Source of the DNA: an uncultured Prochlorococcus sp.
Lineage (GTDB): Bacteria > Cyanobacteriota > Cyanobacteriia > PCC-6307 > Cyanobiaceae
DNA: 47,755 bases
NCBI GenBank assembly: GCA_902596585.1
Contig: CACJUL010000008.1
Coordinates: 1 to 47,755, forward strand
Direction: 5' to 3'
Part shown: positions 1 to 47,755 of the stretch, one piece after another
How the letters are laid out: every line of letters begins with the position of its first letter
How positions within the stretch are numbered: the stretch's first letter is position 1
The notes under the pieces: model-generated
What the model was told of the DNA's origin: nothing
Databases searched by the model: none
Seen by the model: the letters and a program-made list of their open reading frames with translations, nothing else
Made by a program: the position numbers and the translations under genes

Positions 1-57
1 TTTCTTATCAGCTTTTAATTCTTTTGAAGCGTAAAAAAGTGAATTATCTTTTTTCAT
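1..57 (-). CDS. DUF4116-repeat protein, N-terminal fragment (runs off window)
   Basis: Read on the minus strand, an ATG at 57-55 opens a frame that stays open to the window edge. It encodes a short lead followed by FYASKELKADKK, which is the core of a DUF4116 repeat like those in the plus-strand gene starting near 100. Only 19 residues are visible. The gene is head to head with the plus-strand DUF4116 gene, with about 27 bases between its ATG and the first repeat codon of that gene. Function is unknown. The call rests on repeat similarity to the neighbour; the rest of the gene lies outside the window. Confidence 0.6.
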   Translation of the reverse strand, partial: MKKDNSLFYASKELKADKK

Positions 58-84
58 TTTAAATTAAAGGGAAACTTTCTTTCT

Positions 85-1242
85 TATGCTTCAGAAGAAT
101 TGAGAGGTGATAAAGAAATTGTTCTTGCGGCTGTTGAGTCTAGTGATCGTGCGCTTAATTATGCCTCAAATGAATTAAGATCTGATCGTGAAGTTATACT
201 TGCTAGTTCAAAAACAAATGATATTTCAAAAGATATACAGACTGATCGTGATATTGTTTTTGCCTCAATAAGCAATGATGATTTTTCACTTGAGAATGTC
301 TCAGAAGAATTAAGGGCGGATAGAGAAATTGTTCTTAAAGCTATTAAGTTAAGAGAGTATGAACTCAAGTATGCCTCAAAAGAATTAAGAGCCGATCGCG
401 AGATTGTTCAAATTGCGATTGAAAGTGACGCACATGCCTTGCAATTTGCATCGGACGATATAAAAGGCGATCGGGAAATTGCCATGAGCGTAATAAAATC
501 TTTTCCTGGGAATGGCTATTCATGGAGTATACCCTTTGATTATGGGGATTTAAAAAACGATCGTGAAATTTTAATTGAGGCTATTAATAAGACATATGGT
601 GACGCTCTTGCATGTGCCTCAGAGGAATTAAGGGCCGATCGAGAAATTGTCTTGAAGGCAGTTAGTTTGAGTGGTATGGCTCTGGAATTCGCCTCCGATG
701 AATTAAAGAATGACCGTGAAATAGTTCTTAAGGCTGTTAGCGATGATGAAGGTTTTGGATCATTAGATGGTATGGCTCTGCAATTCGCCTCCGATGAATT
801 AAAGAATGATCGTGAAATTGTACTTACAGCTGTTTCCCAATACGGTAATGGCGAATGTGATTGTCATGCTCTTTTTTATGCTTCAGATGAATTAAGAGCG
901 GATAGAGAAATTGTTCTTGAAGCTGTTAAGTTCAATATGGTACTTAAGTATGCCTCCGATGAATTAAAGAATGATCGCGAAATTGTACTTACAGCTGTTA
1001 GAGAAGATTCTTTTTGTGAGTTTTCAGATCAATATGACTGGTCTCTTGGACATGCTTCAGATGAATTAAAGAATGATCGTGATATTGTTCTAGAGGCCGT
1101 TACATCCAAAGGGCAGGTCCTTAAATATGCCTCCGATGAATTAAAGAATGATCGTGAAATTGTATTTGCAGCTGTTAAATCAGAAGCTGAGGCTCTTCAG
1201 TATGCCTCAGAAGAATTAAGGCAAGATAGTGATTTAAGAGAA
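85..1242 (+). repeat. DUF4116 coding repeat array, about 15 units
   Basis: Units recur roughly every 69-105 bases. The most alike begin with gcctccgatgaattaaag at 691, 787, 952 and 1129, with a close variant at 1054. Units at 673 and 769 also share the lead ggtatggctctg and are exactly 96 bases apart. This points to recent duplication by unequal recombination or slippage. Confidence 0.85.
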
Positions 1243-1266
1243 ATATGTAATGCCCTCAATTATTGA
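100..1266 (+). CDS. DUF4116 tandem-repeat protein, probably 5'-truncated
   Basis: The protein is about 388 residues and is built almost wholly of some 15 units of 23-35 residues. The consensus is ALxYASDELKNDREIVLxAV, matching the DUF4116 family of predicted helical repeats with no established biochemical role. Units vary in length because of inserts such as FPGNGYSWS and SFCEFSDQYDWS. The start is uncertain. Position 100 is a TTG inside the first repeat. The frame is open upstream to a stop at 40-42, and codons from 85 (YASEELRGDKE) are plainly repeat sequence, yet no in-frame ATG or GTG precedes them. The gene may therefore be a 5'-truncated copy or use a rare start. No signal peptide is seen. 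Its stop overlaps the extended frame of the next gene. High repeat identity at DNA level suggests recent unit duplication. Confidence 0.75.
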   Translation: MRGDKEIVLAAVESSDRALNYASNELRSDREVILASSKTNDISKDIQTDRDIVFASISNDDFSLENVSEELRADREIVLKAIKLREYELKYASKELRADREIVQIAIESDAHALQFASDDIKGDREIAMSVIKSFPGNGYSWSIPFDYGDLKNDREILIEAINKTYGDALACASEELRADREIVLKAVSLSGMALEFASDELKNDREIVLKAVSDDEGFGSLDGMALQFASDELKNDREIVLTAVSQYGNGECDCHALFYASDELRADREIVLEAVKFNMVLKYASDELKNDREIVLTAVREDSFCEFSDQYDWSLGHASDELKNDRDIVLEAVTSKGQVLKYASDELKNDREIVFAAVKSEAEALQYASEELRQDSDLREICNALNY

Positions 1267-1286
1267 TTTATAACTATCTAAACCTG

Positions 1287-2648
1287 ATGAATAACAACGA
1301 CGATTTACTTAAAAACTATATTGAATCTCAGAAGAGGCAAAGGGAAATATTAGAAGAGACAAAAAAAAGACGTTTGAAAAATGAGAATTTTGTAGATCCA
1401 ATAGAAGATAATTCTAAAAACCTAATTGAGTCCAATAAAGAAATATCAATTCCTGATCACGAAAATCAAAATCATGCAGATAAGTCAACATCTCTTTCTC
1501 AAGAGATAAAGAATAAAAGGTATCATGCTTTTTGGGAAGAGGAAAGGAAGAGAAATAATTATGCCAAGAGTCTTGAAAGATTTGAAACTTTACATTCTCA
1601 AAGTGGATTAAATGACTGGGAAGAGTTTTTGGATCATTATCTTATTGATCTATATAATAAAAGAGCTAATTTAACCAACAAAGAGTTTACGGATAAAGTA
1701 TTAGAATTTTACCTGGTTTTTGGTTGTGAGGAAATCGAATCATTCATTGATGGGATTTCTCATGATCAAATTCATAAATATAGAGAACGATATAATTTAA
1801 GTACTAAAGAATCTCTTCTCATAGATGATTTTGTAGAGAAATTACCTTGTGAAAGATACACCTATGTTTTAAATTACTTTAATGAAGTAGTAAAAGATAA
1901 ATATTCAGATCTGATTATTAATAAGAATAATTGGTCTGATGATTATGATCTTGATGAATATGATTTAAGGATTATAAGTGAGGCGAAACTGGCCTTATGG
2001 GATAATAACCCTAGATTTTTTTCATATGAGTGGGACGAATTTTGTGAATATAAAAAAGAAGAAGGCATTTTTTTTGATTTAGAGGAAGAGGAAAGTCCAA
2101 AATTTGAAAATGAATTTGATCATGAGAAATACCATCAAGAAATGCTTGCAACTTACCTGCCTAGTGGTAAGTACTATATTGGCGATTTGGTGAATATAAA
2201 TGATATTGAAGGTGATGGGGAAGAAAAATATTGGTATTTTCAAAATAAGAATGGTGTTTTTAAGGCAAAGTTAGGAACTAGTTACGTAAATATAAATACT
2301 GCTCAGGGTGATGGTTTTTTTAAGGACAATCATGGAAATACACATTGGGTCGATAGTGGATCAATAGGATGTATTTCTATTAAGGAGATAGAGCTTCCGG
2401 AGAAAGGAGGCTTTATATTCGATTTTCCAGAACCTTTTAATTGCAATTATGACCCAACTAAGGGGATTATTAGGTTTGGAAGTCTTTATATATTGACTGA
2501 TGAACTAATGGATAATGGCCGTGATCCAATTTATTTCTACGATGAAAATAATCCTTATGAGTCAAATCACCCTAGAAATAAAACTTGTTCTTTTATTCAT
2601 GTAAATCCAATTATTGATTCAAATAACTTTAATCTAAATTCAATATAG
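1287..2648 (+). CDS. Acidic unknown protein with C-terminal YYIGD-type domain
   Basis: About 453 residues. I chose the ATG at 1287; an upstream TTG at 1263 overlaps the previous stop and is less likely. The first ~50 residues are charged and likely coiled-coil (SQKRQREILEETKKRR). The middle is rich in Asp, Glu, Asn and aromatic residues, with no motif I recognise. Residues ~290-400 contain LPSGKYYIGDLVNIN, then TAQGDGFFKDNHGNTHW and VDSGSIGCI. This resembles a small beta-rich domain found in phage and cyanobacterial hypothetical proteins that begins YYIGD and ends in a (V)D(S/A)GxIG motif. Its biochemical role is not established. No membrane segment or signal peptide is seen. Likely co-transcribed with the DUF4116 gene, whose stop is 20 bases upstream. 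Confidence 0.65.
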   Translation: MNNNDDLLKNYIESQKRQREILEETKKRRLKNENFVDPIEDNSKNLIESNKEISIPDHENQNHADKSTSLSQEIKNKRYHAFWEEERKRNNYAKSLERFETLHSQSGLNDWEEFLDHYLIDLYNKRANLTNKEFTDKVLEFYLVFGCEEIESFIDGISHDQIHKYRERYNLSTKESLLIDDFVEKLPCERYTYVLNYFNEVVKDKYSDLIINKNNWSDDYDLDEYDLRIISEAKLALWDNNPRFFSYEWDEFCEYKKEEGIFFDLEEEESPKFENEFDHEKYHQEMLATYLPSGKYYIGDLVNINDIEGDGEEKYWYFQNKNGVFKAKLGTSYVNINTAQGDGFFKDNHGNTHWVDSGSIGCISIKEIELPEKGGFIFDFPEPFNCNYDPTKGIIRFGSLYILTDELMDNGRDPIYFYDENNPYESNHPRNKTCSFIHVNPIIDSNNFNLNSI

Positions 2649-2670
2649 TTAATCAGTTCTAATTAGTTCC

Positions 2671-2692
2671 TAGCTCTATTCTTAGCTCTATT
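2671..2692 (+). repeat. Direct repeat, 12-base period
   Basis: TAGCTCTATT occurs at 2671-2680 and 2683-2692. It lies about 60 bases from the tRNA-Pro remnant, so it could be a recombinase or regulator binding site, but no function is shown. Confidence 0.5.
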
Positions 2693-2714
2693 TGTATGTT
2701 TGAGACACTCTAGA

Positions 2715-2745
2715 AATAAAAAAGCAAGGGCTTGGATCCCTTGCT
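2715..2745 (-). terminator. Rho-independent terminator after the tRNA-Pro remnant
   Basis: An 8-base perfect inverted repeat (agcaaggg at 2723-2730, cccttgct at 2738-2745, 7-base loop) is followed on the minus strand by TTTTTTATTT. It lies just downstream of the tRNA-Pro fragment and would also end transcription of the minus-strand HTH gene at 2806-3147. It is probably the original terminator of the intact tRNA gene. Confidence 0.75.
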
Positions 2746-2751
2746 ATTAAA

Positions 2752-2810
2752 TGGTCGGGGCGACAGGATTCGAACCTGCGACCTAGTGCTCCCAAAGCAC
2801 CCGCTCTAAC
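2752..2810 (-). pseudogene. tRNA-Pro(UGG) 3' fragment, likely attachment-site remnant
   Basis: The minus strand reads as the 3' three-quarters of a tRNA: the end of the D arm (GTTAGAGC), an anticodon arm with loop TTTGGGA giving anticodon TGG (Pro), a variable region, a TΨC arm with loop TTCGAAT, the acceptor 3' strand CGCCCCG, discriminator A and an encoded CCA. The matching 5' acceptor strand (CGGGGCG) and most of the D arm are absent; the sequence switches at 2810 into the 3' end of a protein gene. It cannot fold as a full tRNA. Truncations of this type mark integration of mobile elements at tRNA genes. A complete tRNA-Pro must exist elsewhere. Confidence 0.85.
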
Positions 2811-3147
2811 TTTTGATTTTTGCTTCTAGACCGATTAATTTCATAAGAACTTTTGCATTACTTGCAACTGCTGAATATTGTTTTTCTTGCATTGCCCTGT
2901 ACATTGCAGTTTCTAAAGTACATACTAATTTTGCCGTCATTTCAGGACGATTTAAGTCCCCTTCCTCAATATCATCTTTCAGCAAAAGATAAGCATTAGA
3001 AGTGATCTGCCTGGCTCTTCTTCTTGAGATTCCATATTTTGCGGCAACAAGGGAAGTAATTGATGAATAGGCTTGTCCTTCAGCAACTAATTCAGCAGCA
3101 TGAGCAACTCTTAATTCAGTTTCTTGTTTAGTTGCTCTTTTGGGCAT
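2806..3147 (-). CDS. Small HTH protein, possibly terminase-small-subunit-like
   Basis: 113 residues, ATG at 3147. Residues ~10-55 look like a helix-turn-helix: AELVAEGQAYSSITSLVAAK, then YGISRRRARQITSNAY. The second half (LVCTLETAMYRAMQEKQYSA and VLMKLIGLEAK) is helical. That layout recalls phage terminase small subunits and satellite-type DNA-binding proteins, but I cannot confirm the family by similarity; a small transcription regulator is the alternative. The stop codon (2806-2808) lies inside the tRNA-Pro remnant, so the messenger would run through the tRNA fragment to its terminator. Upstream 300 bases are AT-rich and empty. Context between two tRNA remnants suggests a mobile-element gene. 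Confidence 0.55.
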   Translation of the reverse strand: MPKRATKQETELRVAHAAELVAEGQAYSSITSLVAAKYGISRRRARQITSNAYLLLKDDIEEGDLNRPEMTAKLVCTLETAMYRAMQEKQYSAVASNAKVLMKLIGLEAKIKS

Positions 3148-3464
3148 CTAAAAAATTAAGCTAGAGGCAAGAATATAAATTATACACTTTTAATATAACC
3201 TTAATTATAAATAGAGTATATAATAAAACTGTTGCTATAAAAGCCATCTTGCAACTCTTGGGGGTGTGCAGCTTCCCCCTTAATTATTAATTAGTAACGC
3301 TAAATATAATTAAAAGATTAGCCAGTTAGCTTGATAAAACTACGATAAGTCTATAAAGATTAAAAATCGGGTTTTGCACTAATATCTGCACTATTTCGTT
3401 AATATATAGTAATAATATACTTCAAAGTCGTTGGTATGACATATGTTTTAGGGAAAGTGTAGCC
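3148..3464. other. AT-rich gap between HTH gene and tRNA-Gly remnant
   Basis: No gene is seen on either strand. It holds a GGGGG...CCCCC inverted repeat (about 3260-3279, in gggggtgtgcagcttccccc), a GTTGC/GCAAC pair around it, and a 12-base-period direct repeat of TGCACTA at 3375-3381 and 3387-3393. It must contain the promoter of the minus-strand HTH gene, and possibly sites for a recombinase. Confidence 0.5.
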
Positions 3465-3508
3465 CCTTGCCAAGGAGAATGTCGAGAGTTCGAATCTCTT
3501 CATCCGCT
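3465..3508 (+). pseudogene. tRNA-Gly(GCC) 3' half, probable island junction
   Basis: The plus strand reads as the 3' half of a tRNA-Gly: anticodon loop TTGCCAA (anticodon GCC at 3469-3471), 3' anticodon stem GGAGA, TΨC loop TTCGAAT, acceptor 3' strand CATCCGC and discriminator T. The expected 5' strand (GCGGATG) and D arm are absent. Upstream sequence stops matching at the anticodon stem, so the break is at the anticodon loop, a typical crossover site for tRNA-targeting recombinases. Core genes follow at once, so this fragment is likely the displaced 3' end of the original tRNA-Gly gene. Confidence 0.85.
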
Positions 3509-3552
3509 TTTAATGTTTGTATCCTCTAAAATATTTTTAATTGGATTTTGTA

Positions 3553-3984
3553 ATGACAAGAGTAATTTCAATTGAGGATTTAAAGGGATTATTTACTAAA
3601 CCTTATGGTTCAGATGCACCAACAAAACAAAAATGGGCTGAATTTTATAATGAGAATGTAATTTTTACAGACCCAACTCAGGAAACAGTGGGTTTAGATT
3701 CTTATGTTAAAGCTCAAGAAAAGCTTGTTAAAAGATGTGATGATGTTTGTTTAGAAACTCATGCAATTTCCATCAACGGAGATTATGGATTTGTTGAATG
3801 GACAATGGGTTTAAAAATTATGGGTAAAGAATTTATTTATCCTGGAACTACTCGTTTATTATTTGGTGAAAATGGATTAATAAAAGATCACAGAGATTAC
3901 TTTGATTTTTGCGGCCCAACTTTTGGACCAGTTCCTATTTTGGGACCTTTTATCAGATGGCTTTATAGTAAATTTGTATCTTGA
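3553..3984 (+). CDS. NTF2/SnoaL-like protein
   Basis: 143 residues from the ATG at 3553; a TTG at 3541 would add four. The protein has the cone-shaped NTF2-like pattern: an N-terminal helix with YNENVIFTDPTQE, then strands GFVEWTMGLKIMGKEF and YPGTTRLLFGENGLIKDH, followed by DYFDF. Members include SnoaL-type cyclases and small-molecule binding proteins; the substrate here is unknown. No signal peptide. The C-terminal GPVPILGPFIRWLYSKF is hydrophobic and might touch membrane. It is the first intact gene right of the tRNA-Gly remnant. Confidence 0.7.
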   Translation: MTRVISIEDLKGLFTKPYGSDAPTKQKWAEFYNENVIFTDPTQETVGLDSYVKAQEKLVKRCDDVCLETHAISINGDYGFVEWTMGLKIMGKEFIYPGTTRLLFGENGLIKDHRDYFDFCGPTFGPVPILGPFIRWLYSKFVS

Positions 3985-4011
3985 CTTTGTTTTCTTTAGG
4001 AACAGAGTGCT

Positions 4012-4467
4012 TTATATTTCACGAATCAATAAATTTTGAGAAGTAACTTCTTTAAAATCAAATTGAGAATAAAACATTTTTTTATTTGTTGTCATTAAAT
4101 ATAATTTTTTTGTATTTTTAATTTTTTTAGAAGATAAAAGATTTTTTAAAATTAATGTACCAAAACCTTTGCCTTGGTGATTTTGATCAATAACAATATC
4201 CCAAAGTACTCCACGGTAAATCCCATCGGTTAAAGCTCTACCAAAACCAACTATTTCCTTACCAACCCAAAGACTTATTACGACATCACTATTAGCAAGA
4301 CATTTTTTTAGATCATTAATTGTTCTATTTTTTGCCCAGAAAGCATTATTATCAAGTAATTTTTGTAGCTTAATTAATCCGTTTGTTGGTTTAAGATTAG
4401 GACCTAATCCAAAAACCCTTAATCCTATAGCTCCTTTGGTATGTTTGATTAGAGATATTTCTTTCAT
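4012..4467 (-). CDS. GNAT-family N-acetyltransferase
   Basis: 151 residues, ATG at 4467. The acetyl-CoA-binding motif A is visible as LWDIVIDQNHQGKGFGTLIL, with the Q/R-x-x-G-x-G/A signature at HQGKGFG. It is preceded by a strand VVISLWVGKEIVGFGRAL. This is a single-domain GNAT enzyme transferring acetyl from acetyl-CoA to an unidentified amine. It is divergent from secA, with a 174-base gap that must hold both promoters. The N-terminal 45 residues are less conserved in pattern. Substrate unknown. Confidence 0.8.
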   Translation of the reverse strand: MKEISLIKHTKGAIGLRVFGLGPNLKPTNGLIKLQKLLDNNAFWAKNRTINDLKKCLANSDVVISLWVGKEIVGFGRALTDGIYRGVLWDIVIDQNHQGKGFGTLILKNLLSSKKIKNTKKLYLMTTNKKMFYSQFDFKEVTSQNLLIREI

Positions 4468-4598
4468 TTTTTAAAAAGATTTTTGAAAAGTAATGTCAGC
4501 TGGGTTATTTTTGTGACTTCAATCTAAATACCTTAATCGATCATTTCTATAAAATAAAGAGATAATAGTTTTCTTCATTCTGTTGTAACGCACTAATT

Positions 4599-4604
4599 TA
4601 TAAT
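4599..4604 (+). promoter_or_regulatory. Candidate -10 box for secA
   Basis: A perfect TATAAT lies 37 bases before the secA ATG. No convincing -35 is seen at the usual distance. In so AT-rich a genome this is weak evidence. Confidence 0.3.
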
Positions 4605-4641
4605 GTTTGTAATAAGATAAATTTTTTAAGGACTTTGACTT

Positions 4642-7485
4642 ATGCTAAAACTTTTGTTGGGAGATCCGAATACACGAAAGTTAAAGCGCTATCAACCAAT
4701 AGTGGAAGAGATAAATTTTTTAGAAGAAGAAATTTCTCAATTAACTGATGATGAGCTTAGAAAAGAAACTCAAAATCTTAAAACAAAAATTTCAGCAGAA
4801 TTAGATGTTAAAAAACAAAAGGAACTTTTAGAAGAGTTTCTTCCTAGAGCTTTCGCAATTGTTAGAGAAGCAAGTAAACGTGTCCTTGATATGAGACATT
4901 TTGATGTTCAGTTAATAGGTGGGATGGTTTTACATGAGTGTCAGATTGCTGAGATGAAAACTGGAGAAGGAAAGACGTTAGTAGCAACATTACCTTGTTA
5001 TTTAAATGCTTTAACTGGGAAAGGGGTTCATGTAGTTACAGTGAATGATTATTTAGCTAGAAGGGATGCTGAGTGGATGGGACAAGTTCATCGTTTTTTA
5101 GGTTTGTCTGTTGGCTTGATTCAACAAGATATGAGCCCAGTTCAAAGAAAAAAAAATTATGCCTGTGATATAACATATGCTACAAATTCTGAATTAGGAT
5201 TTGATTATTTGAGAGATAATATGTCTACAGATATTAATGAAGTAGTACAAAGACAATTCAATTACTGTGTAATTGACGAGGTTGATTCAATATTGATCGA
5301 TGAAGCTAGAACACCTTTAATTATTTCTGGCCAAGTTGAAAGACCTCAAGAAAAATATCAAAAAGCCTCAGAATTAGCTTTGACATTACTCAAAGCAAAA
5401 GAATTAAGTAAAGATGGGATTGATCCTGAAGGAGATTATGAAGTTGATGAAAAGCAAAGGAGTTGTATATTAACAGATCAAGGTTTTGCTAAATGTGAGG
5501 ATTATTTGGGTGTTAGTGATTTATATAATCCTAAAGACCCTTGGGCACACTATATAACCAATGCTTTAAAAGCTAAAGAATTATTTATTAAGGATGTTAA
5601 TTACATTATTAAAAATAATGAGGCTGTGATAGTTGATGAATTTACTGGTCGGGTAATGCCAGGTAGACGTTGGAGTGACGGTCAGCATCAAGCAATAGAA
5701 GCAAAAGAAAATCTTAAAATTCAGCCTGAGACTCAAACATTAGCATCTATTACATATCAAAACTTCTTCCTCTTATATCCTGGTTTAGCTGGGATGACTG
5801 GCACTGCCAAAACTGAGGAGGTTGAGTTTGAAAAAACTTATAAATTAGAATCTACAGTAATACCTACTAATCAAATAAGGAAGAGACAAGATTGGGCTGA
5901 TCAAGTATTTAAGACAGAGATAGGTAAATGGAAAGCTGTCGCAAAAGAAACTGCACAAATTCATAGAGATGGTAGACCTGTTTTAGTTGGTACAACAAGT
6001 GTTGAAAAGAGTGAGTTATTAAGTTCACTCTTAACTGAAGAAAAAATCCCACATAATTTGTTAAACGCTAAACCAGAAAACGTTGAACGTGAGGCTGAAA
6101 TTGTCGCTCAAGCAGGAAGAGCAGGTGCTGTTACCATTGCGACAAATATGGCTGGTAGGGGAACGGATATCATTCTCGGCGGCAATAGTGACTATATGGC
6201 AAGACTTAAATTAAAAGAAATTTTAATGCCTTTGTTAGTTAAACCAGATAATGAGCATAAGCCACCAATCCCTAAACAAAGAAGTTCAAAAGCTAAAGGT
6301 GGTTTCTCTTCAAAAGTTGTTTCAAATTTGAAAAGAAATGCTCCAAGCAGTTCAACAAATCTTTTCCCCTGTAAATTAGATGAGGAAATTCAAAAAAGTC
6401 TCTCTCTTTTATCGAAAAAACTTGTTGATAATTGGGGAGATAGAAAACTTTCTGTTTTGGAGCTGGATGACAAGATTGCTACAGCCGGGGAAAAAGCCCC
6501 AACCGACGACATTTCGATCAAGCTTTTGAGAGAAGCTTTGTCGGACGTAAAAAAGGAATATGAAAAAGTTTTGGTTCATGAAGAAACAAAAGTCAGAGAA
6601 GCGGGTGGTTTACATGTTATAGGGACGGAAAGACATGAATCAAGAAGGGTGGATAACCAACTTAGAGGTAGATCTGGAAGACAAGGTGATCTTGGAAGTA
6701 CAAGATTCTTTTTGTCTTTAGAAGATAATTTGCTAAGGATTTTCGGCGGCGACAGAGTAGCAAATCTAATGAATGCATTTAGGGTAGACGAAGATATGCC
6801 TATTGAATCTGGAATGCTTACAAGATCTTTAGAAAGCGCGCAAAAAAAAGTAGAGACTTATTATTACGATATTAGAAAACAAGTTTTCGAATATGACGAG
6901 GTAATGAATAATCAAAGAAAAGCAGTATATAGCGAAAGACTTAGAGTCTTGAAAGGAATTGATTTAAAAAGGCAAGTAATAGGATATGGGGAGAGAACAA
7001 TGAGTGAAATTGTAGAGGCTTATATTAATCCTGATCTTCCTCCTGAAGAATGGAATATCGATCAACTAATTTCAAAAGTCAAAGAATTTATATATTTATT
7101 AGATGATCTAAAAGTCGAAGATATTAATCTATTGTCAATAGAAGAATTAAAAAATTATCTTCAAGAGCAGATGCGAATTGCATATGACTTAAAGGAATCA
7201 CAAATAGAAAAGATCCGTACAGGATTAATGAGAGAAGCCGAAAGATTTTTTATTTTGCAACAAATTGACAATTTATGGCGTGAACATCTGCAATCCATGG
7301 ATTCCTTAAGGGAATCAGTTGGTTTGAGAGGTTATGGCCAAAAAGATCCATTAATCGAATATAAAAATGAAGGGTATGATATGTTTCTTGAGATGATGAC
7401 TAATATGAGACGAAATGTTATTTACTCAATGTTTATGTTTCAGCCTAAAACTGAAACTGAAACTGAAAGTGATGATAAAAATTAA
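4642..7485 (+). CDS. secA: Preprotein translocase ATPase SecA
   Basis: 947 residues. SecA is the motor that pushes unfolded preproteins through SecYEG at the plasma and thylakoid membranes. Seen in order: Walker A (TGEGKT, residues 107-112), [13 protein letters not shown], the [20 protein letters not shown] segment, [22 protein letters not shown] (near 500-513) and [11 protein letters not shown]. About 140 residues lie between [16 protein letters not shown] (from 513) and [16 protein letters not shown] (from 654), a long insert of the cyanobacterial and chloroplast type. The C terminus ends after the helical wing in an acidic tail with no CxC...CH/CC zinc finger, also usual for cyanobacteria. 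Convergent with cysE, 8 bases apart. Confidence 0.97.
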
Positions 7486-7493
7486 TTTTAGAT

Positions 7494-8231
7494 TTAATCA
7501 TCACCAAGAAATTCTATAATTTCTTTGTCTTTAAGATTCTGAGCATCACCGAGTTTAGAAATATCAATAGATTCTGAGTTCGCTAGACATTGTAAAGTCT
7601 TTTGTAATTTAAGAATTTCATTTTCTAGAAAATCTATTCTATCCATTAAATTTTTTATCACATTAGCCTCTGCATCTGGTAAGGCAGAGTGAGCTAATGG
7701 GTTCACTTTTACTCCACTTTGGTGGACTACTCTGCCAGGAATTCCAACCACAGTACTATTTCCCTCTACATTACGAACAACTACTGAACCGGCGCCAATA
7801 CGAGTATTAGATCCAATAGTTATCGAACCGAGAACTTTTGCTCCTGCTCCAACAACAACGTTTTCCATTAAGGTTGGATGTCTTTTCCCATGACTTTTAC
7901 CAGTACCTCCTAAGGTTACTCCCTGGTAAAGTAGACAATTATTCCCTATTTCTGCTGTTTCTCCAATTACAACTCCCATTCCATGATCTATGAAAACCCT
8001 TCTACCAATTTTTGCTCCGGGATGTATTTCAATGCCAGTGATTGTTCTGTTAAGGTGACTTAAAAGACGAGGAATTAAAGGAATTTTTAATTTCCATAAT
8101 TTATGAGTAAATCTATGAATAACTATTGATTGAAAGCCTGGATAACAAAGGAAAATTTCTAATATTCCCCTTGCAGCAGGATCTCTCTCTTTAATAATGT
8201 CTATATCTGATTTAAAAGTTCTGAATATCAT
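7494..8231 (-). CDS. cysE: Serine O-acetyltransferase
   Basis: 245 residues. It makes O-acetylserine from serine and acetyl-CoA, the first step of cysteine synthesis. The N-terminal helices are followed by a left-handed beta-helix of hexapeptide repeats from about IHPGAKIGRRVFIDHGMG, through VVIGETAEIGNNCLLYQG and VTLGGTGKSHGKRHPTL, to VVVGAGAKVLGSITIGSNTR. The DHGMG histidine and the GKRHP segment are the conserved active-site region. The tail from residue ~195 is a short predicted helix (DRIDFLENEILKLQKTL). The regulator gene upstream ends 3 bases before its ATG, so the two are likely co-transcribed. Confidence 0.95.
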   Translation of the reverse strand: MIFRTFKSDIDIIKERDPAARGILEIFLCYPGFQSIVIHRFTHKLWKLKIPLIPRLLSHLNRTITGIEIHPGAKIGRRVFIDHGMGVVIGETAEIGNNCLLYQGVTLGGTGKSHGKRHPTLMENVVVGAGAKVLGSITIGSNTRIGAGSVVVRNVEGNSTVVGIPGRVVHQSGVKVNPLAHSALPDAEANVIKNLMDRIDFLENEILKLQKTLQCLANSESIDISKLGDAQNLKDKEIIEFLGDD

Positions 8232-8234
8232 GTT

Positions 8235-9221
8235 TTAATTTATAACTCCGATTTCTTTTTTTAATTGATTTATCGTTTCTGTACTTAAATAATTTTTTGC
8301 ACATATTATTTGAGGTAATCTCATAAGCTGAGAGCGATTTTTTAATAATGTGTTTTCTACAACTGATAAACTAGGTCCATCACATACGATGTGATTTGAA
8401 GCTTTTAAAAGGGATAGTAATCTACTGTTATTATCTGAGATTGCCGTCATCAGCATTAATTCACTACCACGCATGCTATGTATGATAACTTCAGCCGCCC
8501 TTAATAAGCCAGGGCTAATACTGACTATACCTACACAACTTCCAATACTTAATTCCTTCAGGATTTTCAGTTCCTTTTGAAAGTCGCTTAAGTCAACCGC
8601 AATAGCTCGAACCCCATGGTTTTTAGCAACTTTTTCTAGAGGCTGTAAAAAATATCTGCTTGTGACAATCGTGCCATTATTTGAACTACTCAAAACCTTT
8701 TCTAATTCTTCCATAGGAACAACTTCCACTGGGACAGTTACTTTTGGAGAGAGGTCTTCTGCTATGAGCATAGAAGCACCTATATCCTCTCTAGGAGTAC
8801 TGACTATAATTCTTGTGCCACATCTAATACGCCAATCAATTTCATTTGTTAATATTTCTCTCGTTTCTTGCAAAGTGCAGCCAAGACTTATGAAATTATC
8901 GACAGACTTCTTAGCCTCTTCATCTGGTGGTTTGCTCCCACTATCTTTTGAGTATACTGATTTTTTTAAATCCTTTTTAGTGAGATTATCTCTAACATAG
9001 ATACCTGATCCGGCCATCGCCTCAACAACCCCATCTATCTCAAGTTGTCTGTAAACTTTACTTATGGTGTTTCGATGAAGTCCAGTCTGCATTGCCAATT
9101 GCCTTGTGCTTGGAAGCCTATGACCTGGAGGATAATGTCTAGCTGCTATTGCAAAGCAAATTTGATTGTACAGTTGAGTAGATGCAGGTATATCACTTTC
9201 TTGTTGAATATGGAATCTCAC
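8235..9221 (-). CDS. GntR-family transcription regulator
   Basis: 328 residues. Residues ~1-78 form a GntR-type winged helix: PASTQLYNQICFAIAARHYP, LPSTRQLAMQTGLHRNTISK, VYRQLEIDGVVEAMAGSGIYV. The rest (~250 residues) is not a MocR-type aminotransferase, being too short and lacking the PLP lysine motif, and looks like an alpha/beta sensing domain (IIVSTPREDIGAS, GTIVTSRYFLQPLEKV). The ligand is unknown. It sits directly before cysE with a 3-base gap, which suggests a link to sulfur or amino-acid metabolism, but that is inference. A strong hairpin terminator separates it from infC upstream. Confidence 0.85.
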   Translation of the reverse strand: MRFHIQQESDIPASTQLYNQICFAIAARHYPPGHRLPSTRQLAMQTGLHRNTISKVYRQLEIDGVVEAMAGSGIYVRDNLTKKDLKKSVYSKDSGSKPPDEEAKKSVDNFISLGCTLQETREILTNEIDWRIRCGTRIIVSTPREDIGASMLIAEDLSPKVTVPVEVVPMEELEKVLSSSNNGTIVTSRYFLQPLEKVAKNHGVRAIAVDLSDFQKELKILKELSIGSCVGIVSISPGLLRAAEVIIHSMRGSELMLMTAISDNNSRLLSLLKASNHIVCDGPSLSVVENTLLKNRSQLMRLPQIICAKNYLSTETINQLKKEIGVIN

Positions 9222-9240
9222 TTTAGAAAAATCCTGACTA

Positions 9241-9293
9241 AAAAAAAATTATCTATAGTGACACTTTAACATTTGTCATACTTTTTAGATAAT
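9241..9293 (-). terminator. Terminator after infC (or attenuator before gntR-type gene)
   Basis: On the minus strand an imperfect long hairpin (outer arms ATTATCTA / TAGATAAT, inner arms TGACA / TGTCA) is followed by at least eight T residues. It lies 9 bases after the infC stop and 20 bases before the regulator start. That leaves almost no room for a separate promoter, so it may act as a partial terminator between the two genes. Confidence 0.75.
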
Positions 9294-9302
9294 AATTTCT
9301 CA

Positions 9303-9872
9303 TTATTCATCCTTCTTTATAAGAGGAGTTTTTCTAGGGCTTAAAAACATAATCATGTTCCTCCCTTCTCTCGTGGGCTTTTGTTGGACTTCTGATTGCT
9401 CCTCTAAATCATTGGCCATTTTTAAAAGGAGTGTTTCAGCTAAATTTGAGTGTTGAATTTCTCTACCTCTAAAAATCACAGTGCATTTAACTTTATCTCC
9501 TGATTTTAAGAATTTAGTAGCTTGACCTATTCTTACGTCATAATCATGCTTAGCAATTTTGTATCTCATTTTTACTTCTTTAACTTCTGTTTGATGAGAT
9601 TTTTTTCTAGCTTCCTTTGCCTTTTTTTCTTGTTCAAATTTATATTTTCCATAGTCCATGATTCTACAAACAGGGGGATCTGCTTTTTCGCTGACCAAAA
9701 CTAAATCAAGTTCTCTTTCGGAGGCTATCTCTATTGCTTTCAATCTATCTATTACACCTAATTGTTTTCCATCTGAATCAACAACTCTCAATTGAGGGTA
9801 TTTTATTCTTTCGTTAATATTTGGGAGCTCTCTAACTGGAGCGCGGCGGTCAAAACGTGGGCGTGGTGGCAT
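9303..9872 (-). CDS. infC: Translation initiation factor IF-3
   Basis: 189 residues, the normal size. IF-3 binds the 30S subunit and checks start-codon pairing. The N domain runs from [20 protein letters not shown] through [20 protein letters not shown] and [20 protein letters not shown]; the lysine-rich linker [17 protein letters not shown] follows; the C domain has [20 protein letters not shown] and [15 protein letters not shown]. It starts at ATG, not the autoregulatory ATT of Escherichia coli. An arginine/proline-rich lead of about 17 residues precedes the conserved region. Lies downstream of miaA on the minus strand with a 54-base gap. Confidence 0.97.
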
Positions 9873-9926
9873 TCAGTTGATTTAATAAATTGATTGGACG
9901 ATTAATACTTCTCTTATTTTACAAAT

Positions 9927-10826
9927 TTAGCCTAAAAAAGACTCTATTTTAATTATTGCATCTTTTCGCAGGTTTTTGTTATTAAGCCAAAGAGGATTAT
10001 TTTTATTGCGGAACCATGTTTTTTGTCTTTTGGCGAATTGGAGCGTTTTAGTAGTAGTTAAATCAATAGCCTCATCAATAGTTAATTGATTATTTAAAAC
10101 TTTTTTAGCTTCACGGTATCCAATGGTTTCCAAAATTTGTAAGTCGGATCCATATTGGGAAATAAGAAATTTAGTTTCTTCGACAATTCCGGACAAGAAC
10201 ATATTTTTTGTTCTTTGAAAAATTCTTTGTTTTAAATTATCTCTATCTAAACCAAGCTCTAGAATTTTCCATTTAGGGGGTTTTTGTATTTTCTGAGCAG
10301 ATAAAGGTTTGCCTGTGACATAAAAAACTTCTAACGCTCTTATTGTTCTAATACGATCAGCAAAATTTATTTTTTTTGTTGAAATTGGATCACAATTTTT
10401 TAAAAGATCCCAGCATTCTTTCTGATCAAGTTCTTCTAATTGTCCTCGCAAATCATATTGTGGAGGGACATCCGGAACAAAAAAACCTTTTGTGATTGAG
10501 TTCATATATAAACCACTCCCTCCAACAAGAAAAGGTAAATAATTATTTTTGATTTCTCCTTTAATTGATTTCTGAGCAATTTTTTGAAATTGTTTGACAT
10601 TGATTGGACGAATAGGTTCTTCAATATCTATCAAAAAATGCTTTATTTTTTTTTGTTGATTTTCAGATGGTTTAGCTGTACCAATATCCATAAACTTATA
10701 AATTTGTCTTGAATCGATATTATGTATTCGAGTTTTAAAAAATTCTGCAATTTCAATAGCTAATTCTGTTTTGCCACTTCCAGTGGGTCCAATTAAAACT
10801 ATTACATGAGGTTGATTAGAAGACAT
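9927..10826 (-). CDS. miaA: tRNA dimethylallyltransferase MiaA
   Basis: 299 residues. It adds a dimethylallyl group to A37 of tRNAs that read UNN codons. The P-loop GPTGSGKT is at residues 13-20, followed by [16 protein letters not shown] (the conserved [16 protein letters not shown]) and the substrate segment [17 protein letters not shown]. The [19 protein letters not shown] block and the C-terminal [18 protein letters not shown] are also diagnostic. The minus-strand order is miaA then infC. Divergent from gyrB with a 147-base gap that must carry both promoters. Confidence 0.97.
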
Positions 10827-10973
10827 ATTGGTTTCTGAAGAAATATCTATTCGCTATATAATTAAAGAGATTAAATTTTCCATAGACTTCGAGCCTTTCT
10901 CTTATTGCAGTGGTAAGTTTAATGAAAGACCTTTTAAAAATAACAATTTTTAAACTTTATTTTTTTATATTAA

Positions 10974-13267
<2,294 letters not shown>

Positions 13268-13270
13268 ATT

Positions 13271-13636
13271 TTGGATTTTTTTTCATTATTTATACTTTTG
13301 ATTGGCAGTACTTTTGGATTAATACTGAGACTATTCTTGCAAAATAATCTCAGAGTAAATATAGGCTTTAATATTCAAAATACTTCGATAGTGAATTTTA
13401 TATCATCATTTTTTTTAGGAATTTTGGTTGCATTAAACTTTAATAATAACCAATTATTATTATTATTTTATACAGGTTTTTTAGGCTGTTTTAGTACATT
13501 TTCTTCTTTTATATATCAACTATTTATTTTATTTAGAAAGAGGAAATATCTAAGTCTGTTTTTTAATTATATCGAGGTTATTTTTATTTCTTTTCTTTTC
13601 TTTTATTTGGGTTACTTTCTTATTAGATTTTTTTAA
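13271..13636 (+). CDS. crcB: Fluoride channel CrcB/Fluc, first subunit
   Basis: 121 residues from a TTG start; there is no ATG early enough to keep the first membrane helix. CrcB proteins form dimeric fluoride-export channels. Four membrane spans are evident. Diagnostic segments are IGSTFGLILRLFL (helix 1 with the conserved Arg), VNFISSFFLGILVAL (the N-x-x-G/S-x-F-x-x-G motif with Asn kept), and GFLGCFSTFSSFIYQ (the TTFSTF-like break in helix 3). It is followed one base later by a second crcB, as in organisms where two differently oriented subunits form a heterodimer. Confidence 0.85.
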   Translation: MDFFSLFILLIGSTFGLILRLFLQNNLRVNIGFNIQNTSIVNFISSFFLGILVALNFNNNQLLLLFYTGFLGCFSTFSSFIYQLFILFRKRKYLSLFFNYIEVIFISFLFFYLGYFLIRFF

Positions 13637-13637
13637 T

Positions 13638-13967
13638 GTGCGTATTAGAAGTTTAATTTATTTATTGATAGCTTGTTATCTTGGTACTTTTTTAAGAGTA
13701 TTTATAGGTAATAACTTTGTTATTTCAATTCTTGGGTCATTTTTTGTTGGTTTTTTTATTAGTAAAAAATTAAGTAAATTTAATGAATTTCTTTTAATAA
13801 GTGGTTTTTTTTCCTGTTTTACATCTTTTAGTGGATTTTTATATTTTTTGTATGATATTTTTATTGAGGCAGGTTGGATAACATTTATATTTTCTTTGAA
13901 TTTGATCATTGCTATAAATCTTTTAACAATGTACTTAGGGTTTTTGATAAGTAGAAAAATTACTTAG
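13638..13967 (+). CDS. crcB: Fluoride channel CrcB/Fluc, second subunit
   Basis: 109 residues from a GTG at 13638, one base after the preceding stop. The ATG at 13636 is in another frame and ends after six codons. Four membrane spans: ACYLGTFLRVFIGN (conserved Arg), VISILGSFFVGFFISK (the N-x-x-G motif, but with Ser in place of Asn), and GFFSCFTSFSGFLYFL (the Phe-rich break). Loss of the Asn in only one of the two subunits fits asymmetric heterodimers. Both crcB genes have non-ATG starts. Confidence 0.85.
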   Translation: MRIRSLIYLLIACYLGTFLRVFIGNNFVISILGSFFVGFFISKKLSKFNEFLLISGFFSCFTSFSGFLYFLYDIFIEAGWITFIFSLNLIIAINLLTMYLGFLISRKIT

Positions 13968-13973
13968 ATTTCT

Positions 13974-13979
13974 TATAAT
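13974..13979 (+). promoter_or_regulatory. Candidate -10 box for mgtE
   Basis: TATAAT lies 32 bases before the mgtE ATG, in the short gap after crcB. No -35 match is seen. Confidence 0.35.
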
Positions 13980-14010
13980 GGGGTTGTTACTTTGACGAGG
14001 ATATATATTT

Positions 14011-15417
14011 ATGAATGAAAATAATACTGATACCGTTACATCATTATCTTCAGATTTAAGTTTCCGAGAAAATATTACTATCCAACTTCAAGAATTACTC
14101 GTGGCAGGAAATTATGATGAGGCAAAGTTACTTTTAGAACCCTCGCAGCCTGTAGATATTGCAGATGCTATTGGAAGTCTTCCATTGATATTGCAGGCAT
14201 TGGCATTTCGATTGTTAAAAAAAAATGAGGCAATTGAGGTATATGAATATTTAGATCCAATTGTTCAACAAACTCTATTAGACAGACTTCGTTCAGGAGA
14301 AGTTTTAGAAATTGTTGAGAAAATGTCTCCTGACGATAGAGTGCAACTTTTTGACGAATTACCTGCAAAAGTTGTACGAAAATTTTTGTCGGCTCTTAGT
14401 CCTGGTGAAAGGAAAGTAACTGCTGAATTACTTGGATATGAGCCTGAAACTGCTGGAAGACTAATGACAACTGAATTTATAGATCTTAAAGAGTTGCAAA
14501 CAGCAGCAGAAGCCCTATCTATAGTAAGAAAAAGAGCTCCATTTACAGAAACCATCTATAGTTTGTATGTTACTGACAAAGAAAGACACCTAACAGGCAT
14601 TCTATCTTTGAGAGACCTTGTAACTGCTGATCCTTCTAAGCCAATTGGAGATGTCATGACAAGAGACGTAGTAAATATCTCCACAAATACCAATCAAGAA
14701 GAAGTAGCAAGAGCAATACAAAGATATGATTTTTTAGCTCTTCCAGTTGTTGATAAAGAAAAAAGACTTGTTGGAATAGTTACTGTTGATGATTTAATTG
14801 ATGTAATAGAGCAAGAAGCCACAAGAGATATTTATGCAGCTGGTGCTGTTCAACCTGGAGATGAGGATGATTATTTTCAAAGTAGTTTGTTTACTATAGC
14901 TCGACGTAGAATTTTGTGGCTTTTAATTTTGGTTTTGGCAAATGGTTTGACGACAAAAGTTATTGCGATGAATGATCAAATATTAAAAGAAATAGTACTA
15001 CTAGCTGCATTTATTCCCCTACTTATAGGTACTGGGGGAAACGTTGGTGCTCAAAGCTCAACTGTTGTTATTAGAGGCTTAAGTACTCAAAAATTGAAGT
15101 CTCTCGGTGCTATTAAGGCAGTAGTCAAAGAGGCAATAACAGGCGCTCTTTTAGGTATCTTGATGATGATCGTAGTATTCCCCTTCGCTTGGTGGCAAGG
15201 AGAAGGCCCTTTAATAGCCTCTGCAGTAGGCATTAGTTTAATATCTATAACGACTTTAGCTGCTACAACAGGTGCTATTCTTCCTTTATTGTTTGACAGA
15301 ATGAGATTGGATCCAGCCTTAATGTCCTCTCCATTCATAACAACTGTCACCGACATTGCTGGTGTATTTATTTATCTTAGTACTGCAAAATGGTTACTAA
15401 GCTCTTCATTTATCTAA
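14011..15417 (+). CDS. mgtE: Magnesium transporter MgtE
   Basis: 468 residues. A magnesium-gated Mg2+ channel. The N-terminal helical domain (~1-140) has IEVYEYLDPIVQQTLLDRLR and MSPDDRVQLFDELPAKVV; two CBS domains follow (~140-270; IYSLYVTDKERHLTGILSLR, DFLALPVVDKEKRLVGIVTV). The C-terminal pore has five membrane spans with LLIGTGGNVGAQSSTVVIRG, GALLGILMMIVVFPFAWW and FDRMRLDPALMSSPFITTVT. The GTGGNxGxQ and DPA segments are the family signatures. Length and domain order are normal. Confidence 0.96.
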   Translation: MNENNTDTVTSLSSDLSFRENITIQLQELLVAGNYDEAKLLLEPSQPVDIADAIGSLPLILQALAFRLLKKNEAIEVYEYLDPIVQQTLLDRLRSGEVLEIVEKMSPDDRVQLFDELPAKVVRKFLSALSPGERKVTAELLGYEPETAGRLMTTEFIDLKELQTAAEALSIVRKRAPFTETIYSLYVTDKERHLTGILSLRDLVTADPSKPIGDVMTRDVVNISTNTNQEEVARAIQRYDFLALPVVDKEKRLVGIVTVDDLIDVIEQEATRDIYAAGAVQPGDEDDYFQSSLFTIARRRILWLLILVLANGLTTKVIAMNDQILKEIVLLAAFIPLLIGTGGNVGAQSSTVVIRGLSTQKLKSLGAIKAVVKEAITGALLGILMMIVVFPFAWWQGEGPLIASAVGISLISITTLAATTGAILPLLFDRMRLDPALMSSPFITTVTDIAGVFIYLSTAKWLLSSSFI

Positions 15418-15471
15418 ATTCACTAGGTATTTATTCTCATTTTTGTAAATTTGTGGATTTTTTTGTTTAAC

Positions 15472-15501
15472 TTTACAATTCTTAATGGTATTGTTTACAA
15501 A
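15472..15501 (+). promoter_or_regulatory. Paired TTTACAAW half-sites before the sigma gene
   Basis: TTTACAAT (15472-15479) and TTTACAAA (15494-15501) lie 22 bases apart, start to start, in the leader of the sigma gene. Each fits one half of the HLR1 element bound by RpaB, but the canonical spacing is 10. Weak evidence. Confidence 0.25.
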
Positions 15502-15516
15502 ACGTCATTTGATTTT

Positions 15517-16518
15517 ATGTCTTCTGAAACATTAAGTGAGAATAAATTAGCGACAATATCAAGTTTAAAAGCAAGTAATGATGTAGATCTAGTTAGATCT
15601 TACTTGAGAGATATTGGTAGAGTTCCACTTTTATCACATGAGCAAGAAATTACTCTTGGTAGGCAGGTACAAGAATATATGCAAGTCGAAAGAGCAGAAT
15701 TGGAAATTATTGAATTAACAGGGGATAAGCCAAGCATTGAAGAATTATCTAACAAATTAAATTTATCTACTTCCATTATTAAAAAAAGATTGAGAGCTGG
15801 GCAGAGGGCAAAAGAAAGAATGGTTGCAGCAAATTTAAGGTTGGTAGTAAGTGTTGCAAAAAAATATACTAAAAGAAATATGGAATTACTAGATTTAATA
15901 CAGGAAGGAACAATAGGACTTGTCAGAGGGGTAGAAAAGTTTGATCCAGCTAGAGGTTATAAGTTTTCAACATACGCTTACTGGTGGATTAGGCAAGGCA
16001 TTACTAGAGCAATTGCCGAAAAAAGTAGGGCAATCAGGTTACCTATACATATAACTGAAATGTTGAACAAATTGAAAAAAGGTCAAAGAGAGTTGAGTCA
16101 AGAAATGTCTAGAACTCCAACAGTAAGCGAACTTGCGAAATATGTTGAGCTTCCTGAAGAAGATGTAAAGGATTTAATGTGTAAAGCAGGGCAGCCAGTT
16201 AGTCTTGAAACAAAAGTTGGTGATGGAGAAGATACTGTTTTATTAGATTTATTAGCAGGAGGCGAAGATCTGCCAGACGAACAAATAGAGATGGATTGTA
16301 TGAGAGGAGATCTCCATTCTCTTTTACATCAACTACCAGATTTGCAATGTAGAGTTTTAAGAATGAGATATGGGATGGATGGAGATGAACCAATGTCTTT
16401 AACAGGTATAGGAAGAGTATTGGGAATTAGTAGAGATAGAGTAAGAAATTTAGAACGCGATGGACTAAGAGGCTTGAGAAGATTAAGCGATAATGTTGAA
16501 GCTTATTTTGTTTCTTGA
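15517..16518 (+). CDS. Group 2 RNA polymerase sigma factor (RpoD-like)
   Basis: 333 residues from ATG 15517. An upstream TTG at 15451 would add 22 hydrophobic residues unlike sigma factors. Region 1.2 is DVDLVRSYLRDIGRVPLLS; region 2 has NLRLVVSVAKKYTKRNMELL, DLIQEGTIGLVRGVEKFDP and GYKFSTYAYWWIRQGITRAI; region 3 has LPIHITEMLNKLKKGQRELS; region 4 has LRMRYGMDGDEPMSLTGIGR and the helix-turn-helix VLGISRDRVRNLERDGLRGL. The short N terminus places it among cyanobacterial group 2 factors, used for light, nutrient or stress responses. Its 3' end overlaps the convergent hydrolase by 16 bases. Confidence 0.93.
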   Translation: MSSETLSENKLATISSLKASNDVDLVRSYLRDIGRVPLLSHEQEITLGRQVQEYMQVERAELEIIELTGDKPSIEELSNKLNLSTSIIKKRLRAGQRAKERMVAANLRLVVSVAKKYTKRNMELLDLIQEGTIGLVRGVEKFDPARGYKFSTYAYWWIRQGITRAIAEKSRAIRLPIHITEMLNKLKKGQRELSQEMSRTPTVSELAKYVELPEEDVKDLMCKAGQPVSLETKVGDGEDTVLLDLLAGGEDLPDEQIEMDCMRGDLHSLLHQLPDLQCRVLRMRYGMDGDEPMSLTGIGRVLGISRDRVRNLERDGLRGLRRLSDNVEAYFVS

Positions 16519-17417
16519 AGAAATTCGCAAATTAACCTATTTGTTTCTTCAGGTTCTTCATCATGAGGACAATGACCTGCACCTTTGATAATATCTAGTC
16601 TTTTAATATTCTTGTATTTCTTTTTCCATTCTTTTGCTTCACTTATAGATTCCCAAGGATCTTTTTCTCCCCAAATTAATTGAATTGGATTATCAACCTT
16701 ATCGAAAAGATCTGTCGCAAGATAATCATCAAACAAGTTAATAAAACCACGAAATGCTTCTTTTGAATTGATCCTTTTAGAGGGTTTATATAGTATTTCA
16801 ATTAATTCTTCATCGATATTTTTTCCTGAAGGGTAAGCTTGTTCAAGAATTTTCTTTATAACTTTTGGATTAGCTGCTCTTGTAAAAAGTGTATTGCTAA
16901 TGATTCTCTGCCTTACTAAGGTTTTTAATATAGGCCTCAGTAAATTCATCAAAATATCATTTTTTTTAAGACGTTTATCGTCCATCGTTCTTTGCGCACA
17001 ATCGATTAAAATAACACCTTTACAGTAATCTTCGAGAATTTCAGCAGCTTTTAATACAATAACACCACCAATTGAATTACCCACCAAGTAAACAGGAGAT
17101 TTTATTACCTCTGAACAAAATGTTGATATTTGATTACTCCATAAGTCGAATGAGTATTTAATTGAATTATTCTTATAAGTTTCGTAATTTAATAACGCAT
17201 TGGGCTGGCTGCTTTCTCCGAATCCTAATAAATCAATTGCATAACAATTAGAAACTTTCCCAAGAAAATCTTGATTATATCTCCAATGTTTTTTTGAGGC
17301 CCCAAATCCATGTACTAGTAAAACATTGAGATTGTTTTCGCAGTTAGATTCTCGTGATAAAGACCATGAAATGTCCCAACTATTCCATATCCAAGTTCTA
17401 GATTGATTAAAAGACAT
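16503..17417 (-). CDS. Alpha/beta-hydrolase fold protein
   Basis: 304 residues. The fold signature LLVHGFGASKKHWRYN (oxyanion-hole loop) is followed by CYAIDLLGFGESSQPNA, the nucleophile elbow VGNSIGGVIVLKAAE (Ser), an acid residue in LIWGEKDPWE and the catalytic His in KGAGHCPHDEEPEE. The triad looks complete. Substrate is unknown; cyanobacterial relatives are annotated only as hydrolases. A second, similar protein begins at 47385. Convergent overlap with the sigma factor. Confidence 0.88.
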   Translation of the reverse strand: MSFNQSRTWIWNSWDISWSLSRESNCENNLNVLLVHGFGASKKHWRYNQDFLGKVSNCYAIDLLGFGESSQPNALLNYETYKNNSIKYSFDLWSNQISTFCSEVIKSPVYLVGNSIGGVIVLKAAEILEDYCKGVILIDCAQRTMDDKRLKKNDILMNLLRPILKTLVRQRIISNTLFTRAANPKVIKKILEQAYPSGKNIDEELIEILYKPSKRINSKEAFRGFINLFDDYLATDLFDKVDNPIQLIWGEKDPWESISEAKEWKKKYKNIKRLDIIKGAGHCPHDEEPEETNRLICEFLQETK

Positions 17418-17505
17418 TATTAAAATGCTATTAATTAAACTTTAATTCAAAAAAAAAATATTCGTTTTTGATTAATTATTCTTAGGTAAGAAAAAGGGGT
17501 AATTT

Positions 17506-18504
17506 ATGAAAAAGACTAAGGTCGTATGTATTGGAGAGGCTTTAATAGACAGGATTAGGAATAAGTCAAATGAAGGATTTACAGATTTTTTGGGCGGCGC
17601 ACCGGCTAATGTTGCTTGTGCATTAAGTAAATTAAAAATAGACTCAATATTTGTTGGATGTTTAGGAAATGATAATTTTGGAAAACAATTTATTGAGCAA
17701 TTTAATGAATTGAAGGTTAATTTAGATTTCTTGCAATTAGATAATGATTCATCTACTCGTGTGGTTAATGTAGACAGAGATAAATTTGGAGATCGTTTTT
17801 TTTCAGGATTTGTAGGAGGCTCCAATTCATGCTTTGCTGATGAAACCTTTAAGAAGGAATTAATTGAAAAAAAACTTCCAAACCTAGAGAAATTGTTTTT
17901 AGAAACTAAATTTTTGGTTACAGGAACGATCCTACTATCATCTCCAATCTCTGCAGAGGCTATTCATTTTTTATTAAAACAGGCTAATAAATTTCAAGTC
18001 AAAATTGTTATTGATTTGAATTGGAGAAAGGTCTTCTGGGATTATTCACGTTTTTCTTCAGTAATTAGTGAGAAAGCCAGAGTGAATTTAATAAAAAATT
18101 TTTTAAATCATGCTCATGTCTTAAAACTTGCTAGGGAGGAAGCGACTTTGTTTTTTGAGCATGAAAATCCTTTGCTCATATCTCAACAATTGTCAAAAAG
18201 ACCAGATGTGATAATAACCGATGGTAAAAACCCCGTTTCATGGTATATCAATGGATTACAGGGAATCACAAAAACTCCAAATTCAACAAAAATTGTCGAT
18301 ACAACTGGTGCAGGCGATACTTTTCTTGCTGGCTTAATTTCGAAATTTATTTCTTTTGGCTATCCTTCAAATGAACTAGAGATAGAAGAGTGTCTTAAGT
18401 TTGCCAGTGTTTGTGGATTATTAACTTGTCTTGGTGAAGGTGCAATTGAGCAACAGCCAAATTATGAGAAGGTTAATAAATTTTTAGGATCTCTTATCTC
18501 ATAG
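17506..18504 (+). CDS. PfkB-family carbohydrate kinase (fructokinase-like)
   Basis: 332 residues. A ribokinase-fold sugar kinase. Visible: CIGEALIDRI at the N terminus, FLGGAPANVACALSKLKI (the conserved sugar-binding GGxxxN region), FVGCLGNDNFGKQF, and the C-terminal PfkB signature DTTGAGDTFLAGLISKF with the catalytic Asp. The N terminus and overall length resemble fructokinases; the exact sugar is not provable here. A good purine-rich ribosome-binding site (aaaaaggggt) precedes the ATG. Its end overlaps convergent tsaE by 43 bases. Confidence 0.88.
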   Translation: MKKTKVVCIGEALIDRIRNKSNEGFTDFLGGAPANVACALSKLKIDSIFVGCLGNDNFGKQFIEQFNELKVNLDFLQLDNDSSTRVVNVDRDKFGDRFFSGFVGGSNSCFADETFKKELIEKKLPNLEKLFLETKFLVTGTILLSSPISAEAIHFLLKQANKFQVKIVIDLNWRKVFWDYSRFSSVISEKARVNLIKNFLNHAHVLKLAREEATLFFEHENPLLISQQLSKRPDVIITDGKNPVSWYINGLQGITKTPNSTKIVDTTGAGDTFLAGLISKFISFGYPSNELEIEECLKFASVCGLLTCLGEGAIEQQPNYEKVNKFLGSLIS

Positions 18505-18914
18505 TTTCTTCCATAATTTTCTGCGTAACTAATTTTTATTTTCCAGAAATTTTCGATCAGTGGTTCTATTAAATCTGGCCATTCTATAACTAAAATAGCT
18601 TTGTTTTGAAGTGCCTCTTCTTCTTCAGAATAAAAAAATTCTTTTGCTGAAAAAGTATTTTCTAACCTATATAAATCTAGATGAATAAGAGGAATTTTTC
18701 CAGAATAATAGTGATGTGATAAAGCAAATGTAGGGCTTGTAATATCCTCAGAGATAGATAAACCTCTGGCAATACCTTGAACAAATGTAGTTTTACCTGC
18801 CCCAATTGGACCATTTAATAAAACAATTGATTGGGGATTTAATTTGTGTGAGAGTTTTTCCCCTAAATTTAAAGTCTCTTTTAAATTTTCAACAAACACA
18901 AAATTACACAACAA
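18462..18914 (-). CDS. tsaE: tRNA threonylcarbamoyladenosine biosynthesis ATPase TsaE
   Basis: 150 residues. TsaE is the ATPase partner of TsaB and TsaD in making the t6A37 modification of tRNA. The P-loop LNGPIGAGKTTFVQGIAR is at residues 34-50, followed by ISEDITSPTFALSHHYYS and LIHLDLYRLENTFSAKE (the conserved HxDxYRL). The ILVIEWPDLIEPLI segment matches the family's EWP(D/E). Divergent from ahcY with a 36-base gap; it overlaps the pfkB-type gene at its 3' end. Confidence 0.94.
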   Translation of the reverse strand: MLCNFVFVENLKETLNLGEKLSHKLNPQSIVLLNGPIGAGKTTFVQGIARGLSISEDITSPTFALSHHYYSGKIPLIHLDLYRLENTFSAKEFFYSEEEEALQNKAILVIEWPDLIEPLIENFWKIKISYAENYGRNYEIRDPKNLLTFS

Positions 18915-18950
18915 TCAACTATAGTTTAATAGAAAAAGTATTTACAAAAT

Positions 18951-20369
18951 ATGGTTATCGCAAATTCAATTAAAACATCGGTTCCTGATTTCATAATTTC
19001 TGATATTTCATTATCAGATTTTGGGCGTAAAGAAATTAAAATTGCTGAAACGGAGATGCCAGGATTAATGGCACTTAGAGATAAATATCAATCTGAAAAG
19101 CCACTCAAAGGTGCAAAAATAGCTGGAAGTCTACATATGACAATCCAGACAGCAGTATTAATAGAAACTCTTGTTGATCTTGGAGCAAAAGTTAAATGGG
19201 CCTCATGCAATATTTTTTCAACTCAAGATCATGCGGCTGCGGCTATTGCTAAACAAGGAATTCCCGTATATGCAAAAAAAGGTGAGACCCTCGATGAATA
19301 TTGGCAATACACCCACTACATTCTTGATTGGGGTTCAGATTCTCCAAACATGATTCTTGATGACGGAGGTGATGCAACTGGCTTATTAATACTTGGTAGT
19401 AAAGCAGAAAATGATTTATCTGTTTTAGATAATCCTAGTAATGAAGAGGAAATTGCTTTATTCAATTCTATTAAGTCTAAGTTACAAACTGATTGCAGCT
19501 TCTATTCCAGAATCAAGAGTAATATTATTGGTGTTACTGAAGAAACTACCACTGGTGTTGCAAGACTTTATCAACTTCAAAAGCAAAATGCTTTACCTTT
19601 TCCAGCTATAAACGTTAATGATTCAGTAACAAAAAGCAAATTTGATAATTTATATGGTTGCCGAGAATCTTTAGTTGACAGCATTAAGCGTGCGACTGAT
19701 GTAATGATTGCAGGCAAAGTGGCACTGGTAATGGGTTTTGGTGATGTAGGTAAAGGCTCAGCACAGTCATTAAGAGGACTTGGCGCAATTGTAAAAGTTG
19801 CTGAAGTTGATCCAATTTGTGCCCTTCAAGCAGCTATGGAAGGATATAGCGTAGTTAGATTAGAAGATGTTGTTGAAGATATAGATATATTTGTTACGGC
19901 CACTGGTAACTATCAGGTGATAACCCATGAAAATCTTGTAAAGATGAAGAATGAGGCCATAGTTTGTAATATAGGCCATTTCGATAATGAAATTGATGTT
20001 GCCTCTTTAAAAAATTATCAATGGGACAATATTAAGCCGCAGGTTGATCACATAACTTTACCCAGCGGAAATAAAATTATTCTTCTAGCAGAAGGAAGAT
20101 TAGTTAACTTAGGCTGTGCCACTGGACATCCAAGTTTTGTTATGAGTAATTCTTTTACTAATCAAGTATTAGCTCAAATTGAACTTTTCAATAAGTCAGA
20201 GCAATATAGTAAAGAGGTTTATGTTTTACCAAAACATTTGGACGAAATGGTAGCCAGATTACATTTGGATAAAATTGGTGCAAAATTAACAAAATTAACT
20301 GAAGAGCAGGCTGACTATATTAATGTTTCTATTGATGGACCCTATAAACCAGAACTTTATAGATATTAA
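18951..20369 (+). CDS. ahcY: S-adenosylhomocysteine hydrolase
   Basis: 472 residues. It splits S-adenosylhomocysteine into homocysteine and adenosine, relieving product inhibition of methyltransferases. Seen: [38 protein letters not shown], the NAD-binding [56 protein letters not shown] and the C-terminal tail YKPELYRY, whose Lys and Tyr reach the NAD site of the neighbour subunit. Length is typical of bacteria. No SAH riboswitch fits in the 36-base gap upstream. Confidence 0.97.
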
Positions 20370-20371
20370 GT

Positions 20372-21031
20372 TTGAGTTTAATTTTTCTAAATATCCTTAC
20401 TTCTATCCCAGACTATATTAGTCTCGCTGTTGAAAAGAATTCTACAATTGCATACCTTACTATTTGTTTGGCTATGTTTTTAGAAAACGTAATTCCTCCT
20501 ATCCCATCAGAAATAATAATGCCATTAGGAGGCTTTTTCGTTTATCAGCAAAAATTAAATTTTTATATTCTAGTTTTTTGGGGTTTATTTGGAACGATCC
20601 TAGGTTCATTGCCTTGGTATTACTTAGGAAGATTAGTAAATGAAAAAAAACTATCCAATTTTCTTGATAAAAAAGGAAAATATCTAGGAATTTCTTCTGA
20701 TGATTTAGCTAAAAGTAAAAAGTGGTTTGATAAATATGGAGTTTCTTTAGTATTTTGGGGTCGTTTAATTCCAGGTATAAGAACTTTAATTTCAGTCCCT
20801 GCTGGGATAGAACTTATGCCATTTAGTAAATTTTTGATTTGGACTACAATGGGTAGTTTTATTTGGGTCTCGCTTCTCACTTATACAGGTTATTTATTTG
20901 GTGAAAACTATTCAATCATTGAAACCTACTTAGATCAAATCAAATATGTTGTGAAGCCAATTTTAATTATTATTTTCTTATATTTTTTAGTAAAGCTGCT
21001 TATTAGATTTATTAAAAACAATAGTAATTAG
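20372..21031 (+). CDS. DedA-family membrane protein
   Basis: 219 residues from a TTG start two bases after the ahcY stop. An integral membrane protein of the DedA/SNARE-associated family; some members are undecaprenyl-phosphate or lipid flippases. Seen: MFLENVIPPIPSEIIMPLGG (the E-x-x-x-P-x-P-x-E motif), GTILGSLPWYYLGRLV and FWGRLIPGIRTLISVPAGI (the conserved R-x-x-P-G-x-R helix). About five hydrophobic segments, the last near the C terminus. Which substrate it moves is unknown. Its stop overlaps the convergent ssb end by 4 bases. Confidence 0.88.
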   Translation: MSLIFLNILTSIPDYISLAVEKNSTIAYLTICLAMFLENVIPPIPSEIIMPLGGFFVYQQKLNFYILVFWGLFGTILGSLPWYYLGRLVNEKKLSNFLDKKGKYLGISSDDLAKSKKWFDKYGVSLVFWGRLIPGIRTLISVPAGIELMPFSKFLIWTTMGSFIWVSLLTYTGYLFGENYSIIETYLDQIKYVVKPILIIIFLYFLVKLLIRFIKNNSN

Positions 21032-21399
21032 AAGGGTATTTCATTAGAGTTATTGTTGTTTGAATATTGGTTATTTTCAGATTCTTTTCTGGAGCCTAAT
21101 AAGTTTAATCTATCAACCCTAACAACTGGTTTGTATCTATCTTCCCCCGTATTTTTGTCTTTCCAACTATCAATTTTAAAGCTTCCTGTAATTCCAATTA
21201 AAGATCCTTTTTTAACGTAATCTGCTGCTACTTGGGCTTGTTTTCCCCAGATTTCTAAATTAAACCAGTCTGGCTCTTCATCTCTACTTCTTCGGTTCAC
21301 CGCTAGGGTGAAATTCGCAACGATACTGCCAGATTCAAAGTACCTTACATCTGGTTCTTTACCAGCTCTACCAACTAGGTTAATAGTGTTAATTTCCAT
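21028..21399 (-). CDS. ssb: Single-stranded DNA-binding protein
   Basis: 123 residues. It coats single-stranded DNA during replication and repair. One OB fold: INTINLVGRAGKEPDVRYFE, VANFTLAVNRRSRDEEPDWF and NLEIWGKQAQVAADYVKKGS. The C-terminal tail is Asn- and Ser-rich and ends NEIPF rather than the DDxPF tip of many bacterial SSBs, consistent with short cyanobacterial SSBs. Divergent from mreB. Confidence 0.93.
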   Translation of the reverse strand: MEINTINLVGRAGKEPDVRYFESGSIVANFTLAVNRRSRDEEPDWFNLEIWGKQAQVAADYVKKGSLIGITGSFKIDSWKDKNTGEDRYKPVVRVDRLNLLGSRKESENNQYSNNNNSNEIPF

Positions 21400-21529
21400 A
21401 ATTTTTTTTTTTAATAATACTCATATTTTGAGTTTTTGCTCAAAGTTTTACGTGCTATTCATAACTAAATTAGGTAATTGTCAGAGGTCAATAAAAAATG
21501 GATATATCATTAAAAAAAGATTTATTATT

Positions 21530-22582
21530 GTGATTTTTAACAGATTTAAATTATCTAGAGACATTGGTATTGATTTGGGCACCGCTAATACCCTTATACA
21601 TATGTCAGGGAAAGGGGTTGTTTTACAAGAGCCTTCAGTTGTTGCAATGGATTTAGATGAGGGATTCCCCTTGGCAGTCGGAGACGAAGCAAAGTTAATG
21701 CTAGGAAGAACTCCTGGAACTATAAGAGCTGTAAGACCACTAAGAGATGGAGTTATTGCAGATTTTGATGCGGCAGAGCAAATGATAAAAATATTTATCC
21801 AAAAATGTAACGAAGGAAAAGGTGTATTAGCCCCGAGAATAGTAGTTGGTATTCCAAGCGGAGTTACTAGTGTTGAGAGAAGAGCAGTAAGAGAAGCGTG
21901 CTTTTCTGGAGCGAGAGAAGTTTATCTGATTGATGAACCTGTGGCAGCGGCAATAGGGGCATCATTACCAGTAACTGAGCCAATTGGAACTATGATTGTT
22001 GATGTCGGTGGTGGTACTACAGAGGTCGCAGTATTAAGCTTGGGCGGAACTGTATTAAGTGAATCCGTTCGAGTAGCTGGAGATGAAATTAATGAATCAA
22101 TTTCGCAATATCTTAAAAAAGTTCACAATTTAGTTGTTGGAGAAAGAACCGCAGAAGATATTAAAATAAAAATTGGTTCAGCATTTCCAGATGATGATTT
22201 TGATAAAAACCCCCTTGAGGTTAGGGGTTTACATCTTTTGACAGGTTTGCCAAGGTCAATCACTTTGACATCTGGAGAAATTAGAGAAGCTATGGCTGAT
22301 CCACTAAGCAAAATAGTGGAAGCTATAAAAAGAACTTTAGAGCGGACCCCCCCTGAACTTGCTGCAGATATTGTTGAAAGAGGTATTATGCTTGCAGGTG
22401 GTGGAGCTTTAGTTAGAGGAATTAATGATTTGGTGAGCAATGAAACTGGAATTTTTACGCACATAGCAGAAAACCCACTGCTATGTGTAGTTAATGGCTG
22501 TGGAGAGGTTTTGGATGATTTTAAAAAACTTAAAAGAGTTGTTGATACTACAGACTTAATAAAAAACGTGATTAGAGATTAA
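21530..22582 (+). CDS. mreB: Rod-shape actin homologue MreB
   Basis: 350 residues from a GTG at 21530. The open frame extends 74 codons further, but that part overlaps ssb and lacks MreB character. MreB filaments guide cell-wall synthesis at the inner membrane. Seen: RDIGIDLGTANTLIHMSGKG (phosphate 1), VGIPSGVTSVERRAVREA, EPVAAAIGASLPVTEPIGTM, IVDVGGGTTEVAVLSLGGTV (phosphate 2) and GIMLAGGGALVRGIND (adenosine). First gene of mreBCD, with 4 bases to mreC. Confidence 0.95.
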   Translation: MIFNRFKLSRDIGIDLGTANTLIHMSGKGVVLQEPSVVAMDLDEGFPLAVGDEAKLMLGRTPGTIRAVRPLRDGVIADFDAAEQMIKIFIQKCNEGKGVLAPRIVVGIPSGVTSVERRAVREACFSGAREVYLIDEPVAAAIGASLPVTEPIGTMIVDVGGGTTEVAVLSLGGTVLSESVRVAGDEINESISQYLKKVHNLVVGERTAEDIKIKIGSAFPDDDFDKNPLEVRGLHLLTGLPRSITLTSGEIREAMADPLSKIVEAIKRTLERTPPELAADIVERGIMLAGGGALVRGINDLVSNETGIFTHIAENPLLCVVNGCGEVLDDFKKLKRVVDTTDLIKNVIRD

Positions 22583-22586
22583 TAAT

Positions 22587-23336
22587 ATGTTTGATATCCG
22601 ACGAATTTCTACTAGTCGTTGGTGGCATAAAAAGAAAAGTTGGATATTGTTTTCAATTTTTTTATTTTTGATTTTTGTAAGGATTACAAAAGGTTCAATA
22701 TATAAGGATTTTTATTATTTTATTTCAAAGCCCTTTTGGCCAGGCGAGTCTCAAAAAGAACTTATTCTTAAGAGTTTAAATCAAGAATATTTAATAAAAT
22801 TAAATCTTCTTAAAAAGGATAATGTAAGATTACGAAAAATATTAAATCTCCAAGAATCATCCGATAATGATGCTATTTTAGCTGCAGTTATTTCTAGAAA
22901 AACAGGAAGTTGGTGGAGACAAATCATATTAAATAAAGGTTCAAAAGATGGAGTGCAAATTGGTAGTATTGTCGTGGGTCCAGGTGGATTATTAGGAAGA
23001 GTAAAAAGTACATCTTTTTTTACGTCATCGGTAATATTATTAACTTCTCCTGAAAGTAAAGTTGGTGTATGGATGGATAGAATTCAAATTAATGGTTTAC
23101 TTATTGGTTCTGGAGATGATTATCCTAATTTAGTACTATATTCAAAAGATGCAGACTTAAAAGTCGGCGATTTTGTCTCATCTTCTCCTGCTAGTACCTT
23201 ATTACCCCCAAATATCCCAATTGGTATTGTCCACTCAATAGAAAAACCCTTTCAAACAAAAAAAACAGCAAAAATATCACTTTTGGCAAAACCTCATTCT
23301 ATAGATTGGGTCCAAATTTTAAAAGTAAAAATTTAA
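22587..23336 (+). CDS. mreC: Rod-shape protein MreC
   Basis: 249 residues. A periplasmic scaffold that links MreB to the wall-synthesis machinery. A basic N terminus is followed by one membrane span (WILFSIFLFLIFVRITKG), a coiled-coil (~residues 50-90; LNLLKKDNVRLRKILNLQ), then the beta-rich periplasmic part with WWRQIILNKGSKDGVQIGSI, VGPGGLLGRVKSTSFFTSSV and LLTSPESKVGVW. Its stop shares one base with the mreD ATG (TAATG). Confidence 0.93.
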   Translation: MFDIRRISTSRWWHKKKSWILFSIFLFLIFVRITKGSIYKDFYYFISKPFWPGESQKELILKSLNQEYLIKLNLLKKDNVRLRKILNLQESSDNDAILAAVISRKTGSWWRQIILNKGSKDGVQIGSIVVGPGGLLGRVKSTSFFTSSVILLTSPESKVGVWMDRIQINGLLIGSGDDYPNLVLYSKDADLKVGDFVSSSPASTLLPPNIPIGIVHSIEKPFQTKKTAKISLLAKPHSIDWVQILKVKI

Positions 23337-23866
23337 TGAATAAATTTTTAACAAAACATTTATCACTTATGTGTTTTATTTTTATTCCAATTATTTTTTT
23401 ATGGCACCCAAATTGGCTTGGTTTTTTAGGTATTCAGCCATATTGGCCTTTATTATGGTTGTTGCCATGGACAATGATTAATGGATCAATCAATGGACTA
23501 ATATTTAGTTTTTTTTTAGGTCTAATTTTAGACTCCGTAACTGTTGATAATAGTTTTACTCAAATTCCAGGTTTATTATTGTGTGGACTATGGTTTGGAA
23601 GAATAAAAATTCACAGTGATATTTTGGTAGGACATTTTAGGTATGGTTTAATTTGTTCTATTGGAAGTTTTTTATGTGGGATTTTGTATTTTATCCAGAT
23701 TTTGTTTAAAAATTTTTCAGATAGTTCTTTTTTACTATTTATCCCAAGCGTACAAAATATCTTTGCTGAAGTTTTTCTTACAGGTTTATTAGCTCCCTTA
23801 ATCTGTTCAAATCTTTTGAGAATTTTTAAATTCTCTAAGGAAAAAAGTAAAATATTAAATTTTTAA
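23336..23866 (+). CDS. mreD: Rod-shape protein MreD
   Basis: 176 residues from the ATG at 23336, which overlaps the mreC stop; an upstream in-frame GTG/TTG-type start inside mreC is unlikely. An inner-membrane protein with five to six hydrophobic segments, such as LMCFIFIPIIFLWHPNWLGF, GLIFSFFLGLILDSVTVDNS and LFIPSVQNIFAEVFLTGLLA. The FxxGLxxD pattern in the second block is typical of MreD. Position as third gene of mreBCD supports the call. The gap to rpaB is 169 bases and shows no further gene. Confidence 0.85.
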   Translation: MNKFLTKHLSLMCFIFIPIIFLWHPNWLGFLGIQPYWPLLWLLPWTMINGSINGLIFSFFLGLILDSVTVDNSFTQIPGLLLCGLWFGRIKIHSDILVGHFRYGLICSIGSFLCGILYFIQILFKNFSDSSFLLFIPSVQNIFAEVFLTGLLAPLICSNLLRIFKFSKEKSKILNF

Positions 23867-24035
23867 ACAAGTAATATTTGTATGGAAATAAGTAATTCTT
23901 AGATTTTTTTAAATTTTTTCGTAAATCTTGGTATTGTATCTTTGATGCTTCGTAATGTTATATTTTTAATTGTTAGAATAAAAATTCAATAGCAATAAAC
24001 TTTTGCTTTGAAATATCTGCAAATCTTTTTTAACT

Positions 24036-24782
24036 ATGTCAAAAGCAAGAATTTTAGTTGTTGATGATGAACCAGCAGTTTTGAAGGTGTTAGTTACAAG
24101 ACTTCAACTAGCAGGATATCAAGTTTTTTCAGCTACAAACGGCGAAGAAGCTCTTGAATCTTTTCATCGAGATTCTCCTGACTTAATAGTGCTTGACGTA
24201 ATGCTTCCAAAAATGGATGGATTTGCTGTTTGTCGAAGAATTAGAGCTGAATCAGTTGTGCCAATAATATTTTTAACTGCTCTAGAAGCGATTTCAGAGA
24301 GAGTTGCAGGCTTGGATTTAGGAGCTGATGATTATTTATCAAAACCGTTTAGCCCAAAAGAGCTAGAAGCTAGGATAGCTACTATTTTGAGAAGAATGGG
24401 TCCTACTGTATCGGTTACGGAAACAAAAGAGACTCCCTCTGGAAAAGGGGTTATGAAATTTGGAAGTTTAGTTGTTGATACTAATAGAAGACAAGTTTCT
24501 AGGGCAGGAGAAAGAATTAGTCTAACTTATACAGAATTTAGCCTTCTAGAGTTACTATTCGATGAGCCTGGAAAAGTTGTTCCACGAGCTGAAATTTTAG
24601 AACAACTTTGGGGTTATCCTCCCCGTAGAGCTGCAGATTTAAGAGTTGTAGATGTTTATGTAGCAAGATTAAGAGGTAAATTGGAACCAGACCCAAGAAA
24701 TCCCGAATTAATACTAACGGTTAGAGGGATTGGTTATGCGTCTCAGAGAGTTGGCGAAACAGCAACATCTTTGGCAAGTTGA
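24036..24782 (+). CDS. rpaB: OmpR-type response regulator RpaB
   Basis: 248 residues. The receiver domain (1-120) has the acidic pair VVDDEPAV, the phospho-acceptor Asp54 in LIVLDVMLPKMDGF, the LTA threonine segment and Lys in DDYLSKPFSPKELEA. A winged-helix DNA-binding domain follows (~145-240): ISLTYTEFSLLELLFDEPGK, LWGYPPRRAADLRVVDVYVA and LTVRGIGYASQRVG. The match to the cyanobacterial RpaB/Ycf27 group is from memory of the family; RpaB controls high-light and photosystem genes through HLR1 sites. Its sensor kinase is not in the window. lysS follows after 46 bases. Confidence 0.9.
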   Translation: MSKARILVVDDEPAVLKVLVTRLQLAGYQVFSATNGEEALESFHRDSPDLIVLDVMLPKMDGFAVCRRIRAESVVPIIFLTALEAISERVAGLDLGADDYLSKPFSPKELEARIATILRRMGPTVSVTETKETPSGKGVMKFGSLVVDTNRRQVSRAGERISLTYTEFSLLELLFDEPGKVVPRAEILEQLWGYPPRRAADLRVVDVYVARLRGKLEPDPRNPELILTVRGIGYASQRVGETATSLAS

Positions 24783-24828
24783 GCCTTTCTCTGATACGTT
24801 TATTAAATCAAATATATTTAAATAAATT

Positions 24829-26355
24829 TTGTCTGAAATAAGAGAAGCTCGCTTACAAAAAGCTAATTCACTAATTAGTAGAGGATTTGTTTCTTATGCA
24901 GAAAGTTTTAAAGTTACTCATACGACGAAATTTCTTTTTCAAAAATTTGATAATTTAGAAAATGGTCAAGAGAAAGATTTTAATGTTTCTCTTGCAGGTA
25001 GAGTAATGGCAAAAAGAGTAATGGGTAAAATTGCTTTTTTTACGATAAACGATCAAGAAGGCCAGATTCAGCTTTATTTAGATAAAAGAATTATTAATTG
25101 CAATTTAGAAAACCAAAAATTACTATCTTTTGAAGATATTACAGAGATAGTGGATATCGGTGATTGGATAGGAGTCTACGGAACTATTAAAAAAACTAAC
25201 AGAGGTGAACTTTCAATTAAAGTTGAAAAATGGGAAATGTTATCCAAATCATTACAGCCTTTACCCGATAAATGGCACGGATTGACTGATATTGAAAAAA
25301 GATATAGACAACGTTATCTAGATTTAATAGTAAATCCTCATTCTAAAAATGTTTTTAAAACAAGAGCTAAGTGTATAAGTTTTATAAGAAAATGGCTCGA
25401 TAATAGAAATTTTTTAGAAATTGAGACTCCAATTCTGCAATCCGAAGCAGGTGGTGCCGAAGCAAGACCATTTATTACTCATCACAATACATTAGATATT
25501 CCACTGTATTTAAGAATAGCTACAGAATTGCATTTAAAAAGAATGGTTGTCGGAGGATTTGAGAAAGTTTATGAATTGGGAAGAATTTTCCGGAATGAGG
25601 GGATTAGTACAAAGCATAATCCAGAATTTACTTCAGTTGAAATTTATCAAGCTTTCTCTAATTATGTGGATATGATGGATTTAACAGAAGAACTTATAAA
25701 AGATATAGTATTTGATGCATGTGGTTCTTTAGTAATAAATTATCAGGCTAAGGAAATTGATTTTTCTAAACCTTGGTCAAGAATATCTATGAAAGATGTA
25801 GTCAAAAAATATACAGGTATTGATTTTGATTCTTTCAGTGGAGACTTTCAAGCAGCAAAACAGGCTGTTAAAAGTATAAATGTTGAATTTTCCAATAAAG
25901 TAAATACTATAGGGAGACTTTTAAACGAAGTCTTCGAGCAAAAAGTAGAGTCAAAACTTATAGAACCTACTTTTGTTATTGATTATCCTGTGGAGATTTC
26001 TCCTTTAGCAAGGCCTCATCTTGATAATAAAGACATGGTTCAGAGATTCGAATTATTTATTGTAGGCAGAGAGTTGGCAAATGCTTTTAGTGAGTTGATA
26101 GATCCAGTAGATCAAAGAGAGAGAATGTTATTACAGCAGTCTCTTAGAAATGAGGGAGATCTTGAGGCTCATTGTATAGATGAAGATTTTTTGAATGCTT
26201 TAGAGATTGGCATGCCTCCAACTGGAGGACTAGGCATAGGTATTGATAGACTTATAATGTTACTTACTAATAGTCCATCAATTAGGGATGTAATTCCTTT
26301 CCCATTGTTAAAACCAGAAATAACTTCTAATAAAAATGAAAAATTAACCTTGTAA
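24829..26355 (+). CDS. lysS: Lysyl-tRNA synthetase, class II
   Basis: 508 residues from a TTG start (ttgtctgaaataag). It charges tRNA-Lys. An N-terminal OB fold (~55-165; [39 protein letters not shown]) binds the anticodon. The catalytic core carries class II motif 1 ([20 protein letters not shown]), motif 2 ([20 protein letters not shown]) and motif 3 ([20 protein letters not shown]). Length and order are normal. Confidence 0.96.
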
Positions 26356-26396
26356 TGAAGTAAAATATATTAATTAATCCAATACGAATTTTTTAA

Positions 26397-26642
26397 ATGA
26401 GTGGTGAACGTGTTGGTTTCCGTTTTAAACACGCGGATGCAGTAGTGAAAAGAAATCCTCAAGGCCGATCAAGAAGAGGATGGGTTATTGAACCAGTTGA
26501 GCAAACTACGAGCAGGGGTACAAAAATGCCTGCATATAAAATTCGCTGGAGAGATAGCGAGAGACCTGAAACTGTCTTACAGCATATGTTAATTGCAGAT
26601 CCAGATCCTTCTCCTCCTCCAAGTTCAGTAAGTTTAGATTAA
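26397..26642 (+). CDS. Conserved cyanobacterial small protein, unknown function
   Basis: 81 residues, ATG at 26397. A basic first half (GFRFKHADAVVKRNPQGRSR) and a beta-like middle (WVIEPVEQTTSRGTKMPAYK, IRWRDSERPETVLQHMLI) lead into an acidic Pro/Ser tail. It looks like a single small domain of the KOW/SH3 type, but I do not recognise a named family. It sits between lysS and convergent smpB, 27 bases from the smpB stop. No signal peptide or membrane span. Confidence 0.7.
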   Translation: MSGERVGFRFKHADAVVKRNPQGRSRRGWVIEPVEQTTSRGTKMPAYKIRWRDSERPETVLQHMLIADPDPSPPPSSVSLD

Positions 26643-26669
26643 TAGTTTTAATAGGTGTTAATAATATTT

Positions 26670-27164
26670 TTATCGTTTTAGTGCGGAGTTAATTTCTTTT
26701 TTCATACTTTTTTGTTTTTCGTCTTGTCTTTTGTCATGTAATTTTTTCCCTTTACCGACTCCAATAGTTAGTTTTATCCATGAACCCTTTAAATAAAGTG
26801 ATAGTGGAACAATAGTCATTCCTTTTTTTTCAGTGCTTGATTTCAGTTTTATTATTTCTTTTTTATGTAGTAGCAACTTTCTATTCCTTAATGGATCATG
26901 GTTGAAAAAAACGCCCACATTTTTGTGTGGTGAAATGTGAACATTTAACAATAAAATCTCACCATCTCTGAATGAACAATACCCATCTCTTAAATTTGCT
27001 TTTCCATTTCTTATAGACTTCACTTCCGTCCCCAAAAGTTCAATTCCAGCTTCAATTGTTTCAGATATTGCATATTGAAATTTTGCATATCTATTATCAG
27101 CTAGACGTTTAAAACCATTTTCTTTTTTTGAGTTTTTTTGACTTTTGTTGGAATTTTTTGCCAT
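26670..27164 (-). CDS. smpB: SsrA-binding protein SmpB
   Basis: 164 residues. It binds tmRNA and brings it to stalled ribosomes. Seen: [60 protein letters not shown], then [20 protein letters not shown], the basic C-terminal tail that enters the mRNA channel. A Lys/Asn-rich lead of ~18 residues precedes the fold. The ssrA gene is not in the window. Divergent from ruvB with a 52-base gap. Confidence 0.96.
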
Positions 27165-27216
27165 TTTAGTTGTAAAAAATCTTTCTACTCAGAACAATTG
27201 CAATTAACCTTTCATT

Positions 27217-28275
27217 ATGGCAATCATTTCATCCAATATAGGCGATAACGACTTTTCTCTTCGTAAAAAAGAACTGAGACTAGTTGATTCAAAAATCATT
27301 CCAGAAGAAAAAAGAAAAAATAATCTGAATTTAGCTCGTCCTGTTAATTTTAAAGAATTTATTGGCCAAGAACAACTTAAGTCTTCTTTAAGAATCGCTA
27401 TAGATGCTTCAATTTATAGAAAAGAACCTTTGGAGCATACTCTCTTACATGGACAGCCGGGTTTAGGTAAGACCACCCTGGCTTTTTTGATAGCCCATGA
27501 AATGAATACAAAATGTAGGATAGCAACTGCACCCGCAATTGAAAGGCCTCGAGATATTGTAGGGTTACTACTAGGATTAAAAGAGGGTGAAGTTTTATTC
27601 ATCGATGAGATACATCGCTTGAATCGGTTGACTGAAGAATTGTTATATTCTGCAATGGAGGATTTTAGATTAGATTTAACTATGGGAGCTAATAGGGGGA
27701 CACGTTGCAGAACAATTAATCTTCCTAGGTTTACTCTGATTGGTGCCACAACGAAATTAGCCTCAGTTAGTGCTCCTCTAAGAGATAGATTTGGTATATC
27801 TCATAAAATTGAATTGTATACATATGATGAATTAAAAAAAATAATTGTTAATTTCTCTCGGTTAATAAATCTCAATTTAGATGATGAAGCATCTTTAAAT
27901 TTGGCAAAAATATCTCGAGGGACTCCAAGAATTGCTTTGAGATTATTAAGACGAGTTAGAGATTATGCTCAAGTTGTAAGAAAAACTAATATGATCACGG
28001 ACAACTTAATAAAGAAAGCTTTAAATTCTTACCAAATAGACGAAAAAGGATTGGATTCTTTAGACAGGCATTATTTATCTTTTTTAAACCAAAATAATAA
28101 TGTCCCAACTGGTCTTGAATCAATCGCAGCAGGATTAGGTGATGATTCATCAATGTTAGAATTTGTAGTTGAGCCGTATCTAATCCAAGTTGGTTTCATT
28201 ACGAGAACTCCGCGAGGACGATTGCTTACTGCCTTGGGAAAAAAGTACATTGATTCAAAAAATGATAACTTTTAA
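27217..28275 (+). CDS. ruvB: Holliday junction helicase motor RuvB
   Basis: 352 residues. With RuvA it drives branch migration in recombination repair. AAA+ motifs: [20 protein letters not shown], Walker [19 protein letters not shown] (residues 79 on), Walker [21 protein letters not shown], sensor 1 [20 protein letters not shown], sensor 2 [20 protein letters not shown]. The C-terminal winged helix has [20 protein letters not shown]. The end overlaps the next gene by 14 bases. Confidence 0.97.
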
Positions 28276-29050
28276 AAAAGTTCAAATTTGTTTTTTATTA
28301 TTTTTTGTTTGTGTCAATATTTTTTATGTTGCACCATCCTTTTCATCATCTTTGAGAGAGAACTTGTTTAGAAATGCATTAGATTTAAGTTCAGAAGGTA
28401 AATTTAATCTCGCTTTAAAAGAATGGAATCGCTATCTAGACTATTATCCTGATGATGCTGCAGGGTTGAGTAATAGAGGTAATGTAAGACTTGTCATAGG
28501 AGATGTAGAGGGATCAATAGATGATCAAAATAAAGCAATAATTTTAAATCCAAGTGAAATAGATCCCTATATTAATAGAGGGATAGCAGAGGAAGCATTG
28601 GGTCTATGGTCACAAGCGGAGAGAGATTATAAGTTTGTTATTTCGCAAGATAGTAAAAATTTCTCTGCACTATATAATTTGGCTAATGTTAAAGGATCTA
28701 CATCAGAATGGGGAAAAGCAAGAGATTTATTTGAAAAAGCTGCTTTATATAATCCTGGATTTGCTATGGCAAGGTCAAGTATGGCTTTAGCAGATTTACA
28801 GTTGGGTAATTTTGATAAATCTGAAAAAGAACTACAGAAATTAATTAGACGTTATCCTACTTTTGCAGATGCTAGGGCTGCTTTAACAGCTTTGAATTGG
28901 TCCAAAGGTGAATCAGGCAAAGCAGAGAGTAATTGGGTAGCAGTCACTGAATTAGATCCTAGATATAGTGATGAGGAATGGTTAAAAAAAATAAGAAGAT
29001 GGCCTCCAAAACCAATTAAAGATTTGATGAACTTTATCGATTTAAAATAA
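28262..29050 (+). CDS. Secreted or membrane-anchored TPR protein
   Basis: 262 residues from the ATG at 28262; an upstream in-frame start inside ruvB is unlikely. Residues 1-30 form a signal peptide or anchor ([19 protein letters not shown]). The rest is a run of tetratricopeptide repeats: [80 protein letters not shown] and [23 protein letters not shown] proteins in this setting are usually periplasmic or thylakoid-lumen scaffolds; the partner is unknown. Overlaps the ruvB end by 14 bases. Confidence 0.85.
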
Positions 29051-29053
29051 GTA

Positions 29054-30238
29054 ATGAATAGAGAGCAGATTCTTAAAAAAATTGATTCGTATCATGATGA
29101 ATTTATTCATTTAAGAAGACATATTCATGCACATCCTGAATTAAGTGGATTTGAAAATCAAACAGCGATTTTGATAAGTGGTTACTTAAAAAATCTTGGT
29201 TGGAATGTTAGAGAATCTGTAGGAAAAACTGGAGTAACTGCAGAGTTTGGTCCCTTAAACAAGGGGATTATAGGTTTAAGAGTTGATATGGATGCTTTGC
29301 CAATATTTGAGGAAACTAAATTAAGTTTTTCTTCAAAAGTAGATGGTATTATGCACGCATGTGGTCATGATTTGCACATAACGATTGGATTGGGGGTAGC
29401 AAAAATTGTGAAGGATTTAGAACTTAATACTGGAATTAGATTAATTTTCCAGCCTGCTGAAGAAATTGCCAGTGGAGCTAGATGGATGATTAAGGATGGG
29501 GCCACTAATGGCTTAACTCATATTTTTGGAGTTCACGTTTATCCCGATTTATCTGTAGGGACTATTGGGATTAAAGAGGGAAGCCTAACTGCAGCCGCTG
29601 GAGAACTAAAGGTGGAGATTAAAGGAAAATCAGGACACGGTGCGCGACCTCATGAAGGGGTTGATGCTATATGGGCGGCCTCTAAAGTTATCTCGGGAAT
29701 TCAAGAATTAATAACACGGAAGTTGGATCCTTTAGATCCTGTAGTAATAACTTTTGGCAAAATAAACGGTGGAAATGCATTTAATGTACTTGCGGAAAAG
29801 GTTAATATAATCGGCACTGTTAGATGCACTAATCTTAAATTATTTAAGAATATTGGTAATTGGCTCAATGAAAACATTTCTTCTCTGGCTAATAGTTGCG
29901 GCGCTGATGCAAAAGTAATATTTAGAGAAATTACTCCACCAGTCAATAATGACTCTGAAATCAATAGAGTTCTCAGAGATTCTGGAATTAAGGTTTTAGG
30001 TCAAGAAAATGTTATCGAATTACAAAAACCATCATTGGGTGCTGAAGATTTCGCTGAGTTCTTGAATGAGATCCCTGGGGCTATGTTTAGACTTGGGGTT
30101 GCCGGTTCAAATGGATGTGCGCCACTCCATAGTTCTAAATTTGATCCAGATGAAAAAGCTATTTCTGTAGGGATTAAAGTCTTAACGGAATCCATAGTAA
30201 AATTGAATAACGAAATGATTAGTACAGTTGATAAATGA
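29054..30238 (+). CDS. M20-family amidohydrolase
   Basis: 394 residues. A metallopeptidase-like enzyme of the M20D group (hippurate or IAA-amino-acid hydrolases), which release amino acids from N-acyl conjugates. Metal-site segments: RRHIHAHPELSG, RVDMDALPIFEETKL, MHACGHDLHITIGLG, LIFQPAEEIASGARWM and the C-terminal LHSSKFDP. The dimerisation-domain motif GHGARPHEGVDAIWAA is present. The substrate is unknown. Its stop overlaps the next ATG (ATGA). Confidence 0.9.
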   Translation: MNREQILKKIDSYHDEFIHLRRHIHAHPELSGFENQTAILISGYLKNLGWNVRESVGKTGVTAEFGPLNKGIIGLRVDMDALPIFEETKLSFSSKVDGIMHACGHDLHITIGLGVAKIVKDLELNTGIRLIFQPAEEIASGARWMIKDGATNGLTHIFGVHVYPDLSVGTIGIKEGSLTAAAGELKVEIKGKSGHGARPHEGVDAIWAASKVISGIQELITRKLDPLDPVVITFGKINGGNAFNVLAEKVNIIGTVRCTNLKLFKNIGNWLNENISSLANSCGADAKVIFREITPPVNNDSEINRVLRDSGIKVLGQENVIELQKPSLGAEDFAEFLNEIPGAMFRLGVAGSNGCAPLHSSKFDPDEKAISVGIKVLTESIVKLNNEMISTVDK

Positions 30239-30450
30239 AAATGAATAAAAGTTTATTTTTATCTTTTGTTGCTCCTTTTATGATTCTTATATCTGCTATT
30301 GGCTCAGTAGTGAGCGAAAATTCTAGGAAGATTTTTTATTTTCCTCTTGGCTTAATGGGTGTTTCAATTGTCTTGGAGAAAGATTTAAGAAGAAGATTGG
30401 ACAGAAAAAATATTTTAAAAAAGATAAAGTCTTATCAAAAAGTTAAATAA
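30235..30450 (+). CDS. Small membrane protein, unknown function
   Basis: 71 residues, ATG overlapping the amidohydrolase stop. Two hydrophobic segments (LFLSFVAPFMILISAIGS and FYFPLGLMGVSIVLE) are followed by a basic tail (KDLRRRLDRKNILKKIKS). No family is recognised. Translational coupling suggests co-expression with the amidohydrolase, though a functional link is only inferred. Confidence 0.65.
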   Translation: MKMNKSLFLSFVAPFMILISAIGSVVSENSRKIFYFPLGLMGVSIVLEKDLRRRLDRKNILKKIKSYQKVK

Positions 30451-30524
30451 AAATAATTTATTTATTTTTACGCAACATGTGATGACTATTTTTTAGAAAA
30501 GAGCTAATAATAAGATTAATACTA

Positions 30525-30603
30525 GGGGTGCTAAGAAATTAAACTTGGCTGAGATCATACCCTTTGAACCTGAATCATTAATCTTGATTCAGGGAAGTGG
30601 AAT
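30525..30603 (+). promoter_or_regulatory. TPP riboswitch (THI element) upstream of thiC
   Basis: The aptamer core is clear: ggggtgc at 30536, then ggctgagatcataccc and tttgaacctgaa, a 9-bp P4-type stem (CCTGAATCA / TGATTCAGG, about 30569-30593), then ggaagtgg closing P1 with the upstream acta. This matches the conserved thiamine-pyrophosphate aptamer. It ends 45 bases before the thiC ATG. No terminator hairpin is obvious after it, so translational or RNA-stability control is more likely than attenuation. Confidence 0.9.
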
Positions 30604-30647
30604 TTTGATCAAACTTTAGTAATAACATCTTTAAAAATTTATAAATT

Positions 30648-32021
30648 ATGAGAAGTTCATGGATTAAGCCTCGGCTTGGAAAAAACAATTTGACTCAGAT
30701 GAACTTTGCGAGGAACGGTCATATCACTGAAGAAATGGATTTTGTGGCAAAAAAAGAGAATTTACCTGCTTCTTTAATAATGGAAGAAGTTGCAAGAGGA
30801 AGATTAATCATTCCAGCTAATATTAATCATTTAAATCTTGAGCCAATGTCTATTGGTATTGCTTCTAGATGCAAAGTCAATGCAAATATTGGTGCTTCCC
30901 CTAATGCAAGTGATATTAATGAAGAAGTAGAGAAGCTTAAGCTAGCTGTTAAATATGGGGCGGATACTGTTATGGATCTTTCTACAGGAGGAGTAAATTT
31001 AGATGAAGTGCGACAAGCAATTATTCATGAATCTCCTGTCCCTATAGGAACTGTTCCTGTCTATCAAGCTTTAGAAAGTGTACATGGCTCAATAGATAGA
31101 CTAACTGAAGACGATTTTCTTCATATTATTGAAAAGCATTGTCAGCAAGGCGTAGATTATCAGACTATTCATGCTGGATTGTTAATAGAGCATTTGCCAA
31201 AAGTTAAAGGAAGAATTACTGGAATTGTCAGTAGAGGCGGTGGTATTTTAGCTCAATGGATGTTGCATCATTTTAAGCAAAACCCTCTTTATACAAGGTT
31301 TGACGATATTTGTGAGATTTTTAAGAAATATGATTGTACTTTTTCTCTAGGGGATTCACTTAGGCCTGGATGTTTGCATGATGCCTCTGATGATGCTCAG
31401 CTGGCTGAATTAAAGACTTTAGGCGAGCTTACTCGAAGAGCATGGGAACATAATGTTCAAGTAATGGTGGAGGGCCCTGGTCATGTTCCTATGGATCAAA
31501 TTGAGTTTAATGTGAGAAAACAAATGGAAGAATGTTCAGAAGCTCCCTTTTACGTACTTGGCCCTTTAGTAACAGATATATCTCCTGGTTATGACCATAT
31601 ATCAAGTGCTATAGGGGCGGCGATGGCTGGATGGTATGGAACCTCTATGTTATGTTATGTAACCCCAAAAGAACATCTAGGGCTTCCCAATGCAGATGAT
31701 GTAAGAGAAGGATTAATTGCTTATAAGATAGCTGCTCATGCCGCGGACGTAGCTAGACATCGAGCTGGCGCTCGTGATAGGGATGATGAACTTAGTCATG
31801 CAAGGTATAACTTTGACTGGAATAAGCAATTCGAACTTTCTTTAGACCCAGAAAGAGCAAAACAATACCACGATGAAACTCTACCTGAGGAAATCTTTAA
31901 AAAAGCAGAATTTTGCTCAATGTGTGGACCTAAGCATTGCCCAATGAATTCAAAAATTTCTGATGAATCACTTGATCAACTAAAAGATAAACTCGAAGGA
32001 TGTAATACTTCAGTAAAATAA
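30648..32021 (+). CDS. thiC: Phosphomethylpyrimidine synthase ThiC
   Basis: 457 residues. A radical SAM enzyme that rearranges aminoimidazole ribotide to HMP phosphate, the thiamine pyrimidine. Seen: [92 protein letters not shown] and the C-terminal iron-sulfur motif CSMCGPKHC. It is of the short class lacking the N-terminal extension of the Escherichia coli protein. It lies behind a TPP riboswitch and is convergent with tkt. Confidence 0.97.
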
Positions 32022-32032
32022 TAAATTAATTT

Positions 32033-34039
32033 TTATAAAATTTCTTTTGTTTTATTAATTACGTTTTCGACTGTAAATCCAAAATTCTTCATACACTCGC
32101 CCCCTGGTGCTGATGCTCCAAATCTGTCCATAGTAATACATATGCCATCAAAACCTGTATATTTATGCCATCCAAATGAATGAGCAGCTTCAACAACAAC
32201 TCTCTTCGTTATGCTACTAGGTAAAACACTTTCTTTGTAAGAATCTTCCTGCTCTTCAAAAAGTTCTACGCAAGGCATAGAGACAACTCTAGTTTTTTTA
32301 CCTAACTTTGCAATCTCTTTACTTGCCTCAATGCAAAGATTTAGTTCGCTTCCGGTACCAATAAATATTAAATCTGGGGTTCCTTCGCAATCAGAAACTA
32401 CATACCCTCCTAATGCAACTTTTTCAATTGAAGTATTTTCTTGATTTGGCATGCCTTGTCTGCTTAAACAAAGGGCAGAAGGTCTCTTTCGATTTTGAAT
32501 AGCAATCTTATAGGCTCCACTAGTCTCGTTTCCATCTCCAGGCCTGAAAACTAGCATGTTTGGCATGGCTCGAAGAGAAGGGATAGTTTCTATAGGTTGA
32601 TGTGTTGGGCCATCTTCACCTACACCAATTGAATCATGGGTCAATACATAGATAACACCGAGTTCACTAAGAGCTGAAAGCCTCATTGAACCTCTCATAT
32701 AATCAGCAAAAACAAGGAATGTTCCACCATAAGGAATTAAACCACTATTGTGATAAGCAATTCCATTAAGAACCGCTGCCATCGCATGCTCTCGTACGCC
32801 AAAATGTAAATATCTTTTTTCAGGACTATGAGATTGGAACGATCCACTTTCTCCTTTGATATCCGTATAGTTTGAGTGAGTTAAATCTGCTGATCCACCA
32901 ATTAGTTCAGGTAGGTTTGGGCCCAGGGCACCTAAACATATTTGTGAGTGTTTTCTGGTGGCTAAACCTTTATCATCAGGTGAATAAGAGGGTAGATCTG
33001 AGTCCCAATTCGCAGGTAATTGTCCTTTTAACATTCTCTCTAGCTCTGCGCCCTCAGTGGGATATTTCTTCTGATATTCTTCAAATTTAGAATCCCATTT
33101 TTTCTCTAACTCTTCACCTTTATTAACTGCTTTTCTAAAGTGATCATAAACTTCATTTGGTATTTCAAATGGAGGATATTCCCAATTTAAAAACTCTCTT
33201 GTTAATGAAGCTTCCTCTTCTCCAACTGCTGCTCCATGAATCCCAGCAGTATCTGATTTATTAGGTGATCCATATCCTATGGTTGTAGAGATTTTTATGA
33301 TTGAGGGCTTATCTGATACTAATTTTGCTTTTTCGATGGCTTCAGTAATTCCTTTAACATCATGATTCCCATCTTCGACATGTTGAACATGCCATCCATA
33401 AGCTTCATATCTTTTTAAAACATCTTCAGTAAAAGAAACATCGGTACGACCATCAATTGTAATTTGATTATCGTCATATAGTGCAATTAATTTTCCAAGT
33501 TTAAGATGGCCAGCTAATGAGCAAGCTTCTGATGCAATCCCTTCTTGATTGCAACCATCTCCCATGATGACGTAAGTGTAATGATCAACAATATTACAAT
33601 CAGGCTTATTGAATTTTGCTGCTAAGTGAGTTTCAGCAATTGCTAAACCCACTGCATTAGAAATTCCAGCTCCGAGAGGTCCAGCTGTAACTTCGACTCC
33701 TTCAGTCTCGAATGTTTCTGGATGACCTGGAGTTTTTGACCCCCATTGTCTAAATTCTTTAATATCTTCTATTGAAACTGATTTGTATCCTGTCAAATGA
33801 AGCAAAGAATATAACAACATGCAGCCATGACCAGCTGATAATACAAAACGATCTCTGTTAAACCATTTTGGATTATTAGGATTGTGATTAAGTATGTTTT
33901 GCCAAAGCGCATAACCCATTGGAGCACAACCCATTGGTAATCCAGGATGCCCGCTATTAGATTTATTTACTGCATCTACTGCAAGCATTCTTATACTATT
34001 TACGCAAAGTGATTCTAATGAGATAGATGCAGCGACCAT
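32033..34039 (-). CDS. tktA: Transketolase
   Basis: 668 residues, full length. A thiamine-diphosphate enzyme of the Calvin cycle and pentose phosphate pathway. N-terminal: [43 protein letters not shown]/Mg motif [20 protein letters not shown] with DDNQITIDG. Pyrimidine domain: [39 protein letters not shown]. The C-terminal domain ends with [20 protein letters not shown]. Next to thiC by position only, though it depends on thiamine cofactor. It lies downstream of fabF-acpP on the same strand. Confidence 0.97.
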
Positions 34040-34082
34040 TGTTTTAAAAAAAGATAATTTGGATATACAGAATTGGTTGTCA

Positions 34083-35327
34083 TCAATTCATTTTGCTGAA
34101 AGCAAGGCAAACATTATGACCACCAAAGCCGAAGGAATTAGAAAGAGCAACTCCTACTTGAGCTTCTCTTGCATTATTTGGTACATAATCAAGATCACAA
34201 TCAGGATCTGGATTGACGTAGTTTATTGTAGGAGGGATAAAATTATGTGTCAAAGAAAGTATACAAGCAACTGCTTCTATACCTCCTGAACCTCCTAGGA
34301 GATGACCAGTCATCGACTTAGTAGAGCTTACAGGAATAAGGTAAGATCTGTCTCTAAATATTGATTTAATTGCAGAAGTTTCATTTTTATCATTAGCTGA
34401 TGTACTAGTTCCATGAGCATTAATGTAATCAACTTTTTCTAGGCTTAGAGAACTGTCTTCAATTGCTAGTTTGATAGCTTCTGCGCCTCCAATCCCGCCT
34501 GGTGATGGAGCTGTAATGTGATGAGCATCACAAGTTGTACCATATCCAATAATTTCAGCATAAATTCTTGCATCTCTTTTTTGTGCATTTTCTAAGGTTT
34601 CTAAAACAAGAATTCCAGATCCCTCTCCAATGACAAATCCATCTCTTTCTGCATCAAAGGGTCTACTTGCTGTTTCAGGACTTTCATTTCTGAAAGAAAG
34701 AGCTTTCGCACTAGCAAAACCAGCAACCCCAAGAGGTGTAATACTTGCTTCTGCACCTCCACAGATCATTGCATCTGCCTTGCCAAGTTGGAGTAATCTA
34801 AATGAATCGCCAATTGCATTGGAACCGGCAGCGCAAGCCGTGGAAACAGCGGAACTTGGTCCCTTTGCACCCAAAGCAATGGCAGCTAGTCCAGTTGCCA
34901 TGTTTGGAATCATCATTGGAACTGTAAATGGACTTACTCTTTTTGGTCCTTTATGACTCAAAATTTGAGCTTGACTTTCCATAGTAAGTAAGCCTCCTAC
35001 TCCAGAGCCAATAATTACTCCAATTCTTGATTCATTAGCTTCAGTAATTTCTAATCCAGAATCACTAAAGGCTTGCTTTGCTGCAATAACACCAAACTGG
35101 GAAAAACGATCCCATCTTTTGGATTCTTTAGCTTCAATAAAATTTTCAGATTGAAGATTCTTAACTTCTGCTGCAAATTTGCAAGGATGGTTTTCAGGAT
35201 CAAAGAGAGTGATGCCTGAAACTCCATTCATACCTTTTTGAAGACTGAGTAAATATTCATCAATGTTGTTACCAATTGGAGTAACTGCTCCGATACCGGT
35301 GATAACTACTCGATGGAAATTTGGCAT
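34083..35327 (-). CDS. fabF: 3-oxoacyl-ACP synthase II (KAS II)
   Basis: 414 residues. It condenses malonyl-ACP with acyl-ACP to lengthen fatty acids. Seen: [20 protein letters not shown] at the N terminus, the nucleophile Cys in [19 protein letters not shown], and the two catalytic His in [16 protein letters not shown] and [20 protein letters not shown]. The GFGGHN segment near the C terminus is present. acpP lies 6 bases upstream, so the two form an operon. Confidence 0.97.
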
Positions 35328-35333
35328 CCTTGA

Positions 35334-35573
35334 TTAACCTTTTTTTTCTTCGATGAATTTAACTGCATCGCCAACTGTTGCGATACCTTCAGCCGCTTCA
35401 TCCGGAATTTCAATATCAAATGCTTCTTCTAGAGCCATTACTAATTCAACGGTATCTAGAGAATCAGCACCCAAATCATTTTGGAAATTTGAATCTGATT
35501 TTACTTCTCCTGCTTCAACGCTTAATTGCTCTGAAACAATAGAACAGACTTTTTCGAGGATTTCTTGTGACAT
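35334..35573 (-). CDS. acpP: Acyl carrier protein
   Basis: 79 residues, strongly acidic. It carries growing acyl chains on a 4'-phosphopantetheine attached to Ser38 in [19 protein letters not shown]. The four-helix pattern and end ([10 protein letters not shown]) are standard. First gene of the acpP-fabF pair. Divergent from psaC with a 133-base gap carrying both promoters. Confidence 0.97.
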
Positions 35574-35682
35574 AGTTTATGGAAATTACTAATTATCTAT
35601 AAGATTTTATGCCCTAGAGTTAACAAGAGTGAAGCATATCTTAATTTTTTTAATTTCTTTGTAAGACAATAGTATTATATAA

Positions 35683-35952
<270 letters not shown>

Positions 35953-35998
35953 ATTTATAGTGCAGTTCTAAGAGAGTCCATGCTTTAATAAATACGCC

Positions 35999-36025
35999 TT
36001 TTTTTTCAATATAATTGAAAAAAAA
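35999..36025 (+). repeat. Perfect 12-base inverted repeat before glmS
   Basis: Eight T then CAAT, a 3-base spacer ATA, then ATTG and eight A. It ends 7 bases before the glmS ATG, so the RNA hairpin would cover the ribosome-binding region. It is not a simple plus-strand terminator because the T-tract is on the 5' side. Confidence 0.6.
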
Positions 36026-36032
36026 TTATTAT

Positions 36033-37928
36033 ATGTGCGGAATAGTTGCTGTAACTGGTTATAAAAAAGCTTTACCATTATTAATAAATGGTTTAGAAAA
36101 ACTTGAATATAGAGGTTACGATTCAGCAGGAATTGCAGTAATTAATCCTGAAACAAATTCTATTAGTTGTAACAAAGCTGAGGGAAAGCTTAATAATCTA
36201 AAAGTTAATCTTAATGAAAAGAATATTCCTGGAACTGTTGGTATAGCGCATACTCGTTGGGCCACTCATGGAAAACCAGAAGTTAAAAATGCTCATCCTC
36301 ATACTGATAGTTCAGGAGCAATTGCAGTTGTCCAGAATGGAATTATTGAAAATTTCCAAGAATTAAAAAATAAGTTAGAAAAAGAGGGTATAACTTTTAA
36401 TTCTGATACAGATACCGAGGTAATTCCTCATTTAATTCAAAGAGAATTAAATACATTAAGTAAGTTGAATCTTGAGAATAATGGTTCAACACTATTAGTA
36501 GCCGTAAGAAATGTAATATCTGATTTAGAAGGAAGTTATGCTTTGGCAGTTTTATGGGCTGGTGCTCCAACCTCTTTAGTAGTTGCAAGGAAACAAGCGC
36601 CTTTGATTATTGGTTTGGGTGAAGGAGAATTTATTTGTGCAAGTGATACTCCAGCAATTGCTAACTTTACGAATATTATTCTGCCAATGGAGGATGAGGA
36701 AATCGCTTTATTAACTCCTCTTGGAATTGAAATATACGACTCAAACAACGAAAGACAATATCGCAATCCTGTTTCCTTAACTGTCTCAGAGCAAATAATT
36801 GATAAGATGAATTTCAAACATTTCATGCTAAAAGAGATATACGATCAGCCGGAAACTGCAAAAAATTGGTTGAAAAATTATTTAAAACACAATTCAGAAA
36901 ATGGTCAATATCAAATCAACTACCCCTTTGATACAAAGTTTTTTGACTCAATCGAGAGAATTGAAATTATTGCTTGTGGGACAAGTAAACACGCTGCAAT
37001 GGTAGGTAGCTTTTTATTGGAGCAATTCTCAGGCATTCCTACAAATGTTTTTTATGCTAGCGAATTTCGTTACTCACCTCCTCCACTACTACCAAATACA
37101 TTAACTATTGGAGTGTCTCAATCCGGAGAAACTGCTGACACTATTGCAGCTATTGATATGGAAATCAAACGAAGGTCCGTCATTAAAGATAAAAAATTTA
37201 GACCTAATCTTATTGCAATAACCAATAGAAGAGAGAGCTCTATAGGAAGGCAAGTTACGAATATAATCGATATTTGTGCAGGAATAGAAGTTGGAGTTGC
37301 AGCAACAAAAACTTTTTTTGCACAATTACTTTCTTTTTATGGATTGGCAATACACTTTGCGCAGATTAAAGGTAGTCAAAGTCCTGATGAAATAGAAAAA
37401 TTAATAAAAGAACTTATAAAACTCCCTCCATTACTAGATGATCTTCTTGAAAAACATGATCAAACATCAGAAAAGCTTGCACATGACTTTTTTAATATTA
37501 AAGATGTAATTTTTTTAGGAAGAGGGATAAATTATCCCATTGCTCTTGAAGGAGCATTAAAACTAAAAGAAATTAGTTATATTCACGCCGCAGGATATCC
37601 AGCTGGTGAAATGAAACATGGTCCAATAGCATTGTTAGATAAAAAAGTTCCTGTAATTTCTATTGCTTCTCCCGGTGAAGTTTTTGATAAAGTTATTAGT
37701 AATGCTCAAGAAGCAAAAGCTAGAGATTCATATTTGATTGGAATTGCTCCTGAATGTAATGGCACTGAAATCTTTGATTATTTAATGAAAATTCCTTCTT
37801 CTAATGAATGGGTTTCTCCTTTATTGAACATAGTTCCTTTGCAATTATTGAGTTACCATATTGCCGCTCATAGAGGACTTGATGTAGATCAACCAAGAAA
37901 TTTAGCTAAAAGCGTCACGGTAGAATAG
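36033..37928 (+). CDS. glmS: Glutamine-fructose-6-phosphate aminotransferase
   Basis: 631 residues from the ATG at 36033. The open frame has an earlier TTG, but the enzyme needs Cys right after Met (MCGIVAVTG) as glutaminase nucleophile. It makes glucosamine-6-phosphate for peptidoglycan and lipopolysaccharide. N domain: LEYRGYDSAGIAV, HTRWATHGKPEVKNAHPHTD. Two SIS domains: IIACGTSKHAAMVGSFLLEQ, GVSQSGETADTIAAIDME, then AAGYPAGEMKHGPIALLDKK and the C-terminal DVDQPRNLAKSVTVE. No glmS ribozyme fits in the short leader. Confidence 0.97.
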   Translation: MCGIVAVTGYKKALPLLINGLEKLEYRGYDSAGIAVINPETNSISCNKAEGKLNNLKVNLNEKNIPGTVGIAHTRWATHGKPEVKNAHPHTDSSGAIAVVQNGIIENFQELKNKLEKEGITFNSDTDTEVIPHLIQRELNTLSKLNLENNGSTLLVAVRNVISDLEGSYALAVLWAGAPTSLVVARKQAPLIIGLGEGEFICASDTPAIANFTNIILPMEDEEIALLTPLGIEIYDSNNERQYRNPVSLTVSEQIIDKMNFKHFMLKEIYDQPETAKNWLKNYLKHNSENGQYQINYPFDTKFFDSIERIEIIACGTSKHAAMVGSFLLEQFSGIPTNVFYASEFRYSPPPLLPNTLTIGVSQSGETADTIAAIDMEIKRRSVIKDKKFRPNLIAITNRRESSIGRQVTNIIDICAGIEVGVAATKTFFAQLLSFYGLAIHFAQIKGSQSPDEIEKLIKELIKLPPLLDDLLEKHDQTSEKLAHDFFNIKDVIFLGRGINYPIALEGALKLKEISYIHAAGYPAGEMKHGPIALLDKKVPVISIASPGEVFDKVISNAQEAKARDSYLIGIAPECNGTEIFDYLMKIPSSNEWVSPLLNIVPLQLLSYHIAAHRGLDVDQPRNLAKSVTVE

Positions 37929-38008
37929 TTTTCATTTAAATCAAAACTTAAAAAAATTTTTAATAAAGATAACAAGTTTAATAACGCTAATATTTAATTT
38001 TTTGAAAA

Positions 38009-38821
38009 TTATTTTTGACTTTTATATAAATTATATTGCCACTTTAATTTCTGGTGATATTTAGCATCCATATTTTCTTTAAAAAAGACTATCTTTACTC
38101 TTTTTTCGTCATTTAATAATTCAAAGTCTGGAGTTTTTGAAAAATTAAATCTTGCTTTGTTTGGATTTTTCCCTGCTTTAATAGGTCTGTCTTCATAAAT
38201 ATTTTTTAGTAAACCGTTTGGCATACAAAGAAGGTTAATAACAAGTGTTTCTAGAGTATCTTTGTCATAAAGCATAGTTATAAAATAAGTTAAACAAGGT
38301 TTGGCCTTATCTTTGTCTGATTTGTTATAGATTGGGGGAAGACTAGATTTGTAGGGTCTCGAAATTTGATTTTCCTTACCTTTATTAACAAAAATATTTG
38401 CACTATAAGAATTTTGATTAGTGCCAATAAAAATATCTTTTGCAAAATCTCCAATATTATTTGCGCCTACCTTTTTATTTTGGGATAGTGTTGCACCTAC
38501 AGTTTTAAGATCTATATGAATGAATGCATCTTGAACTTCAAAAAACAGGTCACTTCCTACAGGAGCAGAGTTAGGAGTTCCAATTCCTTTGCCATTTAAA
38601 AGAGCATAAATAACTCTTTCTGCTCCAGTAGAAAAGTCACTAATATTTGTTCCATACAAACCTTTCCAATCTTCTGCAATTTTATCTCTAGTTTTTAGAC
38701 CTTCTAGAATTTCATCTAAAGTGAACTTTAAAAAATAATAATATTTATTCAAATATTTAAGTTCTAGTTCTTCTATTTCTCTAGTTATCTCGGCTTCTAA
38801 AGAGTATGATTTTGTGGGCAT
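38009..38821 (-). CDS. Type II restriction endonuclease, PD-(D/E)XK fold
   Basis: 270 residues. The catalytic core is visible as PVGSDLFFEVQDAFIHIDLK: Asp91 and Asp104-x-Lys106, a PD-(D/E)XK pattern. The first ~65 residues are helical. The specificity is not identifiable. It lies 204 bases after the stop of a DNA cytosine methyltransferase on the same strand, so the two form a type II restriction-modification pair; the endonuclease should cut the sequence that the methyltransferase protects. No homology search was possible, so the family name is left open. Confidence 0.7.
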   Translation of the reverse strand: MPTKSYSLEAEITREIEELELKYLNKYYYFLKFTLDEILEGLKTRDKIAEDWKGLYGTNISDFSTGAERVIYALLNGKGIGTPNSAPVGSDLFFEVQDAFIHIDLKTVGATLSQNKKVGANNIGDFAKDIFIGTNQNSYSANIFVNKGKENQISRPYKSSLPPIYNKSDKDKAKPCLTYFITMLYDKDTLETLVINLLCMPNGLLKNIYEDRPIKAGKNPNKARFNFSKTPDFELLNDEKRVKIVFFKENMDAKYHQKLKWQYNLYKSQK

Positions 38822-38848
38822 TTTTTGATACCAATGTGTTTTACATAA

Positions 38849-38875
38849 ATAACTTTATCCGACTAATAAAGTTAT
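38849..38875. repeat. Perfect 10-base inverted repeat in the M-R gap
   Basis: ATAACTTTAT (38849-38858), spacer ccgacta, ATAAAGTTAT (38866-38875). It lies 28 bases before the endonuclease start, where a promoter or operator for that gene would sit. No controller (C) protein gene is seen. Confidence 0.65.
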
Positions 38876-38919
38876 ATTTAGAATTTAAAGCGAAAACCCA
38901 AATTTATTTAAAATTACGT

Positions 38920-38946
38920 GCGAAAGACCAATTACTTTCGTTTTTT
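38920..38946 (+). terminator. Plus-strand terminator-like hairpin in the M-R gap
   Basis: CGAAAG (38921-38926), 8-base loop, CTTTCG (38935-38940), then six T. The stem is only 6 bp. It is oriented for plus-strand transcription although both flanking genes read on the minus strand. Confidence 0.45.
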
Positions 38947-39025
38947 AAAAAAACTTAAGATGAAAATTATCTACATCTCCCATAGTATGTTCATCTTTTT
39001 GTTTCTAATTCCATTTGACTGCTTT

Positions 39026-40234
39026 TTAAAGATATTGTTTTATACCAGAACCAATTTTGTGCGCTAAATCGACAGGTACTGCGTTTCCTATTTGTTTATA
39101 CATACTGCCAATGGCACCCTCAAAAACAAAGTCATCTGGAAAAGTTTGGAGGATTGCACACTCTCTTACACTCATTCTTCTTTTTCTATTTGGGTGAATT
39201 TCAGGTCCAGTCGCAGTAATTGTATCGCTTGGCTCCTCCCAATTATTAATACGTAATGATTGTTCAAAAACAATAGTTTTTTCTTCAAGTTCAGTTACTT
39301 GTTTATCGTATGTATCATCAAATTTTAATAATTTTTTTAATACCATCCAATCATCAGGATTAGGAATACAACCAGAGTTATTATCTTTTCTAAACCAATG
39401 ACCTGCCGTATGAGCATAACCAAAATATTCATCTATTTTTTTAGTTGACCATCCACTATCTTTTCTCCACTTTTTTAGATAATCACAAATATCAAACTGA
39501 TTTACTTTATGTTTTCTTCCCCAAAACTTATCGCTTACATTGGTTCTTGCGACGTGATTATAAATAGTTTTGTTGCCTAACTTAAAGGGTTTATCCCTTG
39601 TTCTTATATTCGCTAAGTGTTTAAGAACTTCTTGTGTTGTTACGTAGGGTTTCAATATGGGGTTAAATAAATCATTCTTTAGACCATGGCTGTATTTAGG
39701 AAAGGGGTTTTCTTTGCCAATTCTGTTGCCAATAATAAATACTCTTTCTCTGTGTTGGGGAATTCCATAATCACTCGCCATTAAAAGTCTGTAGTCAACC
39801 TTGTAGCCTATATTTTCGAAATCCCTCAAAATCATCTCAATGACATTTCCTTTTTCTAAAGAAAGAAGACCTTTTACATTCTCTGCAACAAAAAACTTTG
39901 GTTTTTTATCTTTAAGAATCCTCAACATCTCTAGATATAAAAAATTTCTCTCATCTTTCATGCTTCTCTTAGTATTTGCTACAGAAAAACCTTGACAAGG
40001 AAATCCGCCTAAAAGTACGTCAAAGTTTGATGGTATTTCTTTACTTGGTATTTTTGTGATGTCCCCTAGAACTATATGATTACCAATATTTCTCGAATAA
40101 GTCTTTACGGAATCAGCATTAAAATCATTTGCCCATAAGATATCAAAACCAGCATGCTTAAAACCTAAATCTAATCCTCCGCATCCAGAAAATAGTCCAA
40201 CAACAGAAGGTTGTTTTTCTGAAGATCTTTTCAT
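39026..40234 (-). CDS. DNA (cytosine-5) methyltransferase
   Basis: 402 residues. Transfers methyl from SAM to cytosine C5. Motif I VVGLFSGCGGLDLGFKHAGF (residues 11-30), motif IV GGFPCQGFSVAN with nucleophile Cys80, motif VI AENVKGLL, motif VIII QHRERVFIIG, motif IX MSVRECAILQTFPDDFVF and motif X QIGNAVPVDLA are all present and in order. The target-recognition region (~200-330) contains AHTAGHWFRKDNNSGCIPNP and DDWMVLKKLLKFDDTYD. Partner endonuclease lies downstream. No other cytosine methyltransferase is in the window. Likely horizontally acquired, inferred from cassette nature and position. Confidence 0.93.
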   Translation of the reverse strand: MKRSSEKQPSVVGLFSGCGGLDLGFKHAGFDILWANDFNADSVKTYSRNIGNHIVLGDITKIPSKEIPSNFDVLLGGFPCQGFSVANTKRSMKDERNFLYLEMLRILKDKKPKFFVAENVKGLLSLEKGNVIEMILRDFENIGYKVDYRLLMASDYGIPQHRERVFIIGNRIGKENPFPKYSHGLKNDLFNPILKPYVTTQEVLKHLANIRTRDKPFKLGNKTIYNHVARTNVSDKFWGRKHKVNQFDICDYLKKWRKDSGWSTKKIDEYFGYAHTAGHWFRKDNNSGCIPNPDDWMVLKKLLKFDDTYDKQVTELEEKTIVFEQSLRINNWEEPSDTITATGPEIHPNRKRRMSVRECAILQTFPDDFVFEGAIGSMYKQIGNAVPVDLAHKIGSGIKQYL

Positions 40235-40372
40235 AATTATTTGCTTCGACCTTAGATAAAAAATTAAGTGATCTAAATATAACCTCTAATAAAAAAACAA
40301 CATATAAAATTTACTTTTAATTTGTCTTGGTACTTTAACTTTATAGAAAATTTTAATTTTTTATCCAGATAT

Positions 40373-40912
40373 CTATATTTCTAGAAGCCCCTTTGGGGGA
40401 TCGATAATAAGAAAATTATTTTTTATATCAACTACTGGCACTATTTCTTTAACAAAGGGTATTAGCACTTTTTTTTGATTTTTAAATAGTTCAATAATAA
40501 GTAAATTATTCTTTTCATTCTCCAAGTCAAGAACTTTTCCAATTATTTTTAATTCATCATTTTCTAAAATCTTGACTTGTAAATTAATAAGCTCCAACAA
40601 GTGAAATTCTTCTTTTTTTAACTTTGGAAGTTGATTGGTTTCTACAAGAATTTTATAATTTTTAAGTTGCTCTGCATTATTTCTAGTAGTTATTCCTTCA
40701 AACTTGATGATGAAGGTTTCTTTCCCAGGTTGTTTGTAGCCAGAGATAAGTTTAATTTTTGCAGGGGGTTCATTGTCTTTTTGCAACCATCTTATTCCAG
40801 GCTTTAAAAATCTTTCTTCAAAATCACTAAGAGATTTAACCTTTACTTGGCCATTAATTCCATGACATGATGTTATTAATCCAACAATCAACCATTCATT
40901 TTTATTTATCAT
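40373..40912 (-). CDS. rimM: 16S rRNA processing protein RimM
   Basis: 179 residues. It binds the 30S head (ribosomal protein S19) during maturation. N-terminal RimM domain: [37 protein letters not shown] and [20 protein letters not shown]; a linker leads to a PRC-barrel: [39 protein letters not shown]. Ends in [13 protein letters not shown], a usual RimM C terminus. Divergent from the ndhS-like gene with a 24-base gap. The 138-base gap to the methyltransferase shows nothing notable. Confidence 0.94.
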
Positions 40913-40936
40913 ATATTGTATTAAGTAAAGTACTTT

Positions 40937-41122
40937 ATGGAATCATCGACTAAACCTATACTCCCTGGTTCTTTTGTAGTTGTAAAAGATAGTAATTCTA
41001 TATATAGGGGATATAAAGGCTTTGTACAAAGAGTGACAAAAAAAAGAGCTGCTGTTCTATTTGAAGGAGGTAATTGGGATAAACTCATTACTTTTCAGCT
41101 AACTAATTTAGAAATAGTATAA
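40937..41122 (+). CDS. ndhS: NDH-1 subunit NdhS-like protein
   Basis: 61 residues. An SH3-like fold: [53 protein letters not shown]. This matches the cyanobacterial NdhS family (formerly DUF3252), which forms the ferredoxin-docking site of the photosynthetic NDH-1 complex. No transit or signal sequence. It overlaps nothing and ends 3 bases before the convergent rnc stop. The family match is by memory of the FEGGNWDKL signature. Confidence 0.78.
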
Positions 41123-41125
41123 AAA

Positions 41126-41875
41126 TTAGATCTTACCAATAGTTATAAATTTTTCTATTAAAACTCTAGCCGCATTTGTTTCGGCTTGTTTATGAGATTT
41201 GCCCACTGCAGAGGATTCTTTTATCCCTTCGATGAAAATATTGCAGAAAAATCTTTTAGGATCTCCATTGATTTTAGAAACTTCGATGATTTCATAGACT
41301 GGCAAATCAAAACCTTTACTTTGACACCACTCTTGTAAGACCGTCTTAGATTTGAATTTATAAGGAGCCTTTAAAATTATTTCTGAATCTTCTTCCCAAA
41401 TATCATCTAGCCATAGATTTATTTCATTAATTGAGTTAAAGCACTTATAAAGTGCACCGATTAAAGCTTCTGTAGCTTCTCCAATAATTGTGTTTTTTGA
41501 ATTTTCATCACCAAGAGCTTTAGGTCCTTTAATTATTAATTTTTCTATTCCAATTGATTTTCCTAATTTAGTTAACCATTCATCACTGACAATTTGAGCT
41601 CTTAGCTCTGATCTCTCGCCTACACTCATTTGAGGATATTTTTTTTCAATAAAGTTTGATGCAGCTAATCTGAGTACTGCATCTCCAAAGAATTCTAATT
41701 TTTCGTAATTTATTATTTTGTCATCTGAAGAATGAATTAATGCCTGATGAAAATCTTGAATCACTGAAATATTCTTTGTTCTAATTATTTCAGAAAATCT
41801 CTTAGATCTAATTTTTAAAGATTTTAAAAAAGTAATTATTTGATTAATTCTCGTTTCGTTTATCCTATTTGTCAT
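41126..41875 (-). CDS. rnc: Ribonuclease III
   Basis: 249 residues. It cuts double-stranded RNA, including rRNA precursors. The nuclease signature is EKLEFFGDAVLRLAASNFI (residues ~59-77), with the second acidic site in IGEATEALIGALYK. The C-terminal double-stranded RNA-binding domain has SKTVLQEWCQSKGFDLPVYE and AVGKSHKQAETNAARVLIEK. The signature has Phe for the usual Leu (EFFGD). It precedes the RNase P RNA gene on the minus strand. Confidence 0.94.
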   Translation of the reverse strand: MTNRINETRINQIITFLKSLKIRSKRFSEIIRTKNISVIQDFHQALIHSSDDKIINYEKLEFFGDAVLRLAASNFIEKKYPQMSVGERSELRAQIVSDEWLTKLGKSIGIEKLIIKGPKALGDENSKNTIIGEATEALIGALYKCFNSINEINLWLDDIWEEDSEIILKAPYKFKSKTVLQEWCQSKGFDLPVYEIIEVSKINGDPKRFFCNIFIEGIKESSAVGKSHKQAETNAARVLIEKFITIGKI

Positions 41876-41900
41876 ATGATTTAATTAATCGCAACATTTA

Positions 41901-42276
41901 GAAAGCAGGTCATAAGCCGGGTTCTGTTCATCTTTTATGAGATGGGCAATCATCTATCTAGGGCTGGAATTACTTCACAGTCTCAAGCGGCGCTTATAAG
42001 TAGATCATGCAGTGGTCATAGATCTTCTTAGCCTTGCTCCCAGCCGGGGTTTACCTAGCCAACACCTCTCAATGTTGCTGGTGCGCTCTTACCGCACCCT
42101 TGCACCCTTGCCATACATGAAGTATTAGGCGGTATGTTTCTGTGGCACTATCCTCACGGTTACCCGCACTGGGAATTACCCAGCAAGCCTGACCACGTGG
42201 GAGCCCGGACTTTCCTCAAAAAAGTTTTATTTTGTTTCCAAAATAAAACTTTTTTGCGATTACCTCTCCTGCTTTC
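41901..42276 (-). ncRNA. rnpB: RNase P RNA (bacterial type A)
   Basis: The minus strand carries the conserved 5' core gaggaaagtccgggctcc, the middle region with the gccgcttgagactgtgaagt type segment, and the 3' core cagaacccggcttatgacc. P1 is formed by GAAAGCAGG (42276-42268) and CCTGCTTTC (41909-41901), which sets the ends and a length near 376. A P3-position stem of 17 perfect A/U-rich pairs (arms 42218-42234 and 42239-42255) is capped by a GAAA tetraloop. It is the catalytic RNA that trims tRNA 5' ends. Exact ends may differ by a few bases. Confidence 0.95.
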
Positions 42277-42280
42277 ATTT

Positions 42281-42291
42281 AGCATAATGCT
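42281..42291 (-). promoter_or_regulatory. Candidate -10 region for rnpB
   Basis: The palindrome AGCATAATGCT lies 5-15 bases before the rnpB 5' end; on the minus strand it offers TATGCT or CATTAT as a -10. It also lies just before tRNA-Arg on the other strand. Confidence 0.3.
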
Positions 42292-42314
42292 TATTACTCC
42301 AAAAATCATCTATT

Positions 42315-42388
<74 letters not shown>

Positions 42389-42466
42389 TTAAAGTAATAA
42401 ACTATATGTAGTATATGTGCAAAGTTTCTACTCTCTAGCTAGCGTATAGATAGTAATAAATCTTTT

Positions 42467-42799
42467 ATGGCTAAGCTGCATGATATGCGTTTAAAACTCT
42501 TAATTCAACAAGAGCACGAACGTATTTCTAAATCCCAACCTAATGATTTAGATCTTTCAATAGTTCAAGCAAGATGTTTATGTTGGCTTGCTTTATTGGC
42601 AGAAGCTCATGAAGACCAGGCAAATGATGCTGAAAAAAGAGGAGATGCTGAACAGGCAATGGGATGGTTCGCTGATTCAATGAGATTAAGAGATGTCATT
42701 AACTTGGTAACAAGTATTGAGATACCTTTGCCTGATAGTCCAGATACACTTGATGAAAATGACGAATTATTGGATGGCCCAACAATTATGCCCAAATAG
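42467..42799 (+). CDS. Conserved picocyanobacterial protein, unknown function
   Basis: 110 residues, mainly helical: MRLKLLIQQEHERISKSQPN, LSIVQARCLCWLALLAEAHE and RGDAEQAMGWFADSMRLRDV. The middle has a TPR-like look but only one unit. An acidic C-terminal tail follows. No signal peptide or membrane span. It precedes another unknown gene by 32 bases on the same strand, so they may share a transcript. I do not recognise a family. Confidence 0.7.
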   Translation: MAKLHDMRLKLLIQQEHERISKSQPNDLDLSIVQARCLCWLALLAEAHEDQANDAEKRGDAEQAMGWFADSMRLRDVINLVTSIEIPLPDSPDTLDENDELLDGPTIMPK

Positions 42800-42831
42800 T
42801 GAGATGATATAGGAAGAGTTATTTTTTTCTT

Positions 42832-43281
42832 TTGACAGAAGAACCTTGTCAATGCTCAGATTGTCAGAGATTTTATAAAGAGCATGACCGTCTGATTAGA
42901 GAATTTCCTACTTTTAAACAGCAACAGGAATTAAACTGGGCATCAATCCAATCTTTCAGAACCCTTTGTAGTAAGGTTACAAATGAATTGCAGAGAGAAC
43001 TATCTGAAAGAGAATCTAATGAAGATTCAAATTTAGATGATAAACATATTTCTGATGCGGAAATCACTGAAGCATTAGATGAACTTGAAAGTGTCAATGC
43101 TTATTTATATTCCATTGAAGCATTAATGGAAAGAATATTTGATACGAAATTTCCAAATAATATTGAATCAAAATTTAAAGAAATTGCGAATGAATTGGCT
43201 CCAGACCCATTAAACATAGATAGGTTAATCTTGAACAGATTATTTCATCAAACTCCTGATTTTCCAGATAAAAAATATTAA
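42832..43281 (+). CDS. Conserved unknown protein with CxCxxC motif
   Basis: 149 residues from a TTG start; there is no usable ATG before the conserved-looking part. Near the N terminus is EEPCQCSDCQRF, a short Cys cluster that could bind zinc. The rest is helical and acidic (ISDAEITEALDELESVNAYL, LYSIEALMERIFDTKFPNNI), with a coiled-coil look. Its end overlaps convergent glgP by 4 bases. No family recognised. Confidence 0.65.
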   Translation: MTEEPCQCSDCQRFYKEHDRLIREFPTFKQQQELNWASIQSFRTLCSKVTNELQRELSERESNEDSNLDDKHISDAEITEALDELESVNAYLYSIEALMERIFDTKFPNNIESKFKEIANELAPDPLNIDRLILNRLFHQTPDFPDKKY

Positions 43282-45842
43282 TTAGTTAATTCTTCAACAT
43301 CGCAAGTAATTTCTACTGGCATTGGAGAAACTTTCCAAATTGATTTGCAGTACTCTCTAATAGATCTATCTGATGAAAAATATCCAGATCTTGCGGTATT
43401 TAATAATGCCATTTTATTCCAAGATTTTTTATTATTCCAGCATTTACTAACCTCATCCTGTTTAATTAAATAGTCTTCAAAGTCAGCCATAACAAAAAAG
43501 GGGTCATGTCCAGTCAAGCTATTTAATAAAGGTTTAAATAATTCTTTATCCCCATTGCTAAAGTGACCAATTTCAACTAAACGTATTACTTCTTTTAATT
43601 CTGGACATTGATCAATAAAAGTTTTGGGCGAGTAATTATTATTTTTTAAATCCATAATTTCTCTCTCTGTTTTTCCAAAAAGAAAGAAGTTTTCTTTCTT
43701 TACAAGGTCTCTTAATTCAACATTAGCTCCATCTAAGGTACCAATAGTTAATGCCCCATTCATGGCAAACTTCATATTTCCAGTTCCAGATGCTTCTTTC
43801 CCGGCAGTTGAGATTTGTTCTGAAAGATCCGTCGCAGGATAAACTATTTCTCCAAGTTTTACATTATAGTCTGGTAAAAAAACAACCCTTAAGAGACCAT
43901 CCATATCCGGATCAGAATTAACTACATCAGCAATGCCATTGATGAAACGAATCATCAGTTTTGCCATAAAATAACCTGGGGCAGCTTTACCTCCAAATAT
44001 TATTGTTCTTGGCACTTTGTTATTATTTGTACCATTCTTGATCCTTAGATACTGAGCAATAATCTGTAAAGCATTTAAGTGTTGCCTTTTATATTGATGA
44101 ATTCTTTTTACTTGAACATCAAATAAACTTGATGGATCAACAAGAATACCTGTTTTTGAATGGATATAATTGGCTAATTTTCTCTTGCCGTTTAATTTAG
44201 TTTCCTCAAATTTTTGTAAAAAATTTGTGTCGTCTTTCTTTTCCTCTAGTTTTTTTAGAAGTTCCATATTGGTTATCCAATCAGGACCAACTTCTTTTTC
44301 TAAGAGGTTAGATAAAGATGGGTTTGAGAGTGCTACCCACCTTCTAGGTGTAACTCCGTTAGTAACATTTGTAAATTTTTTAGGCCATAGTTTGGCAAAT
44401 TCAGGAAGAAGTTGCCTCTTGATTAAATCTGAGTGGAGAGCAGCTACCCCATTTATATGATGTGCTCCAATCGTAGCCAAGTGGGCCATTCTTACTGATT
44501 TAGATCCTTCTTCATCAATTATTGATAGTTTTTGCAAAATTTTGTCATCACCAGGATAACGAAGTCTTAATTGTTGTAGAAATCTCCAATTAATTTCATA
44601 AATAATTTCTAGATGTCTTGGAAGTAGATCATTAAATAGATTTAAATCCCATTTTTCAAGTGCTTCTGGCAGTAAAGTGTGGTTGGTATAAGCAACTGAA
44701 GAGGTTGTAATGTTCCAAGCTTTATCCCAACCTATTTGATATTGGTCAATTAAAAGTCTCATTAATTCTGCTACTGCAATAGCTGGATGAGTATCATTTA
44801 ATTGAACTGTCCAATGTTTTGGAAATTCTGTTATTGGTATTGATCTTTTTTCAAGACTTCTCAACATATCTTGGAGAGAACAACTTACGAAGAAGTGTTG
44901 TTGTTTAAGTCTTAATCTTCTACCTTCATCAGTTCCATCATTGGGATATAAAACTTTTGAAAGTGTTTCAGATGCAACTTTTTCTTCAACTGCTCCGTAA
45001 TAATCACCAATATTGAAGGCATAAAAGTCAAAACTTTCTGTTGCGTCGGCTCTCCATAATCTTAGTCTATCGCATGTGTTTACTCTGTATCCTAATACTG
45101 GAACATCATGAGGTACTCCAATAGCATGTTCTGAAGGTATCCATCTCGACCTGTAGTTACCTTTATCGTCTCTGTAACTTTCAGTTCTACCACCAAATCC
45201 AACAAAACATGATTCGTCAGGTTGTGGAAGTTCCCATGGCCATCCACCTTTTAACCATTTATCAGTTACTTCAACTTGCCAACCATCTCTGATTAATTGA
45301 TTGAATATGCCAAATTCGTATCTAATACCATAACCAACAGCTGGAACTTGTAGAGATGCTAATGATTCCATGTAACAAGCTGCAAGTCTGCCCAGTCCAC
45401 CATTACCTAATCCAGGCTCCTCTTCAACTTCAAGAATTGTTGACAATGATTCAATGCCAAATCTCTTTAAAGCTTCTTCTGCTTCTTGAGTTATTCCAAG
45501 ATTTAAGAGATTATTACTTAACTGAGGGCCTATTAAAAATTCTGCTGATAAATAAGCGACTGTCTTTTGTGGTTTTTTTCTTATAACTTCTTGACTGGCT
45601 AAATATCTTGTCATTAGCCTATCTTTCACTGCGTAACTTAAAGCCATATACAAGTCATGAGGACTTGCAGAAGTTGCTAATTTTCCAAGCGTATAGAAGA
45701 GATGAGCTGTCATTCCTTGGAAAACCGCATCAGAATCCATGCCAGCTTTCTCAGGATCTAAGTAGCAACCTGGGGTTGGCAAACGTAGATCAAAGGGTTC
45801 GTTGGAATTCATTGGATTGGTCATATAACAGACAATAGCCAT
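43278..45842 (-). CDS. glgP: Glycogen phosphorylase
   Basis: Up to 854 residues; a start at the internal ATG 45824 (MTNPMNS) would give 848. It releases glucose-1-phosphate from glycogen, using pyridoxal phosphate. Seen: AYLSAEFLIGPQLSNNLLNL, EEPGLGNGGLGRLAACYMES, YGIRYEFGIFNQLIRDGWQ, QLNDTHPAIAVAELMRLLID, FTNVTNGVTPRRWVALSNPS, VQVKRIHQYKRQHLNALQII, and the PLP-site segment EQISTAGKEASGTGNMKFAM. It is full length. Divergent from the antiporter gene. Confidence 0.97.
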   Translation of the reverse strand: MAIVCYMTNPMNSNEPFDLRLPTPGCYLDPEKAGMDSDAVFQGMTAHLFYTLGKLATSASPHDLYMALSYAVKDRLMTRYLASQEVIRKKPQKTVAYLSAEFLIGPQLSNNLLNLGITQEAEEALKRFGIESLSTILEVEEEPGLGNGGLGRLAACYMESLASLQVPAVGYGIRYEFGIFNQLIRDGWQVEVTDKWLKGGWPWELPQPDESCFVGFGGRTESYRDDKGNYRSRWIPSEHAIGVPHDVPVLGYRVNTCDRLRLWRADATESFDFYAFNIGDYYGAVEEKVASETLSKVLYPNDGTDEGRRLRLKQQHFFVSCSLQDMLRSLEKRSIPITEFPKHWTVQLNDTHPAIAVAELMRLLIDQYQIGWDKAWNITTSSVAYTNHTLLPEALEKWDLNLFNDLLPRHLEIIYEINWRFLQQLRLRYPGDDKILQKLSIIDEEGSKSVRMAHLATIGAHHINGVAALHSDLIKRQLLPEFAKLWPKKFTNVTNGVTPRRWVALSNPSLSNLLEKEVGPDWITNMELLKKLEEKKDDTNFLQKFEETKLNGKRKLANYIHSKTGILVDPSSLFDVQVKRIHQYKRQHLNALQIIAQYLRIKNGTNNNKVPRTIIFGGKAAPGYFMAKLMIRFINGIADVVNSDPDMDGLLRVVFLPDYNVKLGEIVYPATDLSEQISTAGKEASGTGNMKFAMNGALTIGTLDGANVELRDLVKKENFFLFGKTEREIMDLKNNNYSPKTFIDQCPELKEVIRLVEIGHFSNGDKELFKPLLNSLTGHDPFFVMADFEDYLIKQDEVSKCWNNKKSWNKMALLNTARSGYFSSDRSIREYCKSIWKVSPMPVEITCDVEELTN

Positions 45843-45931
45843 TTTTTCGAAAATTTCTTTGTTGTAACTTCAGATCCACACTTGTTGAGTATTTTTGCTT
45901 TTTTCTTACATATTTCTTAAAGTGGGCCCTC

Positions 45932-45966
45932 AATAAACTATCTTCCAATTAGGTAGTTTATTTTTT
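45932..45966 (+). terminator. Hairpin with T-tract in the antiporter leader
   Basis: AATAAACTATC (45932-45942), 9-base loop, GGTAGTTTATT (45952-45962), then further T residues. The 11-bp stem ends 12 bases before the antiporter ATG. It looks like a plus-strand intrinsic terminator, yet no plus-strand gene lies upstream, so it may be an attenuator or translational control hairpin. Confidence 0.5.
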
Positions 45967-45974
45967 ACTCTTAA

Positions 45975-47342
45975 ATGTACTCTTTACTTGCTGAATTAAG
46001 TGCGCATGATTTAGAAGTTGCTGAAACCTTGATCGGAGTTATAAGGTTTCTACTGATCTTTTTAGCAGCGAGAGCATTAGCAGAAGTATTAGTAAGACTA
46101 AGTTTGCCAACTATTGTAGGTGAGCTTCTTGCAGGCGTTGTAATAGGAGCGTCAGGATTCCATTTATTGATACCGCCCTCAGCTGGAACTGAACTAAATG
46201 AAGGACTCGTAAATGTCATTAGTTCATTAGCTTCAATTCCCCCGGAAGCAGTACCTGATGTTTATTTCGAAAGTTTTCCATCACTCCAAGCAGTAGCAAC
46301 ACTTGGTTTATATGCACTTTTATTTTTAACAGGATTAGAAAGTGAGTTAGAGGAATTAGTAGCTGTCGGTGCGCAGGCTTTTACTGTTGCTATGGCTGGG
46401 GTAATTTTACCGTTTGCATTTGGAACTCTCGGATTAATGTTTATTTTCCAAGTAGATCTTATTCCGGCAGTTTTTGCTGGAGCATCCATGACAGCAACAA
46501 GTATAGGAATTACTGCTAGTGTTTTCGGTGAATTAGGATATTTAAAAACTAGAGAAGGACAGATTGTTATTGGAGCGGCAGTCCTAGATGATATTTTGGG
46601 AATTGTTATTCTTGCAGTTGTTGTAGCTCTTGCTGCAGGAGGGACTTTAGAAATTGCACCTATTATTAAATTAGTTGCAGCAGCAGTTGTATTTGTTATT
46701 GCTGCTATCGCATTAAGTCGGACAGCAGCACCAGGATTTGATTGGTTATTAGATAGGTTGAAAGCCCCTGGAGCTGTAGTAGTAGCATCTTTTGTGATAC
46801 TGGTATTATGTTGTTTTGTAGCAACAGCCATCGGATTAGAAGCAGCTTTAGGTGCATTTGCGGCTGGATTGATTCTTAGTAGTTCTAAAAATAATCATGC
46901 AATACAACAATCTGTTTTACCCTTAGTTTCCTTATTCGCGACTATTTTCTTTGTATTAGTTGGAGCTGGAATGGATCTATCAGTTATCAATCCACTTGAT
47001 CCAACAAGTAGATCAGCTCTTGTAGTTGCAGGATTTTTATTAGTTGTTGCAATTATTGGAAAAATTGCAGCTGGATGGGTATTTTCAAGTGATAAACCTA
47101 CAAATCGATTAGTTGTAGGTTTGGGTATGATGCCTAGGGGAGAAGTTGGTTTGATTTTCCTTGGGCTGGGAACAAGCGCTAAGTTATTAACTCCCTCTCT
47201 TGAAGCAGCTATTTTACTAATGGTTATAGGAACTACTTTTCTTGCGCCCGTTCTCTTGAGAATTGTTTTAAAAGATAAGCCCCCAAATGATGGTAATAAA
47301 ATTTCAGATGATGTTGCTGCTGATCCTGTAGGTCTTCTTTAG
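45975..47342 (+). CDS. CPA2-family monovalent cation/proton antiporter
   Basis: 455 residues with about 12-13 membrane spans. It exchanges Na+ or K+ for protons across the plasma or thylakoid membrane. Seen: FLAARALAEVLVRLSLPTIV, GELLAGVVIGASGF, ALLFLTGLESELEELVAVGA, the central GASMTATSIGITASVFGELG and AAVLDDILGIVIL, with the conserved Asp pair of the ion site. It has no C-terminal regulatory TrkA-N domain, so it is of the short type. A leader hairpin lies just before the ATG. Confidence 0.92.
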   Translation: MYSLLAELSAHDLEVAETLIGVIRFLLIFLAARALAEVLVRLSLPTIVGELLAGVVIGASGFHLLIPPSAGTELNEGLVNVISSLASIPPEAVPDVYFESFPSLQAVATLGLYALLFLTGLESELEELVAVGAQAFTVAMAGVILPFAFGTLGLMFIFQVDLIPAVFAGASMTATSIGITASVFGELGYLKTREGQIVIGAAVLDDILGIVILAVVVALAAGGTLEIAPIIKLVAAAVVFVIAAIALSRTAAPGFDWLLDRLKAPGAVVVASFVILVLCCFVATAIGLEAALGAFAAGLILSSSKNNHAIQQSVLPLVSLFATIFFVLVGAGMDLSVINPLDPTSRSALVVAGFLLVVAIIGKIAAGWVFSSDKPTNRLVVGLGMMPRGEVGLIFLGLGTSAKLLTPSLEAAILLMVIGTTFLAPVLLRIVLKDKPPNDGNKISDDVAADPVGLL

Positions 47343-47384
47343 GAAATAAGTTTATTAGAATTAGTCAAAATAAAATTTCAATAG

Positions 47385-47755
47385 ATGGAAAATTCAGCCT
47401 TGATTGATAATGCCGTAAATTATGACTGGAATTTTTTAAGTTACCCAATACATACTGTTTCTGCTAAGCCTGAGCAAATATCAAAAGATTTTGCAATTTT
47501 ATTAATACATGGTTTTGGTGCTTCTACAGATCATTGGAGATTCAACATACCTATTTTGAGTAACAAATATGAGGTTCATGCTATGGATCTACTTGGGTTT
47601 GGAAAAAGTCCCAAGCCCCAAGATGTTGAATACTCAGGTTCTTTATGGAAAGATCAGGTTGTGGCTTATGTAAGAGAAAGAATAAAAAAACCTACAATTG
47701 TTGTTGGAAATTCATTAGGTGGTTATGCAGCATTAGCGGCTGGTTCAGAACTAAA
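47385..47755 (+). CDS. Alpha/beta-hydrolase fold protein, cut by the window end
   Basis: At least 123 residues from the ATG at 47385; the frame is open to the last base. The N-terminal part of the fold is clear: FAILLIHGFGASTDHWRFN, EVHAMDLLGFGKSPKPQDVE, and the nucleophile elbow VVGNSLGGYAALAAGSE. The acid and His of the triad lie outside the window. It strongly resembles the hydrolase at 16503-17417 (HGFGAS..HWR, DLLGFG.S, VGNS.GG). Substrate unknown. Confidence 0.85.
   Translation, partial: MENSALIDNAVNYDWNFLSYPIHTVSAKPEQISKDFAILLIHGFGASTDHWRFNIPILSNKYEVHAMDLLGFGKSPKPQDVEYSGSLWKDQVVAYVRERIKKPTIVVGNSLGGYAALAAGSEL

Follow-up and report, generated by a model that had tools for sequence, protein, structure and literature searches.

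A rare type II restriction-modification cassette of Prochlorococcus with a conserved cytosine-5 methyltransferase and an apparently exchanged BglI/SfiI-like endonuclease

The two enzymes of a restriction system are usually regarded as a matched pair that moves as a unit, and in the hpyIIIR/hrgA and iceA1/iceA2 loci of Helicobacter pylori the methyltransferase stays in place while the endonuclease gene alternates with a gene that is not known as an endonuclease. The strain-dependent identity of the gene beside the methyltransferase at these loci (hpyIIIR/hrgA and iceA1/iceA2-hpyIM) is described in excerpts of PMC4687069 and PMC2749054, and we regard them as partial precedents for the locus reported here, which differs in that endonucleases of one fold family appear to replace each other. 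More than one endonuclease gene per system is also found in LlaJI, for which the available portion of PMC11779793 gives two endonuclease subunits and two methyltransferases; the LlaJI endonuclease is heterodimeric, whereas in the double loci described below there is one methyltransferase, and endonucleases are also found singly. For type II systems in general, a review describes, in its available part, isoschizomers as often having diverged from a single enzyme, and exchange of genes as a common event (PMC4081073). Among the open-licence PubMed Central matches listed, there was no report of the present methyltransferase family or of endonuclease exchange beside a kept methyltransferase.

At the level of the individual proteins, the closest described relatives are the BglI endonuclease of Bacillus globigii, which is similar in fold and in its E-D-D-K catalytic site (residues as given in an excerpt of PMC548270), and SfiI, which is similar in fold and is a tetramer that cuts GGCCNNNNNGGCC (excerpt of PMC548270), together with the HaeIII methyltransferase, the best solved-structure match of the methyltransferase studied here. 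M.BglI makes N4-methylcytosine in GCCNNNNNGGC (PMC4882945), whereas the partner methyltransferase here is of the C5 class, and the cassette is therefore not the BglI system as a whole.

The cassette lies between glmS and rimM (Table 1) in the window, the 47,755-nucleotide stretch of Prochlorococcus DNA that we analysed. A sequence-only reading had proposed a complete type II restriction-modification cassette at this position, with a PD-(D/E)XK nuclease on the same strand as the methyltransferase and neither tRNA nor repeat at its borders. The coordinates of both open reading frames, their common strand and their lengths (402 and 270 aa) were confirmed, and sequence and predicted fold together support a type II restriction-modification cassette of adjacent, intact methyltransferase and PD-(D/E)XK endonuclease genes. 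The borders were checked for mobile-element origin by way of tRNAs and repeats: no repeat pair brackets the cassette (a search of positions 37850-40480 found imperfect, mostly AT-rich repeats only), and the one tRNA gene of the window, for tRNA-Arg, is about 2 kb away. The assembly to which the window belongs is 1.17 Mb in 54 contigs and 72% complete, and the presence of a close copy of the cassette in a second genome (G110; 99% complete, 1% contamination) speaks against an assembly artefact. Neither gene is a mere chance open frame, since both pass curated profile cut-offs and have dN/dS ratios well below 1 when compared with that copy.

Table 1. Features of the cassette and its surroundings in the window
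Feature	Position	Strand	Basis or remark
glmS flank	36015..37928	+	SIS and glutamine-amidotransferase (GATase) domains
BglI/SfiI-fold restriction endonuclease (predicted), 270 aa, group A	38009..38821	-	PF14562, structure model, conserved residues
Methyltransferase-endonuclease spacer, 204 bp	38822..39025	-	
Hairpin, upstream of the endonuclease gene	38847..38876	-	-8.0 kcal/mol, computed without a control
Possible relic of a group C endonuclease gene (5′ end)	38958..39004	-	Alignment with the beginning of the L030 endonuclease gene, including its start codon
C5-cytosine DNA methyltransferase (predicted), 402 aa	39026..40234	-	PF00145, TIGR00675, motifs
rimM-methyltransferase intergenic stretch	40235..40372	-	Close similarity among window, L019 and L020
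rimM flank	40373..40912	-	RimM and PRC domains
tRNA-Arg	42314-42389		Sole tRNA of the window, about 2 kb from the cassette

For the methyltransferase, a PF00145 match far above its cut-off (1e-84; 285.2 bits against 22) together with the motifs PCQ at residue 79 and ENV at 118 places the protein in the C5-cytosine class, to which a TIGR00675 match (1.9e-77) and a QHRERVF motif at 160 can be added. The HaeIII methyltransferase is matched at 1.3e-56, but most of residues 187-320 have no aligned counterpart in it, so that the HaeIII target GGCC is not transferable. We take region 175-330 to be the recognition domain, as in other C5 methyltransferases. This region is 94-96% identical within the Prochlorococcus set and 97% and 99% identical in two pairs from other marine lineages (L022/L023 and L065/L093, introduced below). 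Across 68 methyltransferases, blocks 221-340 have a mean identity to the window protein of 0.71-0.83, equal to or above most of the catalytic core, and block 181-220 is variable (0.37-0.40). We infer that the swapped sets probably have a common methyltransferase target, a conserved region being an indication of an identical target and not a proof of one.

The endonuclease family had not been recognised in the sequence-only reading; the assignment as a PD-(D/E)XK nuclease stood, and the family can now be identified as BglI/SfiI-like. The protein matches PF14562 (Endonuc_BglI; 5.5e-9, with 36.1 bits where the cut-off is 25), and its AlphaFold2 model (pLDDT 92.0, pTM 0.91) retrieved BglI first and SfiI next with Foldseek (9.3e-11 and 3.1e-7). 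A second look at these matches with VIA-align gave Z 19.7 for BglI (219 residues, 2.7 A, 20% sequence identity), 18.8 for SfiI and then 8.4 for NaeI. When 68 relatives were aligned, D104 and K106 proved invariant, and conservation was 90% or more at E68 and D91; these four residues were equated with the BglI catalytic residues E87, D116, D142 and K144 (listed in an excerpt of PMC548270), the D-x-K part from the aligned profile match and E68 and D91 by conservation and order. The alternative raised with the original proposal, that the 270-residue protein has a fold without a nuclease site, is contradicted by the modelled BglI fold and the kept catalytic positions: the nuclease site is present in the sequence, and the protein would on this basis be expected to cleave DNA.

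Similarity to BglI is nevertheless distant at the sequence level. The endonuclease family profile matches the BglI sequence only weakly among solved structures (E 0.026), and the BglI Pfam model matches 5 of the 68 family endonucleases at E 0.01, the window's being above the cut-off. A phmmer search of solved structures with the single endonuclease gave one match, an unrelated viral protein at E 1.8; NCBIfam and PADLOC gave no endonuclease match, and of 25 pattern matches to endonuclease relatives in viral contigs none was confirmed. The E68 position is Q in the enzymes of L020 and L021 and in the second enzyme of L076, which also has E in place of D104. The L020 enzyme, a group B endonuclease, was modelled with the same fold (pLDDT 89.4; Foldseek 2.6e-6 to BglI; Z 17.2 for BglI, 17.0 for SfiI, then 9.3 for SwaI). 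Group B and C endonucleases carry extra residues after a P-N-G motif, in the part of the chain where BglI makes its base contacts (K266, D268, R277 and R279 in an excerpt of PMC548270), and a different recognition in these groups is therefore possible.

The cassette is rare in the genus. Of 266 genus genomes, 4 carry the endonuclease (1 among the 87 high-quality genomes), and a methyltransferase search at E 1e-40 picked out the same four; some C5 methyltransferase match was found in 29 same-genus genomes within a family-wide draw of 400. Besides the window, the carriers are L019 (AG-402-O16), L020 (scB241_528O2) and L030 (AG-349-B16), taken as G110, G035 and G200. All four cassettes adjoin glmS and three also reach rimM; the L030 contig starts inside the methyltransferase gene. 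Comparing the glmS-rimM gap across strains, as had been suggested, showed the cassette to be the exception: among 131 hand-picked genomes with both flanks listed (the flank searches matched 207 and 206 genomes), the gap was at most 80 bp in 122, with a median of 37. The nine wider gaps hold the cassette in three cases (2250-2450 bp) and other content in six (222-1282 bp). Two other Prochlorococcus genomes have different genes in the gap: an open reading frame in one (L107 913-1791, genome G042) has a sub-threshold ICEA match (5.9e-5), and open reading frames in the other (L106 859-1590, G119) match DUF3427 and NOV_C. It may be that this junction serves as a minor site of insertion for defence-like genes.

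Comparison of the four carriers points to a methyltransferase that was kept and an endonuclease that was replaced between strains. The methyltransferase proteins are 93.9-96.3% identical, and their DNA (91.6-93.3% for the three full-length pairs, 89.5-90.4% for the partial L030 copy) is about as similar as that of rimM (91.3-93.7%). The endonucleases, in contrast, fall into three groups that are 29-39% identical to each other. In local alignments, the window's enzyme is 79.0% identical to that of L019 over 257 aa, 33.0% to L020 over 185 aa and 37.1% to L030 over 194 aa; L019 is 37.2% identical to L020 over 164 aa and 38.6% to L030 over 197 aa, and L020 and L030 are 29.0% identical over 193 aa. 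Their lengths are 270, 267, 331 and 372 aa. With the DNA of the carriers placed side by side, similarity stops at about the methyltransferase stop codon and returns at the end of glmS. Closer relatives of the divergent enzymes occur outside the genus: the L020 endonuclease is 46% identical to that of SAR86 locus L021, against 33% to the window's, and the group C enzyme of L030 has its closest relative in the second endonuclease of the flavobacterial locus L037 (47% over 355 aa). For the window and L019, dS of the endonuclease (0.373) is comparable to that of the methyltransferase (0.448), glmS (0.358) and rimM (0.254), and this pair of endonucleases therefore seems to have been inherited along with the locus; the dN/dS ratio is 0.367 in the endonuclease against 0.047 in the methyltransferase.

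The spacer between the two genes varies as well, from 204 bp in the window to 71 bp in L030, 11 bp in L019 and none in L020. Within the window's spacer, one stretch resembles the beginning of the L030 endonuclease gene (Table 1). Its score was reached by 6 of 5000 shuffles when compared with the three Prochlorococcus 5′ ends, a test chosen post hoc, and by 23 of 2000 when compared with the whole L030 gene; against all 67 genes, the best score was no better than that of shuffles (86 of 200). As a control, 3 of 1869 window pieces reached the score, some of which may overlap the spacer itself. The alignment is thus no more than suggestive of a fossil group C endonuclease. The spacer also contains a hairpin, which could be a terminator, an attenuator or a remnant.

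In one genome collection we confirmed 156 relatives of the methyltransferase, of which 80 were kept, with 7 more from viral contigs. The 80 include SAR86, Pelagibacter, Bacteroidota, Bacillota, candidate phyla and archaea; in searches of Pelagibacter and SAR86 genomes, 3 of 397 and 3 of 107, respectively, gave a match. Upon inspection of close pairs, we found the Prochlorococcus pattern again. SAR86 loci L022 and L023 are 98.3% identical in the methyltransferase and mostly 98-99% in their common flanking open reading frames, yet only 36.7% in the endonuclease (over 297 aa), and L024 and L025, which have syntenic flanks, have methyltransferases of 88.2% and endonucleases of 37.0% identity (over 146 aa). 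For Pelagibacter L065 and L093 the values are 96.4% for the methyltransferase, mostly 85-98% for the flanks and 29.6% for the endonuclease (over 125 aa). There are also counter-examples, in that many pairs from other groups have methyltransferases of 80-90% and endonucleases of 55-88% identity.

The downstream open reading frames of 70 loci formed one cluster, from which L038 and L047 were excluded as cut by contig ends, leaving 68 rows; L076 and a few others entered through the profile scan only. The methyltransferase tree of these rows was obtained with a careful search, and the endonuclease tree is a quick form with long branches, for which reason the endonuclease groups rest on BLAST score and coverage. 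On the methyltransferase tree, the endonuclease group changes 17 times in the 68 rows, compared with 21-27 times in 300 shuffles. The 17 rows from Prochlorococcus, SAR86, PS1 and Pelagibacter account for 9 changes (8-11 when shuffled), which is no better than random, while the other 51 rows have 8 (12-15 when shuffled), a clear association of endonuclease group with methyltransferase tree. Since the rows outside these marine groups follow the methyltransferase tree and many pairs from other groups keep endonucleases of 55-88% identity, endonuclease exchange is not general in the family. The orientation of the endonuclease gene changes only 5 times in the 68 rows (16-27 when shuffled) and once in the 17 (2-4 when shuffled), which suggests that orientation tracks the methyltransferase lineage while the endonuclease is exchanged.

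An endonuclease profile match was found in 75 of 88 loci, although 68 of these built the profile and match by construction; the 13 without a match include some on short or cut contigs. Six of the 75 loci (L035, L037, L058, L076, L080 and L090) carry two divergent endonucleases beside one methyltransferase, each at least 227 aa long, 24-38% identical to one another and made up of one group A member and one other. The double matches in L044 and L072 reflect a broken gene and a fragment instead. Across the double-hit loci, the catalytic residues are conserved with the exception of the second L076 enzyme, and, if all are active, one methyltransferase would guard against both endonucleases. Members of groups A, B, C, E and F were each found as sole endonuclease at some locus; those of group D were observed solely alongside group A, as the second enzyme of the locus (L058 4108-4791, L076 9181-9867 and L090 7852-8583).

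A number of relatives have other neighbours. A Mrr-type endonuclease gene follows the methyltransferase in L036 (7131-7985) and L044 (7152-8015; Mrr_cat 1.2e-26 and 1.7e-26, respectively), and in L044 it is followed in turn by a group A endonuclease broken into two open reading frames. In L098 and L103 the methyltransferase match is split over two open reading frames, which lie upstream of related open reading frames of about 420 aa (7855-9117 and 7857-9110), that of L098 with an HNH domain. The most distant viral-contig relative, L104 (7251-7991; 46.9%), adjoins a HaeIII-family endonuclease (7.2e-113). Another viral contig, L099, encodes a relative 86.7% identical (5926-7215) among phage-like genes (single-strand binding, Erf-like annealing, replication and minor tail proteins), and the 9.8 kb covered, out of 29.9 kb, contain no endonuclease match; by eye, the first residues of this protein resemble the start of another kind of methyltransferase. 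It possibly serves the self-protection of a phage. A phage collection searched at 1e-60 gave no match, and a search for named relatives gave one plasmid match, from Vagococcus lutrae, annotated as a methyltransferase and a hypothetical protein.

Depletion of the methylated motif in host DNA had been put forward as a further check, and it gave no signal in the part of the three carrier genomes that was compared (388,923 bases, against 379,968 bases of two non-carriers). Among 687 gapped and ungapped palindromes the lowest P was 0.01, which is without significance once the 687 tests are allowed for. GGCC, GCNGC, GCN7GC and other named sites showed no clear depletion in the three carriers relative to the two non-carriers, and GCCNNNNNGGC occurred too few times in carriers and controls for comparison.

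We give a probability of about 0.75 to the reading that this is a type II system in which the methyltransferase is conserved and protects the host against BglI-fold endonucleases that are exchanged from a pool. Judging from family and fold, the C5 methyltransferase would mark its target cytosine throughout the genome, and the endonuclease would cut incoming DNA without the mark, such as that of phages; a role in phage defence may be expected from the family. The methyltransferase, and presumably its target, would stay fixed while the adjacent endonuclease is replaced by divergent members of the same fold. As the host is already methylated, any endonuclease with all its sites covered could enter without killing it, and the methyltransferase already in residence would leave the site open to a change of endonuclease. 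Replacement may plausibly pass through a stage with two endonucleases, the original one being lost after another has been gained, and loci with two endonucleases do exist. A wider proposal, that a single fixed-target methyltransferase family of bacteria and archaea shields at least seven BglI-fold groups which cut differently inside the methylated set, allowing hosts to change or widen their restriction by swapping or adding endonucleases without remethylation, is possible but rather doubtful.

Ordinary fast divergence could in principle produce similar identities, if the endonucleases of shared loci were fast-changing orthologues beside a constrained methyltransferase and nothing had been replaced. 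The faster evolution of the endonuclease in the window/L019 comparison and the membership of all the endonucleases in one fold family are both in keeping with this; the nearly identical flanks of L022 and L023, the closer relationship of the L020 enzyme to SAR86 enzymes and of the L030 enzyme to the second L037 enzyme than of either to the window's, and the differing endonuclease lengths nonetheless make it unlikely. If the methyltransferase were instead the selected part, through regulation or protection from other restriction, the endonucleases would be decaying passengers, as the broken gene of L044 and the loci without an endonuclease match, L099 among them, might suggest. We consider this quite improbable given the constraint on the endonuclease (dN/dS 0.367 over a dS of 0.373), the invariant catalytic D and K positions in 68 sequences and the match retained in 75 of 88 loci.

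Exchange of endonucleases under a kept methyltransferase must also be weighed against the idea that the different endonucleases are subunits of heteromeric enzymes. LlaJI acts as a heterodimer (excerpt of PMC11779793), and every one of the six double loci pairs a group A member with one other; five of the groups occur as sole endonuclease, however, and LlaJI has two methyltransferases where these loci have one, which renders the idea very improbable. Chimeras formed during assembly or amplification of single-cell genomes, which some carriers resemble by our reading of their record names, would hardly place the change at gene ends with flanks that continue correctly, nor recur in three lineages of two phyla, and one carrier is 99% complete with 1% contamination; their likelihood is close to negligible.

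Under the exchange reading, the protective half of a restriction system would be kept and the cutting half exchanged in Prochlorococcus, SAR86 and Pelagibacter, all of them major groups in surface ocean waters. Should the endonucleases have one common target, the question becomes what drives their replacement, and inhibitors encoded by phages and directed at individual endonucleases are one example; should they cut different sites inside the methylated set, exchange would be a cheap way to change restriction. Sequence recognition could also be studied with this family, which is rich in divergent BglI-fold enzymes.
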